A DNA stretch of 64,000 bases from Aminivibrio pyruvatiphilus. Lineage in GTDB: Bacteria > Synergistota > Synergistia > Synergistales > Aminobacteriaceae. Position 1 is the stretch's first letter, and each line of letters opens with the position of its first letter. The stretch spans positions 62,001 to 126,000 of the forward strand of contig NZ_SORI01000004.1 of the NCBI RefSeq assembly GCF_004366815.1. The letters run 5' to 3'. The position numbers were made by a program, and so were the translations under genes. Under the pieces are notes generated by a model, which saw only the letters and a list, made by a program, of their open reading frames with translations, made no database searches and was not told where the DNA came from. Below are positions 1-64,000 of this stretch, piece by piece.

Positions 1-448
1 AGAGAAGATCACCGTCCGAAAAACTCTGGACGCCGATGCTTACCCTGGAAACCCTCCTCTTCTTCCAGACGGCGGCATGCCTCTCCGAAAAAGACTCCGG
101 ATTCGCCTCCACCGTAATTTCCGCGCACGGTGAAACGGGAATGTTCTCTTCCAGAAATGACAGCAGGTCTTCCCACTGGCCCGGGGAAAGCATGGTGGGC
201 GTGCCGCCTCCGAAGTACAGAGTGGACGCTTCGGATTTCTCCCCGAGGAATGCCCGGTAAAAGAGGATCTCCTTTTTCAGCAGATCCAGGTATTTTTCGC
301 TCTCCCCGGGTGTTGCGGGAACGCTGAAAAAAGAACAGTAAGGGCATTTCCGGAGGCAGAAGGGAATATGGATGTAGACAGAAAAGGGTCCGGAAAGGTC
401 TCCCAGAGAAGAACCGATTTCGTGTGAAAGGGAGCTATTTTTCCTCAT
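1..448 (-). CDS. hemW: HemW-like radical SAM protein, N-terminal part (gene runs off the left edge)
   Basis: Reading leftward from an ATG at 448 gives a HemW / oxygen-independent coproporphyrinogen oxidase-like N-terminus. It contains [17 protein letters not shown], the CxxxCxxC motif for the radical SAM 4Fe-4S cluster, then FGGGTPTML (the GGGTP SAM-binding loop), and later EANPESF and RVSIGVQSF. HemW is a haem chaperone rather than the oxidase itself; the two cannot be separated on this fragment. The start lies inside the last codons of lepA (14-base overlap) and is preceded by GGAAGAGG, so it is translationally coupled to lepA. About 149 codons are visible; the C-terminal domain is outside the window. 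Confidence 0.88.
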
Positions 449-2246
449 CCTCTTCCACCTGGAGGAAAGCGAGGAACGCCTCCTGGGGAATGGAGACCTT
501 GCCGATCTGTTTCATCCGCTTCTTCCCTTCCTTCTGCTTTTCGAGCAGTTTCCTCTTCCTGGTGATGTCTCCTCCGTAGCATTTGGCGAGAACATCCTTG
601 CGAAGGGCTTTCACGTTCTGGCGTACGATGACTTTTTTTCCTACGGAGGCCTGGATGGGAACCTCGAAAAGCTGGCTGGGGATCAGCTCCTTCAGTTTCC
701 TCACGGCCGCCTGCCCCCTGTAATAGGCTGAATCCCGGTGGCAGATGAAGGAAAATGCATCCGCAGCCTCGCCGCTCACAAGCACATCGACCCTCACGAG
801 ATCGGCCGCTTTCAGGCCGATGAACTCGTAGTCAAGGGAGGCGTACCCTCTCGTCTGGGATTTGAGCTTGTCGTGAAAGTCGATGATGAATTCCGCCAGT
901 GGAAGTTCATACACCAGCCGGACCCTGTCCGGAGCGAGATAATCCATGGAAACATAGGTGCCCCGCTTGTCCTGGCAGAGTTTCATCACCTTCCCGACAT
1001 ACTCCGTGGGAACGAAAAGGGAGATCTTGATCACCGGTTCCCGGACTTCCTGGATCTCGCCGATTTCGGGGAAATCGGAAGGCCTGTGGGCCTCGATGAG
1101 GCCCCCGTCCTTCGTCACAACTTCGTAGACCACGTTGGGGGCTGTAGCCACGAGTTCCACCCCGAACTCCCTCCGGAGCCGTTCCTTCGAGACATCCATG
1201 TGCAACAGGCCGAGAAAGCCGCACCGGAAGCCGAAACCGAGGGCCACGGACGTCTCGGGCTCGAAGTTGATGGAGGAATCATTGAGGGTCAGTTTTTCCA
1301 GGGCATCCCGGAGCTGAGGGTAATCATCCCGCTCCACGGGATAAAACCCGCAGAACACCACGGGCTTGACCTTGCGGTAGCCCGGGAGGGGCGAGGCAGC
1401 GGGCCTGCCGTTGTCGGTGATGGTATCGCCTGTGTGGGCTTCCGCCACTGTTTTGATATTGGAGACCACATACCCGACTTCTCCGGCGGCAAGTTCATCG
1501 CAGGGCTGGAAACCGGGGCGGAACACTCCCACTTCCTCCACGGGGAAGACACCTCCGGTGGCCATGAAACGGATGGTCTGCCCCGGGCGGATCCTGCCGT
1601 TTACCACGCGAATGTAGCAGATGACCCCCTTATAATTATCGTAGACGGAATCGAAAATCATCGCCTGGAGGGGAGCCTCCCGGTCGCCCAAAGGAGCGGG
1701 AACTTTCTCTACTACCCGTTCCAGGATATCATCGATTCCCTTTCCCTCCTTGGCGCTGGCGAGGATGACATGATCGCAGTCAAGGCCCACCACGTCCTCG
1801 ATTTCCCGAATCACGTACTCCGGCCTGGAGGACGGAAGATCTATCTTGTTGATCACCGGGAGGATCTCGAGCCCCTGGTCCACTGCCATATAGGCGTTTG
1901 CCAGGGTCTGGGCCTCCACGCCCTGGGTGGCGTCCACCACGAGCAGCGCCCCTTCGCAGGCCGCAAGGGACCGGGAAACCTCGTACCCGAAGTCCACGTG
2001 TCCCGGCGTATCTATGAGGTTGAGCACATATTCCCTGCCGTCCTTCGCCGTATAGTTCATCTTTACCGGAACGAGCTTGATGGTTATGCCCCGTTCCCGT
2101 TCAAGGTCGAGAGAGTCGAGAATCTGCTGCTTCATGTCCCTCAGGCCGATGGTGCTCGTGCTCTCGAGAAGACGGTCGGCAAGGGTGGACTTGCCGTGGT
2201 CTATGTGGGCGATGATGCAGAAGTTGCGAATGTACTGCTGTTCCAT
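435..2246 (-). CDS. lepA: Elongation factor 4 (LepA), ribosomal back-translocase GTPase
   Basis: The 603-residue product is a full-length LepA/EF4, a membrane- or ribosome-associated translational GTPase. Visible motifs are the P-loop [15 protein letters not shown] near the N-terminus, the switch region [24 protein letters not shown] (G3), [11 protein letters not shown] (G4), and the LepA-specific C-terminus ending in lysine-rich [23 protein letters not shown] eight codons upstream extends the frame, but the ATG at 2246 is preferred because AAGGAG sits just ahead of it and the product then begins MEQQYIRNF as in the family. It is followed by hemW with overlap and lies downstream of mobA on the same strand. 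Confidence 0.97.
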
Positions 2247-2279
2247 GGTGTTCTCCTTCCCGAAGTGCAAGAATCTCTG

Positions 2280-2921
2280 TTAATCAAAGAGGTGTGCGTT
2301 TCCCGGATCCAGGAGATCGTTTCTTGTGTTCAGATTGCCGAAGGATTTTTTGTAGCCCGGGAGATGGGAAAAATGCTCATCATCCACTGGGGACACCTTC
2401 AGCGAGTCATAAAAAGACGTGATCTTCCGTTCTCCGGACTGCACCGCCCTCTCTATGGCAGGAATGCATTCCCTGCTGTAAAAAGCGTGGAGAGGTTCGA
2501 AATATCCGCCGATCCTCGGCACGACAATGTCGGCGTCTTCCTCTCCGCAGCTCCACAGGGTCCTGACGACGGCCCCTGAAATCCATGGCATGTCACAGGC
2601 GCAGACAAAAGACCACTTCAGGGAAGCCTGCTTCAATCCCTCCAGAATGCCGCCCAGGGGACCGCTCCCTTCCTGCCTGTCTTCCACGAGGCGCAGGCCG
2701 TACTGAGAGATTATACCCGAGAGCATGCCGGAAACATACGGTGTTTGTCTCGGCGCCACGGAAAGGAGAACCTCTCCCGAAAAACGGGAAACTTTCCTGA
2801 GCACCTTCAAAACGAGGGGGACAGAGTTGATCTCAAGAAACAGTTTTTCTCCGCCCATCCGCCGGCCGTAACCGCCTGCGAGGACTATAGCCGTTACCGG
2901 AACCCCTTCCAAGGCCTTCAT
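2280..2921 (-). CDS. mobA: Molybdenum cofactor guanylyltransferase-like nucleotidyltransferase (MobA)
   Basis: This 213-residue protein starts with the nucleotidyltransferase signature VLAGGYGRRMGGEKLFLEI, then has ED-Q-G-GPLGGILEGL and the metal-binding CACDMPW segment typical of MobA. MobA attaches GMP to molybdopterin to make the guanine dinucleotide cofactor used by formate dehydrogenase and related enzymes. The ATG at 2921 has AAGGAG about 11 bases upstream. It precedes lepA by 33 bases on the same strand and is divergent from the purine operon. Other NTP transferases (IspD, CofC) are less likely because of the LAGGYGRRMGG-E-K pattern, but the exact substrate is inferred from family membership. 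Confidence 0.85.
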   Translation of the reverse strand: MKALEGVPVTAIVLAGGYGRRMGGEKLFLEINSVPLVLKVLRKVSRFSGEVLLSVAPRQTPYVSGMLSGIISQYGLRLVEDRQEGSGPLGGILEGLKQASLKWSFVCACDMPWISGAVVRTLWSCGEEDADIVVPRIGGYFEPLHAFYSRECIPAIERAVQSGERKITSFYDSLKVSPVDDEHFSHLPGYKKSFGNLNTRNDLLDPGNAHLFD

Positions 2922-2942
2922 TTTCCGAGGCTCTCCTTTTTA

Positions 2943-2971
2943 TTGACATTTTTTGCGTTCTAGTAAATAAT
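2943..2971 (+). promoter_or_regulatory. Sigma-70-type promoter of the purine operon
   Basis: A perfect -35 TTGACA (2943-2948), a 17-base spacer and a -10 AATAAT (2966-2971, 5 of 6 consensus) lie upstream of purC. The predicted leader to the ATG at 3003 is only about 25 bases and contains the GGAGG ribosome site at 2991, so there is no room for a purine riboswitch. Confidence 0.75.
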
Positions 2972-3002
2972 GTGAGCACATCATTCCGCCGGAGGTGCCC
3001 CC

Positions 3003-3722
3003 ATGGAAAAAAGAGAGTTTCTGTACGAAGGAAAAGCGAAAAAAGTCTGGACCACTGACGATCCTTCCGTGTACGTCGTGGAATATAAAAATTCCCTCAC
3101 GGCCTTCAACGCCCTGAAAAAAGACTCCATTGAAGGCAAGGGAAGGCTCAACAACCTCATCAGCTCCGTCCTGTTCGAGCACTTGGGGAAAAAAGGCGTT
3201 CCCACCCATTTTATCAGCAGGATCGACGATCTCCAGCAGCTTGTCCGGAAGGTCACCATCATCCCCATCGAGGTAGTGGTGAGGAACATCACCACGGGAA
3301 CCCTCTGCAAACGCCTCGGAGTCGAGGAAGGCAAGGTGCTTCCCCGCCCGCTGGTTGAACTCTACCTGAAGGACGATGCTCTGGGCGATCCGATTATAAC
3401 CGAGGACCATGCCCTTCTCTTCGGCTGGTCGACTCAGGAGCAGTTAAATAAAATAAAGGAAATAACCCTCAAGGTCAATTCTCTTCTCTCCGAATATTTT
3501 CTCGGCCTCGGGATCATACTGGTGGACTTCAAGCTCGAGTTCGGAACCGACACGGAAGACAACCTTCTTCTCGCGGACGAAATTTCCCCCGATACCTGCC
3601 GTTTCTGGGACAGGGACACCAAAAACCGCCTGGACAAGGACCGTTTCCGGAAAGACCTGGGAGACGTTCTCGGAGCTTACGAAGAAATCTGGAGACGGGT
3701 ATCCTCTGCGGAGGCCCTGTGA
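3003..3722 (+). CDS. purC: Phosphoribosylaminoimidazole-succinocarboxamide synthase (SAICAR synthetase)
   Basis: The 239-residue product joins CAIR and aspartate using ATP to form SAICAR. It shows the family N-terminus YEGKAKKVW, the substrate region VEYKNSLTAFNALKK, VVRNITTGTLCKRLG, and LVDFKLEFG followed by ADEISPDTCRFWD. The length is normal for a bacterial PurC. GGAGG lies eight bases ahead of the ATG. It is the first gene of the purine operon; the next gene, purS, begins on the last base of its TGA. Confidence 0.98.
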   Translation: MEKREFLYEGKAKKVWTTDDPSVYVVEYKNSLTAFNALKKDSIEGKGRLNNLISSVLFEHLGKKGVPTHFISRIDDLQQLVRKVTIIPIEVVVRNITTGTLCKRLGVEEGKVLPRPLVELYLKDDALGDPIITEDHALLFGWSTQEQLNKIKEITLKVNSLLSEYFLGLGIILVDFKLEFGTDTEDNLLLADEISPDTCRFWDRDTKNRLDKDRFRKDLGDVLGAYEEIWRRVSSAEAL

Positions 3723-3973
3723 TGCTCCGTCACGTCCATGTTTTTGTTCAGCTCAAGGAGGGCGTTCTCGATATCCAGGGAAAAACGGTGGCCAATTCTC
3801 TTGTTTCCCTCGGTCATGATTCCCTGGGATCCGCAAAAGTCGGGAAGTACATCCAGCTCTGGATCGAAGCCGATTCGGCAGCCGGCGCCAGGAAAGAAGC
3901 GGAACAAATGTGTGACGATCTCCTGGTCAACCCCATAATCGAACAGTACCGCATCGAAGTGGAGGGAGAGTAG
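3722..3973 (+). CDS. purS: FGAM synthase subunit PurS
   Basis: A small 83-residue protein with the PurS pattern: VHVFVQLKEGVLDIQGKTV, then SLG, VGKYIQLWIEA and a C-terminal MCDDLLVNPIIEQYRIEV. PurS dimers tether the glutaminase PurQ to the small-type PurL in the formylglycinamide ribonucleotide amidotransferase complex. The ATG at 3722 shares its A with the purC stop; a GTG one codon earlier is an alternative start. purQ starts on the base after its stop. Its presence fits the short 717-residue PurL encoded downstream. Confidence 0.95.
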   Translation: MLRHVHVFVQLKEGVLDIQGKTVANSLVSLGHDSLGSAKVGKYIQLWIEADSAAGARKEAEQMCDDLLVNPIIEQYRIEVEGE

Positions 3974-4693
3974 GTGAAGACCGCCGTCGTCATTTTTCCG
4001 GGGAGCAACTGTGACCAGGATGTCATTCATTCCGTCAGGGACACCCTCGGATGTGAAGTGAATGCCGTCTGGCACAGGGAGGAACGGCTCCCCGAAGGAA
4101 CCGATCTCGTCATTCTGCCGGGCGGTTTTTCCTACGGAGATTACCTGAGAAGCGGCGCCATGGCGGCCCGATCCCCCGTCATGGGGGCGGTCAGGGAGCA
4201 CGGCGGGCATGGGGGACTCGTTCTGGGCATCTGCAACGGGTTCCAGATATTGACTGAATCCCGCCTTCTTCCCGGAGTGCTTCTTCCCAATAAAACCCTT
4301 TCATTTATCTGCAGGCCGTGCTGTTTGTCGGTGGAAAACACGGAAACGCCCTTTACGGGCCTTTTCGAAAAAGGACAGGTAGTGCAGTTTCCCATCGCCC
4401 ACGGGGACGGCCTCTTCTTCCTCCCCGCAGACGAGCTCGAAGACCTGGAAAAAAGAGGAGGGGCCGTTTTCCGCTATGTCTCTCCCGGCGGTGACGGAGG
4501 AGATGAGTGGAATCCCAACGGGTCCGTGAACAGCATCGCGGGCATTGTCAATCCGGAGGGCAATATTCTTGGCCTTATGCCCCACCCGGAAAGGGCGAGC
4601 GAGGCCATTCTCGGAGGAGAGGACGGCCGGCTGTTCTGGCGGTCCGTCGCTTCTTTCCTCGAGAAAGGAGGCAGGCGCCATGGACTTCAGTAA
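3974..4693 (+). CDS. purQ: FGAM synthase glutaminase subunit PurQ
   Basis: This class I glutamine amidotransferase (239 residues) supplies ammonia to PurL. Visible are the N-terminal PGSNCDQD segment, FSYGDYLRSGA, the nucleophile elbow LGICNGFQIL with the catalytic cysteine, and the His-Glu pair in LGLMPHPERASE. It starts with GTG at 3974 directly after the purS stop, with GGAGGGAG upstream. Its last 14 bases overlap the start of purL, so the three subunits are translationally coupled. Confidence 0.97.
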   Translation: MKTAVVIFPGSNCDQDVIHSVRDTLGCEVNAVWHREERLPEGTDLVILPGGFSYGDYLRSGAMAARSPVMGAVREHGGHGGLVLGICNGFQILTESRLLPGVLLPNKTLSFICRPCCLSVENTETPFTGLFEKGQVVQFPIAHGDGLFFLPADELEDLEKRGGAVFRYVSPGGDGGDEWNPNGSVNSIAGIVNPEGNILGLMPHPERASEAILGGEDGRLFWRSVASFLEKGGRRHGLQ

Positions 4694-6833
4694 ATACGGC
4701 ATCAGGAAGGAAGAATTCGCCGCCGCCGAAGCCGCCCTCGGAAGGGAGCCCAATGAATGCGAACTCAGGATCCTCGGGGTTATGTGGTCTGAGCACTGCA
4801 GCTACAAGTCCACGAAACATCTTCTTAAGCATTTCCCCACAAGGGGGCCGAAGGTCATCCTCGGACCAGGTGAAAACGCCGGAATCGTCGACCTCGGAGA
4901 CGGTCTTGGAGCGGCGTTCAAGGCGGAAAGCCACAATCACCCGTCCGCGGTGGCGCCCTACCAGGGAGCAGCCACCGGGGTCGGAGGCATCATCCGGGAT
5001 ATTCTCGCCCTTGGTGCCAGGCCTGTGGCCTCCATGGACGGACTCTTTTTCGGAGACCCGGAACATCCCAGAACCGGTCATCTGTCTGCGGGAATCGTGA
5101 AGGGGGTGGGAGACTACGGGAATGCCGTGGGTGTCCCCACCGTCGGAGGAAAAACGGCCTACGATTCATGCTACAACGAAAACCCTCTTCTCAACGCATT
5201 CTGCATCGGTCTCGTCGAGCTGGATAAAATCGTCAGTTCCCAGACCGCCCGCCCGGGGCAGCTCGTGGTTCTTCTCGGGTCCAAAACCGGACGTGACGGC
5301 ATAGCAGGCGCGGCATTCGCATCCGTCGAACTTTCTGAGGACGCCAAGGAAAGCAGGCCTTCCATACAGATAGGCGATCCCTTCGCGGAAAAAATGCTTA
5401 TCGAGGCATGCCTTGAACTGAAGGAAAAGAACCTGATCGTCAGCATGCAGGATATGGGTGCCGCAGGCATCACCTCCTCCTCGAGCGAGGTGGCAGCCAA
5501 GAGCGGTGTCGGCATGAAACTCCACTTCGACAGGGTGCCCCTTCGGGCAGAAGACATGGAGCCCTGGGAGATCGCCCTCTCCGAATCCCAGGAGAGAATG
5601 CTGCTCATCGTCGAACCGAAAAATATTGACGAGGTCTGCTCGGTCGCCCGGAAATGGGAACTTGACTGCGCGGTCATAGGGGAAACCGAGGAGGGGGATG
5701 ACTACTCCATTTTCTTCCACGGAGAAAAAGTTGCTTCCCTTCCCGCCACGCTCATCGGGGACGGGTGTCCCCCCATTCACTGGCCGGCGGAAAAACCGGC
5801 GGACTTTGAAAAAAGATGGAATTTCGACCTGGACGGTCTCCCCGTTCCCGGAGACTGGAACCAGGCGCTGCTCTCCCTCCTCGGTACTCCTTCCATGGCC
5901 CCGAAACACTGGATTTCCGAGCAGTACGACTCCATGGTGCAGCTCAACACGGTCAGGGGGCCGGGACATCCGGTAAGCGTCCTCAGGGTCAAGGGAAAAG
6001 AGTCTCTTATCGCCCTGGTTCTCGACGCTGATCCCTGGAAATGCGGCCTCGATCCTTTCAGCGGAGGCGCCGAAACAGTCGCCCGGACCGTGCGGGCTCT
6101 CTCGGTTGCAGGAGCTGAACCCCTCGGGCTGACGGATTGCCTCAATTTTCCGTCCCCCGAGGTTCCCGGGCAATACTGGGCCCTGGAAGAATGCATCAAG
6201 GGGATGGCGGCAGCGTGCGTAGCCCTCGGCTGTCCGGTGGTCTCAGGGAACGTGAGTCTCTACAACGAAACGAAATCCGGCGCCATTCTGCCTACTCCCG
6301 TGGTGGGGACGGTGGGACTCATTCCTTCCCCCGACGATTACCTTCTCTCAGGTGCCTGGGAAGAAGGGGATGTCCTCTTCTTTGTGGGCCCCTGCAACCC
6401 TTCCCTCGCCGGCAGCCAGTACCTCCGGTCCCTTGGCCTGTCCCCTGCAGGGCGCCCTCTCGGTTTCTCCGGTGAAGCCGAAAAGGATTTTTCCGAAAGG
6501 GCCCTCAGAACCGCCCGTGCAAAAGCGGCACGGAGCGGGCGGGCTCTCGCCGGAGGGGGACTTGCCGCCGCCCTGGCGAAGGACTCTGCGGAAAGCGGTC
6601 TCGGGGCACACATTACCCTCGGGATTCCCACAAGAAAAGATGTGGTTCTCTTCGGCGAGGGAGGAGCCCGGGCCCTGTATTCCGTTCCCATGTCCAGGGT
6701 TCCTCTCTTTAAGGCAATCTGGAGCGGCTATCCGTGCCTTGAACTGGGGCGGGCAGGCGGCGACTCTCTTTCCGTTGACGGGGCTTTCAGCCTGACGGTT
6801 GCCCGTCTACGGGAAATATGGAGGAATAACTGA
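4680..6833 (+). CDS. purL: FGAM synthase large subunit PurL (small type)
   Basis: The 717-residue synthetase subunit uses ATP to convert FGAR to FGAM with ammonia from PurQ. It has the PurL motifs MWSEHCSYKSTKHLLK, GPGENAGIVDLG, FKAESHNHPSAVAPYQGAATG, a central QDMGAAGITSSSSEVA and a late SGNVSLYNET. This size is the PurS-dependent form, not the single-chain Gram-negative enzyme. The frame stays open 45 codons upstream, but AAAGGAGG ahead of the ATG at 4680 and the start MDFSKYGI support the given start. purF begins on the base after the stop. Confidence 0.97.
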   Translation: MDFSKYGIRKEEFAAAEAALGREPNECELRILGVMWSEHCSYKSTKHLLKHFPTRGPKVILGPGENAGIVDLGDGLGAAFKAESHNHPSAVAPYQGAATGVGGIIRDILALGARPVASMDGLFFGDPEHPRTGHLSAGIVKGVGDYGNAVGVPTVGGKTAYDSCYNENPLLNAFCIGLVELDKIVSSQTARPGQLVVLLGSKTGRDGIAGAAFASVELSEDAKESRPSIQIGDPFAEKMLIEACLELKEKNLIVSMQDMGAAGITSSSSEVAAKSGVGMKLHFDRVPLRAEDMEPWEIALSESQERMLLIVEPKNIDEVCSVARKWELDCAVIGETEEGDDYSIFFHGEKVASLPATLIGDGCPPIHWPAEKPADFEKRWNFDLDGLPVPGDWNQALLSLLGTPSMAPKHWISEQYDSMVQLNTVRGPGHPVSVLRVKGKESLIALVLDADPWKCGLDPFSGGAETVARTVRALSVAGAEPLGLTDCLNFPSPEVPGQYWALEECIKGMAAACVALGCPVVSGNVSLYNETKSGAILPTPVVGTVGLIPSPDDYLLSGAWEEGDVLFFVGPCNPSLAGSQYLRSLGLSPAGRPLGFSGEAEKDFSERALRTARAKAARSGRALAGGGLAAALAKDSAESGLGAHITLGIPTRKDVVLFGEGGARALYSVPMSRVPLFKAIWSGYPCLELGRAGGDSLSVDGAFSLTVARLREIWRNN

Positions 6834-8207
6834 ATGTGCGGCATTTTCGGTGCCTACTCCCCCATGGGGAAAAAGGTTCTGGAGGACGTCTACCTGGGCC
6901 TCTACGCCCTGCAGCACAGAGGCCAGGAGGCGGCGGGAGTGGCCTGGGTCAATCCCCAGGGCCGGATTTCCTCCATCAAGGGATCAGGGCTTGTCCATCT
7001 TGCCCTGAACCAGGCAGAACTTGCGGCCGTGGAAACGTCGTGCGCCATAGGCCATGTCCGGTACTCCACCGCAGGGGGATCTGAACTGGCGAATGCCCAG
7101 CCGCTCACAGCGAGCACTTCGAAAACCTCCCTTGCCGTGGCCCATAACGGGAACCTGACCAATGCAGGCGGAATCAAGCTTTTCCTTGAAAACCGCGGAG
7201 CCATCTTCCATTCGGCCACGGATACGGAGGTCATCCTTCACCTCATGGCCCACCAGCCCCACAAGGAGTCCCTGGACGCCCTGCTGGATTCTCTCACCAG
7301 ACTGAGGGGGGCCTACTCCCTCGCCATGGTGATAGGCCAGGATCTTGTGGCCGCCAGGGACCCCTGGGGATTCCGGCCGCTGGTCATCGGAAAGCGGGAC
7401 GACGTGTTTTACGTCTCCTCGGAAACCTGCGCCCTGAACCTTGTAGGTGCCTCAGTGGTGCGGGAAGTTGAGCCGGGAGAGGTGGTCATCTTCGGCCGGA
7501 AGGGCATGGATTCCATCCCCATTCCGGTGGACGTGAAGCGCCGCTACGGATGTGCCTTCGAATTTGTCTATTTCGCAAGGCCCGACAGCGTCATCAGCGG
7601 GCGCTCGGTCTACGAGGTCCGGAAAGAACTGGGAAGGAAGCTCGCCGACCGGGCACCGTGCCCCGAAGCCCATCTCGCCACGGGAATGCCGGACAGCGGC
7701 ACCATCGCCGCCCTCGGCTACGCGGAAAAAAGTGCCACTCCCTATGAACAGACAGTGGTCAGGAACAGGTACGTCGGCAGGACCTTCATCGAACCGACCC
7801 AGCGGGTCCGGGAGCTCGGCGTAAGAATCAAGCTCAACCCAATCACGGAAGTGCTTTCGGGCAAGAACGTGGTGGTGGTGGACGACTCCATCGTCCGGGG
7901 GACCACGTGCCAGAGGATGATTTCCATGATAAAGGCATGCGGTGCAAGCCAGGTTCACGTCAGAATTTCGTCTCCGCCGGTGCGGTTCCCCTGTTACTAC
8001 GGCATCGATACGCCGACGAGGGTGGAGCTTGCGGCGGCCAGGATGAACCTCCGGCAGCTCGAACGGGAGGTGGGGGCGGATTCCCTCTCCTACATAACGG
8101 AGGAAGACCTCATCGAGGCTATCGGTCTTCCCTGCGGCGAGGTCTGCACGGCCTGCTTTTCCGGCCAGTACATGGAGGGAGGAGAAGATAATGAACCTGA
8201 ACTATAG
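6834..8207 (+). CDS. purF: Amidophosphoribosyltransferase (PurF)
   Basis: PurF makes phosphoribosylamine from PRPP and glutamine, the first committed purine step. The product starts MCGIFGAYS, so Cys2 becomes the N-terminal nucleophile of the class II glutaminase after Met removal. Also present are YALQHRGQEAAG, IGHVRYSTAG, AHNGNLTNA and the PRPP loop VVVVDDSIVRGTT. The C-terminus carries GEVCTACF, which could supply two cysteines for a 4Fe-4S cluster as in the Bacillus enzyme; I infer the cluster. Length is 457 residues. The 3' end overlaps purM by 17 bases. Confidence 0.97.
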   Translation: MCGIFGAYSPMGKKVLEDVYLGLYALQHRGQEAAGVAWVNPQGRISSIKGSGLVHLALNQAELAAVETSCAIGHVRYSTAGGSELANAQPLTASTSKTSLAVAHNGNLTNAGGIKLFLENRGAIFHSATDTEVILHLMAHQPHKESLDALLDSLTRLRGAYSLAMVIGQDLVAARDPWGFRPLVIGKRDDVFYVSSETCALNLVGASVVREVEPGEVVIFGRKGMDSIPIPVDVKRRYGCAFEFVYFARPDSVISGRSVYEVRKELGRKLADRAPCPEAHLATGMPDSGTIAALGYAEKSATPYEQTVVRNRYVGRTFIEPTQRVRELGVRIKLNPITEVLSGKNVVVVDDSIVRGTTCQRMISMIKACGASQVHVRISSPPVRFPCYYGIDTPTRVELAAARMNLRQLEREVGADSLSYITEEDLIEAIGLPCGEVCTACFSGQYMEGGEDNEPEL

Positions 8208-9189
8208 GGACGCGGGGGTGGACATTCCCCTTGCCGACCAATGGGTAGGGACCATCAGGAATATCGTCCGGTCCATGCCGGCCGACCCGAACGTCCTGGG
8301 GGGAATCGGAGGATTCAGCGGCCTCTACAGGCTTCCCGGCGGCCTTGTCCTCGCGGGGTGCTGCGACGGAGTGGGAACGAAGATCGAAGTGGCCAAGGCT
8401 GCGGGAAAATTTGACGGGATCGGCCAGGATCTGGTGGCCATGAATGTGAACGACCTTGTCACCTGCGGCGCCCGGCCCCTCTTCTTCCTGGACTACATCG
8501 CCTGCGGAAGGCTGAAACCCGAAATCCTCGGCCCCATCGTGGAAAGTGCGGCCAGGGCCTGCCGGGACAGCGGGTGTGCCCTCCTCGGGGGAGAAACTGC
8601 GGAAATGCCCGGTACCTACAACGAAGACGGACTCGATCTTGCGGGTTTTTCCGTCGGCATGCTCCGGGAGGATGAAATTATCGACGGGAGCCGTATCGCC
8701 CCCGGCGACGCCGTCGTCGGCATTGCGAGTTCGGGAGTTCACAGCAACGGTTTTTCCCTCGTCCGGAAGGCCCTTTTCTCTTCCGGCAATCCCTGCGGTC
8801 TTTCCGACACGCCGGAAGTTCTCGAGGGAAAAACCATCGGCGAGAGTCTCCTCGTCCCCACGAGACTGTATGTCTCCGTTGCCCTCGAGGCCGCCAGCTC
8901 GGGACTCGTGGGGGGCATGGCCCACATCACCGGCGGGGGGCTCTATGACAACATCCGGCGGGTCATTCCCGGAGATCTTGCCCTCTCTCTTGACTACGAC
9001 GCCTGGCCCCGTTCCCCCATATTTTCCCTTCTCCGTGACCGGGGCATTGACGAGAGCGAAATGCGAAAAGTCTTCAACCTGGGCATCGGTTTTGCCTTCA
9101 TCGTCAGGAAAGAGAAGCTCCCCGAGTTTCTCTCCCTTCTTGAAAGCCTGGGAGAGAAAGGATACGTCATCGGCGGGGTTTCGGCATGA
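8191..9189 (+). CDS. purM: Phosphoribosylformylglycinamidine cyclo-ligase (AIR synthetase)
   Basis: This 332-residue enzyme closes the imidazole ring to make AIR from FGAM and ATP. It shows the family features GGFSGLYRLPGG, CCDGVGTKIEVA, VAMNVNDLVTCGARPLFFLDY, GGETAEMPGTY, ASSGVHSNGFSLVRK and HITGGGLYDNI. It has the normal length for PurM and is homologous to half of PurL. GGAGGAG lies just ahead of the ATG inside the end of purF, and the purN start overlaps its stop in an ATGA arrangement. Confidence 0.98.
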   Translation: MNLNYRDAGVDIPLADQWVGTIRNIVRSMPADPNVLGGIGGFSGLYRLPGGLVLAGCCDGVGTKIEVAKAAGKFDGIGQDLVAMNVNDLVTCGARPLFFLDYIACGRLKPEILGPIVESAARACRDSGCALLGGETAEMPGTYNEDGLDLAGFSVGMLREDEIIDGSRIAPGDAVVGIASSGVHSNGFSLVRKALFSSGNPCGLSDTPEVLEGKTIGESLLVPTRLYVSVALEAASSGLVGGMAHITGGGLYDNIRRVIPGDLALSLDYDAWPRSPIFSLLRDRGIDESEMRKVFNLGIGFAFIVRKEKLPEFLSLLESLGEKGYVIGGVSA

Positions 9190-9770
9190 CATCCTTTGCC
9201 GTCCTCATCTCCGGACGGGGAACAAATATGGCCGCCATCGCCAGGGCTGTGGCCCGGGGAAAGCTGGATGCCCGCCTGAAGTTCGTCGCGAGCGACAATC
9301 CAGGGGCAGCCGGACTTGATATCGCCAGAAAAATGGGTTTTCCGGCGGAAATGCTTGATTACGGTAAGGAAGGCAGACGGGGGGCAGAACAGCAGCTCGC
9401 CCTCCTCTGCTCCCGCAATAATGTGGAGTGGATCGTCCTGGCGGGTTTCATGCGCCTCCTTTCTCCTGAATTCGTTGCAGCCCGCAGAGGCCGCATTGTG
9501 AATATCCACCCCTCTCTTCTCCCTTCATTTCCCGGCAGGGACGGCATCGGCGATGCGTGGAGATACGGGGTCAAAATTACCGGGGTAACGGTCCACCTGG
9601 TGGACGAAGGGGTGGATTCCGGACCGATACTGGCCCAGAAGGCAGTTCCCGTCCGCCCCTGTGATACCCTCGAATCCCTGGAGAAGAGAATCCACAGGGC
9701 GGAGCACGGACTGTACTGGAAGACCCTCGCCGGGCTTTTTTCCGGCGTCCCTGCATCTGAAAGGAGCTGA
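9186..9770 (+). CDS. purN: Phosphoribosylglycinamide formyltransferase (PurN, folate-dependent)
   Basis: The 194-residue GAR transformylase transfers a formyl group from 10-formyl-THF. Motifs are FAVLISGRGTNMAAI for the phosphate loop, LAGFMRLLSPEFV, the catalytic Asn-His in IVNIHPSLLPSFPG, GVTVHLVDEGVDSGPILAQ with the catalytic Asp, and a C-terminal HRAEHGLYWKTL. Its ATG overlaps the purM TGA. The next step's enzyme, PurL, lies upstream in the same operon, and no formate-dependent PurT is seen here. Confidence 0.97.
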   Translation: MTSFAVLISGRGTNMAAIARAVARGKLDARLKFVASDNPGAAGLDIARKMGFPAEMLDYGKEGRRGAEQQLALLCSRNNVEWIVLAGFMRLLSPEFVAARRGRIVNIHPSLLPSFPGRDGIGDAWRYGVKITGVTVHLVDEGVDSGPILAQKAVPVRPCDTLESLEKRIHRAEHGLYWKTLAGLFSGVPASERS

Positions 9771-9774
9771 AACA

Positions 9775-11304
9775 ATGAAGGGCAAAAAAGCGCTTCTCTC
9801 CGTTTTCGACAAGACGGGAATCGCCCGCTTCGCGGAAGAACTTGTTTCCCTGGGCTGGGATCTGATTTCCAGTTCAGGAACGGCCGATCATCTCAGGAAG
9901 GCCGGCATGCCTGTCACCGAAGTCTCCGACGTCACCGGGTACCCCCACATTCTCGGGGGCAGGGTGAAAACCCTCCATCCCCTCGTCTTCGGAGGAATTC
10001 TCGCCCGGAGGGAAGTAGCGGGGGACATGAAGGAGACGGAGCAGTTCGGCATTCCCCTGCTCGACATGATCGTCTGCAACCTCTACCCCTTCGAGGAGAC
10101 GGCCCGCCGTGCTCCTGAACTGGACGAACTTCTCGAGAACATCGATATTGGGGGAGTCTCCCTGCTGAGAGCCGCAGCCAAAAACTACCGGCAGGTCGTT
10201 GTGCTCACTGACCCCGGCGATTATGACGGCATCGCAGCAGAACTCCGTTCCGAAGGGGATGTTTGCCAGGAAAGCAGGCAGAAACTGGCACTAAAGGCCT
10301 TCCGCTCCACCTCTGCATACGATGCCGCCATCGTCGACGGGCTTGCTGAGGCGACCGGGTCAGCCCCCACTCACCTTCCGGAAAAAATGCCCCTTGCCTT
10401 TGTGAAGAAACAGGATCTCCGGTACGGTGAAAACCCCCACCAGGAAGCATCCCTTTACCTGCCTTCCCTTGCGGATCTTCCGTGGGAACAGATTTCCGGA
10501 AAGCCTCTTTCCTACAACAATATCCTCGACACCGACTGCGCCATGAGAGGATGCGCCCTCCTCCAGGACTGCTGCGGAGCCCTGGTGATCAAGCACACCA
10601 CCCCCTGCGGCATGGCCTGCGGTTCCACTCCGCGGGAGGCCTACGAGAAGGCGGTGGGGTGCGATCCTGTTTCCGCCTTCGGCGGAGTGGTGGGAATTTC
10701 GAAAAAAGTGGACATGGAAACGGTGCTCGCCATAGCGGACCGGTTCACCGAGGTGCTTGTTGCCCCTGATTATGACGATGAAACGGTGGAAATTCTCCGG
10801 GAGAAGAAACCTTCCCTCCGGGTGCTCCGCTGGAAGGGCGGCAGGGTGTCTCCCCTCCAGTTCACCGGAACCTGGAGCGGCCTCCTGGTGCAGCAGGACA
10901 GCCTTCCTCCCCTTCCCCTTCCCGATAAGGGCGAATGGATAGGGAAACCGCGGCCCGACCTCTGGGAAGACCTTCTCTTCGCCTGGAAAGTGGCCGCCCT
11001 TTCCAAGAGCAACGCCATCTCCATCGTGAAGAACCGGGAAGCGGTGGGTATAGGAAGAGGTTTCTGCAGCAGGCTCCACGCCGTCGATTTTGCCGTGAGG
11101 CAGGCCGGAGAGAAGGCACGGGGAGCGGTTCTGGGCTCCGATGCATTCTTCCCCTTCTCCGACGGTATCGAGGCGGCTGCGGACGCCGGCATCGAGGCGA
11201 TCATCCAGCCCGGCGGATCGGTACGGGACAGCGAAGTCTTCTCATCCGCAGAAAAGCTCGGCATTTCCATGTTCATCAGCGGATGGCGCACGTTCCGCCA
11301 CTGA
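9775..11304 (+). CDS. purH: Bifunctional AICAR transformylase / IMP cyclohydrolase (PurH)
   Basis: This 509-residue bifunctional enzyme carries out the last two steps to IMP. The N-terminal cyclohydrolase domain shows ALLSVFDKTGIARFAEEL, SSSGTADHLRKAG and HPHILGGRVKTLHP-like sequence; the C-terminal transformylase domain has QDLRYGENPHQEA, VIKHTTPCGMA and the closing SDAFFPFSDGIE with IQPGGSVRD. A longer frame begins inside purN, but AAGGAG ahead of the ATG at 9775 and the family N-terminus support the start given. It is followed by purD after 14 bases. Confidence 0.97.
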   Translation: MKGKKALLSVFDKTGIARFAEELVSLGWDLISSSGTADHLRKAGMPVTEVSDVTGYPHILGGRVKTLHPLVFGGILARREVAGDMKETEQFGIPLLDMIVCNLYPFEETARRAPELDELLENIDIGGVSLLRAAAKNYRQVVVLTDPGDYDGIAAELRSEGDVCQESRQKLALKAFRSTSAYDAAIVDGLAEATGSAPTHLPEKMPLAFVKKQDLRYGENPHQEASLYLPSLADLPWEQISGKPLSYNNILDTDCAMRGCALLQDCCGALVIKHTTPCGMACGSTPREAYEKAVGCDPVSAFGGVVGISKKVDMETVLAIADRFTEVLVAPDYDDETVEILREKKPSLRVLRWKGGRVSPLQFTGTWSGLLVQQDSLPPLPLPDKGEWIGKPRPDLWEDLLFAWKVAALSKSNAISIVKNREAVGIGRGFCSRLHAVDFAVRQAGEKARGAVLGSDAFFPFSDGIEAAADAGIEAIIQPGGSVRDSEVFSSAEKLGISMFISGWRTFRH

Positions 11305-11318
11305 GGAGGCAGGGGGGA

Positions 11319-12608
11319 ATGACAAACTTTCTGGTTGTCGGCGGCGGATCCAGGGAACACGCCATCGTGTGGGCCCTTTCGAAATCGGGTGCCGTCGGAA
11401 CCATTCATGCGGCGCCCGGAAATGCCGGCATGGCGTCACTCGCCGTCCTCCACCCCTCTGCAGGCCTTTCCGCCGGGGAGCTTCTTCCCCTTCTCCGGGC
11501 CCATTCCATAGGCCTCGTGGTCATCGGTCCGGAAGTTCCTCTTGCAGCCGGTCTCGCAGATGACCTCCGGAATGAAGGCCTTTCCGTATTCGGTCCCGGA
11601 AAGGCAGGAGCCATGCTCGAAGGAAGCAAGCTCCACGCCAAGAAATTTATGGAGAGGCACGGCATCCCCACAGCGCCCTGGGATCTGTGTTCCACCGTGG
11701 ACGAAGTGCGCTCGGCCCTTGAAAAGCGCCGCGCTCCCTTTATAGTCAAGGCAGACGGCCTGGCCGCAGGCAAGGGCGTGGTTGTCGCCTCTTCCATGGA
11801 GGAAGCGATACAGGCCGCCAGGGGGATGATCGAAGAGGGCCTCCTCGGAGAATCAGGCAGGAAGGTCATCGTTGAAGACGCCCTGGAGGGGGAGGAACTG
11901 ACCGTCCTCGCCCTCACCGACGGCCTGACCTGGAGGATGCTGCCTCCAAGCCAGGACCACAAGAGGGTGTTCGACGGCGACAGGGGGCCGAATACCGGCG
12001 GAATGGGGGCCTTTGCACCGGTGCCGTGGGTTGATTCATCCCTGTGCGACAGGATCAGGAACCTGATTCTCGAGCCCTCGTTCCGGGGACTCCGGGAAGA
12101 CGGAATCCCCTACTGCGGCATACTCTACGCCGGACTGATGATCGGGTCTGACGGAATGCCCAGGGTCATAGAGTACAATGTCCGGTTCGGAGACCCTGAA
12201 GCCCAGGTTGTGATTCCTCTTCTCGAGGGCGATTTTGGGGAGTTGATCATCGCATGCTGCGAGGGACGGCTCGGCGAAGTTTCTTTCCGGGAACCCGCCC
12301 GGTGGTCTGCAGACGTGGTTCTCGCCTCAGGAGGATATCCAGGATCATTCGAAAAGGGTAAAAAAATTACGGGCCTCGACGAAGCCGCCGGTATGACGGA
12401 TTTTCTTGTATTCCACGGCGGCACCGCCCTGGACCCGGAAGGGCACTTCATCACGTCCGGGGGCAGGGTTCTCAGCGCTGTAGGACTTGGAAACTCCCTG
12501 GAGGAGGCCATCGCAAAGGCCTACGAGGGAGCTTCCGCGATCAGCTTTGAAAACGTGCACTACAGGAAGGACATAGGCCAAAAGGCATTCCGCCAAAGGA
12601 GGAAATGA
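11319..12608 (+). CDS. purD: Phosphoribosylamine-glycine ligase (GAR synthetase)
   Basis: PurD, a 429-residue ATP-grasp ligase, joins phosphoribosylamine and glycine. The N-terminus FLVVGGGSREHAIVWAL is diagnostic, followed by VVIGPEVPLAAGLAD, FIVKADGLAAGKGVVV (ATP-grasp), DHKRVFDGDRGPNTGGMGA and EYNVRFGDPEAQV. The start ATG at 11319 follows a purine-rich GGAGGCAGGGGGG; the same frame is open back into purH but that part shows no family similarity. purE begins three bases after the stop. Confidence 0.97.
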   Translation: MTNFLVVGGGSREHAIVWALSKSGAVGTIHAAPGNAGMASLAVLHPSAGLSAGELLPLLRAHSIGLVVIGPEVPLAAGLADDLRNEGLSVFGPGKAGAMLEGSKLHAKKFMERHGIPTAPWDLCSTVDEVRSALEKRRAPFIVKADGLAAGKGVVVASSMEEAIQAARGMIEEGLLGESGRKVIVEDALEGEELTVLALTDGLTWRMLPPSQDHKRVFDGDRGPNTGGMGAFAPVPWVDSSLCDRIRNLILEPSFRGLREDGIPYCGILYAGLMIGSDGMPRVIEYNVRFGDPEAQVVIPLLEGDFGELIIACCEGRLGEVSFREPARWSADVVLASGGYPGSFEKGKKITGLDEAAGMTDFLVFHGGTALDPEGHFITSGGRVLSAVGLGNSLEEAIAKAYEGASAISFENVHYRKDIGQKAFRQRRK

Positions 12609-12611
12609 ACA

Positions 12612-13145
12612 ATGAGAGACGAAGAGAGATCAGCACCCGAAATAGGCATTCTGCTCGGATCGAAATCCGACCTGGCACTGGTGAGGAAGGTGGAGGAGGT
12701 TTTTTCCTTCTTCGGCGTGACATGGGAAATTTCTGTTGCTTCGGCCCACAGGACCCCGGAGGATGTGGCCCGCTACGCCTCAAGGGCAAGAGAACGGGGG
12801 ATCCGGGTGCTTGTGGCTGCAGCGGGTCTTTCCGCCGCCCTTCCCGGAGTGGTGGCCGCCCATACTACCCTTCCGGTGGTGGGAATTCCGGTGAATGCCG
12901 GATCAGTGGGAGGGCTTGACGCCCTGCTGGCCGTGGCCCAGATGCCTCCCGGCGTTCCCGTGGCGTCGGTGGGAATCGACGGGGTAAAAAACGCCGCCCT
13001 TTTTGCCGTGAGAATACTCGGCCTGCACAGGGAAGATATCGCAGCCAGGCTCGAGGATTGGTCCGGAAAGGAAAAGGAAGCGGTCCGCTCGGTGAGAAAG
13101 GAACTTGGGGATCTCCCCTGCCCTCCTGAAGAAGTCTTTTCCTGA
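12612..13145 (+). CDS. purE: 5-(carboxyamino)imidazole ribonucleotide mutase / AIR carboxylase (PurE)
   Basis: The 177-residue protein has the PurE hallmarks GILLGSKSDLALV, ISVASAHRTPEDV, AAAGLSAALPGVVAAHTTLPVVG and VASVGIDGVKNAALFAV. It is the last gene of the purine operon, read from an ATG three bases after purD, and ends ahead of a strong terminator. No purK (N5-CAIR synthetase) accompanies it anywhere in the operon, so either purK is elsewhere or the enzyme carboxylates AIR directly with CO2; the sequence alone does not decide. purB, purA and guaAB are also absent from this window. Confidence 0.95.
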   Translation: MRDEERSAPEIGILLGSKSDLALVRKVEEVFSFFGVTWEISVASAHRTPEDVARYASRARERGIRVLVAAAGLSAALPGVVAAHTTLPVVGIPVNAGSVGGLDALLAVAQMPPGVPVASVGIDGVKNAALFAVRILGLHREDIAARLEDWSGKEKEAVRSVRKELGDLPCPPEEVFS

Positions 13146-13183
13146 CGAATCAGAAGAAAAGAGACTGTGCCGGTTCAATGAAC

Positions 13184-13222
13184 AAAACCGGGGCCTCACT
13201 GAGAAGAAGAGGCCCCGGTTTT
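13184..13222. terminator. Bidirectional rho-independent terminator between purE and argG
   Basis: A perfect 14-bp stem (13184-13197 with 13209-13222) with an 11-base loop is flanked by A-rich sequence on one side and T-rich on the other, so it can stop both the rightward purine transcript and the leftward argG transcript. Confidence 0.92.
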
Positions 13223-13244
13223 CCGTGTTGTCCGCTGTCCTTGT

Positions 13245-14471
13245 TTACTGGGCGGGGATCTCGATGGCTTCCTTGGACTCGTGCACCTGCCTCCACGTCT
13301 TGATGGGAAGACCCCATATCTTGATGAAGCCCACGGCGGCGCTGTGGTCGAAGGCGTCTCCTTCCGAATAGGTGGCGAGGGTATGGCTGTAGATGGAATC
13401 CACTGACTTCATGCCTCTCACTACGGCTTCTCCCTTGTACATCCTGACTTTTACAATCCCTGAAACGTACTCCTGGGTTGTTTCGATAAAGGAGTTGATG
13501 GCGTCCTTCAGGGGAGAGAACCAGTAGCCTTCGTAGGTGAGGTCGCTGAACTTGATTTCCAGTTCTTTCTTTGCGGCGATGACCTTCTTGTCAAGGGTCA
13601 GGGTCTCAAGGGCCCGGTGGGCGTTGATCAGGGTAATGGCAGCGGGGCATTCATAGACTTCCCTGCTCTTGAACCCCACAAGCCGGTCTTCCAGCATGTC
13701 GATCCTTCCGACTCCGTGCCGGCCGGCCCTGACGTTCAGTGCTTCGATAAGAGCCGGACCGTCCATCTTCTCTCCGTCGAGAGCTACGGGGATTCCCTTG
13801 CTGAAGGCGATCTCCACGTATTCCGGCTCATCCGGAGTGTCCCAGGGATCGACCGTCAGGGTGTAGGCGTCCGAAGGAGGTTCATTCCACGGATCCTCCA
13901 GAATGCCGCATTCGATGGACCTGCCCCAGATGTTGTCGTCAATGCTGTAGGGCGAAGCGGCCGTCGCAAGGACGGGAATTCCGTGGGCCTGTGCATACTC
14001 CATCTCCGCCTCGCGGGTGAAGTGCCAGTCGCGGACGGGGGCGAGCACCTGCAGCTCGGGGTTGAGCGCATTGGTGCACACCTCGATGCGGACCTGGTCC
14101 TGTCCTTTGCCGGTGCAGCCGTGGGCGACGGCCACAGCTCCTTCCTTCTTCGCTATCTCCGCCATGACCTCCGCGATGAGAGGCCTCGAAAGGGCCGAGT
14201 TCAGAGGATAGGTGCTCTGGTACATGCCGTTTGCCTTCAGGGAGGGCCAGACGAATTTCTCCACGAAGACCTTCTTGAGGTCGAGAACATAGGCTTTCAC
14301 CGCTCCGCTCCGCAGGGCCTTGTTCTTCGCCGCCTCGAGATCCACCGCCTGCTGACCCACGTCGGCCGTCATGGTGACCACGTCGTATCCCTGTTCCGTG
14401 AGCCACATGACGGCTACGGACGTATCAAGACCACCGCTGTACGCCAGAACCACTTTGCCCTTTTTCGACAT
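13245..14471 (-). CDS. argG: Argininosuccinate synthase (ArgG)
   Basis: ArgG (408 residues) ligates citrulline and aspartate with ATP in arginine synthesis. It begins GKVVLAYSGGLDTSVAV, the PP-loop of N-type ATP pyrophosphatases, and continues with VAHGCTGKGQDQVR, TAASPYSIDDNIWGRS and RAGRHGVGRIDMLEDR. The frame extends 81 codons further upstream, through the leader, but the ATG at 14471 has GGAGG eight bases before it and matches the family start. No argH is adjacent. Expression is most likely controlled by the T-box leader immediately upstream. Confidence 0.97.
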   Translation of the reverse strand: MSKKGKVVLAYSGGLDTSVAVMWLTEQGYDVVTMTADVGQQAVDLEAAKNKALRSGAVKAYVLDLKKVFVEKFVWPSLKANGMYQSTYPLNSALSRPLIAEVMAEIAKKEGAVAVAHGCTGKGQDQVRIEVCTNALNPELQVLAPVRDWHFTREAEMEYAQAHGIPVLATAASPYSIDDNIWGRSIECGILEDPWNEPPSDAYTLTVDPWDTPDEPEYVEIAFSKGIPVALDGEKMDGPALIEALNVRAGRHGVGRIDMLEDRLVGFKSREVYECPAAITLINAHRALETLTLDKKVIAAKKELEIKFSDLTYEGYWFSPLKDAINSFIETTQEYVSGIVKVRMYKGEAVVRGMKSVDSIYSHTLATYSEGDAFDHSAAVGFIKIWGLPIKTWRQVHESKEAIEIPAQ

Positions 14472-14724
14472 GAAAATCCCTCCAGGATACTCTAAAAATA
14501 AAAACCCGCCCCGGAAAGGGGCGGGCGTTTGCCCGTGTGCCACCCTGCCTTGCGCGAAATGCGCCCGGCGTCTGTTTCTCCCTGGCCGGAAGCCTTTCCT
14601 CGAAACAGGCTCAGGGGTCCTCTTCCTCCCTGCCGGAGCCGGAAAAGCTTTCAGCCGCGGCTCTTCCTCTCTGTTGCCCGCAAAGGAGTACTCTTCCCCG
14701 TCATCGCCTTTCAAAACGCCGACG
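14472..14724 (-). promoter_or_regulatory. T-box riboswitch leader of argG
   Basis: Read on the minus strand, the roughly 250-base leader contains the T-box core AGGGTGGCAC (14537-14546). It can form an antiterminator: AGGG, a seven-base bulge TGGCACA, CGGGC, a four-base loop, GCCCG, then CCCT. The TGGC of the bulge would pair with the NCCA end of an uncharged tRNA having a G discriminator. The antiterminator's 3' strand is also the 5' strand of the terminator at 14505-14525, so the two are mutually exclusive. Upstream, GGGG/CCCC and CTCC/GGAG helices enclose an internal loop with an AGTA motif (14689-14692) opposite GAAGAGGA (14618-14625), which looks like the specifier loop. The codon reads GAG (Glu) in the canonical register or AGG (Arg) one base later; I cannot settle which. 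Confidence 0.82.
14505..14525 (-). terminator. Attenuator terminator in the argG leader
   Basis: On the minus strand an eight-bp GC-only stem (CCCGCCCC with GGGGCGGG, loop of five) is followed directly by TTTTTATTTTT and lies only about 35 bases before the argG start. Its 5' arm overlaps the T-box antiterminator. Confidence 0.88.
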
Positions 14725-14730
14725 AAGAAG

Positions 14731-14758
14731 ATTATACAGAGGAATAAACAAATGTCAA
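14731..14758 (-). promoter_or_regulatory. Promoter of the argG T-box transcript
   Basis: On the minus strand, TTGACA (14753-14758), a 16-base spacer and TATAAT (14731-14736) are both perfect consensus hexamers. Transcription would start near 14724, at the beginning of the T-box leader. Confidence 0.88.
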
Positions 14759-14773
14759 GTAAACCAGATTCAG

Positions 14774-15559
14774 TTACTTGAAGTTTATTTTTTCGGCGCC
14801 GTCTGCTGTGAGAGTGTCGATGGAAGGAAAATGGGTCATGTCCATGTGTACGGGAGTTACAGAAACGTACCCGTTTGCCGCCGCCCAGACGTCGCTGCCC
14901 TCCTCGAGCTGATCCTCCGGGCGTCCCGCCACCCAGTAGTAGGTCCTTCCTCCGGGATCGGTAAAGCGGGTCACCTTTCCCTCGTACAGCCGGACGCCCT
15001 TCCTGGTGACCCTGATGCCCCTGAGGAGGGACAGGGGAACATTGGGGACGTTCACGTTCAGAAGGACTCCCCGGGGAAGAGGATTGGAGCTGATGAATTC
15101 GATCAGGGCCCCGGCAACCGTAGAGGCGGTTTCATAATGCTGTTCCTGGTCGCTTTCATGGCAGTCCAGGGAGAAGGCGATGGCTCCCCGTCCGAGGATG
15201 ACCCCTTCCATGGCTGCCGATACCGTTCCCGAATAGGTCAGGTCGTCGCCCAGGTTCGGTCCCCTGTTGATTCCGGAGACCACGAGCTCCGGATCGGGCA
15301 TGATCTCCTCCATCCCAAGGACGACACAGTCAGAGGGAGTGCCGTCGCAGGCGAAAACGGCGCATTCGGGAGGATAGGGTCCCGGGGCGGCCTTCCAGAG
15401 CCGGAGAGGCCGGGTCAGGGTGATGGAGTGCCCGACGCTGCTCCGCTCCCGGTCGGGGGCGGTGACGGCACATTCGTGCCCCAGCCGGCAGAGGGCTGAA
15501 GCCAGTTCCACGATGCCGGGGGCGAAAACTCCGTCGTCATTGGTGATGAGCAGTTTCAT
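14774..15559 (-). CDS. surE: 5'/3'-nucleotidase SurE
   Basis: SurE is a metal-dependent survival nucleotidase acting on nucleoside monophosphates. The 261-residue product starts LLITNDDGVFAPGI, where the Asp-Asp pair binds metal, and has APDRERSSVGHSITL, FACDGTPSDCV and VVSGINRGPNLGDDLTYSGTV, all characteristic. AGGAG precedes the ATG at 15559. It ends 50 bases short of the T-box promoter region of argG and appears to be the last gene of the long leftward string that begins at hpf/hypA. Confidence 0.96.
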   Translation of the reverse strand: MKLLITNDDGVFAPGIVELASALCRLGHECAVTAPDRERSSVGHSITLTRPLRLWKAAPGPYPPECAVFACDGTPSDCVVLGMEEIMPDPELVVSGINRGPNLGDDLTYSGTVSAAMEGVILGRGAIAFSLDCHESDQEQHYETASTVAGALIEFISSNPLPRGVLLNVNVPNVPLSLLRGIRVTRKGVRLYEGKVTRFTDPGGRTYYWVAGRPEDQLEEGSDVWAAANGYVSVTPVHMDMTHFPSIDTLTADGAEKINFK

Positions 15560-15569
15560 TTTGAAACTC

Positions 15570-16178
15570 CTACAGAAGTATCAACCTGAGGAAAAACATC
15601 ACCACGGGCCCCATGATGGCCTGCACCACACCGAGAGCGACAAGGATCATGAGGATGAAAAAACCGTACCGTTCGAGCCAGAAATACTTCTCCAGGAGCG
15701 CCGGCGGCAGAAGGGGGTATAGCAACTTCGAACCGTCGAGGGGCGGAATGGGGATGAGGTTGAAAACGGCGAGGCCGATGTTGATGACGATCATCAGGAA
15801 GATGAACTGTCTCAGGGCCGGAATCGCGAGAAACGGGTACGGAAAGAGCCTGGCGATCATACCGAACAGGAAGGCCGTGAGAAAGTTTCCGCTCACTCCC
15901 GCAATGGAGACGAGGAACATATCCCTCCGGGGATGCTTGAAATATCTCGGGTCCACGGGCACCGGCTTTGCCCATCCGAACCTGAACAGAAGGAGCATGA
16001 GGGCTCCTATGGGGTCAAAATGATGCAGGGGGTTGAGGGTCAGCCTGCCCATCCGGGCAGCCGTGGGGTCTCCGAGCCGGTATGCCATATAGCCATGGCA
16101 GAACTCGTGGAAGGTTATGGCCCAGAGAACGGCAGGTACGCTCAGTAACAGGTCCGCAAGTGCGGGCATACGCAACAT
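15570..16178 (-). CDS. Site-2-protease-family (M50) membrane metalloprotease, YwhC/Rip-like
   Basis: A 202-residue, strongly hydrophobic protein with about five or six membrane segments. It has the zinc-binding HEFCH in the first segment (AITFHEFCHGYMAYRLGD) and the second catalytic motif NLIPIPPLDGSK, where the Asp is the third zinc ligand. This is the short, PDZ-less branch of site-2 proteases; the substrate is unknown. The ATG at 16178 has GGAGAG upstream. It lies between surE (10 bases) and the tRNA nucleotidyltransferase fusion (25 bases) in the same direction. Confidence 0.9.
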   Translation of the reverse strand: MLRMPALADLLLSVPAVLWAITFHEFCHGYMAYRLGDPTAARMGRLTLNPLHHFDPIGALMLLLFRFGWAKPVPVDPRYFKHPRRDMFLVSIAGVSGNFLTAFLFGMIARLFPYPFLAIPALRQFIFLMIVINIGLAVFNLIPIPPLDGSKLLYPLLPPALLEKYFWLERYGFFILMILVALGVVQAIMGPVVMFFLRLILL

Positions 16179-16203
16179 TGGTCTTCACTCTCCTTTAAAA
16201 AAC

Positions 16204-18813
16204 TCACAGGGGGAAATTATACCGCACGTAGCGGACCTCATCATCCCGATTTTCAAGGATACCGTCAAGCCTGAGTATTTTCAGCTTTTCGAGGATGGCC
16301 CCGATTCTCGGGGTCGCCCCGTATCCCAGTTCGATCAGGTCCCTGCCTTTCAGAAGGGAGGATGTGCGGTGGAGCCTGGTAAGGTACAGAAGAATCCTTC
16401 TCCGGACCCTCCATCGGCCTGTAGCGGCACTCCAGAAGAGGCAGGCCGCCGGGTCCGCATCCCTGAGAAAGGCATATATTTGGGAATTCGAAGGTCCCGA
16501 GCGGCCTCCGAGTTCGTGCTCCACCGCTCCCAGTTCTGAAAGGCATTTAACCACGATGCCCCGCTCAGACTCGGGAAGGTTCAGCCTGTCAATGGCGGCA
16601 AGCCGTATATTCTCCGGGGATTCCATGAGAAGGGCGGAAAAGAAGGCCAGCCACTGTCTGCCCCGGAAATCCGGAAAATCCCTTGAAATACGGCCGAGAA
16701 AGGCGCCGAGGCGTCTGAAGGTTCTCCTTCCGGTTTCGCCGAGACGGAGCCCCGGGAAAAGTACTTCCCAGACTCCAAGCTCTTCCATCCGTTTTGCCGC
16801 CGGGTAAGGGAAACGCTCCCTGAAGGACAGTTCAAGCTCGCTCCTGAGCCGGAAGCCCGAGAGTCTTACGAGAAGGCCTCCCCGCACGCAGCTTCTCAGG
16901 AGCCTCAGGGTATTGTCCTCCAGGGCAAGGCCGAGGCGCTGCTCCAGCCGGATTCCTCTCAGGACCCTGGTGGGGTCTTCCACGAAACTCAGGTTGTGGA
17001 GGACCTTCAGGATTTTCTTCCCTAGGTCCCTCCGTCCGCCGAAGAAATCCACCAGGACGCCCCACGTGGATTGGTTTATGGAAACGGCCATGGCGTTTAC
17101 CGTAAAGTCACGCCGGTACAGATCGTGCTTCAGGGAATCGGTAAACACCTTCGGCTGGGCGACGGGAAATTCGTAAAACTCCCGCCGGGCGGTGGCCACA
17201 TCGACTTTTTTTCCTCCCGGGAATACCACTGTGCCCGTCTTGTACCGTTCGTGAACGGACACCCGGAGGCCGTCTTTTTCCCAGCTTTTCAGAAATCGGG
17301 GGGCGTCACCCTCCACCACGATGTCCAGGTCGAGATTGTCCCTTCCGAGAAAAAGGTCCCGCACGATTCCGCCGACGATGTAGGCTCTCATTCCGAGCTT
17401 TTCCGCCCGTTCCCCCAGGGTTCTCAGGAGGCAGATGGATTCCGGGGCGAGGCTTTTTTCAAGAAGCCACGAAACGTCCTCGGTCCAGGGAAGCTCCGGG
17501 GCGCCGCTTCTCTCTTCTCTGGGAAGAGACAGGGGATAGAGGGCTTTCACAAGGTCGGTGCGGGTGATGATACCCGCAATCCGGTTTCCGTCGGTGACGG
17601 GCAGGCGCCCGATGCTGTGGGTGACGAAAAGCCTGTGGGCCTCATGAACCGAGGCTTCCCTCGAAATGCTGATGACTCCCTCGGTCATGAATTCCCTGAT
17701 GAGGGTCTTGCCGAAACCGTGGAGGTGAGCCTTGTCCAGGTCTTTCCTCGTGATGAGGCCGAGGATGGCCTTTCCCTTCACCACGGGGAGGGCGGAATGG
17801 CCGTACCGTATCATGATCCTGTAGGCGTCATCCACGGAGGAATCCGGCGGAATCACCATGACGGGCGACGTCATGATATCTCCTGCGGTCAGCGAAGGTT
17901 TTACCGCTTCGGAAAGCCGAAGCTCCATTTCCTTTACGAGGGGGAGAGGCTTGGCGTTATGGAGGGTTACCGAAGCCGCCTGCGGATGTCCGCCGCCTCC
18001 GAGGGGAGAAAGAAAGGCCGCCATATCGAGAATATCGTCATGGCTTCGCCCGATCAGGTAGGTCCGGGTATCCATCCGGACCGCGGCGATGGCTATATCG
18101 GCGTCGAAATAGTCCCTCAGCCTGTGGACGAACAGGGAAAGGCCGTCCACGTATCCGGGGGAGGAGACCGCGGAAAAAACGGCTTTTGCGCCGTTGATGA
18201 ACCTGACCCAGCCGTTTTCTATGAGGCTGTCGAGAATTTTCCTCTCCGGAGCGGAGAAGGTCATTTCTATGAATGTCGGTATGCTCGTGAGGTCGGCCCC
18301 GAGCTCCTTCATTCTGGCGACGGCAGCAAAATCCCTGGGCGTTGTTCCGCTGAAGGTGAGGCCGCCGGTATCCTCGTAAATACCGGTGGCAAAGAGGGTT
18401 GCCTCACAGGAGGAGATGGGGATTCTCCTTTCGAGGAGAATTTCCACGAGGAGCGTGGTGGTTGCCCCAACCGGTTCGATGGCGATGAACTCGGCGTCGA
18501 TATCGTCGGAGGAGGGAGGGTGATGGTCGTAGACGTGAACCGGGATGTTCTTCTTTCCGAGCAGGGAGGCGAAGGGGCCAATTCTCGAACGGGATCTCGC
18601 GTCCACCACGACGAGCATGGTGATTTCGTCAAACTTGATTTTCTTCGGGGTCGCCACTGACCACCGGTTGCCGTGCTTCTTGAGAAACTCCCTCACCGTA
18701 CGGCTTGCGGAACCGGCCAGGCAGAGCCTGGCACCGGGATAAAGCTTCTGGGCCGCCACCATGCTTGCAAGCGAGTCAAAATCGTTGCCCATGTGACTGG
18801 TTATGACCTTCAC
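16204..18813 (-). CDS. DHH-CBS-tRNA nucleotidyltransferase fusion protein
   Basis: An 869-residue multidomain protein. Residues 1 to about 300 are a DHH/DHHA1 phosphoesterase (SHMGNDFDSLASM, VVVDARSRSRIG, VYDHHPPSSDDID, GGGGHPQAASVTL). About 310-430 are two CBS domains with ITRKDLDKAHL and IAGIITRTDLVKALY. From about 460 on is a class II poly(A) polymerase/CCA-adding head with YIVGGIVRDLFLGRDNLDLDIVVEGD and RRDFTVNAMA, then an RNA-binding tail. Proteins of this layout are A-adding or CCA-adding tRNA enzymes in deep-branching bacteria; which bases this one adds is not visible. Start is GTG at 18813, overlapping the coaE stop. Confidence 0.92.
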   Translation of the reverse strand: MKVITSHMGNDFDSLASMVAAQKLYPGARLCLAGSASRTVREFLKKHGNRWSVATPKKIKFDEITMLVVVDARSRSRIGPFASLLGKKNIPVHVYDHHPPSSDDIDAEFIAIEPVGATTTLLVEILLERRIPISSCEATLFATGIYEDTGGLTFSGTTPRDFAAVARMKELGADLTSIPTFIEMTFSAPERKILDSLIENGWVRFINGAKAVFSAVSSPGYVDGLSLFVHRLRDYFDADIAIAAVRMDTRTYLIGRSHDDILDMAAFLSPLGGGGHPQAASVTLHNAKPLPLVKEMELRLSEAVKPSLTAGDIMTSPVMVIPPDSSVDDAYRIMIRYGHSALPVVKGKAILGLITRKDLDKAHLHGFGKTLIREFMTEGVISISREASVHEAHRLFVTHSIGRLPVTDGNRIAGIITRTDLVKALYPLSLPREERSGAPELPWTEDVSWLLEKSLAPESICLLRTLGERAEKLGMRAYIVGGIVRDLFLGRDNLDLDIVVEGDAPRFLKSWEKDGLRVSVHERYKTGTVVFPGGKKVDVATARREFYEFPVAQPKVFTDSLKHDLYRRDFTVNAMAVSINQSTWGVLVDFFGGRRDLGKKILKVLHNLSFVEDPTRVLRGIRLEQRLGLALEDNTLRLLRSCVRGGLLVRLSGFRLRSELELSFRERFPYPAAKRMEELGVWEVLFPGLRLGETGRRTFRRLGAFLGRISRDFPDFRGRQWLAFFSALLMESPENIRLAAIDRLNLPESERGIVVKCLSELGAVEHELGGRSGPSNSQIYAFLRDADPAACLFWSAATGRWRVRRRILLYLTRLHRTSSLLKGRDLIELGYGATPRIGAILEKLKILRLDGILENRDDEVRYVRYNFPL

Positions 18814-19673
18814 TGCGAGAGTTCCTCCGAAAGGGCAATGCGCTTTTTGTAGGGCATCCGCCGTATGGTGGCCGTGTAGGGGCCCCTGGCGCGGTCCATT
18901 ACGTGAGGACGGGAAAGCCCGGCAAAGAAACTCTCGCGGGAAATAAAGGAAACGAGCCAGTTTTCCGTGTTTTTCTCCATGGTGTCGCTCCTGAAGCAGT
19001 GGAAATCGCTCCCGAGCCGTTCTTTCCAGAGAAAATCACGGTACAGAAGAGCATCCTCGTATCGCTGGAAGGTCACGGTGTACCGGACAAGGCCTGAAAG
19101 GCGGCGGAAAAAAAGTGCTTTCTTTCCCGCCGTCTCCCTGAGATCTTCAAGGGTGCCGGTGTTTTCAAGCACCATGTCCGCCCGGCGCTTTTTTTCCTCC
19201 GACGGAAGAAGAAAAGATTCTCTCCTGAGAATTTCCTTTCCGTCCCATCCCCTCACAGAATTTCGATCCCTTCTTTTTTCTTCCGGGGCGGCCAGGTAGA
19301 CCGTAGCGTCGATCCATTCGGGCACCCCGCCCTCGAAAAGAAGGGGTATTTCGGCCACCACCCAGCCTTCCAGGGAGGCGGAGATGCGTTCCATTTCAAT
19401 CCTGACGAGAGGGTGAAGCAGCCCGCAGAGCCAGGCGTAATCTTCCGCGCAGCTGAAGGCCCGGGCCGCTATTTCTCCCCGAAGGATGTTCCCGCCGTTG
19501 TCCGCCACTCCCCTGCCCCACCGTGAGACCGCCTTGCCGATGACATCGGGGCGCTTCCACAGGCTCCGGACGATCTCGTCCGCATCCAGGACGGAAGCCC
19601 CCATTTCCTTCCAGAAACGGGTCAGCGTCGATTTACCAGCCCCAACGTCTCCTGTTACTCCCAAAGCCAGCAT
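18810..19673 (-). CDS. coaE: Dephospho-CoA kinase (CoaE) with extra C-terminal CutA-like domain
   Basis: Residues 1 to about 195 are a standard CoaE, with P-loop GVTGDVGAGKSTLTRFW, VLDADEIVRSLW, the AEIPLLFEGG segment and a lid arginine region. CoaE performs the last step of coenzyme A synthesis. The protein is 287 residues, some 85 longer than usual. The extra part starts around VRYTVTFQRYEDALLYRDF and contains KERL, WLVSFISRES and a late PY-x-ATIRRMPY, which in order and spacing resembles the beta-alpha-beta-beta-alpha-beta CutA fold. That assignment is by eye only. The gene overlaps pcrA by 41 bases and the tRNA nucleotidyltransferase gene by 4. Confidence 0.9.
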   Translation of the reverse strand: MLALGVTGDVGAGKSTLTRFWKEMGASVLDADEIVRSLWKRPDVIGKAVSRWGRGVADNGGNILRGEIAARAFSCAEDYAWLCGLLHPLVRIEMERISASLEGWVVAEIPLLFEGGVPEWIDATVYLAAPEEKRRDRNSVRGWDGKEILRRESFLLPSEEKKRRADMVLENTGTLEDLRETAGKKALFFRRLSGLVRYTVTFQRYEDALLYRDFLWKERLGSDFHCFRSDTMEKNTENWLVSFISRESFFAGLSRPHVMDRARGPYTATIRRMPYKKRIALSEELSQ

Positions 19674-21612
19674 GCTGTTTTTCCTCCTCGCCCCTGTCGT
19701 CCACAGTTTTGAACTTGTCAGGGATTTCCCAGAGAAAACGGGAAAAACCGTTGCGGAATGTGGTGCCGAAGAGCCTGCGGGACCTGACCCCGGTCATATA
19801 GAGCCGTTCCTCGGCCCGGGTCATGCCCACGTAGCAGAGCCGCCGCTCCTCTTCCATGTTCTCCCTGTCCTCCAGGCATTTGAAGTGGGGAAAGACCGCC
19901 TCTTCCATTCCGACAAGAAAAACCACGGGAAACTCGAGCCCCTTCGCAGCATGAAGGGTCAGGAGGTTCACCGCGTTCTTGTCGTCAAGGTCGAGCTTTT
20001 CAAGGTCCGTGAAGAGTGCCGCCTCGGCGAGCATTTCGGAGAGGTCGCCGCCTGCGGGAACTATGGAGCGCAGTTCCCTGATGTTTTCCACCCTCTCTTC
20101 CCACCCGTCGGGATCATCCTTCCTGAGGATGTCCTCGTATCCCATGGAATCGAGAATGTAGGTCAGTATGTCAGCCAGGCTGTCGGAAAGGGAGAGAATC
20201 TTCACCATGTGCCGTGCCAGGTCTTTCAGCCCTGTCCCTGCCTTTCCTTCCGCCGCCCTGACCCCTTCCGCCAGGGTCTTCCAGTACTCCCCGGCGGAAA
20301 GGGCCGGCAGGGATTCCAGGAAGGCGAACACCTTTTCCAGGCTCTTCTTTCCGAGCCCTCTTGCCGGGATATTGGCGATTCGGGTAAGGGAGACCCTGTC
20401 CAGGGGGTTCACCGCCGCCCTGAGGAAGGAGAGGATATCCTTCACTTCCTTCCGGTCGTAAAAGGCCGTTCCCCGCACGACCCGGTAGGGAACCCGGTTT
20501 TCGAGGAATTTTTGTTCGTAGACCCGGCTCATGGCGTTGATGCGGTACAGGAGGGCCATATCGCCGTAGCTGTACCCCTCCCTGTCATGAAGTCTCCGTA
20601 TCTCCGACACCAGGAAATCCGCCTCCTGGTACTCCGTCTGGCCGAGGAGCGTGTAAATTTTCTCCCCCATGTTGCGGGCAGTCCACAGGTCTTTTTTCCG
20701 CCTCTTTGAATTGCCTTCGATCAGGGCGTTCGCCGCCCCGAGGATGGTGCCGGAAGACCGGTAATTCTGGTCGAGAATGACGACCTTTGCCGAGGGGAAA
20801 TCCTGTTCGAAATTGAGGATCATGGTCATGTCGGCGCCCCGCCAGCCGTAGATCGACTGGTCAGGGTCCCCCACCACCATTATTTTGCGCTTCGGTCCCA
20901 CCAGCTTCCCGAGGGTGAGGTATTGGGGCCTGTTGACGTCCTGGTATTCGTCCACCAGGATCCACGAAAGTCGGTTTCGCTCCCTTTCCAGCAGATCGGT
21001 ACCGGAGGTGAGCAGGCGGAGGGGAAGAAGAAGCAGGTCGTCAAAGTCGACGGCGTTCTGCCGTCTCAGGGCTTCGTTGTAGGCGGTAAAAACGTCGCCG
21101 TAGATCCCCTCGAGCAGGGGGGAAGACCTTCCCGCCGGGAGGCAGTCGTTCTTGACCGTGGAGATACGGTCGAGCATGGATGAAGGCTCGAACTGCTTCG
21201 TGTCGATATTGAGCCCTTCCATGATCTCCTTGACCAGGGAACGGCTGTCTCCCCTGTCGAAAATAGCGAAGCCTTCCTTCAGTCCGACTGAGGGAAGCAC
21301 TGCCCTGTTCCGGAAAAGAAAACGCAGGCCAAAGGAGTGGAAAGTGCAGATCTGCATCTCCCGTCCCGTTTCCCCGAGAAGCGCCCTGACCCGTTCCTTC
21401 ATTTCGCTGGCGGCCTTGTTGGTGAACGTCACGGCAAGAATATCTTCCGGCCTGGCCAGTCCCTTTGCCACGAGATAGGCGATTTTATGGGCCAGGACCC
21501 TGGTCTTGCCGCTTCCGGCGCCTGCCAGGACCAGAAGGGGGCCGTCGCAGTAGGCGACCGCTTCCCTCTGTCGGGGATTCAGTTTTTCCAGGAGTTTTTT
21601 TTCATCGTGCAT
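19633..21612 (-). CDS. pcrA: UvrD/PcrA-type superfamily 1 DNA helicase
   Basis: A 659-residue 3'-5' SF1A helicase. Motif Q/I are LNPRQREAVAYCDGPLL and LAGAGSGKTRVL; Ia is TFTNKAASEM; motif II is LVDEYQDVNRPQY; III is VVGDPDQSIYGWRGAD; IV is LDQNYRSSGTILGAAN; V/VI are TLHAAKGLEFPVVF and RRLCYVGMTRAEERLY. It ends shortly after motif VI and a basic tail, lacking the longer C-terminal extension of PcrA, so it may be a Rep/UvrD-like paralogue instead. It sits between hypB (11-base overlap) and coaE (41-base overlap). Confidence 0.92.
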   Translation of the reverse strand: MHDEKKLLEKLNPRQREAVAYCDGPLLVLAGAGSGKTRVLAHKIAYLVAKGLARPEDILAVTFTNKAASEMKERVRALLGETGREMQICTFHSFGLRFLFRNRAVLPSVGLKEGFAIFDRGDSRSLVKEIMEGLNIDTKQFEPSSMLDRISTVKNDCLPAGRSSPLLEGIYGDVFTAYNEALRRQNAVDFDDLLLLPLRLLTSGTDLLERERNRLSWILVDEYQDVNRPQYLTLGKLVGPKRKIMVVGDPDQSIYGWRGADMTMILNFEQDFPSAKVVILDQNYRSSGTILGAANALIEGNSKRRKKDLWTARNMGEKIYTLLGQTEYQEADFLVSEIRRLHDREGYSYGDMALLYRINAMSRVYEQKFLENRVPYRVVRGTAFYDRKEVKDILSFLRAAVNPLDRVSLTRIANIPARGLGKKSLEKVFAFLESLPALSAGEYWKTLAEGVRAAEGKAGTGLKDLARHMVKILSLSDSLADILTYILDSMGYEDILRKDDPDGWEERVENIRELRSIVPAGGDLSEMLAEAALFTDLEKLDLDDKNAVNLLTLHAAKGLEFPVVFLVGMEEAVFPHFKCLEDRENMEEERRLCYVGMTRAEERLYMTGVRSRRLFGTTFRNGFSRFLWEIPDKFKTVDDRGEEEKQHAGFGSNRRRWGW

Positions 21613-22267
21613 CCGCTTTTTTCTCCTTGATCCTGTCTTTCAGAAAGTCCGTCCATCCCCCGAATCCCTCACCGGTGAGCCCGTTGAGGTGCAGGACCGG
21701 TGCTTCCGGGTTGAGGGATTTTACATCGCCGGAGAACATCTTCATATCGAAGGGAAGGTAGGGAAGGAGGTCGGTCTTGGTCAGAAGAACGATCTTTGAG
21801 GAGCTGAAAAGGTAGGGATATTTCAGCGGTTTGTCCGCTCCTTCCGGCGTACTCAGCATGGCCGCCTTGAAGTCCTCGCCAAGGTCGAATTCCGCGGGGC
21901 ACACCAGGTTTCCCACGTTTTCGACAAAGAGGACGTCGAGGGAGTCCAGGGGGAGAGCTTCCATTGCCTTTTCCACCACGTTCGCCTCCAGGTGGCATCC
22001 TCCGTGAGTATTCACCTGAACAACAGGGACACCGAGAACATCGAGCCGTTCCGCATCCCTGCTCGTCGCCAGGTCTCCCTCGATTACGGCGAAGGAGAGG
22101 CCGGAGTCTTTCGCGGTCCGCTCGAGGAGAGTCGTCTTCCCGCACCCGGGAGAACCGATGAGGTTCACCATGAGGAGACCTCTTTTTCTGTTCGCTTCCC
22201 TGATGGATGCGGCGAATTTTTCGTCCTCGGCCATAATTGACTGCTGAAGGGTAACGATCCTGCTCAT
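21602..22267 (-). CDS. hypB: Hydrogenase nickel incorporation GTPase HypB
   Basis: HypB is a GTPase that delivers nickel during NiFe-hydrogenase maturation. The 221-residue product has the P-loop NLIGSPGCGKTTLLERT, the metal-binding THGGCHLEANVV segment, FVENVGNLVCPAEFDLGE and the NKxD-like LTKTDLLPYLPF. It lacks the N-terminal histidine-rich stretch of some HypBs. It overlaps hypA by four bases (ATGA) and pcrA by 11. No hydrogenase or other hyp genes are in the window, so the client enzyme is elsewhere. Confidence 0.95.
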   Translation of the reverse strand: MSRIVTLQQSIMAEDEKFAASIREANRKRGLLMVNLIGSPGCGKTTLLERTAKDSGLSFAVIEGDLATSRDAERLDVLGVPVVQVNTHGGCHLEANVVEKAMEALPLDSLDVLFVENVGNLVCPAEFDLGEDFKAAMLSTPEGADKPLKYPYLFSSSKIVLLTKTDLLPYLPFDMKMFSGDVKSLNPEAPVLHLNGLTGEGFGGWTDFLKDRIKEKKADAR

Positions 22268-22608
22268 GATTGCTCTTCTACCTCCACCGATTCAATTTCC
22301 AGTTCCATCCCCGCTACCGTTTCCCGGTGAATCGATCCGCAGGAAGGGCACAGGGCAGTCTCGTCCTTCCACGACGTTCCGCAGTCTCTGCACCGGAAGG
22401 AAAGGGGAACGTCCTCCACGACGAGACGGGCTCCTTCAAGGGCGGTGCCCCGGGAGACGGTGCTGAATGCGAAAGAAAGAATGTCGGGGAAGACCTGTCT
22501 CAGGACACCGATCCTGAGCCGGACTTCCACGACGGATTTCCAGCGCTGTTCTTCCTGCATTTGAAGCAGGGCGGTTACAATAGATTCCGCGAGAGAGACT
22601 TCATGCAT
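22264..22608 (-). CDS. hypA: Hydrogenase maturation nickel metallochaperone HypA
   Basis: The 114-residue protein begins MHEVSLAESIV, giving the Met-His-Glu nickel site, and has two zinc-binding cysteine pairs, CRDCGTSW and CPSCGS, near the C-terminus. It partners HypB, whose start overlaps its stop. Only 22 bases separate its ATG from the hpf terminator, so it is expressed either by read-through or from a promoter overlapping that terminator. Confidence 0.96.
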   Translation of the reverse strand: MHEVSLAESIVTALLQMQEEQRWKSVVEVRLRIGVLRQVFPDILSFAFSTVSRGTALEGARLVVEDVPLSFRCRDCGTSWKDETALCPSCGSIHRETVAGMELEIESVEVEEQS

Positions 22609-22630
22609 GCTCTTTCCGTCCTATGAAAAA

Positions 22631-22651
22631 GAGGACCCGCGCAGGGTCCTC
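22631..22651 (-). terminator. Rho-independent terminator of hpf
   Basis: On the minus strand, GAGGACCC and GGGTCCTC form an 8-bp stem with a 5-base loop, followed by TTTTT. It lies 31 bases after the hpf stop and just ahead of hypA. Confidence 0.85.
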
Positions 22652-22682
22652 TCCGTGTCAGACAACCCTCTTCGGGAGCGGA

Positions 22683-23219
22683 TCACTCCGAAGGTTCGAG
22701 GAGACCGTACCCGCCGTCCTTCCGTTTGTAGACGACGTTGACGGAACCGGATTCCGCATTCTTGAAGAGGAAAAACTCGTGACCGAGAAGGTCCATCTGC
22801 ATGGTCGCTTCTTTCGCGCTCATGGGGCGCAGGGGGAAACGCTTCACCTTCACGATCTCCTCTTCGGGAGGAATGGGCGGCTCAACCTCGGTCAAGGGCA
22901 GCTCGAAGGAAACGTCATGGGTTTTCAGCTGGGCCCGGTCCTTCAGGTATGCATTGTGCCTCTTGATCTGCCGCTCCAGATTCTTAAGCCCCTGGTCGAA
23001 GGCCTTCCTCATGTCCGGGGCACTGGACTGCCCTCTCATAATGACCCCGTTGGCGTTGGAGGTGATCTCCACGGTGAACAGTCCCCTCCCGAAGCTCATC
23101 ACAACCTGGCCGTCGATGATGCGGCTGAAAAATCTCTCAAGCTTGGACATCTTGTTTTCCATGTAGTCCTTCAGGTCGTCCTTCAGTTCGACCCCGCGGG
23201 TGACAAAGCGTATGTCCAT
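22683..23219 (-). CDS. hpf: Ribosome hibernation promoting factor, long form
   Basis: A 178-residue long-type HPF that dimerises 70S ribosomes into 100S particles in stationary phase. The N-terminal domain reads DIRFVTRGVELKDDLKDYMENKMSKLERFF-like sequence (starting at residue 2) followed by DMRKAFDQGLKNLERQIKRH. A proline-rich linker leads to the C-terminal dimerisation domain with KRFPLRPMSAKEATMQMDLL and FFLFKNAESGSVNVVYKR. The ATG at 23219 has GGAGGG ahead of it. It is the first gene of the leftward string and has its own terminator. Confidence 0.96.
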   Translation of the reverse strand: MDIRFVTRGVELKDDLKDYMENKMSKLERFFSRIIDGQVVMSFGRGLFTVEITSNANGVIMRGQSSAPDMRKAFDQGLKNLERQIKRHNAYLKDRAQLKTHDVSFELPLTEVEPPIPPEEEIVKVKRFPLRPMSAKEATMQMDLLGHEFFLFKNAESGSVNVVYKRKDGGYGLLEPSE

Positions 23220-23363
23220 GCAAATCCCTCCATTCAGGCTCTGTAATTATGCTATCATTCTAACACCGGGGGAGATTCTGGGCAACAAAAGGAATAAGCC
23301 CCCATCAGCCCCTGTATGGGGTATAATGACGCTAACACCATATCGTGCAGGAGGTATTATGTC

Positions 23364-24554
23364 ATGTACATTTCCGAGAGAGCCCGAAAGATGGAACCTT
23401 CAGCAACCCTCGCCGTTACAGCAAAAGCAAAAAGCCTCAAACGGGAAGGAAAGCCGGTTATTTCCTTCGGCGCCGGAGAACCCGACTTCGACTCTCCCCC
23501 TTCGGCGATCCGCTATGCCGAGGAAGCAATGAAAAAAGGGCAGACCCACTACACCCCGGGCACGGGCATTCCGGAGCTTCGAGAGGCTGTCTGCGCCTAT
23601 TACAAAGAGCATTTCGGCCTTGAATATTCTCCCGCCAACGTCGTCGTCGGGGCAGGAGCGAAGCCCCTCCTCTACGAAGCTCTGGGCTGCGTCATCGATC
23701 CGGGCGACGAAGTCCTGGTCTTCACACCCGCCTGGGTGAGCTACGTGGAACAGATCCGCTTCTTCGACGGCAAAGCGGTTCTCGTGGATACAAGCAAAAC
23801 CGACTTCATCCCCCGGTACGACGACATAAAGAAAGCCATCACCCCGAGAACCCGGGCCATGATCGTCAACACGCCCAACAACCCGACGGGCGCCATTTAT
23901 GACGAGCAGTGCCTCAGGGACCTCGGCAAACTCGCAGTAGAACACAATATCGTCATCATCTTCGACGAGATTTATGAACGGCTTGTCTACTGCGGAGAAA
24001 AACACCACCAGATCCTGAACCTCGTTCCTGAGGCAAAGGATCTCACCATCATCATTAACGGAGTCAGCAAGGCCTTCGCCATGACAGGCTGGAGGATCGG
24101 CTACGCCCTCGGTCCCTCGTCCATCATGGGATATCTCGGCGACCTCCAGGGTCACATCACCTCCAACGCATGCTCCGTGGCCCAGTGGGCCTCAGTCGGT
24201 GCACTGAAGGAGGCCGACCAGGACGTCAGGACCATGCACAAGGCTTTCAGCAAGAGAAGGGACCTCATCGTGGAGCTTATGAAGGATATGCCTTACATTT
24301 CCTTTACCGAGCCCAAGGGAGCGTTCTATGTGTGGTTCAACGTGGACAGGATCCTTGGAAAAAGCTGGAACGGGAAGGTTCTTTCCGACGATTCCGAACT
24401 GTGCAAGGTGTTCCTTGAGTCCAAGTACGTCGCCCTTGTTCCCGGCAGCGCTTTCATGGCACCGGGCAACGTCCGCATTTCCTACTCGAACTCGGAGGAG
24501 GAAATCAGAGAGGGTATGAGACGCTTCAAAGAGTTCCTCGAAGAACTGAAATAG
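23364..24554 (+). CDS. Pyridoxal phosphate aspartate-type aminotransferase (class I)
   Basis: A 396-residue fold-type I aminotransferase of the AspB/AAT Ib group. Visible are ISFGAGEPDFDSPPSAIRYA, HYTPGTGIPELREAV, IVNTPNNPTGAIYDEQ with the Asn that contacts PLP, IIFDEIYERLVY, and GVSKAFAMTGWRIGY with the PLP lysine. The last region has the substrate-binding FMAPGNVRISYSNS arginine. Likely donor/acceptor pair is aspartate/2-oxoglutarate, but other amino acids are possible. AGGAGGT at 23349 places the start at the ATG at 23364, sixteen codons inside the longest frame. It stands alone, ending at a terminator. Confidence 0.93.
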   Translation: MYISERARKMEPSATLAVTAKAKSLKREGKPVISFGAGEPDFDSPPSAIRYAEEAMKKGQTHYTPGTGIPELREAVCAYYKEHFGLEYSPANVVVGAGAKPLLYEALGCVIDPGDEVLVFTPAWVSYVEQIRFFDGKAVLVDTSKTDFIPRYDDIKKAITPRTRAMIVNTPNNPTGAIYDEQCLRDLGKLAVEHNIVIIFDEIYERLVYCGEKHHQILNLVPEAKDLTIIINGVSKAFAMTGWRIGYALGPSSIMGYLGDLQGHITSNACSVAQWASVGALKEADQDVRTMHKAFSKRRDLIVELMKDMPYISFTEPKGAFYVWFNVDRILGKSWNGKVLSDDSELCKVFLESKYVALVPGSAFMAPGNVRISYSNSEEEIREGMRRFKEFLEELK

Positions 24555-24579
24555 ACAGGGACGAAAGCTGAAAAAAACG

Positions 24580-24608
24580 CCCCCTCCGGCACAACGGCGG
24601 AGGGGGCA
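24580..24608. terminator. Bidirectional terminator between two convergent genes
   Basis: A 10-bp GC-rich stem (24580-24589 with 24599-24608) is flanked by AAAAAAA on the left and CTTTTTATT on the right, so it can serve both the aminotransferase and the convergent dehydrogenase. Confidence 0.9.
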
Positions 24609-24613
24609 GCTTT

Positions 24614-25594
24614 TTATTCCTTCCAGGCTTCCGGATTCACCAGGTCGGCCGGTTTTCTTCCTTCCAGCGCGGCCAGGAGGTTTTCGGCGGCCTTTCGTGC
24701 CATGCCTTCCCTGGCCCTGATCGTGGCACTCCCGAGATGGGGTATGGTGGTGACGTTCTTCAGCGAAAGAAGGGGTTCGTCCAGGGGAACAGGCTCCTTT
24801 TCGAAAACATCGAGCCCCGCGCCCCATATCCATTGTTCGGAACAGGCCCTGTAGAGGGCTTTCTGGTCCACCACAGGTCCCCTTGAAGTGTTGATGAGAA
24901 TGGCAGATTTCTTCATCATCCGAAGCTCCCGCTCACCGATGAGCCCTTTTGTCTCCGCGCTCAGTGGGCAGTGAAGGGAAACGAAGTCGCTTTCTCTCAG
25001 CAGTTCATCGAGGGGCACCTGCCTGGCGCCAAGCTCCTTTTCCATGTCGGGCCTCGGGGAACGGTTGAAAAACAGGATCTTCATGGAAAAGCCCGCCGCC
25101 CTTTTCGCCACTGCCCGGCCTATTTTCCCCATTCCCACGATGCCGAGAACAGCTTCGGACACATCCTGCCCGAGCAGCAGGTCAGGATGCCAGGTGACCC
25201 AGTCTCCCGAACGAAGAAACTCGTTCGCCTCCACCACCCGGCGGGCAGATGCGAGAATCAGGGTGAAGGCTATATCGGCTGTGGCATTGGTCAGCACGTC
25301 GGGCGTGTTGGTGACCAGCACTCCCCGTCTCGTGGCCGCCTCCACGTCGATGTTGTCGTATCCCACCGCGTAGTTGCTCACCACTTTCAGCCCCGGACAG
25401 CGGGCGAGAAGCTCTTCGTCTATCCTGTCCGAAAGGGTGCACAGAAGCCCCTGAACCTGTGAGGCCTTCTCCAGAAGCACTTCCCGGTCCACGGGGACGG
25501 TTTTTTCCCAGACTTCAAATTCCACCCGCCCGGGAAGAAGGCCCAGTCCCGCATCCTGAACCCTGCGGGTTACATACGCCTTTGGCAGCGGCAT
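24614..25594 (-). CDS. D-2-hydroxyacid dehydrogenase (glyoxylate/hydroxypyruvate reductase-like)
   Basis: A 326-residue NAD(P)-dependent D-isomer-specific dehydrogenase. It has the nucleotide-binding LGIVGMGKIGRAVA, then INTSRGPVVDQKAL with the substrate arginine, LDVFEKEPVPLDEPLL with the catalytic glutamate and TTIPHLGSATIRAREGMA with the catalytic histidine. VVSNYAVGYDNIDVEAA is typical of glyoxylate reductases. An ATG two codons upstream (25600) is too close to the AGGAGG site, so the ATG at 25594 is preferred. The reducing partner of the convergent aminotransferase reaction is a possible role, but this is inference. Confidence 0.9.
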   Translation of the reverse strand: MPLPKAYVTRRVQDAGLGLLPGRVEFEVWEKTVPVDREVLLEKASQVQGLLCTLSDRIDEELLARCPGLKVVSNYAVGYDNIDVEAATRRGVLVTNTPDVLTNATADIAFTLILASARRVVEANEFLRSGDWVTWHPDLLLGQDVSEAVLGIVGMGKIGRAVAKRAAGFSMKILFFNRSPRPDMEKELGARQVPLDELLRESDFVSLHCPLSAETKGLIGERELRMMKKSAILINTSRGPVVDQKALYRACSEQWIWGAGLDVFEKEPVPLDEPLLSLKNVTTIPHLGSATIRAREGMARKAAENLLAALEGRKPADLVNPEAWKE

Positions 25595-25614
25595 GTCCAT
25601 CCCTCCTGCAAAAA

Positions 25615-25639
25615 GAAGCGGGGGTACTCCCCCCGCTTC
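25615..25639 (-). terminator. Terminator after frr
   Basis: On the minus strand a perfect 10-bp stem (25630-25639 with 25615-25624) with a 5-base loop is followed by TTTTT. It ends the rpsB-tsf-pyrH-frr transcript, 22 bases past the frr stop. Confidence 0.92.
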
Positions 25640-25661
25640 CTGAAAATTCCGGAGTTCCTGT

Positions 25662-26219
25662 CTACTCCTCCATAATCTCCTTTTCCTTCGCCTTCAGCGT
25701 TTCGTCGACTTTTTTAATAAATTCGTCGGTTACGTCCTGGACGTCCTTGGTGTATTTCTTGAGGTCGTCCTCGCTGATTTCCGAGTTCTTTTCCTTCTTT
25801 TTAAGAACTTCATTCGAGTCCCGCCGAAGGTTCCTCAGGGCAATCCTGCCTTCCTCGGCGTATTTCCCCACGAGTTTCGTCAGTTCCACCCGCCGTTCCC
25901 TGGTGAGCTCAGGCAGGTTCACCCGGATGATTTCGCCGTCGTTCTGGGGCGTCACGCCGAGGGATGAAGCCAGAATGGCCTTCTCGACGAGCTTGAGGGC
26001 CGACCTGTCGAAGGGAGAAATGGCAATCTGTCTTCCCTCGGGGACCGAGATAGTGGCAATCTGCTTGATGGGGGTGGGAGCTCCGTAATAATCCACCTTG
26101 ATGTCGCTCACCAGTCCCGGGTGAGCCCGTCCCGTCCTGATGGCGAGAAATTCGCCCTTCAGGTGCTCGATAACCTTTTCCATGCGTTCCCGCAGTACTT
26201 TCAGCTCTTCTTTCGGCAT
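25662..26219 (-). CDS. frr: Ribosome recycling factor
   Basis: The 185-residue RRF splits post-termination ribosomes together with EF-G. It has the family segments [60 protein letters not shown] and a C-terminal [20 protein letters not shown] helix. GAGGAGG lies ahead of the ATG at 26219. It is the last gene of the rpsB-tsf-pyrH-frr order, conserved widely in bacteria, and is followed by a terminator. Confidence 0.98.
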
Positions 26220-26273
26220 ACCGGAATTCCTCCTCTTAATGAAGAATGGAAAGGCGGACGCCCGTCCTGCACC

Positions 26274-27002
26274 TCAAGCCCCGCCGTCCTCTTGTGCTGA
26301 AACTATGGTTCCCGTGTCGGTACCCTTCACCAGAAAGTTTTTCAGGTTTCCTTTCTGGAGTATGTTCAATACCACTATCGGTATGGCATTTTCCATGCAG
26401 AGGGAAAATGCTGCCGCATCCATCACCTCAAACTGCCGGCGCAGGGCCTCCATGTAGGTCAGCCTGTGCAGAAGCACCGCGTCAGGGTGCTTCTTGGGGT
26501 CAGCATTATATATACCATCTACCTTGGTGGCTTTCAACAGGCAATCCGCTTCCATTTCCGCGGCCCGCAGCGCCGCCGCCGTATCGGTTGAAAAATAGGG
26601 GGAGCCGGTGCCGGCGGCAAAAATCACGATCCGGCCCTTTTCCAGGTGGCGAAGGGCACGGCGCCTGATATACGGTTCGGCCATCTGGCGCATTTCTATG
26701 GCGGTCTGGACCCGGGTGGGAACGCCGAATTTCTCCAGCACATCCTGCAGGCAGAGGGCGTTCATCACCGTTGCCAGCATGCCCATATAGTCCGCCTGGG
26801 CCCGTTCGACCCCGAGCTTTTCCAGTTCCCGCCCCCGGAGCATGTTGCCGCCCCCGACAACCATGGCGATCTGGATCCCGGACTGGGCCACTTCGACTAT
26901 TTCTTCGCCTATGCGGCGCACGGCGTCGAAGTCGAATCCGAAACCGTTGGAGCCGGAGAGAACCTCTCCGGAGAGTTTCAAAAGTACTCTTTTGAAGCGC
27001 AT
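26274..27002 (-). CDS. pyrH: UMP kinase (PyrH)
   Basis: PyrH phosphorylates UMP and belongs to the amino-acid-kinase fold. The 242-residue protein shows RVLLKLSGEVLSG, AMVVGGGNMLRGRELE, ADYMGMLATVMNALCLQDVLE, IFAAGTGSPYFSTDTAAALRA and LLKATKVDGIYNADPKKHPDA. The length is normal. It lies between tsf and frr with a hairpin terminator 47 bases before its start, so it may also have its own promoter. Confidence 0.98.
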   Translation of the reverse strand: MRFKRVLLKLSGEVLSGSNGFGFDFDAVRRIGEEIVEVAQSGIQIAMVVGGGNMLRGRELEKLGVERAQADYMGMLATVMNALCLQDVLEKFGVPTRVQTAIEMRQMAEPYIRRRALRHLEKGRIVIFAAGTGSPYFSTDTAAALRAAEMEADCLLKATKVDGIYNADPKKHPDAVLLHRLTYMEALRRQFEVMDAAAFSLCMENAIPIVVLNILQKGNLKNFLVKGTDTGTIVSAQEDGGA

Positions 27003-27048
27003 ACCTATCCCTTCCCTTTCGCGGCGGAGAAAACGGAATATAGAAAAA

Positions 27049-27071
27049 AGGCGAGGCTTTTCGCCCCGCCT
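27049..27071 (-). terminator. Terminator-like hairpin between tsf and pyrH
   Basis: On the minus strand AGGCGGGGC and GCCTCGCCT pair over nine positions (one G-T wobble) with a 5-base loop, followed by TTTTTTCTAT. It starts 14 bases after the tsf stop and would lower pyrH-frr expression relative to rpsB-tsf. Confidence 0.8.
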
Positions 27072-27084
27072 TTCGCTTCTTTAC

Positions 27085-27678
27085 CTACTCGCCTATGTTG
27101 AAGCGGGCGAACCGTCTTACGACGATATTCTCGCCGAGCTTGGCGATGGTTTCCATGACGACGTCCTTTATCTTCTTGTCGCCGTCGCGGATCCAGGCCT
27201 GGTCCATCAGGCAGTTTACTTCGTAGAACTTGTTGATCTTTCCGTCGGCGATCTTGTCGACGATATTGGCGGGCTTGCCCTCTTCAAGGGCCTGCTGCCG
27301 GTAGATTTCACGCTCGCGCTCCAGCACGTCGCCGGTCACTTCCTCGGAGGTGAGGAACTGGGGAGCGGCCGCAGCAATATGCATGCACAGCTCGTGGCCG
27401 AGATTCTGGAATTCGTCCGTCTTGGCGACGAAGTCGGTCTCACAGTTCAGTTCGACAAGGGCACCGAGTTTTCCGTTCGTATGGATATAGGAAAACACCC
27501 TTCCGTCGGACGCTGTTCTGGAAGCCTTTTTTGCCGCCTTTGCGAGCCCTTTTTCACGAAGGTAATCGATGGCCTTTTCCACGTTCCCGCCGGTCTCGGC
27601 AAGGGCGTGCTTGCAGTCCATCATTCCAGCACCTGTTCTATCGCGGAGTTCCTTAACAGCTCCGGCGCTAATTTCCAT
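27085..27678 (-). CDS. tsf: Elongation factor Ts
   Basis: EF-Ts is the guanine-nucleotide exchange factor of EF-Tu. The 197-residue product starts with the UBA-like domain VKELRDRTGAGMMDCKHALAE, followed by KAIDYLREKGL, then GALVELNCETDFVAKTDEFQ, the conserved core. At 197 residues it is the short form, with a single core subdomain after the coiled coil, as in Thermus and cyanobacteria rather than E. coli. GGGAGG precedes the ATG. It follows rpsB by 22 bases. Confidence 0.98.
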   Translation of the reverse strand: MEISAGAVKELRDRTGAGMMDCKHALAETGGNVEKAIDYLREKGLAKAAKKASRTASDGRVFSYIHTNGKLGALVELNCETDFVAKTDEFQNLGHELCMHIAAAAPQFLTSEEVTGDVLEREREIYRQQALEEGKPANIVDKIADGKINKFYEVNCLMDQAWIRDGDKKIKDVVMETIAKLGENIVVRRFARFNIGE

Positions 27679-27700
27679 ATTTATTGCCTCCCTTTATGGC

Positions 27701-28507
27701 TTAAGCTTCTTCCTCGGAATCGTCGTACACTTCGTGAAGACGTTCCTTGACTTCAATGATGTTGTCGGAGGAAACATCGACGGGCTCCCCGTCTTCGGAG
27801 GAGATCATCTTGACGCCCGCGTCCTCGCCCTGCCGTCCCTCGATGAACGCGTCGGCCATAAGACCGGCGATGAGCTTGATGGCCCTGATGGCATCGTCGT
27901 TTCCGGGGATGGGGAAGTCAATGACTTCGGGATCACAGTTCGTGTCCACAATGGCAATGACAGGGATTCCGAGTTTCCGGGCCTCGAGGACTGCGTTTTC
28001 CTCCCTGCGGGGATCGATGAGGAAGATTGCGTCGGGGATGGCCTTCATGTTGGTGATTCCCTTGAGGTATTTTTCGAGTTTGCCGAGTTCTTTCCTCAGA
28101 AGGGCAACTTCCTTCTTGGGAAGATCTGCCCAGTTTCCCTCGTCCTCCATCTTGCGAAGCTCCACCATGCGGGCCACACGTTTCCTGATCGTCGGGAAAT
28201 TGGTCATCAGTCCGCCGAGCCAGCGCTGGTTGATGTAAAACTGGCCGCTTCTCTCGGCCTCTTCCCGGATGGTGTCCTGGGCCTGTCGCTTGGTTCCGAC
28301 GAAAAGAACGGAACCGTTGTTCTTGGCGACTTCCCTGATGTAGTCATAGGCTTTTTCCAGGCCCCTGACCGTCTTCTGGAGGTCGATGATGTACACTCCG
28401 TTCCGCTCCGTGAAGATGAAAGGCTTCATCTTCGGGTTCCACCTGCGGGTCTGATGACCGAAATGAACGCCGCACTCCAAAAGCTGCTTCATACTGACTA
28501 CTGCCAC
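27701..28507 (-). CDS. rpsB: 30S ribosomal protein S2
   Basis: The 268-residue S2 protein shows [53 protein letters not shown] and [17 protein letters not shown], all conserved. The GTG at 28507 (product [11 protein letters not shown]) has GGAGGGG seven bases upstream and is preferred; the frame is open another 15 codons and an internal ATG at 28492 is also possible. The C-terminus is acidic (DDSEEEA). It heads the translation gene cluster and is divergent from the CsoR-family gene. Confidence 0.97.
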
Positions 28508-28628
28508 AATAACCCCTCCTGTAAAAAATATTTTTCCCTCCACAAACGTCACCTGGAACCGGGACCATGCTTTCAGGGCACAGCAACCCCCGGCCCCATC
28601 AGTTTGTGTGTGTGATGAGGACCGAAAG

Positions 28629-28676
28629 AGTATACCACAACCCGCAGTTGACCGGCAACTGCGGAAGAAGTACGAT
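28629..28676. promoter_or_regulatory. Divergent promoters of rpsB and the CsoR-family gene, with shared inverted repeat
   Basis: Rightward: TTGACC (28648-28653), 17 bases, TACGAT (28671-28676). Leftward: TTGCCG (28653-28658 on the plus numbering), 18 bases, TATACT (28629-28634) with an extended TG. A 9-bp inverted repeat, CCGCAGTTG (28642-28650) and CAACTGCGG (28656-28664), covers both -35 boxes. A short ATAC-CCC-GTAT palindrome at 28677-28687, just past the rightward -10, could be a regulator site. Confidence 0.55.
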
Positions 28677-28724
28677 ATACCCCGTATTTCAACAAGAAAA
28701 ACAAACGACTGGGGGCATTGAGAA

Positions 28725-29051
28725 ATGGCAAAAGACTCACTTATCGAGCGGCTGGAAAACCTGCCTCAGGACAGGAAGGCCATGCTGAACAGGCTCCGCC
28801 GCGTCGAGGGACAGCTTCGCGGTATCCAGAGGATGATCATCGAGGAAAAACCCTGCTACGACGTTCTCCTCCAGCTTTCCGCCGCCAGAAAGGCCATGCA
28901 GAGAGCCTGCATAGAAATACTGAAGAACTACCTTCAAAAATGCGTCCATGAGGCAAAAGCCCCTGATTTTGACAACCTTGAGAAGCTCATCGAAGCGCTT
29001 ATCGAAATTTCTCCCGCCGCCAGGGCACATTCTCCGGAAGGGGACGAATAA
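28725..29051 (+). CDS. CsoR/CstR/FrmR-family transcriptional repressor
   Basis: A 108-residue all-helical DUF156-family repressor. It has the DNA-binding pattern [22 protein letters not shown] at residues 23-44, [17 protein letters not shown], and LQKCV. Of the copper-sensing Cys-His-Cys triad, Cys44 and Cys73 are present but the histidine position is Tyr69. Copper CsoR proteins need that histidine, whereas the persulfide sensor CstR uses only the two cysteines, so a sulfur-sensing role is more likely than copper sensing; Cys62 is a further thiol. No target transporter or sulfurtransferase gene is adjacent on this strand. Confidence 0.88.
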
Positions 29052-29052
29052 G

Positions 29053-29183
29053 CGCAGCCGTCTGCGGGAAACCCAGTTTCCCCGTGGCACCCGGAAAATT
29101 CTCCTTACTGCTGCTCCCTTCCGGGCCTGACAGGGTTCGGAGGTTTCCGCCGCACGGGACTGGATTCCCCGCAGACGGCTGCG
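29053..29183 (-). ncRNA. ffs: Signal recognition particle RNA (bacterial small type)
   Basis: On the minus strand, the conserved apical domain reads GTCAGGCCCGGAAGGGAGCAGC in two overlapping parts: GTCAGGCCCGGAAGG and GGAGCAGC (29110-29131). It is flanked by arms that pair at the ends (29053-29068 with 29168-29183, 16 bp perfect), giving a rod-like RNA of about 131 bases. It binds Ffh to target ribosomes to the membrane. Confidence 0.93.
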
Positions 29184-29200
29184 GGGTATGGAACCCGGAA

Positions 29201-29229
29201 ATTATAGCACGGAGTTTTTCTTTGTGCCA
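29201..29229 (-). promoter_or_regulatory. Promoter of the SRP RNA gene
   Basis: On the minus strand, TGCTATAAT provides an extended -10 (TATAAT at 29201-29206), with a weak -35 TGGCAC (29224-29229) 17 bases upstream. The predicted start is about 10 bases before the first paired base of the SRP RNA. Confidence 0.7.
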
Positions 29230-29250
29230 GCACGGGAAAGTCCCATAAAA

Positions 29251-29285
29251 AAAACGGGGAAGCGGCGTATCCGCTTCCCCGTTTT
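29251..29285 (-). terminator. Terminator of the PheC-like gene
   Basis: A perfect 15-bp stem (29251-29265 with 29271-29285, loop of five) is followed on the minus strand by a run of T. It lies about 20 bases after the gene's stop. Confidence 0.93.
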
Positions 29286-29304
29286 GCTCCGTTGCGGTCT
29301 GAAC

Positions 29305-30102
29305 CTACTTCAGCCACTTTTCGAAGAGCCTGTCAAGGTCTCCCCGAAGCTTTGCATCGTTCCAGAGATACTGCATCACCCGCAGGAAATCGGGATCATC
29401 CTTCTGGATAAAGAATCCCATAAAACTGATTTTTGTCAGAGGCTTGTCGGTGAAGGCGCCGTAGAGTCTTTCGTCCTTCCGTGAATACACCACGGCCTCG
29501 TAGACTTCGGTGATCATCACATCGCCCTTGCCTTCCGCGATCATGGCGGGTATTTCGGCGTTGCTCTGGTGAACCACGACTTTGGCGTTTTTGAAATTGG
29601 CCTGGACAAACTTCTCGTTCGTTCCGCCAGGGTTCACAATGACCGTCGTTTCAGGGACATCCATCGCTTCCAGGGAAGAAAACTTTTCCCTGTCCGCCTT
29701 CCGGATAATGGCGACTTTTCCGTTGGGAGCGTAGGGCGGCAGGAAATCCCCCTTCAGCATCCGGGCAAGGCTCCTGGTGATTCCACCCACGGCGATATCG
29801 AAGGATCCGGCAAGATAATCCTCCATAAGCTTCGGCCACGTGGTGGGGACAAACTCCACCGCGACGCCGAGTTCGGAGGCAAGAAGCTCCGCAAGCTCCA
29901 CATCGTGCCCTTCATATCTCCCCGATGCCTTGTCCAGCATGGAAAAGGGGCGGTAATCGCCGGGGGTGCCCACCCTGAGCACTTTCGTCTCCATGATCCT
30001 GTCCAGTCTCGGCCCTGCCAGGGCCATTCCCGAGACTGCGAGCACAACAAGAAACGCGGAAATCAGAACTACTGCCCTCGTCACTCTTTTGCGGGTCATC
30101 AT
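29305..30102 (-). CDS. Periplasmic PheC-like protein: cyclohexadienyl dehydratase or amino-acid-binding protein
   Basis: A 265-residue exported protein with signal peptide (residues 1 to about 29, ending SGMALA) and a type II periplasmic binding fold. It is closer to the periplasmic cyclohexadienyl dehydratase PheC than to ordinary amino-acid-binding proteins, as I remember that sequence: LDRIMETKVLRVGTPGDYRP, TTWPKLMEDY, VIVNPGGTNEKFVQANFKNA and MITEVYEAV, the last retaining the glutamate of the TD-x-x-EA region. PheC converts prephenate or arogenate to phenylpyruvate or phenylalanine. No permease or ATPase gene adjoins it, which fits an enzyme better than a transporter part. It has its own promoter and terminator. 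Confidence 0.8.
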   Translation of the reverse strand: MMTRKRVTRAVVLISAFLVVLAVSGMALAGPRLDRIMETKVLRVGTPGDYRPFSMLDKASGRYEGHDVELAELLASELGVAVEFVPTTWPKLMEDYLAGSFDIAVGGITRSLARMLKGDFLPPYAPNGKVAIIRKADREKFSSLEAMDVPETTVIVNPGGTNEKFVQANFKNAKVVVHQSNAEIPAMIAEGKGDVMITEVYEAVVYSRKDERLYGAFTDKPLTKISFMGFFIQKDDPDFLRVMQYLWNDAKLRGDLDRLFEKWLK

Positions 30103-30129
30103 AAATACACCTCCAGAAAAATTTTACCC

Positions 30130-30157
30130 ATTATACTCCATCATGCTACTTTGTCAG
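30130..30157 (-). promoter_or_regulatory. Promoter of the PheC-like gene
   Basis: On the minus strand, CTGACA (30152-30157), a 16-base spacer and TATAAT (30130-30135) lie 28 bases before the start codon. The -35 falls inside the last codons of the upstream binding-protein gene. Confidence 0.72.
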
Positions 30158-31201
30158 CATATTCTCCCAGAGTCTCGGATCATCGGGGCTGACCTCCTGG
30201 GGAACGAGGGGGCCCTGGAGCACAACGAAGGCGCCGTCGTCCGCCCAGGGATTCCGTATGACCTTTGCCGGAGACCACAGAGCTCCTTCGACCACAACCG
30301 TATCCCCTATTTGCGGTACGGGATTTCCCCTCAGCTTGTCCACAAGATACTGAACGGCAAGGGCAGCCGCGTCATACGCCGGCTGGGCAACCGCCCCGAG
30401 CATTTTTCCCTTCTTGATGAGGTCGATTCCCTCGGGTCCGATGCAGATTCCGGAGATTCCGAAATCCGCCGCGTTCAGTCCGGCCGCTTCGATGGCCGCG
30501 ACCACGCCCGGTCCCATAATGTCCGGAGTCTGGACGTAAATTCCGAGAACCCCGTTTCCGAACCTGGTCAGAAGATCCGAGACGACCGCATGGGAATCCG
30601 TGTTGTTCCATTTGCCCTCTCCCTGGGCGATTTCGAGCTGGGGATATTTCGAGAGAACGGAATCAAAGCCTTCGGTGCAGGCATGGCTGAACATATCCGC
30701 CTTATCCCCGAGAATTTCGAGGACGACGCCTGCGGGAACCGTTCCGCCGTTCCGTTTTTTGATCCCCTCGACGAAGAGTTCCGCAGCTTTTGCGCTTGAC
30801 TGTACCAGATCGAAGGACAGGAAAAAGTCCACAATGCCGCCTTCCGGGGAAGTATCCAGGGCCGCCACCGGAATCTTAGCCTCGTTGAGCCTCCGTATTC
30901 CGGGAACGAGGGCACGGAGGTCCACCGCACCTCCCAGGATAAAGGCATCGATTCCCTGGGCCATGTATGTGTCGATAATATCCATGATTTTGATGGAATC
31001 GCCTTCACCGTCACGGATAAGGAGATTGACGCCAAGCTCCCCGGCCTTTTCCTCGGCAGCCTTCATGAACGCCTGGATGTAGGGGGCGGTCGGCTCCTTC
31101 ACCACGAGCCCCACCGTGAGCTTCTTCTCCGATGCCCCTGCCGCGGACAGGAACGTCAATACCAATGCTGCCGCCATCACCGAGTGCCAGAACTTTTTCA
31201 T
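30146..31201 (-). CDS. Sugar-type ABC transporter periplasmic binding protein
   Basis: A 351-residue exported protein of the periplasmic-binding-protein-like I family (RbsB/autoinducer-2 type). A signal peptide (MKKFWHSVMAAALVLTFLSA) is followed by KLTVGLVVKEPTAPYIQAFM, IDTYMAQGIDAFILGGAVD, IPVAALDTSPEGG and GVVAAIEAAGL. The frame is open far upstream, but GGGAGG ahead of the ATG at 31201 and the signal peptide fix the start. Its ATG overlaps the permease stop. The ligand is unknown; the coupled dehydrogenases suggest a polyol, sugar acid or similar hydroxylated compound. Confidence 0.9.
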   Translation of the reverse strand: MKKFWHSVMAAALVLTFLSAAGASEKKLTVGLVVKEPTAPYIQAFMKAAEEKAGELGVNLLIRDGEGDSIKIMDIIDTYMAQGIDAFILGGAVDLRALVPGIRRLNEAKIPVAALDTSPEGGIVDFFLSFDLVQSSAKAAELFVEGIKKRNGGTVPAGVVLEILGDKADMFSHACTEGFDSVLSKYPQLEIAQGEGKWNNTDSHAVVSDLLTRFGNGVLGIYVQTPDIMGPGVVAAIEAAGLNAADFGISGICIGPEGIDLIKKGKMLGAVAQPAYDAAALAVQYLVDKLRGNPVPQIGDTVVVEGALWSPAKVIRNPWADDGAFVVLQGPLVPQEVSPDDPRLWENMLTK

Positions 31202-32259
31202 ACTGATTCCTCCCTTGGTTTTCCGACTGTGTATTCCGCTCCCCGGTCTTCTTCCCTGTGGAGCGTTCGTATCTGTTCTTTCCGCAGCATGGAGCTCCGG
31301 AGCGAAACTCTGAACCGGTCGACAAGAATCGCGAGAAAGATGAGCGTCCCCTGGGCGGCGTGGATGAGAGTCACCTTGACGCCGAGAAGGTTCAGGGCGT
31401 TGGAAAACATGCCCAGCAAGATCGCCCCTCCCAGCATGCCAAAGGCAGATCCCTTCCCTCCTGACATGGACGTCCCGCCTAAAAGGGCTCCGGCGAAGGC
31501 CAGGAGGGTCATTCCGTTTCCCATGGTGTTCGACACGGAATCCTGCCTTCCCGCCGTCAGCATTCCCGCTATGGCCGAGAGAATTCCCGCCACCATGAAT
31601 CCCAGGATGATCATTCTGTTCGTGTTGATTCCGGCGACGAAACTCGCCCGTGCATTCCCGCCGGTGGCGAGATAATTTCTTCCGAAGACCGTGTAGTTGA
31701 TCAGCACGTGGAAGATGAAAAAGATGAAAAATGTCACAGGTATCGCCGCAGGGATATTGCCGAGCTGGGCGATCCTTGCCTTTCCGATGAAGGAATACAC
31801 CGGGTCGAGGGGGAAAATGGACAGGGGGATGAAGAACAGCACCAGTCCCCTGAGGATGATGGAGACAGAAAGGGTCTGCATGAAGGCGTTCATTCCGAGC
31901 CGGGCAACGCAGAATCCGTTGAAAAGCCCGAGCAGGGCACCGATGGACAGGGTGAGAACAATGGCTGTCCAGGGGCTGCCGAGCAACCCGGGAAACCACT
32001 TCACCGACATCAGGACAGCCACGCCGGGGGCGAAGGCGAGAACGGCATCTATGGACAGGTCAAGGTTTCCGCTCATGAGAACGAATCCCTGGGCGAGAAC
32101 GAGCATGCTCATGATGGTCGTATGGTAGAGAATGTTCACCAGGTTGGTCCAGGTTGCGAAGGCCGGTATGCTGAGAGCGCACACTGAAAAAAACGCGATG
32201 AGCATCATCCATATAATATTGTCCAATAAAGCGAGCCTGAGCTTCAAACTGCCTGACAT
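31198..32259 (-). CDS. Sugar-type ABC transporter permease (RbsC family)
   Basis: A 353-residue inner-membrane protein with about nine or ten hydrophobic segments. It carries the family signature MSGNLDLSIDAVLAFAPG near residue 60 and GALLGLFNGFCVARLGMNAF, TVFGRNYLATGGNARASFVAG and GALLGGTSMSGGKGSAFGML. This is the BPD_transp_2 permease type found with RbsA-like ATPases. The start overlaps the ATPase gene end by 16 bases and its stop overlaps the binding protein start by four, so all three are coupled. A hydrophilic C-terminal tail of about 30 residues follows the last segment. Confidence 0.93.
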   Translation of the reverse strand: MSGSLKLRLALLDNIIWMMLIAFFSVCALSIPAFATWTNLVNILYHTTIMSMLVLAQGFVLMSGNLDLSIDAVLAFAPGVAVLMSVKWFPGLLGSPWTAIVLTLSIGALLGLFNGFCVARLGMNAFMQTLSVSIILRGLVLFFIPLSIFPLDPVYSFIGKARIAQLGNIPAAIPVTFFIFFIFHVLINYTVFGRNYLATGGNARASFVAGINTNRMIILGFMVAGILSAIAGMLTAGRQDSVSNTMGNGMTLLAFAGALLGGTSMSGGKGSAFGMLGGAILLGMFSNALNLLGVKVTLIHAAQGTLIFLAILVDRFRVSLRSSMLRKEQIRTLHREEDRGAEYTVGKPREESV

Positions 32260-33779
32260 TCTCTTCCACCTCTCCGTTCCTGTTGTCCGAATCCTTGCAT
32301 ATCGAGGAACAGCCTGTGTTCGCTGAAATCCTTCCGCTCATATTCCCGGAAGATGCCGCCCTTCGAGAGGACGAGAATCCTGTCGCATACTTCAATGAGG
32401 TCATCCAGTCCCGGGGAGGTGATGATGACGCCTGCCCCGTTTCTGATTCTTTCGGACACAATGGACAGAATGGCCTTCTTCGCGCCGATGTCCACTCCCC
32501 TGGTGGGTTCGTCCAGAAGATAAATTTCCGGGCTGTTCGCCATGATCCGCCCGATGACCACCTTCTGCCTGTTGCCGCCGGACAGCTCGTCCACTCCCTG
32601 GTGGATAGAGAAGGCTTTCACCCGAACTTCCCTAAAAACGGCCAGTGCCCGCTCCTCGCTCTTTTCCCAGCTGATGAACCTGCCGCCGCAGACGTTTCCG
32701 AAGCTGTTGAGAAGGAGATTGTCCCGTATGGAAAAAGACCTGAGAAGCCCCTCCTTTTCCCTCTCCTCGGGAAGGTAGGCAATTCCTTCGGCGAGAGCTT
32801 CCGCCGGCGAACGGAAACGAACACTGTTTCCCCTGAGAAAGATCTCTCCTTCGTCGGCGGGGTCGATGCCGGCGAGGGCTTTCAGCAGCTCCGTCCTTCC
32901 GCTTCCCCGGAGACCAGCAAGCCCCAGGATCTCCCCCCGCCGCAGGGAAAAGGAAATATCCCCGAAGGCCCCCCACCTGGAAAGCCCTTCCACCCTGAGA
33001 ATTTCCTCTCCCGGAGTCGGGGTGTCTTCAGACCGGCCCCCGGTGAGCGACGATTCCTCTCCTATGATGAGCTCGGAAAGAGAGGCGTGGTCCAGGGAAG
33101 CTCTCTCCCTCACGGCGACCGCTTTCCCGTCCCGCAGAACCGTCATTCTGTCGCAGATTTCAAGCAGCTCGTCGATATGGTGGGAGATGTAAACAATTGC
33201 CTTTCCCCGGGAGCGCAGATCCTCCACGATCTTCCTGAGGATGAGGGCGTCCCTGCCGCTGAGAGGTGCGGAAGACTCGTCGAGGACGACGATGGGTGCA
33301 TCTTCCACCACGCAGGATTTGAGTATGAGCAGAAGCTGCCTTTCGCTCAGGGAAAGGTCCCCAGCCAGTAGGCCGGCGTTTATGCCGGTTCCGTAGGCTG
33401 AGAGGACTTCCTCAGCCAGGGTGCGCATCGTTTTCCGGTCCAGCAGGCCTTTCCTCGATGGAAGTTCTCCGAGAAAAAGGTTTTCCGCCACCGAAAGATC
33501 CAGGATAAGTTCCGGTTCCTGGGGAACGATGGCCACTCCTTCCCTCTTTGCCCGGACACGGGAAAGGGTGCGGAAAGAACGGCCTCCCAGGGAAATCGTT
33601 CCTTCCGTCGGTTCAATCAGGCCCGCGAGAATTCCCACCAGGGTGGACTTCCCCGCCCCGTTTTTTCCGATGAGCCCGTGAACTTCACCGGGATAGACCT
33701 CAAAGGACACCCGGTCCAGGGCAACCGTTCCGGGATAAATTTTAGAAATCCCGTTCAGGGTAAGGGCAGGTGTTTTCAT
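32244..33779 (-). CDS. Sugar-type ABC transporter ATPase (RbsA/MglA family, two ATPase domains)
   Basis: A 511-residue duplicated ATPase. Domain 1 has Walker A GLIGKNGAGKSTLVG, signature LSLSERQ and Walker B IVVLDESSAPLSGRDA. Domain 2 has the usual degenerate Walker A GLRGSGRTELLKAL, signature ELSGGNRQKVVIGR and Walker B IYLLDEPTRGVDIGAKK. This asymmetry is normal for the family. The frame extends upstream into hisD-like sequence; the ATG at 33779 (MKTPALTLNGISKIYPG) follows AGGGAACAGGG and overlaps the HisD-like stop by four bases. It energises uptake through the adjacent permease. Confidence 0.95.
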   Translation of the reverse strand: MKTPALTLNGISKIYPGTVALDRVSFEVYPGEVHGLIGKNGAGKSTLVGILAGLIEPTEGTISLGGRSFRTLSRVRAKREGVAIVPQEPELILDLSVAENLFLGELPSRKGLLDRKTMRTLAEEVLSAYGTGINAGLLAGDLSLSERQLLLILKSCVVEDAPIVVLDESSAPLSGRDALILRKIVEDLRSRGKAIVYISHHIDELLEICDRMTVLRDGKAVAVRERASLDHASLSELIIGEESSLTGGRSEDTPTPGEEILRVEGLSRWGAFGDISFSLRRGEILGLAGLRGSGRTELLKALAGIDPADEGEIFLRGNSVRFRSPAEALAEGIAYLPEEREKEGLLRSFSIRDNLLLNSFGNVCGGRFISWEKSEERALAVFREVRVKAFSIHQGVDELSGGNRQKVVIGRIMANSPEIYLLDEPTRGVDIGAKKAILSIVSERIRNGAGVIITSPGLDDLIEVCDRILVLSKGGIFREYERKDFSEHRLFLDMQGFGQQERRGGRECQAV

Positions 33780-35062
33780 CCCTGTTCCCTGTCGCACCCG
33801 CCGTCTTTTTTTCGAAGCTCCGCAGACCGCTTGTGGCCGAAAAGGCCCTCCAGATCGGCGAAAGAGACGCATTTTTCTGCCAGGGAATATGCGCCCTCAC
33901 GGGAGATCTCCTGGTAGGAGCTGACCTTTATGAAGGTTCCCGCGTACACGCCGTTGGAAAACCGTGCGCAGCGGACGGTGGGCAGAATGTGGTTCGGGCC
34001 CGAAACATAGTCCCCGAAGGCTACGGGGGCATAGGGGCCGATGAAGAGGGAGCCGAAATTATTCAGCTTCTCCGCCGTTTCCCCGCTGTTTTCAGTCATT
34101 ACCTGGAGGTGTTCCGGGGCGATCTCGTCGGTGATTGTCACTGCTTCCTCAAGGGAATCGGCGAGCAGTATCCTTCCGTTGTTTCTCCACGCTTCGAGGG
34201 CGAGTTTTCCCGTGGGGAGGATCTCCGCCTGCCTGAGGATCTCTCCGGACGTCTTCTCCGCGAGTTCCCTGCTGGTGGTCACGATAACCGTCCACGAGTT
34301 CGGGTCGTGTTCGCACCGGGCAAGGGCGTCCGCCGCCACCCATTCGGGGTTTGCCGACCCGTCGGCAATGATGACCACCTCGCTCGGCCCGGCAAGCATG
34401 TCAATTCCCACCGATCCGCTCACCTGGCGCTTTGCTTCAGTAACATACCGATTTCCGGGCCCGGCGATAATATCCACCGGTTTCAGGGTTTCCGTGCCGA
34501 AGGCGAGGGCTCCCACTGCCTGGGCACCGCCCATGCAGTAGATTTCGTCAACGCCGGCAATATCCATGGCCACGAGGACGGCAGGGTGAATCCCCTCCTG
34601 CCCCCTGCTCGCAGGCGAACAGGCCGCTATTCGCTTCACCCCCGCCACCTTAGCCGGAATAGCCGACATGAGTGCCGACGACGGAAGAGGGTACCTCCCG
34701 GCAGGCACATAGCATCCGCACGAAGCCACCGGAATCAGACGATGGCCGAGGACAACGCCGGGGGATATCTCCCAGCGGAGTTCTTTCATGCATTCCCTCT
34801 GCTTCAGGGCGAAGTCGCGAATTCTCAGGGCCGCAAACTGCAGGGTCTCCACCGTTTCCGGGGCCACCTTTCCGTAGGCTTCCCTGACAGTTTTTTCTTC
34901 AACCCGCAGTGAAGCGGGCCGGAACCCGTCAAATTTCTCCGTGTAATTTCGTACGGCCTCGTCGCCTCCCGACCGGACGGCATCGAGGATATCCCGTACC
35001 GTCTTTTCGACCGAGGCGGTTTCCGTCGCTCCGCTTATTTCCGCTTCCTTGAAAACGATCAT
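33776..35062 (-). CDS. HisD-like dehydrogenase (histidinol or sulfopropanediol dehydrogenase family)
   Basis: A 428-residue member of the histidinol dehydrogenase family: PVASCGCYVPAGRYPLPSSA, GVDEIYCMGGAQAVGALAFG, IAGPGNRYVTEAKRQVSG, IDMLAGPSEVVIIAD, DEIAPEHLQVMTEN with the catalytic Glu-His, AFGDYVSGPNHILPT and GLFGHKR with the last metal histidine. The glutamine that helps bind zinc in HisD is Arg249 here (ALARCEH instead of LLSQAEH). No other his genes are near. The gene sits between a short-chain dehydrogenase and a sugar-type ABC transporter, all coupled, so it more likely oxidises an imported polyol or sulfonated diol, as HpsN does, than histidinol. Confidence 0.85.
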   Translation of the reverse strand: MIVFKEAEISGATETASVEKTVRDILDAVRSGGDEAVRNYTEKFDGFRPASLRVEEKTVREAYGKVAPETVETLQFAALRIRDFALKQRECMKELRWEISPGVVLGHRLIPVASCGCYVPAGRYPLPSSALMSAIPAKVAGVKRIAACSPASRGQEGIHPAVLVAMDIAGVDEIYCMGGAQAVGALAFGTETLKPVDIIAGPGNRYVTEAKRQVSGSVGIDMLAGPSEVVIIADGSANPEWVAADALARCEHDPNSWTVIVTTSRELAEKTSGEILRQAEILPTGKLALEAWRNNGRILLADSLEEAVTITDEIAPEHLQVMTENSGETAEKLNNFGSLFIGPYAPVAFGDYVSGPNHILPTVRCARFSNGVYAGTFIKVSSYQEISREGAYSLAEKCVSFADLEGLFGHKRSAELRKKDGGCDREQG

Positions 35063-35083
35063 TTTCCTGCTCCTTCCGGAAGC

Positions 35084-35854
35084 TCAGCTCGCGAGCCAGC
35101 CGCCGTCAATATAGATAATCTGCCCGGTGAGATAGTCCGAGGCCGAACTGCAGAGAAACACGAGCGTTCCCAGAAGGTCTTCTGCAGTGCCCACCCGACC
35201 GGCCGGAATGCGTTCCTCTATCCACTTCCTGTGTTCCGGGTCAAGGAAGAAGGGCTCGGTCATGGGGGTCCTGAAGTACCCCGGCCCCATGGCGTTCACC
35301 TGGATGTTCGACCGTGCCAGTTCTATGGCCATGGTCTTCGTGATCTGCACCACTCCGCCCTTGGTACCGCAGTACACGGCGGATTTCGCAAGGCCGATGG
35401 CGCTGCCGAGAGACCCTATGTTCACTATTTTTCCCCGCCCCTGCTCCGCCATGATCCTGGCCGCCGCCTGGGCGCAGAAAAAAACGCCCCTGAGGTTGAC
35501 GGCCATGATCTTGTCGTACTGTTCCTCCGTCACTGAAAGAAAATCATTGATCTCTTCCACACCCGCGTTATTCACAAGGATATCGAGGCTTCCGAGCCTT
35601 TCCGCCGCCGAGCGGAAACACTCCTGAACCTCGGCGGGCTTCGTCACGTCAAGCCGGATGCCTTCGGCCCTTCCGCCGGAGAGGCGGATCTCCTCCGCTG
35701 TTTTTCCGGCGGCTGAACCGTCGATATCAGCGCACACCACAGCGGCGCCTGCAGCAGCAAGTCCCAGCGAATACCCTTTCCCAAGGCCGCGGCCCGCACC
35801 GGTCACCACCGCTGTTTTTCCGGCGAGGGAGAATTGTTCGAGAAATGCCGTCAT
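35084..35854 (-). CDS. Short-chain dehydrogenase/reductase (SDR)
   Basis: A 256-residue classical SDR. It has the NAD(P) loop VVTGAGRGLGKGYSLGLA, CADIDGSA (an acidic residue favouring NAD), ILVNNAGVEE, catalytic serine in IVNIGSLGSAIG, and YCGTK for the Tyr and Lys, with the Asn in VNLRG. It is first in the operon with the HisD-like dehydrogenase and ABC transporter, so it probably acts on the imported compound. A TTG three codons earlier (35863) is an alternative start; AAGGAG lies 12 bases before the ATG used here and 3 before the TTG. Confidence 0.92.
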   Translation of the reverse strand: MTAFLEQFSLAGKTAVVTGAGRGLGKGYSLGLAAAGAAVVCADIDGSAAGKTAEEIRLSGGRAEGIRLDVTKPAEVQECFRSAAERLGSLDILVNNAGVEEINDFLSVTEEQYDKIMAVNLRGVFFCAQAAARIMAEQGRGKIVNIGSLGSAIGLAKSAVYCGTKGGVVQITKTMAIELARSNIQVNAMGPGYFRTPMTEPFFLDPEHRKWIEERIPAGRVGTAEDLLGTLVFLCSSASDYLTGQIIYIDGGWLAS

Positions 35855-35924
35855 GTCAGTCAAAAACTCCTTTTTCTTTTCAGTTATGGAAAACCCCTGA
35901 AGGAATTCTTTTCCATAGAATCGT

Positions 35925-35971
35925 TTTGATCAAACGCTTTAGCATGATAGCACATGCTATGGATAATGCAA
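35925..35971 (-). promoter_or_regulatory. Promoter and operator-like palindromes of the SDR-HisD-ABC operon
   Basis: On the minus strand, TTGCAT (35966-35971), 16 bases and TATCAT (35944-35949) with an extended TG form a candidate promoter. An inverted repeat TAGCATG-N6-CATGCTA (35940-35959) covers the -10 and most of the spacer, and a second palindrome TTTGATCAAA (35925-35934) lies just downstream of the predicted start. Both positions suit a repressor, which is not encoded nearby. Confidence 0.5.
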
Positions 35972-36000
35972 TAATGCAAAGAAGAGACGAAATAGAAAAA

Positions 36001-36022
36001 AAGATTCCCCGAAGGGAATCTT
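36001..36022 (-). terminator. Terminator of the TTT transporter operon
   Basis: On the minus strand a 9-bp stem (36014-36022 with 36001-36009) closed by a TTCG loop is followed by a T-rich run. It lies 67 bases past the tctA stop. Confidence 0.85.
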
Positions 36023-36088
36023 GAGCAGCAGAACGAATTATCCCTGGTATCTTTTCCCCGGGCATGCGCCATAAACGGGAAAGAAAAG

Positions 36089-37570
36089 CTACTCCCCTTT
36101 TTTCCTCCTGAAGAATTTCATGACAGGGCCTCCGAAAAAGACAAAAAGGATGAGAAAAATCAGCGTGAGACAAATCGGGTCGAAGATGAATTCACCGAGC
36201 CCTCCGTGGGTTTTGATGAGCCCGACCCTGAGATTGTCCTCTATCATCGGCCCCAGGATGATGGCGAGAATGAGGGGCGGCAGGGGAATATCGAGGTATT
36301 CAAAGAAAAAACCGGCAACGCCGAAGGCCGCCATGATATAGATGTCGAAGAAACTGTTCCTGATGGCGTAGGATCCGATGACGGAGAAGATGAGCACGAT
36401 GACCATGACGATATTCCGGGGCATTCTCAGTATCTTTCCAAAAACCCGGATTCCTATGAGCCCCACCGGAATGAGGAAAAGCTGAGAAATCAGTCCGACC
36501 GCGAAAATACCGTGAACGAGTTTCAGGTTCTCCTGGAAAATGAGCGGTCCCGGCCTCAGCCCGTACATGAGCATGGCTCCGAGGACGATGGCCGTAATGG
36601 AATCTCCGGGTACACCGAAAACAAGGGCCGGAATCCACGTTCCTCCCAGGGCCGCGTTGTTGGCGCTCGTAGGGGCAATGACTCCCTTTATGGATCCCTT
36701 CCCGAATTCCTCCGGATTTTTGGATGTCTTTTTCTCCATGCCGTAGGCCACCCAGGCCGCAATGTCCGCTCCGGCTCCGGGAAGGGCTCCGACGCACGTG
36801 CCCAGGAGCGAGGCCTTCAAAACGGTCATTTTGTTTCTGAGAATGATCTTCAGGGTTCCCAAAAGGGAGATGCGTCCGAATTCGGGAATGCTGCTTTCTC
36901 CGAGGAGCTTTGCGTCTCCCACGTTCTTGAGCACCTCGGAGAGACCGAAGAGCCCCACCATGGCGGGAATAAAGCCGATCCCCTCCAGCAGTTCCATGTT
37001 TCCTCCGGTAAACCGCGGGAGTCCCGTGGTGATATCCATTCCGACGGTGGAAACGAGAAGCCCCAGCGTCGCGGACAAAACGCCGTTGAGGGGCTTTCCT
37101 GCGCTCAGAACGGCGCTCATGCTCAGCCCGAAGATTCCGAGCCAGAAATACTGGAAATTGGTGAATTTAAGGGCAAACTTTGCCAGCGGAGGAGCGACCG
37201 CCATGAGAAGAAGAATACCTATGAAACCTCCTATGGCGGAACAGAGCAGATCCAGGGAGAGGGCTTCCATGCCGCGGCCCTGTTTGGTCAGTTCGTAGCC
37301 GTCAAGTGTGGCCGCTCCTGAAGCAGGGGTTCCGGGAATTCGAAGCAGGGTTGCCGGTATGTCCCCGGTGAATATGGACGTGAAGGACACGCCGAGAATC
37401 ATGGCCATTCCTGCGAGAGGTTCCATGTAATAGGTTACCGGTATGATGAGGGCCACACCCATGGTGGCCGTCAGGCCGGGGGTGCCTCCTATAAGGACGC
37501 CGAAGGCCATGGAAAGGAGCCATGGAAAGAGTATGGCGGGGCGGAAAACCGCGAGTATTTCCTCGAACAT
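36089..37570 (-). CDS. tctA: Tripartite tricarboxylate transporter large membrane subunit (TctA)
   Basis: A 493-residue integral membrane protein of the TctA family with about 12 segments. It has the family-typical glycine-rich first repeat GVLIGGTPGLTATMGVALIIP, RIPGTPASGAATLDGY, and the second repeat LPGAGADIAAWVAYGMEK with APTSANNAALGG. Together with the small subunit TctB and binding protein TctC it forms a secondary transporter for carboxylates. GGAGGGG precedes the ATG. It is last in the leftward tctC-tctB-tctA order and ends at a terminator. The substrate cannot be read from sequence. Confidence 0.94.
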   Translation of the reverse strand: MFEEILAVFRPAILFPWLLSMAFGVLIGGTPGLTATMGVALIIPVTYYMEPLAGMAMILGVSFTSIFTGDIPATLLRIPGTPASGAATLDGYELTKQGRGMEALSLDLLCSAIGGFIGILLLMAVAPPLAKFALKFTNFQYFWLGIFGLSMSAVLSAGKPLNGVLSATLGLLVSTVGMDITTGLPRFTGGNMELLEGIGFIPAMVGLFGLSEVLKNVGDAKLLGESSIPEFGRISLLGTLKIILRNKMTVLKASLLGTCVGALPGAGADIAAWVAYGMEKKTSKNPEEFGKGSIKGVIAPTSANNAALGGTWIPALVFGVPGDSITAIVLGAMLMYGLRPGPLIFQENLKLVHGIFAVGLISQLFLIPVGLIGIRVFGKILRMPRNIVMVIVLIFSVIGSYAIRNSFFDIYIMAAFGVAGFFFEYLDIPLPPLILAIILGPMIEDNLRVGLIKTHGGLGEFIFDPICLTLIFLILFVFFGGPVMKFFRRKKGE

Positions 37571-37582
37571 TTCAGGCCCCTC

Positions 37583-38047
37583 CTACCATGGAATTCCCAG
37601 CTCTCCGAGAGGGAGCTGTATCTGAAAAAGACGGCCGAAGACAAGAAGAATAAAAACCACCGTAATAATTGTCACCGCAAGAGCTTTCAGCACGCCTACC
37701 CTGAGACGGAGAAGAAGGAACATGGAAAAAATAAAGGTGGAAAGGGCATATCCCATCCACTGCATCAGCTGAACATACACGACAAGGGACAGAATGACGA
37801 TCGCCCCGTTGGCCGCTCCGGAACCCCATCTCCTGCCGGCGGCTTCCGTCCCGGACCTCAGGGCCGAAACCGCCTGGTGAAGCCCGCACGGGATCAGCAC
37901 CACGGAAAGAAGCACCGGAAAAAAAGCCGGGCCGGGGATTTTCTTTCCGGCCGAAACTGCCTCGGGAAAGGTGGAACTGGTACGGATGACCCACAGGGAA
38001 ACAAGGACCAAAGATACGCCGAAGAGTATTCTCAGAGTTTTTTTCAT
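37583..38047 (-). CDS. tctB: Tripartite tricarboxylate transporter small membrane subunit (TctB)
   Basis: A 154-residue protein with four predicted membrane segments, the first at residues 7-22 and the others in the C-terminal 80 residues, separated by a soluble loop (IPGPAFFPVLLSVVL is the family's G-P-x-x-FP pattern). This size and topology, and its position between tctC and tctA, identify TctB despite the family's low conservation. GGAGG lies seven bases ahead of the ATG. The start of tctA follows its stop after 12 bases. Confidence 0.88.
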   Translation of the reverse strand: MKKTLRILFGVSLVLVSLWVIRTSSTFPEAVSAGKKIPGPAFFPVLLSVVLIPCGLHQAVSALRSGTEAAGRRWGSGAANGAIVILSLVVYVQLMQWMGYALSTFIFSMFLLLRLRVGVLKALAVTIITVVFILLVFGRLFQIQLPLGELGIPW

Positions 38048-38068
38048 TGACAGCCTCCGGAAGAAAGG

Positions 38069-38095
38069 GCACCCCGCCGGAATGCGGCGGGGTGC
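38069..38095 (-). other. Intercistronic hairpin after tctC
   Basis: GCACCCCGCC (38069-38078) and GGCGGGGTGC (38086-38095) form a perfect 10-bp stem with a 7-base loop between tctC and tctB. There is no clear T run on the minus strand (CCTTTC follows), so it more likely caps and protects the abundant binding-protein mRNA than fully terminates. Confidence 0.7.
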
Positions 38096-38112
38096 TTTCC
38101 CTTGTAAAGGTA

Positions 38113-39078
38113 CTATTTTTTAAGATATCCGCCCAGCTCCATGACGTTTTTCAGGTCAGTGTCCTGCTGTCGGGCGAATTCGGCAAACTCCTTCGGACCG
38201 CGGACAAGTACGCCGAAGCCGTTCTTGCTCATGAACTCCTTGTATTCATCGGAATCGGTAATCTTTTTCATGGCATTGTACAGAACATCGATTACTTCGG
38301 CAGGCGTGCCCTTCGGGACGGCAAAGCCCCGCCACGTTCCGGCCGACCAGTCGATTCCGCTTTCTTTCAGTGTCGGAACATCCGGGAAGGCGGAGTCCCG
38401 GCTATCGGCCATAATGGCCAGGGGCCGTATTTCCCCGGCCGCAATCTGGGAAGCCGCTTCGGGAAGGCTGCAGGTGATGACTTCCACGTGACCTCCGAGA
38501 AGCTCGATGATGGAGGGGGCCGCTCCCGTCGTGGGGATCCAGCTGACTGCATTGACAGGGATTCCGGCCTTGTCGAGCATTCCTATCCTTGCAAGGTCCC
38601 AGACTCCGCCGGCAGCAGTTCCGGAGAACTTGAACTTCTCGGGATTTGCCTTCACCGCTTCCAGAAGGTCACCGAGGTTCTTCCAGGGGGCGTCCGCTTT
38701 CACCATCACCCCGGCGGGGTCCTGGTTCAGCTGGATCACGTAGTCGAAATCAGCGTAGGTGAGCTCGGTAAGCCCCATCCAGTGCATGGTGGCCAGCTCC
38801 AGGGTCACCATGGTGATCGTGTATCCATCCGGCTTTGAAAAGGCTCCTGCTGAATGGCCCACAGCACCGTTCCCGCCCGTCTTGTTCGTGACGGGAAAAG
38901 GCTTGCCGAGCTCCTTTTCGAGCTGAGCCGCCATGAAGCGGGTCAGCCTGTCAGTGCCGCCGCCCGCTCCCCAGGGGCAGACGACGGAAACGCTTCTTTC
39001 AGGGAAGGCCGCGAAGGCAGCCGAGGCCAAAAATACGAAGAGAACCGAAAAAACCAGTATCCGGGACATCTTACTCAT
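38113..39078 (-). CDS. tctC: Tripartite tricarboxylate transporter substrate-binding protein (TctC)
   Basis: A 321-residue exported binding protein of the TctC/Bug family. A signal peptide (residues 1 to about 22, ending ASAAFA) is followed by FPERSVSVVCPWGAGGGTDR, the VTNKTGGNGAVGHSA loop, and PDGYTITMVT. Later YNAMKKI and FVVPKGTP-like segments fit the family. The frame is open 14 codons upstream, but GGGAG and the signal peptide point to the ATG at 39078. It is the first gene of the tctCBA operon and is divergent from rocD. Confidence 0.92.
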   Translation of the reverse strand: MSKMSRILVFSVLFVFLASAAFAAFPERSVSVVCPWGAGGGTDRLTRFMAAQLEKELGKPFPVTNKTGGNGAVGHSAGAFSKPDGYTITMVTLELATMHWMGLTELTYADFDYVIQLNQDPAGVMVKADAPWKNLGDLLEAVKANPEKFKFSGTAAGGVWDLARIGMLDKAGIPVNAVSWIPTTGAAPSIIELLGGHVEVITCSLPEAASQIAAGEIRPLAIMADSRDSAFPDVPTLKESGIDWSAGTWRGFAVPKGTPAEVIDVLYNAMKKITDSDEYKEFMSKNGFGVLVRGPKEFAEFARQQDTDLKNVMELGGYLKK

Positions 39079-39401
39079 GCAAAACCAACTCCCTTCAGAA
39101 AAATATGGGACACAGAACACCTTTACGCTATAAGCTGTACCCTCCTTTCAAAGGGAATACAAATTGCGCAATACGCCTTTTTCAATGAGTATATCAAAAA
39201 AGGACATCCGCTACACCACTTTCGCCCCTCTTCCCCCTGAGAAGTCAGTACTTTCCGCCCTGAATCCATACCTTGAAAAAAAAGGCTCCTTGGGCGAGAA
39301 TAGTACAGGATTCTTTTCGTTCCCGTAATGAACTGCTTTCCATAAAAAACAAAACGAATGAACTTCAGGAGCGAAGAATCGAAATCTCGGAAAGAGGTGA
39401 C
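39079..39401. other. Divergent intergenic region tctC / rocD
   Basis: This 323-base gap holds the promoters of both flanking genes, but I find no convincing pair of -35 and -10 boxes. It contains a perfect palindrome ATTGCGCAAT at 39163-39172, a possible operator. The rocD-side frame is open from 39273 but without a ribosome site. No other gene is supported. Confidence 0.5.
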
Positions 39402-40628
39402 ATGATGACCCGTTACACATCAGATGAACTGATGAAAATGGAGCATGAATACGGCGCCCACAACTACCATCCGCTGGAAGTCGTAATTTCAAAGGCTGAA
39501 GGCATCTGGGTCGAAGACCCGGAAGGACGCCGTTACATGGATATGCTCTCGGCATACTCGGCAGTGAACCAGGGCCACCGGCATCCGAAGATCATCAAAG
39601 CACTCAAGGACCAGGCAGACATCCTCACGCTCACCTCGAGGGCATTCTTCAACGACAAGTGGCCCCTCTTCGCACAGAAGCTTTCGGCGCTTACGGGGAA
39701 AGAAATGATCCTCCCCATGAACACCGGCGCGGAAGCCGTCGAAACGGCCATCAAGACCATGAGGAAATGGGGCTACATGGTCAAGGGCGTTGAAAAGGAC
39801 AAGGCCGAGATCATCGTCTTCGCCGACAATTTCCACGGAAGAACGGTCACCATCATATCCTTCTCCGTCGATCCCGACGCAAAGGACAATTACGGACCCT
39901 TCACCCCGGGATTCGTCATCGTACCCTACGACGACCTCGAAGCGGTGGAAAAGGCAGTGAATAAAAATACGGTCGGGATTCTCGTGGAACCCATCCAGGG
40001 AGAGGCCGGCGTGGTCGTGCCGAGAGATGGATTCCTCAAGGGACTGGAGTCCATCGCCCGGAAGAACAACCTCCTGCTTGCGATAGACGAGATCCAGACC
40101 GGGTTCTGCCGCACCGGAAAAACCTTTGCCTTCGAGCATGAAGGAATCAACCCCGACATCATCATCATGGGCAAGGCCCTGGGCGGCGGGGTGATGCCGG
40201 TTTCTGCCATCGCGGCCGACAAGGACGTGCTGGGAGTGTTTCTTCCCGGAACCCACGGCTCGACCTTCGGAGGAAACCCCCTTGCCTGCGCCGTGGCATC
40301 CGCTTCCATCGACGTCCTTGTCGAGGAAAAGCTGGCTGAACGCTCCGCAGAACTTGGAGCCTATTTCATGGAGGGCATCCGTGCTTTGAACTCCCCCAAG
40401 ATCAAGCTGGTCAGGGGAAAAGGCCTTCTCATCGGCGTGGTGCTTCACGAATCTGCGGGCAAGGCGAGGATTTACACCACCGCCCTCAAGGAAAAAGGCC
40501 TTCTCTGCAAGGAGACCCACAACTGGATCATCCGGTTCGCTCCTCCCCTTGTCATCACCAAAGCCGAGATCGACGCGGCTCTCGAGAAGATGGCAGAGGT
40601 TTTCTGTCCCGTAGTGGCAAAGGCTTAG
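39402..40628 (+). CDS. rocD: Ornithine aminotransferase (class III, RocD-like)
   Basis: A 408-residue class III PLP aminotransferase. It has HNYHPLEVVISKAEGIWVED, the family-typical DMLSAYSAVNQGHRHPKII, PMNTGAEAVETAIKTMRKWG, FADNFHGRTVTIISFS, LLAIDEIQTGFCRTGK, the PLP lysine in IIIMGKALGGGVMP and THGSTFGGNPLACAVA. These match ornithine aminotransferase, which makes glutamate semialdehyde from ornithine. AAAGAGGTG lies before the ATG pair at 39402/39405; either may be used. It stands near an opine dehydrogenase-RocB operon, which would supply ornithine or arginine. Confidence 0.94.
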   Translation: MMTRYTSDELMKMEHEYGAHNYHPLEVVISKAEGIWVEDPEGRRYMDMLSAYSAVNQGHRHPKIIKALKDQADILTLTSRAFFNDKWPLFAQKLSALTGKEMILPMNTGAEAVETAIKTMRKWGYMVKGVEKDKAEIIVFADNFHGRTVTIISFSVDPDAKDNYGPFTPGFVIVPYDDLEAVEKAVNKNTVGILVEPIQGEAGVVVPRDGFLKGLESIARKNNLLLAIDEIQTGFCRTGKTFAFEHEGINPDIIIMGKALGGGVMPVSAIAADKDVLGVFLPGTHGSTFGGNPLACAVASASIDVLVEEKLAERSAELGAYFMEGIRALNSPKIKLVRGKGLLIGVVLHESAGKARIYTTALKEKGLLCKETHNWIIRFAPPLVITKAEIDAALEKMAEVFCPVVAKA

Positions 40629-40639
40629 CAAATCAAACC

Positions 40640-40693
40640 CAGGGAAAATAAATGGAATCCCGGAAGCTTCCGGGGTTCCATTTATTTTCCCTG
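40640..40693. repeat. 27-bp near-perfect inverted repeat after rocD
   Basis: Bases 40640-40666 are the reverse complement of 40667-40693 with one mismatch and no loop. It lies 11 bases past the rocD stop and ends 18 bases before the next start, and its right end is followed by the AAAGGAG ribosome site. It may terminate rocD, although there is no T run. Confidence 0.8.
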
Positions 40694-40711
40694 AAAAGAA
40701 AAGGAGCCCCC

Positions 40712-43411
40712 ATGACAAAAAATGAAAAAAGCAGTTTTCTGGTTGATATGCCCCATTCTCTGCCGGGTGAGGAGATTCTGGAAAAACTGAAGTCCTCCCG
40801 GGAAGGCCTTTCAAAAAAGGAAGCCTCGGAAAGGCTGGCAGACCTGGGCCCGAACCGCCTTCCGGAGCCGGAAAAAGACGGTCTCCTGAAGCGTTTTTTC
40901 TGACATTTTCACGATACGCTCATCTATGTCCTGCTGGCTTCCGCCGTTATCACCGCCCTCCTCCGCCACTGGACCGATACCGGCGTCATCCTGGGCGTGG
41001 TGGTCATCAACGCAGTAATAGGCTTTCTGCAGGAAGGGAAAGCGGAAAAAGCCCTTGAGGGAATCCGGAAAATGCTCTCCGTCTCCGCCCATGTCCGCCG
41101 GGAAGGCGACTGGGTGGAGGAAAACGCGGAGAACCTGGTGCCCGGAGATATTGTCCGCCTTCGTTCAGGGGACAGGGTTCCCGCCGATATCCGCCTTCTT
41201 GAGGCTGTGAGCCTCAGCATAGAGGAATCGGCTCTTACCGGAGAATCACTCCCTGCTGAAAAAAATCAGGACCCGGTGGAGCCGGATGCAGGCCTCGGAG
41301 ACAGGCACGGAATGGCCTTTTCCGGAACCATGGTAACCGCCGGCCGCGGAACGGGAGTGGTCACAGCCACAGGCTCAGAAACCGAGATAGGAAGGATCAG
41401 CACCATGATTTCCGAAGTGGAAACCCTCGCCACTCCGCTCACCCGGCAGATGGACCGCTTCGGAAAGATCCTTTCTGCGGTGATCGTAGTTATGGCCGTC
41501 GCTATGTGGTTTGCCGGAAGGATGCTCCACGATTACACCACGGGGGAACTTTTTCTTTCCTCCATAGGATTTGCCGTGGCTGCCATCCCCGAGGGGCTGC
41601 CTGCCGTGCTCACCATAACCCTTGCCCTCGGGGTCCAGCGCATGGCCTCGAGAAACGCGATCACCAGGAAGCTGAATGCTGTCGAAACCCTCGGTTCAGT
41701 GACGGTCATCTGCTCCGACAAGACGGGAACCCTGACAAAAAACGAAATGACGGTAAAGCATGCCGTGGTCCGGCGGGCAGTCTACGACGTTTCGGGATCG
41801 GGATATCAGCCCGAAGGCCACATCACCCTGGATGGGAATCCCGCCGCCCTTGACGGGGAGGAAGGCCTCCGGGATCTCGTGGAGATCATGGCGGTCTGCA
41901 ACGACTCCCATATTTCGCAAGAGGACGGCTTCTGGAAAGTGACGGGAGAACCCACGGAAGGCGCCCTCCGTACATTTGCCGCGAAGGCGGGCTTCGACCC
42001 GGCAGCCTATGAACGGAAGGCCGTCATTCCCTTTGAATCGGAAAACAAGTTCATGGCAACCCTGAACAGCACTCCTGACGGGAAAACGGTGATCCTGGTG
42101 AAGGGGGCTCCTGACCGTCTCCTGGACAGGTGCGGCACCCAGGCGGCGGACGGAGGGAAAAAGGAGCCCCTCGACAGGCGTTTCTGGGAAGCAAAAATTG
42201 AAGAACTCAGCGGCAGGGGCCTGCGGGTCCTTGCCGCAGCACGAAAAGAAGCCGATGACGGCAAAAACGGGCTCAAGCACGGGGACATAGAAGCGGACTT
42301 GACGTTTATAGGCCTCGCCGGGATCATCGATCCTCCGCGGCCCGAGGCTGTCGAGGCGGTCGCCCTATGCCGGACGGCCGGCATAGGGGTCAAGATGATT
42401 ACAGGTGACCATGCAGGCACCGCTTCGGCCATAGGACGGGAAATGGGCATAGGGAACGGCGGCAGGACCGCAACAGGCGACGAGCTTGAGAAAGCCTCGG
42501 ATGAAGAGCTCAGGGAGCTTGTCAGAGAGGTTGACATCTTCGCCCGTACCAGCCCGGAACACAAGCTCCGTCTCGTCAGGGCCCTCCAGGCGAACGGAGA
42601 AGTGGTAGCCATGACGGGAGACGGCGTCAACGACGCCCCTGCCCTGAAACGGGCCGACGTGGGCATCGCCATGGGCATCAAGGGCACCGAAGCCACCAAG
42701 GAGGCGGCTGACATCGTGCTGGCCGATGATAACTTCAGCACCATAGAAAGAGCCGTGGAAGAAGGCCGGACCATTTACGACAACCTCCGGAAGGCGATCA
42801 TCTTCATTCTTCCCACGAACGGCGCCGAAGCTTTTGTCATCCTTGCAGCGGTGGCCTTCGGTCTTGTGCTTCCCATCACGCCGGTGCAGATACTTTGGGT
42901 GAATATGGTCACGGCGGTCACCCTGGCCCTTGCCCTGGCCTTCGAACCCGCCGAACCCGGTGTCATGAAGCGCCCGCCGAGGGACCCCGCCGCCTCCATT
43001 CTCGGCGGCAATTTTCTCTGGCGGATTGCCTTCGTTTCTCTCCTGGTGGGAGGAGCCGCCATAGGGGTCTTCCTGTTCGAAAAAAGGATCGGCATGCCCC
43101 TGGATCTCGCACGGACTCTCGCAGTGAACACCCTGGTCTTCGGCCAGATCTTCTACCTCTTCAACTGCCGCTACCTTGATGAATCCAGCATTTCGGCAGG
43201 GCGGCTTTTCGCGAACCGCGCAGTGTGGATGACTACGGGGATTCTGCTGGTGCTGCAGCTCGTTTTTGTCTATGCCCCGTTCATGAATACCTGGTTCGGT
43301 TCTGCGCCGCTTCTGGCGCGGCACTGGCTGATCCCCCTCTCCATCGGCTGTGCCGTGTTCCTTGCGGTGGAAGCGGAGAAGGCTCTCACCAGGCGATGGA
43401 GCGGACGGTAG
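40712..43411 (+). pseudogene. P-type cation ATPase (PMA/SERCA-like) with an in-frame TGA at codon 64
   Basis: The frame from the ATG at 40712 (AAAGGAG ribosome site) to 43411 has 900 codons, the usual length for a P2-type Ca2+/cation ATPase, and is interrupted by one TGA at 40901-40903. The reading frame is the same on both sides: GLLKRFF before, HFHDTLIYVLLASAV after, which is normal family sequence across the stop. Downstream motifs are intact: ALTGESLPAEK, AAIPEGLPAVLTITLALG (transmembrane 4), CSDKTGTLTKNEMT with the phosphorylated Asp, KGAPDRLLDRC and MTGDGVNDAPALKRADVG. So this is either a recent nonsense mutation, a sequencing error, or a recoded codon; residues 1-63 are a plain ATPase N-terminus. 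Confidence 0.85.
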
Positions 43412-43444
43412 GAGCCACAAGCCCGACCGAACCGGAACCATGGG

Positions 43445-43480
43445 AAAAGGGCTCCTCCTGCAGCACAGGGGGAGCCTTTT
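43445..43480 (+). terminator. Terminator after the P-type ATPase
   Basis: GGCTCC (43450-43455) pairs with GGAGCC (43471-43476), extended by a shorter inner TCCTG/CAGGG stem and by AAAAG outside, and is followed by TTTTCC. It lies about 35 bases past the ATPase stop. Confidence 0.7.
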
Positions 43481-43577
43481 CCTGTTGGTGTCCTTTTACT
43501 GACAGGTTCCCCTCAATGAAAAGCCGAATCTCTGGTATCCTTAAGAAATCTTGTCCTTAATGAAGGAGCTGATATCC

Positions 43578-44615
43578 TTGCGCTACCTTCCATTCGGCAG
43601 CACAGGCGCCATCGTTTCAGAACTCGGTTTCGGCGGCATCCCCATCATCAGGCTCACAACGGAAGATGCGGTGCGGGTCCTCAAAAGGGCCTATGACAGG
43701 GGAATCACCTTTTTTGACACAGCGAATTCCTATGAGGGAAGCGAAGAGAAATTCGGATCGGCGCTGTCCGGCGTGCGGGAGAAAATCTTCATCGCCACGA
43801 AGAGCAAAAAACGGGACGGAAAAGGCGTGACAGAGCACATTGAGCTCAGCCTGAAGCGGATGAAAACCGATTATATAGATCTCTTCCAGTTCCACCAGGT
43901 TGTCCAGGAAAAGGACTGGCAGGCCATCATCGCTCCCGGCGGGGCCCTCGACGCCGCCCTGGAGGCCCGGCAGCAGGGGAAGGTCCGGTTTATCGGCATC
44001 ACGTCCCACGGAATCCCCACGGCTCTGAAGGCCATCTCCACGGGCGAATTCGTCTCCATCCAGTTTCCCTTCAATTTCATCGAAACGGGAGCTGCGGAGT
44101 CCCTTCTCCCCCTCGCCCAGAAAACGGGACTCGCCTTCATCGCCATGAAACCTTTCGCGGGAGGGGCCATCACTGACGCGTCCCTCGCCTTCAAGTTCCT
44201 GAGATCCCACCCGTACGTACTGCCCATTCCCGGCTGCGACTCGGTGGAATCCGTGGACCAGGTGTCGTCATTCTACGAATCTCCCAACACCGTGAGCGAA
44301 GAAGACCGCAGGGCCATGGAATCCATAGCGGACACCCTGGGAAAGGAGTTCTGCCGCAGGTGCGAGTACTGCCAGCCATGCCCCCACGGCGTTTCCATCA
44401 CCCTCGGCATGACCTATCAGCTGCTTGCATCCCGCATGTCGCCCCGGGTGGCCTGCGGATACGTGACAAAGGCTCTGGAGACGATTCCCCGGTGCGTGGA
44501 ATGCGGCGCCTGCCTGCCGAAATGCCCCTACAATCTTCCCATTCCGGACATGCTCAAAAAACACTACGCCCTGTTCAGGGAACACCGGAAGCTCTATCAC
44601 AACGAACAGAATTAA
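43578..44615 (+). CDS. Aldo/keto reductase with C-terminal 4Fe-4S domain
   Basis: A 345-residue protein. The N-terminal TIM barrel begins RYLPFGSTGAIVSELGFGG and has the catalytic Asp-Tyr in FFDTANSYEGSEEKFG, the Lys in FIATKSKK, and a His in LFQFHQV. The last 90 residues add two ferredoxin-like cysteine clusters, CRRCEYCQPCPHGV and CVECGACLPKCPYNLP, suggesting one or two Fe-S centres and electron transfer with ferredoxin. This layout is common in anaerobes and the substrate is unknown. The TTG at 43578 has AAGGAG nine bases upstream; an ATG at 43560 is an alternative. Confidence 0.9.
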   Translation: MRYLPFGSTGAIVSELGFGGIPIIRLTTEDAVRVLKRAYDRGITFFDTANSYEGSEEKFGSALSGVREKIFIATKSKKRDGKGVTEHIELSLKRMKTDYIDLFQFHQVVQEKDWQAIIAPGGALDAALEARQQGKVRFIGITSHGIPTALKAISTGEFVSIQFPFNFIETGAAESLLPLAQKTGLAFIAMKPFAGGAITDASLAFKFLRSHPYVLPIPGCDSVESVDQVSSFYESPNTVSEEDRRAMESIADTLGKEFCRRCEYCQPCPHGVSITLGMTYQLLASRMSPRVACGYVTKALETIPRCVECGACLPKCPYNLPIPDMLKKHYALFREHRKLYHNEQN

Positions 44616-44616
44616 C

Positions 44617-44646
44617 GTATGCCCCCGCCTGCCGGCAGGGGCATAC
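44617..44646. terminator. Convergent hairpin between the reductase and rocB
   Basis: GTATGCCCC (44617-44625) and GGGGCATAC (44638-44646) form a 9-bp stem around a further CCTGCC/GGCAGG palindrome. It lies between two convergent stops (44615 and 44674) and could act on both transcripts, though neither side has a T run. Confidence 0.55.
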
Positions 44647-44673
44647 TGATATCGGGCCCGGGGCGAATAAACT

Positions 44674-46335
44674 TCAGACCCCGGTACGGCTTTTTTCGAT
44701 GATCCTTTTCACGAGAAACTCCAGAAGATGGGGAAACACTTCCATGGCATACCGGAGATGAATTCTCTCGGTGTTCTTGTGGGCATCCCTGCCGAGGGGG
44801 CCGAGGTTCAGCACCGGGATGTCGAGCTCGGCAAGAGCCTCTGTGGGAAGGCTGTACAGCTTCCCCCAGCCCGGCATGTTGCGTGCGAAAACATCCATTT
44901 CCGGGGCAGGTCCCTGAAAGCCGCAGTAGCTCAGGTCGGAAACGCCCTCAAAGAAGGGGCGAAGCTGCAGCGTTTCACCAAAACGGATCTCCGCCTCCCG
45001 AACCGTCTCTCCTGCCGCCCATGCGGCAGCGCGCTCGCCCTCTGAATCTCCGAGGCTGCTTCTGTGGGGGTACCACGGCGGAAGGAAGCCTACGATCACC
45101 AGGGGGCCCGCGAGGCCGCACAGTTCAACCATGGCCTCTACCAGTTCGATCGCCCGGCCCCGCTCGTCGGCGTCTTCGGGGGCGGACGCAAGGGTTTCCT
45201 CGACAAACGGAGTGAAATTATTCCCAAGCAAATCCTCCGCCCTCCGCGACAGGTCCTCGAAATCCATCACCTGAGGGGTCCAGGACTTCGGGGGATTTCC
45301 GGATCCGTCCAGAGAAGAGAACGCTTCGGCGTTCTTCCTGTACCGGCTGATGGACCGGTCAAGGGCCTCGGCGGCTATGGCCCGCATCTCCGAAAGAATC
45401 TGGCCGGGCAGCCGGGTTGCCGTCAGGTAGCTGTAAAACGCGAAACCGCGGGTCATGATGGTCGCGGAATACTCCCGGCGGAGATCCGTCTGCCTCATGC
45501 ATCCGAAGGGAGGATAGGACCTTCCGAACCGCGAGTCCGCATATTCCGGGCTGCCGTCGAGCATGAGGTTGATGTGGGAGAGGACCGGGGCGGCACTGAA
45601 TCCCTCGTAGTATTCCCCCACGTGGGTCTCTTTTCCCGCGCAGAAGAAAAAAGGATTGATCTTTCCGATGCTCCCCAGGTACATCGAAGGCTTCGCCTCC
45701 TCCCCGGCGGCGAATGTGGGCTCAAGCATGATGCAGGCCAGGAACCGCACCTTTTCTTCTTTCTGGAAACGGGCCAGGAAAGACGCTGCGGACAGCATGC
45801 CGCTCGAATTGTTCTCCTCGTCGGGAACGGCGAGAAGGGCAATGTTCGCCCCGGGAGAGCCGCCATCCCCGGCAGCCCGCATCACCAGGTCCATTCCGCC
45901 GGCGAGCCCGCTCTTCATATCGGCGACGCCCCGCCCGAAGAGCCACTCCCCGGTCTCGAGATCTTTCCGTACCTCCGGGGAAATATCCGCAGCCCGGATC
46001 CTCTCCGTATATTCCTCCGGATCAAACGCAAATGGAGCGAGGGAACCGCATGCCTGAACCCCCACCACGTCCATGTGCCCGGCCAGCAGCACCGTATCGG
46101 CAGTGGGTTCCTGCGCCCTCACCACGGCGAAGACGAAATGTCTGCCGAGAGGATCGTTCTCCAGCGGCAGAAGGCGGACATCTTCAGGGTGCCTTCGGAA
46201 ATAGGGCTGCGCCGAAAGAGTTTCGAAGATAAACCGCGCAATTCTGTTTTCCCCTTCCCGTGAAGGGGAAACGCTTCTGAATTTCACAAGATCGGTAAGA
46301 AGCCTGTACAGTACGCTGTCTTCATATCTGTTCAT
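44674..46335 (-). CDS. rocB: RocB-like M20 family peptidase/hydrolase
   Basis: A 553-residue member of the M20 zinc hydrolase superfamily matching the arginine-utilisation protein RocB in length and layout. Metal motifs are VLLAGHMDVVG (His and Asp) and GRGVADMKSGLAGGMDL, followed by AVPDEENNSSGM with the catalytic and metal Glu. The biochemical role of RocB is not established. The frame continues upstream but the product from the ATG at 46335 (MNRYEDSVLYRLL) matches the family and clears the upstream gene by 23 bases. It is the last gene of the TRAP-opine dehydrogenase operon. Confidence 0.85.
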   Translation of the reverse strand: MNRYEDSVLYRLLTDLVKFRSVSPSREGENRIARFIFETLSAQPYFRRHPEDVRLLPLENDPLGRHFVFAVVRAQEPTADTVLLAGHMDVVGVQACGSLAPFAFDPEEYTERIRAADISPEVRKDLETGEWLFGRGVADMKSGLAGGMDLVMRAAGDGGSPGANIALLAVPDEENNSSGMLSAASFLARFQKEEKVRFLACIMLEPTFAAGEEAKPSMYLGSIGKINPFFFCAGKETHVGEYYEGFSAAPVLSHINLMLDGSPEYADSRFGRSYPPFGCMRQTDLRREYSATIMTRGFAFYSYLTATRLPGQILSEMRAIAAEALDRSISRYRKNAEAFSSLDGSGNPPKSWTPQVMDFEDLSRRAEDLLGNNFTPFVEETLASAPEDADERGRAIELVEAMVELCGLAGPLVIVGFLPPWYPHRSSLGDSEGERAAAWAAGETVREAEIRFGETLQLRPFFEGVSDLSYCGFQGPAPEMDVFARNMPGWGKLYSLPTEALAELDIPVLNLGPLGRDAHKNTERIHLRYAMEVFPHLLEFLVKRIIEKSRTGV

Positions 46336-46358
46336 TTTCTTCGCCTTTCCCGGGAACG

Positions 46359-47570
46359 TCACTCCGAATAGACACCTTCCCTCAGATAGGCATTCAGCAT
46401 CTGCCTGTCCATATGGGCAATTCCGAGATCTTCCAGGGTAACACCCGTTTTCCGGAAATCCGTTCCCGTCATTACGGAGGCCAGGGTTATCATCGATTCG
46501 ATTACCGGCACATCCACGCCGAATTTTTTGGCCAGTTCGCTGAAAATATGGCACCCCACGGGAATATCCTCCGTGATGTACCTGTTGTGGATCGTAAAGG
46601 GTCCCGTACCCAGAGCAAGGGTGTACTGCTCATTGAAAGGGACCTCGAACTTCTCTCCCATGTGCTCGGCCCCGAGAATATTCGACCGGGAGAAAAAGGC
46701 CTTCTCGGGGAAATCCTGGATTCCCACACCCATGGCGTCCGCAATGGCGCATTCCTCCCGGTACAGGGCAAGCTGCACCCGCGAAATGGACGGACAGTAG
46801 GCATGGGAGTAGATGGAGAAATCGTACTTGTTCTCACCGTAGACCACACCCCAGTTTTCCATGGCGCCCACGCCCAGGATGGTTCCCGGACAGTGCAGAA
46901 TGGGGTTCACGTTGCTGAACCCTATGTCCGCTATCGTATCGCCCCGGACGGGATGAACCACCGAATCCAGGGAAGGCACACACTCCTTTGACGCGAAAAA
47001 GGCGTCCTGGTCGGTCATGGGCAGCGCGGCTCCCCGGAGGCTTATGGCCCAGTAGTTGACGCTCACCTCCGGCATCTGTTCCCCTCCGGCCATTTTTACC
47101 CGGATGCCGTAGGGCTGGCTGCTCCACTCCCCCACGATGACCTTTTTATCACATCCCGCTTCCCGCATCATTTTGCGGAAAAGAAGAGAACCGAAGTTCG
47201 CCGTAGTGAAGTGGATAACCATTCCGTCCTCCAGGCAGGGGATGAGCTTTTCGAGAAAAGCCCTGTACCCCACTGCCGGGAAGCTGATGATCACAATCCC
47301 TGCTCCCTCCACGGCTTTCTTCATGTCGCTGGTGACCACGTCGATCTTCGCAAGCCCCTCTCGCTTGAATCCGTACAGGCTTTCCTGTTTTCCGCTGACG
47401 CGGATCTCCCTGTTCTTCGCTATGCATCCGAGGCCGTCGAAAAAGCCGGGAAGCTCATAGAGGCGAACCTCCCTGCCGGCAAGGGCCGTGCACGCGGCAT
47501 GGCCCCTGGCCGTGGCTCCTCCTCCGAGGACCGCGACGGGTTTGTTCCCCAGGTACTCCATTCCAGTCAT
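46359..47570 (-). CDS. NAD/NADP octopine/nopaline (opine) dehydrogenase
   Basis: A 403-residue two-domain enzyme. The N-terminal Rossmann domain has KPVAVLGGGATARGHAACTALAG with the GGG dinucleotide loop, VVIISFPAVGYRAFLEKL and VIVGEWSSQPYGIRV. The C-terminal octopine-DH domain has PILHCPGTILGVGAMENWG with the catalytic-region His, FSIYSHAYCPSISRV and FEVPFNEQY. It oxidises opines, N-carboxyalkyl amino acids, to an amino acid and a 2-oxo acid, or the reverse. AGGAGG seven bases before the ATG at 47570 fixes the start. It lies between TRAP membrane gene and rocB, which suggests a catabolic role on an imported opine. Confidence 0.87.
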   Translation of the reverse strand: MTGMEYLGNKPVAVLGGGATARGHAACTALAGREVRLYELPGFFDGLGCIAKNREIRVSGKQESLYGFKREGLAKIDVVTSDMKKAVEGAGIVIISFPAVGYRAFLEKLIPCLEDGMVIHFTTANFGSLLFRKMMREAGCDKKVIVGEWSSQPYGIRVKMAGGEQMPEVSVNYWAISLRGAALPMTDQDAFFASKECVPSLDSVVHPVRGDTIADIGFSNVNPILHCPGTILGVGAMENWGVVYGENKYDFSIYSHAYCPSISRVQLALYREECAIADAMGVGIQDFPEKAFFSRSNILGAEHMGEKFEVPFNEQYTLALGTGPFTIHNRYITEDIPVGCHIFSELAKKFGVDVPVIESMITLASVMTGTDFRKTGVTLEDLGIAHMDRQMLNAYLREGVYSE

Positions 47571-47581
47571 GACAAAACCTC

Positions 47582-48886
47582 CTATAGTCTGCCGCCGAGC
47601 ACAAGCCGGGGAAGCCAGAGTGCGAGCTCCGGAATGTACGTGACGGCCAGAAGCGTGGGAAGCCAGGCAAACACTATAAATATCATTGCCGGCTTCATCA
47701 TCTGTGAGACGGGCGTCTTCGCCATCCGCCCGCCGAAATAGAGGGTGGGCGCAGTGGGCGGAGTCACGTTTCCCAGTCCCAGGTTGGTCCCTATGATCGC
47801 CGCGAAGTGGATCGGGTGTATCCCGAGGGACACCACCACGGGAAGCAGTATGGGCGTGCACAGCAGCATGGCGCTCACGTCGTCCATGATCATTCCGATG
47901 ATGATCATGAAAATATTGATCATGAGCATGATCACGTACTTGTTGCTGGAAATCGCCGTGAGGAAGGCTATGATCATGGCAGGCAGCCGCTCCTGAACGT
48001 AAATCCGGCTCAGCATCATGATGCAGTACATCATGAGCATAACGACGCCCGTGGTCGTCGCAGTCTCGATGATCACCTCGATAAAGTTGTTCCGGTTCAG
48101 CCCCCTGTAGATCAGGAATCCCACGGGTATGGAGTACAGAACGGCAACAGCGGCCGCCTCGGTGGGGGTCATGATGCCGCCGTAAATGCCGCCGAGCACG
48201 ATCACAGGCATGAAAAGGGCGGGGACCGCCTTTCTCCCCCGGCTTCCGAGAAGCTCGATCTTTTCCTGGAAGGTGATCTTCGGAGCCACGTTTACGTTGG
48301 GGTCGTTCCTGAGCATAATGAGGTTAAGAATGCTGAGAAGGATCATGAGCACGATCCCCGGCCCCACGGTGGCAAGAAAGCACGCAAGCACCGACTGCTG
48401 CCCCACCCACGCGAACAGGATCATCTGGGAGCTGGGGGGGATCAGAAGGCCGAGGGGGGCCGCGCAGGACACCAGGGCGGCGCTGTGCCCCATGGGGTAG
48501 CCGTTTTCGCGGAGGCGGGGAAACATGATGGAGCCGATGCACGAAAGGGTGGCGGCGCAGCTTCCGGAGATGGACCCGAACACCGCACAGGAGACCACAG
48601 CCACCACTCCCAGGCCTCCCTTTATCCTCCCGACGAACACATCGACGAAATTCACAAGGGACGTGCCGATACCCCCCCTGTCCATCATTCCGCCGACCAT
48701 GATAAACAGCGGGATGGCGAGAAGCACTATGGAACTCATCTGGCTGAACCCGTAGGGAAGAAGGAACGACGGGTCGTAGCCGTGGGTTATCACCATGAAC
48801 GTGGTGGAAAGCATAAAACAGAAAGGAACCGGCAGCCCGAGAAGAAGGGTAATGATAATAAGCAAAAGTGCAATGGTAATTGCCAT
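47582..48886 (-). CDS. dctM: TRAP transporter large membrane subunit (DctM)
   Basis: A 434-residue membrane protein with about 12 segments, the ion-coupled permease of a TRAP uptake system. It has IPLFIMVGGMMDRGGIG, the conserved GSISGSCAATLSCIGSIMFP, LGLLIPPSSQMILFAWV and LGNVTPPTAPTLYFGGRMAK, all DctM signatures. The frame is open 46 codons upstream but TGGAGG and the hydrophobic start MAITIALLLII support the ATG at 48886. The opine dehydrogenase gene begins 11 bases after its stop. It works with DctQ and DctP encoded just upstream. Confidence 0.95.
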   Translation of the reverse strand: MAITIALLLIIITLLLGLPVPFCFMLSTTFMVITHGYDPSFLLPYGFSQMSSIVLLAIPLFIMVGGMMDRGGIGTSLVNFVDVFVGRIKGGLGVVAVVSCAVFGSISGSCAATLSCIGSIMFPRLRENGYPMGHSAALVSCAAPLGLLIPPSSQMILFAWVGQQSVLACFLATVGPGIVLMILLSILNLIMLRNDPNVNVAPKITFQEKIELLGSRGRKAVPALFMPVIVLGGIYGGIMTPTEAAAVAVLYSIPVGFLIYRGLNRNNFIEVIIETATTTGVVMLMMYCIMMLSRIYVQERLPAMIIAFLTAISSNKYVIMLMINIFMIIIGMIMDDVSAMLLCTPILLPVVVSLGIHPIHFAAIIGTNLGLGNVTPPTAPTLYFGGRMAKTPVSQMMKPAMIFIVFAWLPTLLAVTYIPELALWLPRLVLGGRL

Positions 48887-48956
48887 AGGCGTTTCCTCCA
48901 GATTTCGGCCGCGGCCCGCCCTTTTCCCTCCGGGGCCTGGCCGGGGCAGACTCAGT

Positions 48957-49478
48957 TCAGGATGTTCTCTGCTGCGCTCCGGACAAGAACCTGAAAAGGC
49001 CCTCGAAAAAATGGACCACGGCATACAGGGACATGAGCGCGTAGCCGGCGAGCACCGACGACTGGGAAATGAATACCGGTATCCTCAGCCCTGTCGTCCG
49101 GGGCATCCACTCGATGCTGTACAGCACCATGTCCACGGCCCACACGGTGAACAGAATGCAGAGGGCCGCCATGGTCAGGTCCATGACAACCGCAAGCAGG
49201 GCTCTTCCCCTGGGAGGAAGAAGCTGGGGAATAATGTCCGCCTTCACGTGGCTCTGGTCATAGACGCCATAGGAGCTTCCCATGAAATAGAGCCAGAAGG
49301 CCGCGATGACCACGATTTCTTCCATACCGAAAAGGTCCGACTTGAATACGTACCGAAGCAGCACGGTCACGCACATGATAAGAACGACGAAAAGACTGCT
49401 CAGCACCAGAAGGGCGCGCTGCAGCCAGAGGACGAACTTCCAGGCGGGGGAATTTTTGACTGCGTCCAAAAACCTCAA
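48957..49478 (-). CDS. dctQ: TRAP transporter small membrane subunit (DctQ)
   Basis: A 173-residue protein with four predicted membrane helices. It has the DctQ features RYVFKSDLFGMEEIVVIAAFW, FMGSSYGVYDQSHVKADII and MPRTTGLRIPVFI. The gene starts with TTG at 49478, with GGAGGG seven bases before it; no nearby ATG fits. It lies between dctP and dctM, the usual order, with a 70-base gap before dctM. Confidence 0.9.
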   Translation of the reverse strand: MRFLDAVKNSPAWKFVLWLQRALLVLSSLFVVLIMCVTVLLRYVFKSDLFGMEEIVVIAAFWLYFMGSSYGVYDQSHVKADIIPQLLPPRGRALLAVVMDLTMAALCILFTVWAVDMVLYSIEWMPRTTGLRIPVFISQSSVLAGYALMSLYAVVHFFEGLFRFLSGAQQRTS

Positions 49479-49499
49479 TGGGGATCCCTCCAGGCGGGC

Positions 49500-49519
49500 C
49501 GGGCAGCACAGGCCGCCCG
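49500..49519 (-). other. Intercistronic hairpin after dctP
   Basis: On the minus strand CGGGCGGC (49512-49519) and GCTGCCCG (49500-49507) pair over eight positions with one G-U wobble that exists only on that strand, with a 4-base loop. No T run follows. Like the one after tctC, it probably stabilises the binding-protein mRNA. Confidence 0.6.
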
Positions 49520-49533
49520 ACCCGAAGAGTGTG

Positions 49534-50550
49534 TTACTGCAGCGATTCCTTTATTTTGTCCAGTGTTTCCTTTCCGTAGGTCTTCTCCAGTTTGGGCCAC
49601 GTGGTGCTCCGTATGGTTTCGGCGAGCTCGGCCATCTCCTTCTCGGGGATGGAAATGATCCTGACGCCGAAATCGGCCAGCTTCTGCTGGAACTCGAGAT
49701 CTTCAGCCTTGCTGTCTGCGAAGCTCTTGTCCGCCTGCTCGTTCACGGCCTTCACGATGACCTTCTGGTCGGCTTCGGAAATCTGGTCCCACACCTTTTT
49801 GCCCACGATGTAGGCTGTCTGGTCGAACAGGCTGTTGTAGGGAACGTAGAATTTGATCACGTCCCGGAAGCTCAGGTAGTTGATCTGGGACGATCCGCCG
49901 ATCCATCCGTCGCAGACCCCGGTCTGGATGGCGCTGTATGTGTCGGCGTAGGGAATGGACGTGGTCCGGAAGCCGAGATCCTCGGCGGTTTCCTTGTACA
50001 CGGCCAGGGGGGCGACGCGGATCATGGCGTCCTTGGGCATGCCTGCCCTGAGGGGATTCGCGGGCTCCTTCGCGAGGCCGACGCCCACAAAACCGTCACC
50101 GTAGATCCGGAGGAGCCTGACGCCCAGCTTCTCCAGGGATTTCTCGATAATGTCATAGACCACCGACCCGGGGGAAAGCTGCTTCTGCATTCCTTCTCCC
50201 GTCCCGGCCAGGAACGGGAGAGACCCGACCTCGAGCATAAGATCAAACTGGCTGGGAAGGAAAATAAGTCCCATCTCGATGGTCCCCCGCCGGATTTCTT
50301 CGAAGACCTGGGTATAGTCTCCAAGCTGGTTGGCCGGGAAAAGATCCAGAATAATCCTCCCCTCGGTTTCTTTTTCCACCACTTCCTTGATGGCGAACAG
50401 GGATTTTGTCCCCCTGTACTCCGGCGCGGAAATGCCGGCCACTTTCAGCGTCAGCGGTTTGGCAGACGAAGGTGTAATGGCGGCAGAAATGATAACCGCT
50501 CCAAGGATAAAAATACCCAGCATCCGATAGGCTATGCTCTTCTTTACCAT
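49534..50550 (-). CDS. dctP: TRAP transporter periplasmic solute-binding protein (DctP)
   Basis: A 338-residue exported DctP-family protein. After a signal peptide (residues 1 to about 30, ending TPSSA) come LKVAGISAPEYRGTKSLFAI, GRIILDLFPANQLGD, the family arginine region RAGMPKDAMIRVAPL, and a solute-contact segment TSIPYADTYSAIQTGVCDGW. In this family an arginine usually anchors a carboxylate, which fits an opine ligand. AAGGAG eight bases before the ATG at 50550 and the signal peptide set the start, leaving 49 upstream codons unused. It is first in the operon after iclR. Confidence 0.93.
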   Translation of the reverse strand: MVKKSIAYRMLGIFILGAVIISAAITPSSAKPLTLKVAGISAPEYRGTKSLFAIKEVVEKETEGRIILDLFPANQLGDYTQVFEEIRRGTIEMGLIFLPSQFDLMLEVGSLPFLAGTGEGMQKQLSPGSVVYDIIEKSLEKLGVRLLRIYGDGFVGVGLAKEPANPLRAGMPKDAMIRVAPLAVYKETAEDLGFRTTSIPYADTYSAIQTGVCDGWIGGSSQINYLSFRDVIKFYVPYNSLFDQTAYIVGKKVWDQISEADQKVIVKAVNEQADKSFADSKAEDLEFQQKLADFGVRIISIPEKEMAELAETIRSTTWPKLEKTYGKETLDKIKESLQ

Positions 50551-50580
50551 ATGAATCACTCCTTTTTTAAAAATGGTGTG

Positions 50581-50591
50581 TTCCGCGGGAA
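50581..50591 (-). promoter_or_regulatory. Candidate IclR-family operator ahead of dctP
   Basis: A perfect TTCC-GCG-GGAA palindrome lies 31 bases upstream of the dctP start. A related TTTCCC-TAT-GGGAAA palindrome precedes the regulator gene itself, which supports both as binding sites of the encoded IclR protein. Confidence 0.45.
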
Positions 50592-50633
50592 AACGCAGTG
50601 CGCGAAATCCCCTGTATTCTGCCCTCCCTTCAT

Positions 50634-51386
50634 CTAGTGCCTGAATCTGAAACTGATTGAAATCTCTTCCGCACCCTTTTTCAGAATATGGATCCACTCG
50701 GGAATTTTTTCCTCCGGAAGGTGGTGCTTGGGAGCCGAAAGACCAAGACTGGCAATGACAACGCCTTCCTGGGCGAAAATCGGAACGGCCAACGTAATCT
50801 CCCCCAGGGAGAACGTTTCGTCTTCAATGGCATAGCCCCTCTCCCGGATCTTTCCGTACTCCTCCAGCAGACACTCCCTGTCCATAATCGTGAAGGGCGT
50901 TCTTTTCTCCAGCTCCGCCGTACTCAGAATTTTCCTCATCAGCTCCCCATCCTGGTACGCACAGAGAACCATCGCCGATCCTCCGGAATTCAGAGGGATG
51001 CTTGTCCCGATAAAATCTGCGGCATCGTAGCAGCCGCCCCGCACGACGTTTTTATAGGCCGGAAACGCCCGGTCGCCTTCCCAGACGGTAATGTAGGTGG
51101 TCTCTCCAAGCGTACGGGAAATGTATGAAAGAACAGGCCGGATGATTTCTTCGATCCCCTTCAGGCGTCCATACACATTCCCGAGGCGGATCATGATCGG
51201 ACTGAGATGGTATTTTTTCGTAAGAAAATCCTGGATGACAAAATTATGGGCCTGGAGGGTTTTCAGTATTTTGAAAGCGCCGCTTTTCCCGATATCAACA
51301 AAAGAGGCGAGCTCTGAAAGGTTGAATTCGTAAGGAGGATCTCCCAGATGCTTCAATATGGACATGGCTTTATCGAGACTGCCCAT
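50634..51386 (-). CDS. IclR-family transcriptional regulator
   Basis: A 250-residue regulator. Residues 1-60 form the winged helix (FNLSELASFVDIGKSGAFKI with the recognition helix), and the rest is the IclR effector domain, with TYITVWEGDRAFPAY, IPLNSGGSAMVLCAY and the closing GEITLAVPIFAQEGVVIASLGLS. GGGAGG lies five bases before the ATG. It is encoded directly upstream of, and on the same strand as, the TRAP-opine dehydrogenase-rocB genes, so it most likely controls them in response to the imported substrate. No helix or core segment is missing. Confidence 0.93.
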   Translation of the reverse strand: MGSLDKAMSILKHLGDPPYEFNLSELASFVDIGKSGAFKILKTLQAHNFVIQDFLTKKYHLSPIMIRLGNVYGRLKGIEEIIRPVLSYISRTLGETTYITVWEGDRAFPAYKNVVRGGCYDAADFIGTSIPLNSGGSAMVLCAYQDGELMRKILSTAELEKRTPFTIMDRECLLEEYGKIRERGYAIEDETFSLGEITLAVPIFAQEGVVIASLGLSAPKHHLPEEKIPEWIHILKKGAEEISISFRFRH

Positions 51387-51397
51387 TTCAACCTCCC

Positions 51398-51412
51398 TTT
51401 CCCTATGGGAAA
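51398..51412 (-). promoter_or_regulatory. Candidate autoregulatory operator of the iclR gene
   Basis: The palindrome TTTCCC-TAT-GGGAAA lies 12 bases before the iclR start codon, where bound repressor would block its own expression. A shorter palindrome of the same type precedes dctP. Confidence 0.45.
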
Positions 51413-51583
51413 CAGTTTTTCCAAAATATAGATTTATATCACTATAACAGCAAATGCATTATTTGTCGAACGAAGGGAAGATAAAAATACTCCATCCGGA
51501 AGGGGGTGTCGAAAAACGGATTTGAAATAAAAAAGAGTGTTCGGGATTTCATTTTTCGGGCAATCAACCTGAACCCTTTCCAC

Positions 51584-51612
51584 TTGGCAAGCCGAAAATG
51601 AACGTGTATAAT
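51584..51612 (+). promoter_or_regulatory. Promoter of tRNA-Ser(CGA)
   Basis: TTGGCA (51584-51589), a 17-base spacer and a perfect TATAAT (51607-51612) end 12 bases before the tRNA gene. Confidence 0.85.
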
Positions 51613-51624
51613 ACTTTTCCGTGC

Positions 51625-51714
51625 GGAGAAGTGCCCGAGTGGTCGAAGGGGATTGACTCGAAATCAATTGGGCGGCTTGCTGCCCCGTGGGTTCGAATCC
51701 CACCTTCTCCGCCA
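51625..51714 (+). tRNA. tRNA-Ser, anticodon CGA
   Basis: The 90-base gene has an acceptor stem GGAGAAG/CTTCTCC, the class II D-loop start of GCCCGAGTGG, anticodon CGA in a TTGA/TCAA stem, a long variable arm, GGTTCGAATCC in the T arm, a G discriminator and encoded CCA. It reads UCG. Confidence 0.97.
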
Positions 51715-51758
51715 GCAAAAATCCGTTTTCCAGGTATGGCAATCCTGAAAAGCTGTGA

Positions 51759-51764
51759 TATAAT
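51759..51764 (+). promoter_or_regulatory. Extended -10 of tRNA-Ser(GGA)
   Basis: TGATATAAT gives a TG-extended TATAAT box 17 bases ahead of the second tRNA gene; no clear -35 is seen. Confidence 0.6.
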
Positions 51765-51780
51765 GTTCGCCGTTGCATGC

Positions 51781-51868
51781 GGAGAAGTGGCCGAGTGGTC
51801 GAAGGCGGGCGCTTGGAGAGCGTCTGAACCGCGAGGTTCCGTGGGTTCGAATCCCTCCTTCTCCGCCA
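51781..51868 (+). tRNA. tRNA-Ser, anticodon GGA; likely integration site
   Basis: The 88-base gene has the acceptor stem GGAGAAG/CTTCTCC, a D loop starting GGCCGAGTGG, anticodon GGA, a long variable arm, GGTTCGAATCC and encoded CCA. It reads UCC and UCU. A tyrosine integrase starts about 50 bases after its CCA, so its 3' half is the probable attL of the island to the right. Confidence 0.97.
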
Positions 51869-51918
51869 TTAATCATGCCTTAATACTGGAAACAGAAGAG
51901 AAAAACGGTATACACGCT

Positions 51919-53994
51919 GTGCGCCAAAAGCGTACAGCCCCCAAGGTGTTACAAGCTGGTGTTCCATTCATCGAGCGGCGGGGGAATATTTATTATTTCC
52001 GCTGGGTCATACCTCAAACGGAGCGATTCCTATGGAACAAATCGGAAATCCGGCTCTCCCTCAAAACCCCCTATCTCAAACTCGCGCGAAAAAGAGGAGA
52101 ATACCTTCGCGCCGGACTGATTTTTCTGCCCATGGATCTCACTCCTGAAGAAAGAGCTCAAAGAGCCAAATGGCTTCATGAGGAAGCCCTGCTTCTTACC
52201 GACAAGTACAACCCTTCCTGGGACGACTCCGTCGAATCGGTTGCCCTGGCCCGTGACCACTCCCTTCATCTGACTCCCGACGAAGAGACGGAAAAGGAAG
52301 CGATCAACGAGGTGTACGGTGACACAAAGCAGCACAATAACTTTTGGGAGCTTTTCGAGGGAAAAAGAAGAATCATCCCCGTCACCTCCGAAAAATCACC
52401 TGAAACGGAATTCTCCCAGCGAGAGATCGACTTAATGGTGGAGCTTCTCATCGCTAATGACTGGGCTTTTCTTGAAAAAAAACTCCTGGCATCCGACCAC
52501 CGTACAGTCGAAGGGTACAATCTCGGAATATCCATGGAGGTTGAGGACCTGACCCTTTATCTCCTCGTCCGGAAGAAAAATTTCCGGAATATCCTCAAGG
52601 TCAGAGCTTTTACCGACCTTTTCAACGTCCGGAAACTTATCCCCCACACAAACAGGCATTTCCCGCCGATCGCCCAAAAATTCGTATCCGGCGCACTGGC
52701 GAATTGCGACCGTGCTCTGATGGAACTCAACGGGGTTCTTCCGCCGGAATCCGTACAAATTGCCTACAGATCCGAACATCCGGTAGTGCCGCCGGCAGTT
52801 TCGGTGAATAATACTACACCCCGTCCCACTGCAGGACCGGACTATGAAGACCCGGAAATCGCAACGCTCGTACAGGAAATTATTGCCGAGAAGACTACAT
52901 CAAAGGCCCGGAAGGAAGTTCGCTGGACCGAAAAGACCCGAGGAGAGTTTGAGTCGAAATTCAAATTCATTCTTCGCTATTTCGGCCAAGGCAGAAAAGT
53001 TTCCGAAATAACCAAGGAAAATCTCACCGAACTCATGGATATTTTCAATACTCGGCTGTCTGCCCGGCAGGTACAAAAGATGGAGGATCTCGATCCCCAC
53101 GAACTTCTCCGCGGGAAAATACCAGTGGGAAAGATTGCCAACGCCACGGTGGAAAAATGGACCACCGCGCTGAATATGATCCTGAAGAGGGGCCACGATT
53201 TCTATCCCGGTGCTTTGAAAGTCCCCTATTCCATAGTAAAGAAAGAAGTGGTGCTTCCGGACAAGGAACAGAAAATTGTCCGTCTCACCTACTCTCCTGA
53301 TGACCTGCAGAAACTTTTCGGCCAAAATTTCGTTGCAGATTCGCTCAAGGGGGGAAAAGCCATCGGGACGCCGGCCTACTTTCTCTTCGGGGCCTTGACG
53401 GGCGCCCGGGCGGAAGAACTCGGGCAGGTATGCCGGGACGATATCATAACTGTCGATGATATCCTTTGCCTGCAGATCGACGGAGATGCCGAATTGGGAA
53501 CAAGGGTGAAGAACAAAGCTTCCAAAAGAACGATTCCGGTACCGGAATCCCTGGTTCGGATCATGCAGTTCCTGATGGCAAATAAGAAAAAAAAGGACAA
53601 TATCTGGGGATTCGCGAAGAGCCAAGGAAAAAAAGCCTCCTTTTCACGGAACGCCGCCAGGTGGTGGAATACCTATGTCAGAAAAAAACTGGGCGAAGGT
53701 GCGGTCCAAACATTCCAGAACGGGCAAACGGGCGTCAAGGTGTTTCATTCCTTCCGCCACACCATCGCCAGCGTCGGAAAATCAATCGGGATAGAAAAGG
53801 TCTACACGTCTGAAATTCTCGGACACGATCCCAGTGATGGCATGAAAAACACCACCACTCACTATGAGTCCAAGTTTGCGCCTTCTGAACTGGCACCCAA
53901 ACTGAAAGCGATTAACGACGCGCTGGAAGTGGACTGGGAGGCAGTGGCCGACAAAATCCTCGCTGAAATGGTCAAGCGGCGCAACATCTCCTGA
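51919..53994 (+). CDS. int: Large tyrosine recombinase/integrase with DUF6538-like N-terminus
   Basis: A site-specific recombinase of about 691 residues that would insert and excise the island at tRNA-Ser. The N-terminus, VPFIERRGNIYYFRWVIPQT with SLKTPYLKLARKR, resembles the DUF6538 arm-binding domain of phage integrases. The catalytic domain has FGALTGARAEELGQV (Arg I), VKNKASKRTIPVP (Lys), FHSFRHTIASVG (His-x-x-Arg) and ILGHDPSDG with the Tyr in THYESKFAP. At nearly 700 residues it is larger than usual because of a long middle region. No ATG fits; the GTG at 51919 is the best start, while the frame itself runs back through the tRNA. Confidence 0.88.
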   Translation: MRQKRTAPKVLQAGVPFIERRGNIYYFRWVIPQTERFLWNKSEIRLSLKTPYLKLARKRGEYLRAGLIFLPMDLTPEERAQRAKWLHEEALLLTDKYNPSWDDSVESVALARDHSLHLTPDEETEKEAINEVYGDTKQHNNFWELFEGKRRIIPVTSEKSPETEFSQREIDLMVELLIANDWAFLEKKLLASDHRTVEGYNLGISMEVEDLTLYLLVRKKNFRNILKVRAFTDLFNVRKLIPHTNRHFPPIAQKFVSGALANCDRALMELNGVLPPESVQIAYRSEHPVVPPAVSVNNTTPRPTAGPDYEDPEIATLVQEIIAEKTTSKARKEVRWTEKTRGEFESKFKFILRYFGQGRKVSEITKENLTELMDIFNTRLSARQVQKMEDLDPHELLRGKIPVGKIANATVEKWTTALNMILKRGHDFYPGALKVPYSIVKKEVVLPDKEQKIVRLTYSPDDLQKLFGQNFVADSLKGGKAIGTPAYFLFGALTGARAEELGQVCRDDIITVDDILCLQIDGDAELGTRVKNKASKRTIPVPESLVRIMQFLMANKKKKDNIWGFAKSQGKKASFSRNAARWWNTYVRKKLGEGAVQTFQNGQTGVKVFHSFRHTIASVGKSIGIEKVYTSEILGHDPSDGMKNTTTHYESKFAPSELAPKLKAINDALEVDWEAVADKILAEMVKRRNIS

Positions 53995-54020
53995 AAAACT
54001 AATCAAAGCCGGAAACCCAA

Positions 54021-54054
54021 ACGGAGGGAAAGAGATCTCACTCTTTCCCTCCGT
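54021..54054 (+). terminator. Terminator of the integrase gene
   Basis: A perfect 14-bp stem (54021-54034 with 54041-54054) with a 6-base loop is followed by TTTTTTTTC, 27 bases after the integrase stop. Confidence 0.95.
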
Positions 54055-54442
54055 TTTTTTTCTTTAGTACGAATCTGTAAAGAGAAAATACCGTTCCTTC
54101 AGACCCATGTGTTTCGAATTGAGAGCCATGATTTCCGGGATGACAGCCACCGATTATCCCAAACAAACCGATATCCCTTTCTCTGGGAGCAACTGTCTCA
54201 GATAACGGTCGGTGAATCGACCCTTCTTTTTTCCCCCCTTCAACTATTTCTGCTTAACCTTCTTTTTCCCATGGACCTGTCTCCGGAAAGGCGGCTCAAT
54301 TCCGCCGGAGAGATGGCTCCGTCAGAACCGGAACTCTGGCTCTCGGAGATCGTTTTCATTTCTTTGTTGATTTTTTGTTTAGCCCTATGCAAACCGCTAT
54401 GTTAAATGCGAATACCAAAATTTCTCTTTGGAGGCGGTAAGC
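54055..54442. other. Gap between integrase and the mobilisation genes
   Basis: This 388-base stretch has no gene I can support. A 98-codon frame at 54109-54405 lacks a ribosome site and any recognisable domain. It holds the GGAGG site of the next gene at its end, but no clear promoter. Confidence 0.5.
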
Positions 54443-54844
54443 GTGGGAAGCAAAAAAGTGCGTATAGTAATCACCGGAGACAGCAAGATGAAGGCCCTGG
54501 AAGAAGCAAGGAAATGGGTTCTGCAGCTTGAAAAGGAAATACTGGAGCAACGGCGCAACTGCCGGACGCGGGGTCTGATCCTTCTCGGAACCGTTCTTCT
54601 CGGCGCTATTTCCGACGAGGATGTGAAGTTCCAGATTTACGAACAGTTCATTGAAATCGACGCCCTGCAGAAAAGCAAAAATTCAACGGTGGAGTCGAAA
54701 AAGGCGGCAAAGGAAAAGGCAGGAAAAACTGTCATTGCTCTGGCGAAAGCGCTTTCGGAAAAACTGAAAAAAGAGGCGGCGCCTGCCGGCCAGGATGCCT
54801 CTCAGGGCGGCACGGTTCCCCCGTCAGAGACAAATCAATCATAA
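54443..54844 (+). CDS. Small protein of unknown function, relaxase partner (MobC-like position)
   Basis: A 133-residue protein that I do not recognise. It begins GSKKVRIVITGDSKMKALEEA, has helical segments rich in Glu, Lys and Gln, a hydrophobic stretch LILLGTVLLGAISDEDVK at about 44-61 and a Ser/Gly/Pro-rich tail. GGAGG lies eight bases before the GTG at 54443. The relaxase-like gene begins two bases after its stop, so the two are co-translated. Its place before a relaxase suggests a mobilisation accessory or DNA-binding role, which is inference only. Confidence 0.65.
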   Translation: MGSKKVRIVITGDSKMKALEEARKWVLQLEKEILEQRRNCRTRGLILLGTVLLGAISDEDVKFQIYEQFIEIDALQKSKNSTVESKKAAKEKAGKTVIALAKALSEKLKKEAAPAGQDASQGGTVPPSETNQS

Positions 54845-54846
54845 TC

Positions 54847-55899
54847 ATGTGGAAACCCTACGTGAGGTTTTCGTCCTTCTGTTCCGGGGTGCGGGCGGTA
54901 CATTCGGCATCCGCTCATGCTTCCTACCTCACGAGGGAAAAGGAATGTCTTCTTTGGGGTATGGAAAGCAGAGATAGAGAAATATCCGACCGCAGGGAAG
55001 CCGCCAATCGATGGAAAGAAATAGCAGAAATGGAAACGGGGCTCTCCCCTCTCGACACTCCTGCGGGGAGAGCCCGCCATGATGCCTGCGTCCAGGTGCG
55101 CCTGTTTCTGCCCCTGCCAAATCTGGTCTTCGACGGCATGGCGAAGGCAGAAATCAGGGATGCACTCACCACTCTCGTCCGGGAACTCGAACTGGATTCC
55201 ACGGACGTGATGTGGTCCCTCCATAAAGGAGTATCCGGTGGTTCCGAAAAGAATCAACGGGAGCAGAATCTTCATCTCCATGTTTCCTATAGACCGCGAA
55301 ATTGCGAAGGAGAAAAACACAGGATTTCCATCCGCAGGGAAGTGGTTTCCCTGCGGGAGGCCTTGGGCGGATGGCTCCAGGAGAGAGGGTACCCAATCGA
55401 CTGGAAGTCCGTCTCGAAGCCCGGAAAACGGCGGCATATTTCCCCGGAGAAAATCGCCATGGCCGAACGGGGAGAACCGCTCCACTCTCCGGAAGAGCAA
55501 CTTCAGGCGGACCTGACCCTGGGAAAACGGCTTGTGTCGAAGCTGACCCGGGAAGAAGCACGACGAATTCTTCTCGAACTCCTTCGTTCGAAAGAAGCCG
55601 CCTTTTCCCGACTCGAAGAAGAAATAGCGTTACAGGGCTGGTCGATTTCCAGAATACGAAGGGGAAAACGGGATACCTGGATTCTGAATGACGAGTTTAG
55701 AAAAGAGCTCGCTCTTCGCAGGATCCTGAACTACAGAGAAGAAGACGTCCATCGTCTTCTTTTGGCTCTTCAATCAAGAGACACGGAGAAAAATCCTTCA
55801 AAAGAGCCCTCCGGAATACTTCCGCAGCAGTCAGAAGATACGGCTGAACCGGATAAGAACGGATCGGAAGAGACCACTCCAGAAATCTCACGAAATTAA
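54847..55899 (+). CDS. Putative relaxase (MobA/MobL-like)
   Basis: A 350-residue basic protein. Residues near 20-30 read SASAHASYLTREKE, similar to the N-terminus of MobA/MobL relaxases, and near 145 REQNLHLHVSYRPR contains the His-x-His part of an HUH metal site flanked by hydrophobic residues. The C-terminal half is charged and helical (LTREEARRILLELLRSKEAA). Such enzymes nick oriT and start conjugal transfer. A clear catalytic tyrosine is not evident, so activity is uncertain. It is coupled to the small gene before it and ends before a region with inverted repeats that could hold oriT. Confidence 0.6.
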   Translation: MWKPYVRFSSFCSGVRAVHSASAHASYLTREKECLLWGMESRDREISDRREAANRWKEIAEMETGLSPLDTPAGRARHDACVQVRLFLPLPNLVFDGMAKAEIRDALTTLVRELELDSTDVMWSLHKGVSGGSEKNQREQNLHLHVSYRPRNCEGEKHRISIRREVVSLREALGGWLQERGYPIDWKSVSKPGKRRHISPEKIAMAERGEPLHSPEEQLQADLTLGKRLVSKLTREEARRILLELLRSKEAAFSRLEEEIALQGWSISRIRRGKRDTWILNDEFRKELALRRILNYREEDVHRLLLALQSRDTEKNPSKEPSGILPQQSEDTAEPDKNGSEETTPEISRN

Positions 55900-56241
55900 A
55901 CCGGCGGCCTTTTCCAGCGGTGCTTGCCGAAAAAAAGGGAACGCTCGTTTCATACCCTAGAAATAATCCCGCGAAAATTTCGTAGTATTCCAGTTCTTCC
56001 CCTATCTTCCCGAACCGCAAAGCGAAATGAAAAGCCTTGCAGGGAGTGCTCCCTGTGTTCCGATCACCTTTTTCCGGTGCAGCTCGTGTGTTCCTTGAAG
56101 TCCGCTGGTCCTTTCCTGCGATTCGCTTTTTGTCTTCTGCCCCTGCAAGGCTCAAGGGTGCGTTGGCTGGCGCCAACACTCCCTTTCGGCAGGGGGCCTT
56201 CGCCCCCTTGCATCCCCCGAAAGCAAAGGCGGAAAGGGGGG
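55900..56241. other. Non-coding region with hairpins after the relaxase-like gene
   Basis: This 342-base stretch has no supported gene. It contains GTTGGC-TGGC-GCCAAC (56162-56177), AGGGGGC-CTTC-GCCCCCT (56191-56208) and a CGAAA-A-TTTCG palindrome near 55975. The hairpins have no T run. In view of the neighbouring relaxase, an origin of transfer here is possible but not shown. Confidence 0.4.
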
Positions 56242-56409
56242 TCAGTCTTTCTCTTCCGGGGTCGCTCCATTGTCCAGAGCCCATTCCAGAAGCCAGCGGA
56301 TCGCCTGCGCCCGGGACTGGAACCTTTGTTCGAAACGAAAATCGTCGAGTCTTTCCAGTAATTCCTGGTCAATAACGAAAGTCAATAAAGGACTTGTACG
56401 CTGTCCCAT
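56242..56409 (-). CDS. Small ribbon-helix-helix (CopG/Arc-like) DNA-binding protein
   Basis: A 55-residue protein with the ribbon-helix-helix pattern: a beta strand LLTFVIDQELLERLDDFRFE leading into a helix, then QSRAQAIRWLLEWALDNG, where S-R-x-x-A-I-R-x-L is typical for the second helix. GAGGAAGG precedes the ATG at 56409. It runs opposite to its neighbours and has no toxin gene partner; it may be the auxiliary or autoregulatory DNA-binding protein of the mobilisation module, or an orphan antitoxin. Confidence 0.78.
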   Translation of the reverse strand: MGQRTSPLLTFVIDQELLERLDDFRFEQRFQSRAQAIRWLLEWALDNGATPEEKD

Positions 56410-56533
56410 TGCATGTACCTTCCTCTCATTTCCGTAAGGATTTTTCCCCATTTTCTGGAAGTCACAAAGGCAAGAGTGTTGCTAACGCTCTGTTGCATAT
56501 TAAAAGTTTATCATAGAAGAAATAACGACACTA

Positions 56534-56562
56534 TTTACACATAAAGCCCTATAAGCTATAAT
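56534..56562 (+). promoter_or_regulatory. Promoter of the unknown gene and HNH gene
   Basis: TTTACA (56534-56539), a 17-base spacer and a perfect TATAAT (56557-56562) lie about 40 bases before the GTG at 56606. Confidence 0.8.
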
Positions 56563-56605
56563 GGTTCCGTAAGCAGGAGAACAAGCTTGAAAGGAGTGAA
56601 GTTTT

Positions 56606-57238
56606 GTGTCCAACATGGTGATTCTCAAGTCATGGATTGAGGGCACCCGTCCCCTCCTGTGGAACGCGTTTTCGGTCAGCATGCTGACGGGGGAGAAAAA
56701 GCGAAAAACCGGTTCTGCCGGCAATAATCCGGATGAGTGGAAGCAGACAGTTCTGGCCACTCCGGAACGCCGGCTTTTCGTAAAGGGCAGCTATCTTTTC
56801 AGCTGCCTGCGCGATGCAGCACGGTTTACGCGGGAAGGAAAAGGGACACTGCAGAGAAGCGTGGCGGCCACGCTGCAGATTTTGGACGAAGAAATTCTGG
56901 TGGACCGCTTTATTCCCGAGGAAATGTTTGTTACTCCCGAAGCGTTTCATAATGCCAAGGATAAGGATGTCTATATTGATGTTTGCGGAGTCCGGAATCC
57001 CACAACCCGTGGGAAAAACGTCCGCTACAGGGTTGCCTGTTCCAGCGGGTGGAAATGCAGTTTTTCCCTTGTCTTCGATAATACCCTGGTGTCCAAAATC
57101 GCCATGCGCTCCATCATCCACGACGCTGGAAATCTTGTAGGACTGGGAGACAGCCGGTCCATAGGATCAGGACGGTTTCGGGTTGAAAAAATCGAAGAAT
57201 CTGTGTACATTTCCGATGCCGAAAAGACGTCCGCCTAG
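56606..57238 (+). CDS. Protein of unknown function with RAMP/Cas7-like glycine-rich ending
   Basis: A 210-residue protein found upstream of an HNH nuclease. It opens VILKSWIEGTRPLLWNAFSV and ends NLVGLGDSRSIGSGRFRVEKIE. The pattern I-x-G-x-x-PLL near the start and G-x-G-x-R-x-x-G-x-GRF near the end recalls a family of mobile-element proteins I have seen without known function, and the glycine-rich loop resembles those in RAMP-type RNA-binding proteins. No enzyme motif is present. AAGGAG nine bases before the GTG at 56606 fixes the start. It is co-transcribed with, and overlaps by 23 bases, the HNH gene. Confidence 0.72.
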   Translation: MSNMVILKSWIEGTRPLLWNAFSVSMLTGEKKRKTGSAGNNPDEWKQTVLATPERRLFVKGSYLFSCLRDAARFTREGKGTLQRSVAATLQILDEEILVDRFIPEEMFVTPEAFHNAKDKDVYIDVCGVRNPTTRGKNVRYRVACSSGWKCSFSLVFDNTLVSKIAMRSIIHDAGNLVGLGDSRSIGSGRFRVEKIEESVYISDAEKTSA

Positions 57239-57503
57239 AACGATATGGCTGGAGCTACGGAAAATTGTATGGATTCGCTGCAACGGAAAATGCTCTCACT
57301 GCGGAAAGGAACTTTCCCTCTTTCGCTGCCATATCGATCATATTCACTCGGGGAAAAACGGAACAAACAAAATCCGCAACCTGAGAGTACTTTGCCCCAA
57401 ATGCCATACCCTGCGCCTTGACAAACGGCATCGGGGGTTAGTCGGAAAAGGTCTCCGGCTTGGAATCATCGACGAGAACTGGAGATCGAAAACCTGGGAA
57501 TAA
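57216..57503 (+). CDS. HNH endonuclease
   Basis: A 95-residue HNH-family nuclease. The two zinc cysteine pairs are CNGKCSHCGKELSL and LCPKCHTLRLD, and the catalytic core is CHIDHIHSGKNGTNKIRNL, with the metal-binding His-Asp-His in HIDHI. The longer frame starts upstream, but the ATG at 57216 (MPKRRPPRTIW) overlaps the previous gene by 23 bases and leaves a compact domain. HNH proteins of this size occur as phage terminase-associated or restriction nucleases; the target is unknown. Confidence 0.85.
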   Translation: MPKRRPPRTIWLELRKIVWIRCNGKCSHCGKELSLFRCHIDHIHSGKNGTNKIRNLRVLCPKCHTLRLDKRHRGLVGKGLRLGIIDENWRSKTWE

Positions 57504-57642
57504 TCGAAGCTGAAGCGAGCTTCTCATTCTACCGGGTCTCGCTTTTGAGATTCCGGAACTCGGCAGAACTCGCCCCGACATCCCATGGACTCGGCGACAA
57601 ATGGCTAGGCCGGGCGCGCATCGTCTCGGATTGGCATGGTTG

Positions 57643-57670
57643 ACCCGGAACTGGATTTTCAGTTCCGGGT
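57643..57670 (+). terminator. Terminator after the HNH gene
   Basis: ACCCGGAACTG (57643-57653) and CAGTTCCGGGT (57660-57670) form a perfect 11-bp stem with a 6-base loop, followed by TTTATG. It lies 140 bases past the HNH stop; nothing else is supported in the gap between. Confidence 0.85.
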
Positions 57671-57745
57671 TTTATGTTTGAAAATTAAAGAAGTGCTTCT
57701 AAAAAACAGTCTCGTCTTCCCTCTTCACTGCCGCTCATTGATTAA

Positions 57746-58969
57746 GGAACCTCTAAAAGTCTCGGGCACATTGCCCTTCAACCCTGTAAAATAGCGCTAT
57801 GGGAACTGTTTCTTACTCCAGACCATACGGGGAGATGAGGCCCGATGAACCGCCAGAAAACGCTTGCGAACGCCTCCAGCTTAGAAAAATACAAGAAACC
57901 CACGAAGCGGGAAAAGTTCCTCGCCGAAATGGAACGGGTCGTTCCCTGGAAGGAACTCATCGAATCCTTCTACCCAAAGGCGGGAAAAGGCCGTCCTCCG
58001 GTAGGTCTGGAACGGATGCTCCGGATTCATTTCCTGCAGAGCTGCTTTCACTCAGTGAGGATCGCTGCCGAAGAAGCCCTCTACGACATGGAATCTCTGA
58101 GACGCTTCGTCGGGATCGACCTCGGAAACGAGCCTGTCCCCGACGAGACTACCATCTGCAAATTCCGCCATCTTCTCGAGACCCACGACCTCGGGGAACG
58201 GATCTTTCAGGAAGTCAACGCCCACTTCGAGGAGAAGGGACTGAAGCTCTCGGAGGGGACCATCATGAACGCCACCATCATCAACGCCCCTTCCTCAACG
58301 AAGAACCAGGACAAGAAGCGGGATCCCGACATGCACTCCACGAAGAAGGGAAACCAGTACTACTTCGGCATGAAGATCCATGTCGGAGTGGACAGGGAAA
58401 GCAGAACTGTCCACAGCCTCGTCACCACCCCCGCCAACGTCCACGGCTCAAAGATGGTGGACGACATCCTTCACGGTGAAGAAAACGCCGTCTTCGGTGA
58501 CTCGGCCTACATGGGCAAGACGGACGAAATCGCGAAAAAGGCGCCCCAAGCACTGGACCTGACCCAGACCAGAGGAACGAAAAACAGGAAACTCACCGAA
58601 GAAGAGAAAGAAAGGAATCGCCTGCTCTCGAAAACCAGAAGCCGGGGAGAGCACATCTTCCTCATCGCGAAAAGGATCTTCGGCTTTTCGAAGGTCAGGT
58701 ACAAGGGCCTGGCGAAGAACACCAACTTCGCCTTCGTGTTCTTTGCCCTGTCGAACCTGTAGTACATGGTTCGAAGGGGCCTGCTGGGGTCGACAGGGGC
58801 GTAGTGTATCCAAAAACAGGCAAAATACCATAAAAAACCAGAAATAGCGATAAAAGATGCAAAAGGCTGACCATATCGCTTGAATATCGGGCAAAAAGAA
58901 CACAGGAAACGGATTCGGCCGTCAAGGATCAACTGTTGGACGCTGGATCAGTTCTTGTTCAGAGGTTCC
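57746..58969 (+). mobile_element. Intact IS5-family insertion sequence with TTAA target duplication
   Basis: The element is 1224 bases long. Its left end starts GGAACCTCTAAAAG and its right end, read inward, starts GGAACCTCTGAACA, giving imperfect inverted repeats. Both ends are flanked by TTAA (57742-57745 and 58970-58973), the size and type of duplication made by the IS5 group. One transposase gene fills it. The clean duplication shows a complete, single insertion. Confidence 0.92.
57845..58762 (+). CDS. IS5-family transposase
   Basis: A 305-residue DDE transposase. It has RPPVGLERMLRIHFLQSCFH in the N-terminal domain, VPDETTICKFRHLLETHDL, NATIINAPSSTKN with the first catalytic Asp position region GNQYYFGMKIHVGVD, VFGDSAYMGK with the second Asp, and RSRGEHIFLIAKRIFGF with the catalytic Glu. 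The reading frame is intact from ATG to stop. Length is normal for the family. It lies inside an element with perfect target repeats and could be active. Confidence 0.95.
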   Translation: MNRQKTLANASSLEKYKKPTKREKFLAEMERVVPWKELIESFYPKAGKGRPPVGLERMLRIHFLQSCFHSVRIAAEEALYDMESLRRFVGIDLGNEPVPDETTICKFRHLLETHDLGERIFQEVNAHFEEKGLKLSEGTIMNATIINAPSSTKNQDKKRDPDMHSTKKGNQYYFGMKIHVGVDRESRTVHSLVTTPANVHGSKMVDDILHGEENAVFGDSAYMGKTDEIAKKAPQALDLTQTRGTKNRKLTEEEKERNRLLSKTRSRGEHIFLIAKRIFGFSKVRYKGLAKNTNFAFVFFALSNL

Positions 58970-58973
58970 TTAA

Positions 58974-59276
58974 GATTTTCATCCTGATGGCTTCCATGGC
59001 TCGTGATCTGGCGCAGGAATAATACTGGGAGGGAAACGAAGATTTCTCGGTATTGCATCTACTCATAATAGCATCGTTTTTTGGCAATCAACTTGTCTAT
59101 AAAAATCAAAAATAGTTACGATTAAAAAACTTGACTTTTCGTGTTGGTTTGAATAATAATTATTTAGGAAAAAATAATTTGGGCAGAAGATTCATTGAAT
59201 AAAACTAATACAAGTCATACGAAAAGCTATTTTTCATACCTTAATAGTATCAATAAACTAAAGGGGGTATTAGAAA
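58974..59276. other. AT-rich spacer after the IS element
   Basis: This roughly 300-base stretch changes abruptly from the GC-rich IS to AT-rich sequence. It holds the GGGGG ribosome site of the next gene. TTGACTTTTCG (near 59140) and many A/T runs could hold a promoter, but no convincing pair stands out. No gene is supported. Confidence 0.4.
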
Positions 59277-59792
59277 ATGAAAAAAATAGCAATTTGTCTT
59301 TTGTTAGTATTTATCATAGGTCTATCTGCTCCAAAGTTGGCTTTTTCTACTGATTCAAGCCCCGTCACAACCAATAATTCAGTACGAACTATTACTCTTG
59401 AAGATGTAATTAAGTTTATAAGAATAGCTAAGGAAACAGCTAAATTAGTCGAAGAATATGGCCCACCAATCTATAATAAAGGCAAAGCAATCACTGGAAG
59501 TGTTTATGAAAAGACAAAAGAAGTTGCTGGAAGTGCTTATGATAAGACAAAAGAAATTGCGGGATATACATATGACAAGACGAAAGAATTTGCTGGAGAT
59601 GCCTATGATATAACAAAAGAAATGGCAGGTTACACATATAATAAGACGAAAGAATTAGTTGGAGCTACTTATAATATAACAAAAGATGTTGCAGGGTATA
59701 CATATGATAAAACAGCGGAATATACAGAGAAGGCATATGATAAAACAGCGGACGCTTGTAAATCAGTTGTTGATTGGTTATTTGGTGATTAA
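59277..59792 (+). CDS. Secreted protein of nine 11-residue repeats (LEA-like), first paralogue
   Basis: A 171-residue protein I do not recognise by name. A signal peptide (residues 1 to about 24) is followed by a leader region and nine consecutive 11-residue repeats covering residues 65-163, with consensus A/T-Y-D-K-T-K-E-x-A-G-x, for example AYDKTKEIAGY at 87-97. The end, ACKSVVDWLFGD, is shared with the second paralogue. The pattern resembles group 3 LEA or apolipoprotein-like amphipathic helices, which protect membranes or proteins under water stress, but with tyrosine. Codon use is AT-rich, unlike the core. The second copy lies 465 bases downstream; a transferred gene pair is likely. Confidence 0.85.
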   Translation: MKKIAICLLLVFIIGLSAPKLAFSTDSSPVTTNNSVRTITLEDVIKFIRIAKETAKLVEEYGPPIYNKGKAITGSVYEKTKEVAGSAYDKTKEIAGYTYDKTKEFAGDAYDITKEMAGYTYNKTKELVGATYNITKDVAGYTYDKTAEYTEKAYDKTADACKSVVDWLFGD

Positions 59793-59915
59793 ATAAAAGC
59801 TGAATATTACGTTCCGTGGGCCGCTTTTCTCCATTTGCGGACCCATCTGTGTCGTTTTCCTTGAACCTTGAACCTCAAAAAAATCCAAATTTCACTATAC
59901 TTTAAATCACTCATC

Positions 59916-60093
59916 TCAAACGGTTTCTATTATGACACCGAGGGCTTTCGATTTGCCGAGTGAAGCGCAGATGGATTCAGGTTTTTCGCCATTGCGAAAA
60001 CGTTGAACGGCCAGAATTCTCTGCTGCTCATCCTTATTTTTAACGGGTTCCACCTCGGTAATATTAGGATACTCATGAAGATGAGGCGAAATC
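59916..60093 (-). pseudogene. Remnant of an IS481-type transposase (N-terminal HTH part)
   Basis: On the minus strand a frame reads ITEVEPVKNKDEQQRILAVQ and RFRNGEKPESICASLGKSKA, then runs into unrelated sequence and a stop. RFR-GEKPESICASLG-K is the helix-turn-helix start of IS481-like transposases. Just upstream (60100-60160) two copies of a GGACATCGT-type motif with GCCA-C/T resemble the element's terminus. It is a truncated leftover with no function. Confidence 0.6.
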
Positions 60094-60257
60094 AAAACTA
60101 TCGCAAGAAAAACTTTTGTAAACGATGTCCTGGCACAAAAATCAGTCTACGATGTCTTGGCATTCAACAGCTAACCAATTAGTAGAAAGAACTAACACCA
60201 ATTTACGTAGATAGATACACTTCAATAGCCTCAACAATTTAAAGGAGGTGTGTAAAA

Positions 60258-60605
60258 ATGAAAAAAGTGGCAATTTGTATTGTGTTTGTTTTTCTTTTGC
60301 TTATTCCAGTTTCCTCAGAATCATTTGATTTTGGTAACAAAAATGATACCGAAAGCACTGGTTCATTAACGAATACTTTAAAAGATGAGGCTTTAAAAGC
60401 ATTGATGCAAATTCTTGTAAATAAGGCATTTGAAAATGCTCCAGCAATCTACGAAAAAAGCAAGGAAATAGCAGTAGACGCATATGATAAAACGGTCGAA
60501 TATGGAGCAAAAGCATATGACGAGACTGCGGAATATGTTGAAAGTGCATATGATAAGACAGCGAATGCTTGTAAGTCTGTTGTTGATTGGCTATTTAGCG
60601 ATTAA
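60258..60605 (+). CDS. Secreted repeat protein (LEA-like), second paralogue
   Basis: A 115-residue paralogue of the protein at 59277. It has a signal peptide (residues 1 to about 20), a different short central region, and four 11-residue repeats at residues 64-107 (AYDKTVEYGAK, AYDETAEYVES, AYDKTANACKS). The last 19 residues, AYDKTANACKSVVDWLF and SD, match the first paralogue almost exactly, including the single cysteine. A strong AAAGGAGGT site precedes the ATG. The copy number of repeats differs (nine and four), showing expansion or loss. The function is unknown; export and amphipathic helices suggest a surface or protective role. Confidence 0.84.
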   Translation: MKKVAICIVFVFLLLIPVSSESFDFGNKNDTESTGSLTNTLKDEALKALMQILVNKAFENAPAIYEKSKEIAVDAYDKTVEYGAKAYDETAEYVESAYDKTANACKSVVDWLFSD

Positions 60606-60684
60606 ATAAAACTTTCGGTAGGTTTTAATATTTTGGTAGTGTCAAGATTCTTTCGCACATTTTTTTCTCAGACCCAAGATTTAC

Positions 60685-60704
60685 AGTCCCCCGGAAGGGG
60701 GACT
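60685..60704 (+). terminator. Terminator after the second repeat protein
   Basis: AGTCCCCC (60685-60692) and GGGGGACT (60697-60704) form a perfect 8-bp stem with a GGAA loop, followed by TTTC. It lies about 80 bases past the stop. Confidence 0.75.
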
Positions 60705-60740
60705 TTTCTCTCCATCATACGATCAGAGGGAGATGTATGA

Positions 60741-60780
60741 GAAACCTCTGAACAAGAACTGGACCAGCGTCCAACAGTTG
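60741..60780 (-). repeat. Remnant of the right end of the same IS5-family element, inverted
   Basis: The stretch GAAACCTCTGAACAAG and onward to CCAACAGTTG nearly matches, in reverse orientation, the right terminal 40 bases of the IS at 57746-58969, which end at 58969. It has no transposase and no TTAA pair, so it is a truncated copy. Confidence 0.8.
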
Positions 60781-60840
60781 AACAATGAAGAAATTCCGGC
60801 CTAACACCCCCAGGTTCCTTTGGGAAACCATGAACTATTG

Positions 60841-60889
60841 CGGGAAAGTGGGTGTCCCTTTACAACGGGGAAATGGATGTTCCTCGACA
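60841..60889. repeat. Two 24-base direct repeats, IS21-end-like
   Basis: CGGGAAAGTGGGTGTCCC at 60841 and CGGGGAAATGGATGTTCC at 60866 start two 24-base repeats that match at about 17 of 24 positions. Multiple terminal repeats of this kind are typical of IS21 elements. No istA or istB gene is nearby, so it is probably a leftover end. Confidence 0.45.
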
Positions 60890-60992
60890 TTTGTAAAAAT
60901 TGACTACCTCCTGAGATAAATTCCGTCTTTCTACGTTAATTCGATCTTACAGGAGTTCGCCGTTGTCGGCTCCGTGAAGGTGCGCCAGTACC

Positions 60993-62132
60993 TCAGTTTG
61001 AACCGTGTTTTCCACCTCGGCAAACTGAAATGATTGCTTCGGCAATTTTGTCCGCATCTTGTTCGGTATTTTCTTTTCCAAAAGAAATCCTGATTGTACC
61101 CTTTGCATATGAAGCCGGAATGGCAACGGCTTTTATCACATGAGAGATTTCGTTTTCAGAGGCGTTACAGGCTGAGCCGGTAGAAATGCATACTCCCTTC
61201 AAATCTAGGCGATGAAGCAACCGCTCACCATCTTCGTTCTTAATCGAGATACTGATATGTCCAGGCAGCCTTTTTGAGGAGCCATTCAGCAAATAATCAA
61301 TACCTGATGAAGCGAGCCGACGCAAAAAAATGGATGCGATTTTTTCCAGGTGGCTTGTATTCTCATCCATCATGGACACATTGTTTTTCAGTGCAACCGC
61401 CATTCCAACAATAGCGGCTATGTTTTCTGTCCCTGCGCGCAGTTTTCTCTCCTGTGCGCCTCCTGAAGAGTAGGATTGAATCTCTATTCCATCCCTGATA
61501 TAGAGGAAACCGACTCCCTTGGGACCATTGAACTTGTGAGCCGAAGCAGATAACAAATCGACTCCCAGATTGCAGACATTAACCGGAATATGACCAACAG
61601 CTTGTACAGCGTCGGTATGGAATAGAGCTCCGTAATCGTGAGCAATCCTCGCTAAAGGAGCAATATCTTGCAAAGAACCGATTTCATTGTTCGCTAATAT
61701 TAAAGAAACCAGAGCTGTTTTATCGGAGATCGACCTCTTGAGAATATCCATAGATACCGATCCGGTCCGGTCGACGGGGAGATAAACAATTTCCATCCCT
61801 ATTTTTTCTAAGAATTCGCACGAATGCAAGATAGCGTGATGCTCCACTGCTGATGTAATAATACGTTTTTTTTCATTTTTCCGTGCGAACGAAACACCTT
61901 TTAGCGCCCAGTTGTTGCTTTCCGTCCCACCCGAAGTAAAAAAAACCTCCTCGTCTTTTGCACCGATGCATTCAGCGATAGCTGCACGAGCATCACGAAG
62001 GGCCTGACGAGGGACTCGGGAAAAAGAGTATGCGCTCGATGCATTCCCATACTCATCATTAAGAAAAGGTACCATGGCCTGATATGCTTGATTATCGAGG
62101 CGGGTCGTCGCAGCATTATCAGCATAAATCAA
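60993..62132 (-). CDS. Cysteine desulfurase (IscS/NifS/DndA-like)
   Basis: A 379-residue PLP enzyme that takes sulfur from cysteine. Motifs are IYADNAATTRLD at the start, FFTSGGTESNNWALKG, SAVEHHAILHSC, LILANNEIGSLQDI, FHTDAVQAVGHIPV, the PLP lysine in LLSASAHKFNGPKG and the sulfur-carrying cysteine in CISTGSACNASENE. There are no Fe-S scaffold genes next to it; instead it follows brxL by 12 bases on the same strand. That setting suggests it supplies sulfur to a DNA-modification or defence step, as DndA does in phosphorothioation. It starts with TTG at 62132 with GAGGGTG upstream. Confidence 0.93.
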   Translation of the reverse strand: MIYADNAATTRLDNQAYQAMVPFLNDEYGNASSAYSFSRVPRQALRDARAAIAECIGAKDEEVFFTSGGTESNNWALKGVSFARKNEKKRIITSAVEHHAILHSCEFLEKIGMEIVYLPVDRTGSVSMDILKRSISDKTALVSLILANNEIGSLQDIAPLARIAHDYGALFHTDAVQAVGHIPVNVCNLGVDLLSASAHKFNGPKGVGFLYIRDGIEIQSYSSGGAQERKLRAGTENIAAIVGMAVALKNNVSMMDENTSHLEKIASIFLRRLASSGIDYLLNGSSKRLPGHISISIKNEDGERLLHRLDLKGVCISTGSACNASENEISHVIKAVAIPASYAKGTIRISFGKENTEQDADKIAEAIISVCRGGKHGSN

Positions 62133-62144
62133 AGCAGCACACCC

Positions 62145-63614
62145 TCATTCATCATACTGAATATCCGGTATGTCTCGTTTACCGGAAACATCATATTCTT
62201 TGGGATCCACGATGCAAAGCTGCGTTCGGATTATCTGCCGCATAGACTTCGCAGGTTCCAGGCAGTATTTCACGAACTCTTCTTTCGAAATATCGCTTTT
62301 CTTTCCCACGTGTGGGAAGAGCAATTTTAGAAAAGCCGTACAAAGCCTTTTAATGGCCGTTAAATCCCTCTTGTCTGCCTTTCTTGGTACCGAAATGCAC
62401 TGATCTACGACTGCCGAATACACAAGTTCATTTCGTAATGCGTGCAATACCTCGGCAAAATATTCCGTGTTTAGTGCCCAGCCATGAGCGATAATATCCT
62501 GATTAAGTCTTGGGATTTTCCAGCCGGGAATAAAACCGTGAAATCGATCAAGAGTTGCTGATTCTTGAAAAATGGGATTGATTTCTGCCACCATGTTTTT
62601 GTTTACGTCAAATCGTTCCGCATCGATATTTCCTAACACGATAACGCCTGCATTTGCTACCACTTGAGCATCAAAACCCTTTATTTCTCCGAACTCCATA
62701 TAATGTTTAAGGGCAGCCTGTATTTGACTGGGCTGATCGAACTTGATCGACTGGCTTTCATCAAACCCGACATAATCAAATCGAGACAAAAGGCCGCTCA
62801 TTTTTTTTTGATTGTCATATACCAGGGCCGCTCTGGATACCGTACCGCCTGAAACCAGCCAGCCGCGCTTGCTGATCTTTTCGTATACGTAACTTTTCCC
62901 AGTACCCTTAGGAGCTAACTCGATCAAATTAATACGGTTTTCTACAAAAGGAAGCAAACGCTGTAGGAAAAAAAGTTTCTTGGACTCGCTCGGGGCTCCT
63001 GTAACATCGTCAACATAACCTTTTGGATTGTAATCCACTGCGGATAAAAGAACATCAATCCATTCCTGAATTGAAAACTCTTTGCGAGCTTTCCGATAAT
63101 AATCCAAATCAACAGTATACGGGCAAAAGGGCTTATAATTGACAAGTCGTATGCATCCCTTGGGTGGCTTCTTCGAATAATCCAAGTTCCACATGAAATC
63201 GAGCACACCCCAGTTTTCATTTTCACGCAACAAAACATCTTGCCACTCCTTGACGACGTCGCTCTCAACGACGCCGCTCGCACCAGTTCGAGACCCGCCG
63301 AAATCAGGCAGTTCAAAAACAGTCTTTCCGTCCTTTATATCCACCATCACCCGTATGCGCGCTAGAAAACGAACCTTTTCTCCATTTACCATTGCATATT
63401 TGAATTGTTCGAAATCCTCACGACCAGGGATATATTTTTTTATATACCGGAGAACGCTATCGAAATCGATAACTCCGGATTCATCAGAAAACTTCATAAC
63501 AAGCCAGTCTCTCATATACGAAGGAAGGCTTAAATTCGAAAAGAATTCCGTTTTTTTGGGATCTTTTAGCACGATCATTTCAGAGAAGATACTTTTTATC
63601 TTATCTTCCAGCAA
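62145..63614 (-). CDS. brxL: BrxL-like AAA+ protein of a BREX defence system (short form)
   Basis: A 489-residue protein with the BrxL core: RFLARIRVMVDIKDGKTVFE, SIQEWIDVLLSAVDYNP, RINLIELAPKGTGKSYVYEK (Walker A), WLVSGGTVSRAALVYDNQ and FDYVGFDESQSIKF (Walker B), with ANAGVIVLGNIDAERF as sensor. BrxL assembles as hexameric rings on DNA and is needed for BREX phage defence. Standard BrxL proteins carry a C-terminal Lon-like protease domain and are near 680 residues; here the gene ends about 200 residues short, after the AAA+ part. The TTG start has GAGGTG upstream. Codon use is more AT-rich than the core. Confidence 0.85.
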   Translation of the reverse strand: MLEDKIKSIFSEMIVLKDPKKTEFFSNLSLPSYMRDWLVMKFSDESGVIDFDSVLRYIKKYIPGREDFEQFKYAMVNGEKVRFLARIRVMVDIKDGKTVFELPDFGGSRTGASGVVESDVVKEWQDVLLRENENWGVLDFMWNLDYSKKPPKGCIRLVNYKPFCPYTVDLDYYRKARKEFSIQEWIDVLLSAVDYNPKGYVDDVTGAPSESKKLFFLQRLLPFVENRINLIELAPKGTGKSYVYEKISKRGWLVSGGTVSRAALVYDNQKKMSGLLSRFDYVGFDESQSIKFDQPSQIQAALKHYMEFGEIKGFDAQVVANAGVIVLGNIDAERFDVNKNMVAEINPIFQESATLDRFHGFIPGWKIPRLNQDIIAHGWALNTEYFAEVLHALRNELVYSAVVDQCISVPRKADKRDLTAIKRLCTAFLKLLFPHVGKKSDISKEEFVKYCLEPAKSMRQIIRTQLCIVDPKEYDVSGKRDIPDIQYDE

Positions 63615-63641
63615 GAGAGATGCACCTCGATTTCGACAATA

Positions 63642-63848
63642 TCATAAAAACAAAGAACAACCCTGCTCTTTGAATTCTTGTATCTTTATCTTCAAATCCC
63701 CTTCCGGACACCCGATATATTCAGCCAGGCAAGAAACGCAAAACATATCTCCTGGCAAATCCCCGACAAGCTTGCAAGACAATGCAACTTCGTCTTTGCC
63801 CAATTTTTTTTCGCATTCAGAGCACTTACGTTTTATTTTTGAAGACAT
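63642..63848 (-). CDS. Small zinc-ribbon protein next to brxL
   Basis: A 68-residue protein with four cysteines as two pairs, KRKCSECEKKLG and MFCVSCLAEYIGC, which could bind one zinc ion; a further pair of cysteines lies at CPEGD and QGCSLFL. It has no enzyme motif. GGGGAG precedes the ATG at 63848 and the stop of the next upstream gene lies four bases before it, so it is co-expressed with brxL. I do not know a named family. Possibly an adaptor of the BREX-like operon. Confidence 0.75.
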   Translation of the reverse strand: MSSKIKRKCSECEKKLGKDEVALSCKLVGDLPGDMFCVSCLAEYIGCPEGDLKIKIQEFKEQGCSLFL

Positions 63849-63851
63849 AAA

Positions 63852-64000
63852 TTACTCCCCTAACACATCATCCTCAGCGATTCCTCTTGTTCCCACTTCA
63901 AAACTACAGTTTTCTTCAAGCATTTTCCCGTCTGCTTCAAAACGTAAAAGATGCTTTCCTTGCTTCATTTCCGAGAAATGAATTTGCCACTCTCGTCCGC
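63852..64000 (-). CDS. C-terminal end of an upstream BREX-operon gene (possibly pglZ)
   Basis: The last 48 codons of a gene that enters from the right edge, reading GREWQIHFSEMKQGKHLLRF and ending GTRGIAEDDVLGE. It has the look of a beta-rich C-terminal domain. It sits directly before the zinc-ribbon gene and brxL, where BREX type 4 operons carry pglZ, so that is the best guess, but the fragment has no catalytic motif to prove it. Confidence 0.7.
   Translation of the reverse strand, partial: GREWQIHFSEMKQGKHLLRFEADGKMLEENCSFEVGTRGIAEDDVLGE

Follow-up and report, generated by a model that had tools for sequence, protein, structure and literature searches.

The window (the whole 64,000-nt stretch of DNA analysed, C4:62001–126000 of a 3.35-Mb draft genome) contains two short open reading frames for putative exported proteins, hereafter P0001 and P0002. 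P0001 (59277..59792, + strand) is a 171-residue protein with nine 11-residue Tyr repeats (residues 65–163) and the C-terminal tail ACKSVVDWLFGD, and P0002 (60258..60605, + strand) is its 115-residue paralogue with four repeats (residues 64–107) and the tail ACKSVVDWLFSD; both were delimited by ORF and repeat analysis. Each ATG follows a Shine–Dalgarno sequence, AGGGGG for P0001 (region AAAGGGGGTATTAGAA, 59261..59276, +) and AAAGGAGG for P0002 (region AAAGGAGGTGTGTAAAA, 60241..60257, +), and the two upstream regions are 76% identical over 75 nt, with 40 nt of upstream DNA in common. By inspection, both proteins begin with a Sec-type signal-peptide-like segment (MKKIAICLLLVFIIGLSAPKLAFS in P0001 and MKKVAICIVFVFLLLIPVSSES in P0002); that of P0001 (59277..59348, +) is predicted to consist of an n-region with KK, the hydrophobic core IAICLLLVFIIGL and an AFS/TD cleavage site. 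A lipobox search of the first 40 residues of P0001 and P0002 gave no match. The tail ACKSVVDWLFxD, which carries a cysteine residue, is common to both proteins, and a hairpin with a T run, resembling a terminator, lies 3′ of P0002 (60685..60704, +; a consensus match only). The original prediction of two paralogous secreted proteins, with signal peptides and a nearly identical cysteine-containing C-terminus ACKSVVDWLF, therefore stands for both open reading frames.

The nine repeats of P0001 follow one another without gaps from residue 65, as do the four of P0002 from residue 64, and Tyr occupies repeat position 2 in every unit (13/13). Lag-11 identity was 49 in P0001, compared with 10.8 ± 3.1 in 20,000 shuffles (largest 23), and 21 in P0002, compared with 6.0 ± 2.3 (largest 16), confirming the nine and four 11-residue repeats with a fixed Tyr that had been described. 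In place of the consensus given earlier, A-Y-D-K-T-x-E-x-A-x-x, P0001 is better described by [AT]-Y-D-K-T-K-E-[VIFML]-A-G-x. At the DNA level, the P0001 array (59469..59765, +) is made of nine 33-bp units, and the unit identity matrix revealed a 66-bp higher-order similarity (units 3/5, 4/6 and 5/7), suggesting that the array probably grew by two-unit duplications. Over the 47 codons common to P0001 and P0002, mismatches fell mostly at codon position 3 (12/10/20), and dN was 0.26 against a dS of 1.21 (dN/dS ~0.2), which indicates that selection acted on the protein and not on the DNA repeat alone. The shared block is thus under purifying selection and, as judged from sequence, the observation on the gene pair is real, in that both genes appear to encode selected, putatively exported proteins.

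Hydrophobic moments, calculated for both arrays with an ordinary hydrophobicity scale, peaked at 97.9 (P0001) and 98.0 (P0002) degrees per residue, corresponding to an 11/3 helix, in support of the amphipathic periodicity of LEA and apolipoprotein type claimed originally. At 98.2 degrees the moments were 0.33 and 0.38 respectively, with 0/5000 shuffles as high. On the 11/3 wheel the repeat positions run in the order 8 [VILMF], 1 [AT], 5 [T], 9 [A], 2 [Y], 6 [K], 10 [G], 3 [D], 7 [E], 11 and 4 [K], giving a nonpolar face of [VILMF]-A-T-A-Y. In P0001, measured from the nonpolar centre, Lys residues lay on average at 102 degrees and Asp/Glu residues at 158 degrees (p < 1e-4). Its repeats are thus predicted to form a class-A amphipathic helix, with Lys along both edges and Asp/Glu opposite the nonpolar face, the charge layout of apolipoprotein and perilipin helices. 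The face and the acidic residues of P0002 are placed as in P0001, with Lys enriched on one edge only (p 0.011); just one of its four repeats has Lys at position 6 and the repeats have a net charge of −4, so that the class-A character of P0002 is weaker. AlphaFold2 models, each with one or two sequences behind it, showed a single continuous helix at residues 41–169 of P0001 (pLDDT 60) and at residues 34–112 of P0002 (pLDDT about 76–92), which lends weak support, a single long helix being a frequent default of structure prediction. The helical wheel and structure prediction proposed as checks in the original prediction thus gave an amphipathic 11/3 wheel and one continuous helix for each protein.

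Two tRNA-Ser genes are located at 51625–51714 and 51781–51868. The 3′ end of the second, tRNA-Ser(GGA) (attL, 22 nt, 51849..51870, +), is found again as an exact copy (attR) 30.6 kb downstream and outside the window, at G000:C4:144435–144456. An ORF at 51598..53994 (+) with DUF6538 and, by inspection, the residues HSFRHTIAS..LGH..Y is the likely tyrosine integrase of the island, its true start being downstream of the tRNA-Ser gene. The duplicated tRNA end and the integrase-like ORF together indicate a genomic island reaching from window position 51849 to C4:144456 (30.6 kb). In the congener G004, 55 kb separate this tRNA end from the same flank (C25:61090–116551), so that this site also carries extra DNA, which suggests that the tRNA-Ser site is an integration hotspot. 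An empty site was not found in the congeners; in G004 the site holds other DNA, and the G001 flanks are on different contigs.

The repeat-gene region is the AT-richest part of the window (34–39% GC), and GC3 is 0.20–0.24 in the repeat genes compared with 0.70 in core genes. An IS5-family transposase gene lies upstream of the pair (57845–58762), and P0001 and P0002 are separated by an IS fragment holding the N-terminal part of a transposase gene (59943..60174, −), of which 93–95% identical copies occur elsewhere in the genome and in two congeners. The pair is also flanked by a 49-nt inverted repeat (88%; left arm 58922..58970, +; right arm 60740..60788, −) that encloses only the two repeat genes and the IS fragment. 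The 36-nt core of this inverted repeat was not found again in the 83 genomes of the family, and visual inspection revealed no target duplication; the arms could be the ends of a small mobile unit or cassette. The description of an AT-rich island near a defence system, with IS remnants around it, was therefore accurate. The defence system, carried by this island too, is a type 4 BREX locus (window 60993–63614 and L003:5852–14814, on the opposite strand to the repeat genes), comprising BrxP, BrxC/PglY, PglZ, BrxL and, beside BrxL, a DndA-like cysteine desulfurase, which one study proposes as a sixth core component of such systems (PMC12839542). BrxP is absent from the four congeners examined. 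Other frames were observed in this part of the genome: a 210-aa ORF at window 56606–57238 with a weak Csm4-like match (E 4e-4), overlapped by a small HNH endonuclease frame (window 57183–57503) related to IscB/ZorE-type HNH domains, and a 649-aa open frame (L003:18008–19954) in which residues ~290–383 resemble RNA polymerase beta′ (E 1e-26) at its C-terminal end only; a stretch of 62% GC comes after this frame within the presumed island.

Protein, profile and tail searches of 188 genomes of the phylum found no relative with the cysteine tail ACKSVVDWLF, and the profile search for the repeat plus C-terminal motif that had been proposed thus brought no homologue with this tail. Exact peptide patterns (from P0001, and YDxTxxxCxxV-DW) found no tail relatives in 84,980 species genomes, such scans reaching close relatives only, and there were no true relatives in viral contigs. 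Several matches were discarded: three to the YDxTxxxCxxV-DW pattern and one in G152 (L024) as chance, one in G031 (L004) as an Ala-rich stretch of a substrate-binding protein, one on a Caedibacter plasmid as a different short repeat, and the PHROGs tape-measure matches and a PDB de novo CAP REPEAT match as similarities of helix and repeat composition, not relatives. With no Pfam or NCBIfam match at cut-off, and none of the PHROGs matches a relative, the claim that the proteins belong to no named family was borne out.

Similarly designed proteins in which Trp replaces Tyr were first reached from a phage-collection scaffold, MT836861. This scaffold is unannotated and has a glycosyltransferase-like frame, which makes its phage label doubtful, and a phage origin was dropped. 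The Trp-type members are those of MT836861, Klebsiella (WXJ00732 and VDZ69316), Pantoea (WP_103796540), a Salmonella plasmid (QVS16838) and two viral-collection contigs. Each of them, hypothetical or unannotated, carries a signal peptide, and the repeats follow [AGT]-W-[DN]-K-T-K-E-x-x-x-x, for example GWDKTKEGTEK. In the three tested, the moment peaked at 98.3–98.7 degrees, positions 5 and 6 were invariably Thr and Lys, and the acidic residues lay opposite the nonpolar face. They differ from P0001 and P0002 in having Trp for Tyr, a Gly/Thr-rich nonpolar face, two to five repeats and a different N-terminal part, and the cysteine tail was absent from every one found; homology between the two types is not demonstrable from 11-mers. 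The loci are L072:1764–2153, L073:1348–1773, L077:1501–1824, L076:1486–1839, L074:13190–13552, L075:8808–9197 and L015:2425–2805; neighbours include rcnB in Klebsiella and DUF883 and holin-family genes on the Salmonella IncFIB plasmid, the rest being in Pantoea and on uncultured contigs. The existence of these exported proteins makes a fixed aromatic residue a recurring trait of an unnamed kind. Thus the fixed Tyr, considered unusual in the original prediction, is indeed present in all units, but a fixed aromatic residue is not unique to them, as Trp takes the same place in other exported bacterial proteins.

By analogy, the helix geometry suggests that P0001 and P0002 are exported proteins which fold on an amphipathic surface of the envelope, lipid or other, and coat or protect it, a reading to which we give a probability of about 0.5. 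The repeat, its register, the charge layout of P0001, the selection and the lack of a lipobox were read from sequence, and the step to coating is one of geometry and analogy. Following Sec export, most of the mature part would form a single long amphipathic helix of 11/3 type (3.67 residues per turn). The exported chain would probably be largely unfolded in water and fold upon meeting an amphipathic surface, most likely envelope phospholipid, where it would lie flat as a single long helix. Thr/Ala and the large aliphatic residue would be buried in the lipid, with Tyr placed at its interface, and the Lys residues along the two edges would bind anionic headgroups. The C-terminal Cys and VVDWLF may provide an additional hydrophobic anchor, and the number of repeats (nine or four) would set the affinity. 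The envelope would thereby be coated and stabilised, as by exchangeable apolipoproteins, perilipin 4 and membrane-binding LEA proteins. The repeat genes themselves would have come in as cargo of the tRNA-Ser genomic island. Against a coating role stands BilRI of Aggregatibacter, an exported LEA-like protein of 11-mers which is disordered in solution, with repeats unresponsive to LPS (PMC8096337).

The same repeats could instead pack protein against protein as a right-handed hendecad coiled coil, forming a periplasmic or cell-surface fibre or bundle, with the Cys possibly joining chains. Gapless 11-mers and a single long predicted helix would suit such an assembly, and its core positions a-d-e-h could be filled by T5, [VIFML]8, A9 and A/T1. 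However, this core would be rich in Thr/Ala, seven of the nine P0001 repeats have Gly at position 10, and the Lys residues of P0001 flank the nonpolar face on both sides, where their mutual repulsion would disfavour a simple homo-oligomeric coiled coil. Furthermore, the host genome yielded neither DsbB nor VKOR, which makes disulfide-linked dimers less likely, other oxidation routes being possible, and weakens the earlier suggestion of dimerisation through the cysteine. We consider the coiled coil rather unlikely. Another alternative is a mostly disordered, group-3-LEA-like stress protectant of the envelope, which would shield proteins and membranes in drying, salt or cold with no specific lipid binding. 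P0001 and P0002 have the tandem 11-mers able to form an amphipathic helix that characterize LEA proteins, as well as low hydrophobicity; LEA 11-mers protect E. coli (PMC8670023), and BilRI provides a precedent for export of an LEA-like protein in bacteria (PMC8096337). The profile matches that point the same way are weak, 8.3 bits (E 2.8) for the group 3 LEA family LEA_4 of Pfam against a gathering cut-off of 51.1 bits, and 21.5 bits (E 3e-4) for the Ag473 lipoprotein model NF047840, the best weak NCBIfam match, against a cut-off of 100 bits. In addition, the nonpolar face holds large aliphatic residues and Tyr, which are unusual for LEA proteins, and we regard this protectant role as rather unlikely.

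The two remaining alternatives concern the genetic setting. The pair adjoins a type 4 BREX locus that looks complete and shares its tRNA-Ser island, and the products of the pair might be BREX accessories or an independent anti-phage envelope protein. However, the repeat genes point away from the BREX operon on the opposite strand, their GC3 differs from the 0.41–0.49 of the BREX genes, and the IS fragment and 49-nt inverted repeats set them off from it. PADLOC has no family for either protein. Seven further BrxP loci of the phylum had no 11-mer ORF in the surrounding stretches examined, which leaves a defence role unsupported, and a survey of BREX associations gave no match to secreted, periplasmic, signal-peptide-bearing or amphipathic partners (PMC12839542). 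The shared island is thus the sole tie to defence, the linkage to BREX or other defence genes raised originally is not supported, and such a role seems highly improbable. The IS fragment between the genes, the inverted repeats around them and the lack of a same-tail relative in the phylum genomes would also fit a decaying passenger of a mobile element that serves no function today. Against this, both frames are intact, with a start codon, Shine–Dalgarno site and signal peptide, and the shared block has a low dN/dS, although such a ratio is an average over the past and no proof that the genes are now expressed; we hold decay to be improbable.

Beyond this locus, the coating reading can be extended to a tentative and, in our view, rather doubtful generalization, namely that aromatic-D-K-T-K-E 11-mers, with Tyr here and Trp in Enterobacterales and uncultured contigs, may form an unrecognised, widely scattered and often mobile class of envelope-coating 11/3 helices in which the alpha-synuclein design was reached independently, P0001 and P0002 being the Tyr form, strongly hydrophobic and with Cys as an anchor. 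If true, exported bacterial 11-mers with KTKE plus a hydrophobic residue would offer a simple, genetically tractable and independently made case of the membrane-coating design of synuclein, and several nameless hypothetical exported proteins of Enterobacterales sharing the register would be grouped. If lipid binding fails, P0001 and P0002 would be one further pair of LEA-like repeat proteins. The interest of the pair rests on the synuclein-like register and the unrecognised Trp-type cousins.

The closest known design is that of alpha-synuclein, which has up to nine 11-mers with the core KTKEGV, Thr in the nonpolar face and Lys residues forming two wings, and which on vesicles is one long 11/3 helix (PMC6167557). 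P0001 resembles it in its 11-mers, in KTKE at positions 4–7 in the same wheel register, in Thr within the face and in Lys at both edges; up to nine repeats are common to alpha-synuclein and the pair, whereas P0002 has the KTKE, Thr and Lys layout only in part. Alpha-synuclein aligned to P0001 in register over three repeats without gaps (phmmer E 1.4; synuclein range E 1.4–4.1), and the synuclein family was not matched by P0001 or P0002 in Pfam at E ≤ 10. The likeness is thus one of design, homology or descent not being demonstrated at E 1.4, and, according to a review, the KTKEGV repeat is unseen outside vertebrate synucleins (PMC6167557). Unlike alpha-synuclein, P0001 and P0002 are bacterial and putatively exported, with Tyr at position 2 and a Cys/VVDWLF tail, and the residue after KTKE in P0001 is hydrophobic rather than Gly. 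Engineered synuclein in which a hydrophobic residue replaces this Gly (KTKEIV) has stronger membrane binding (PMC6167557), and the four perfect KTKE repeats of P0001 are followed by V/I/F/L; if anything, P0001 should therefore bind well.

Perilipin 4 has long, weakly hydrophobic, Thr-rich 11-mers that fold on lipid with binding that rises with length (PMC5889406). Like perilipin 4 and the exchangeable apolipoproteins, P0001 and P0002 have a long 11/3 amphipathic helix of weak hydrophobicity with a Thr-rich nonpolar face, but they are far shorter than perilipin 4, bacterial and putatively exported; the Pfam perilipin model gave 11.8 bits for P0002 against a cut-off of 33, and apolipoprotein was absent from the Pfam matches. 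Among bacterial proteins, BilRI and Ag473 of Neisseria, the latter probably also an exported 11-mer protein, are alike in export and in comparable repeat length, 11-mers being stated for BilRI. Both are outer-membrane proteins or lipoproteins, whereas P0001 and P0002 have no lipobox Cys as in Ag473, and the available descriptions of BilRI and Ag473 report no fixed aromatic residue like the position-2 Tyr. Thus P0001 and P0002 are a Tyr/Cys variant within the known exported LEA/apolipoprotein-like 11-mer proteins.
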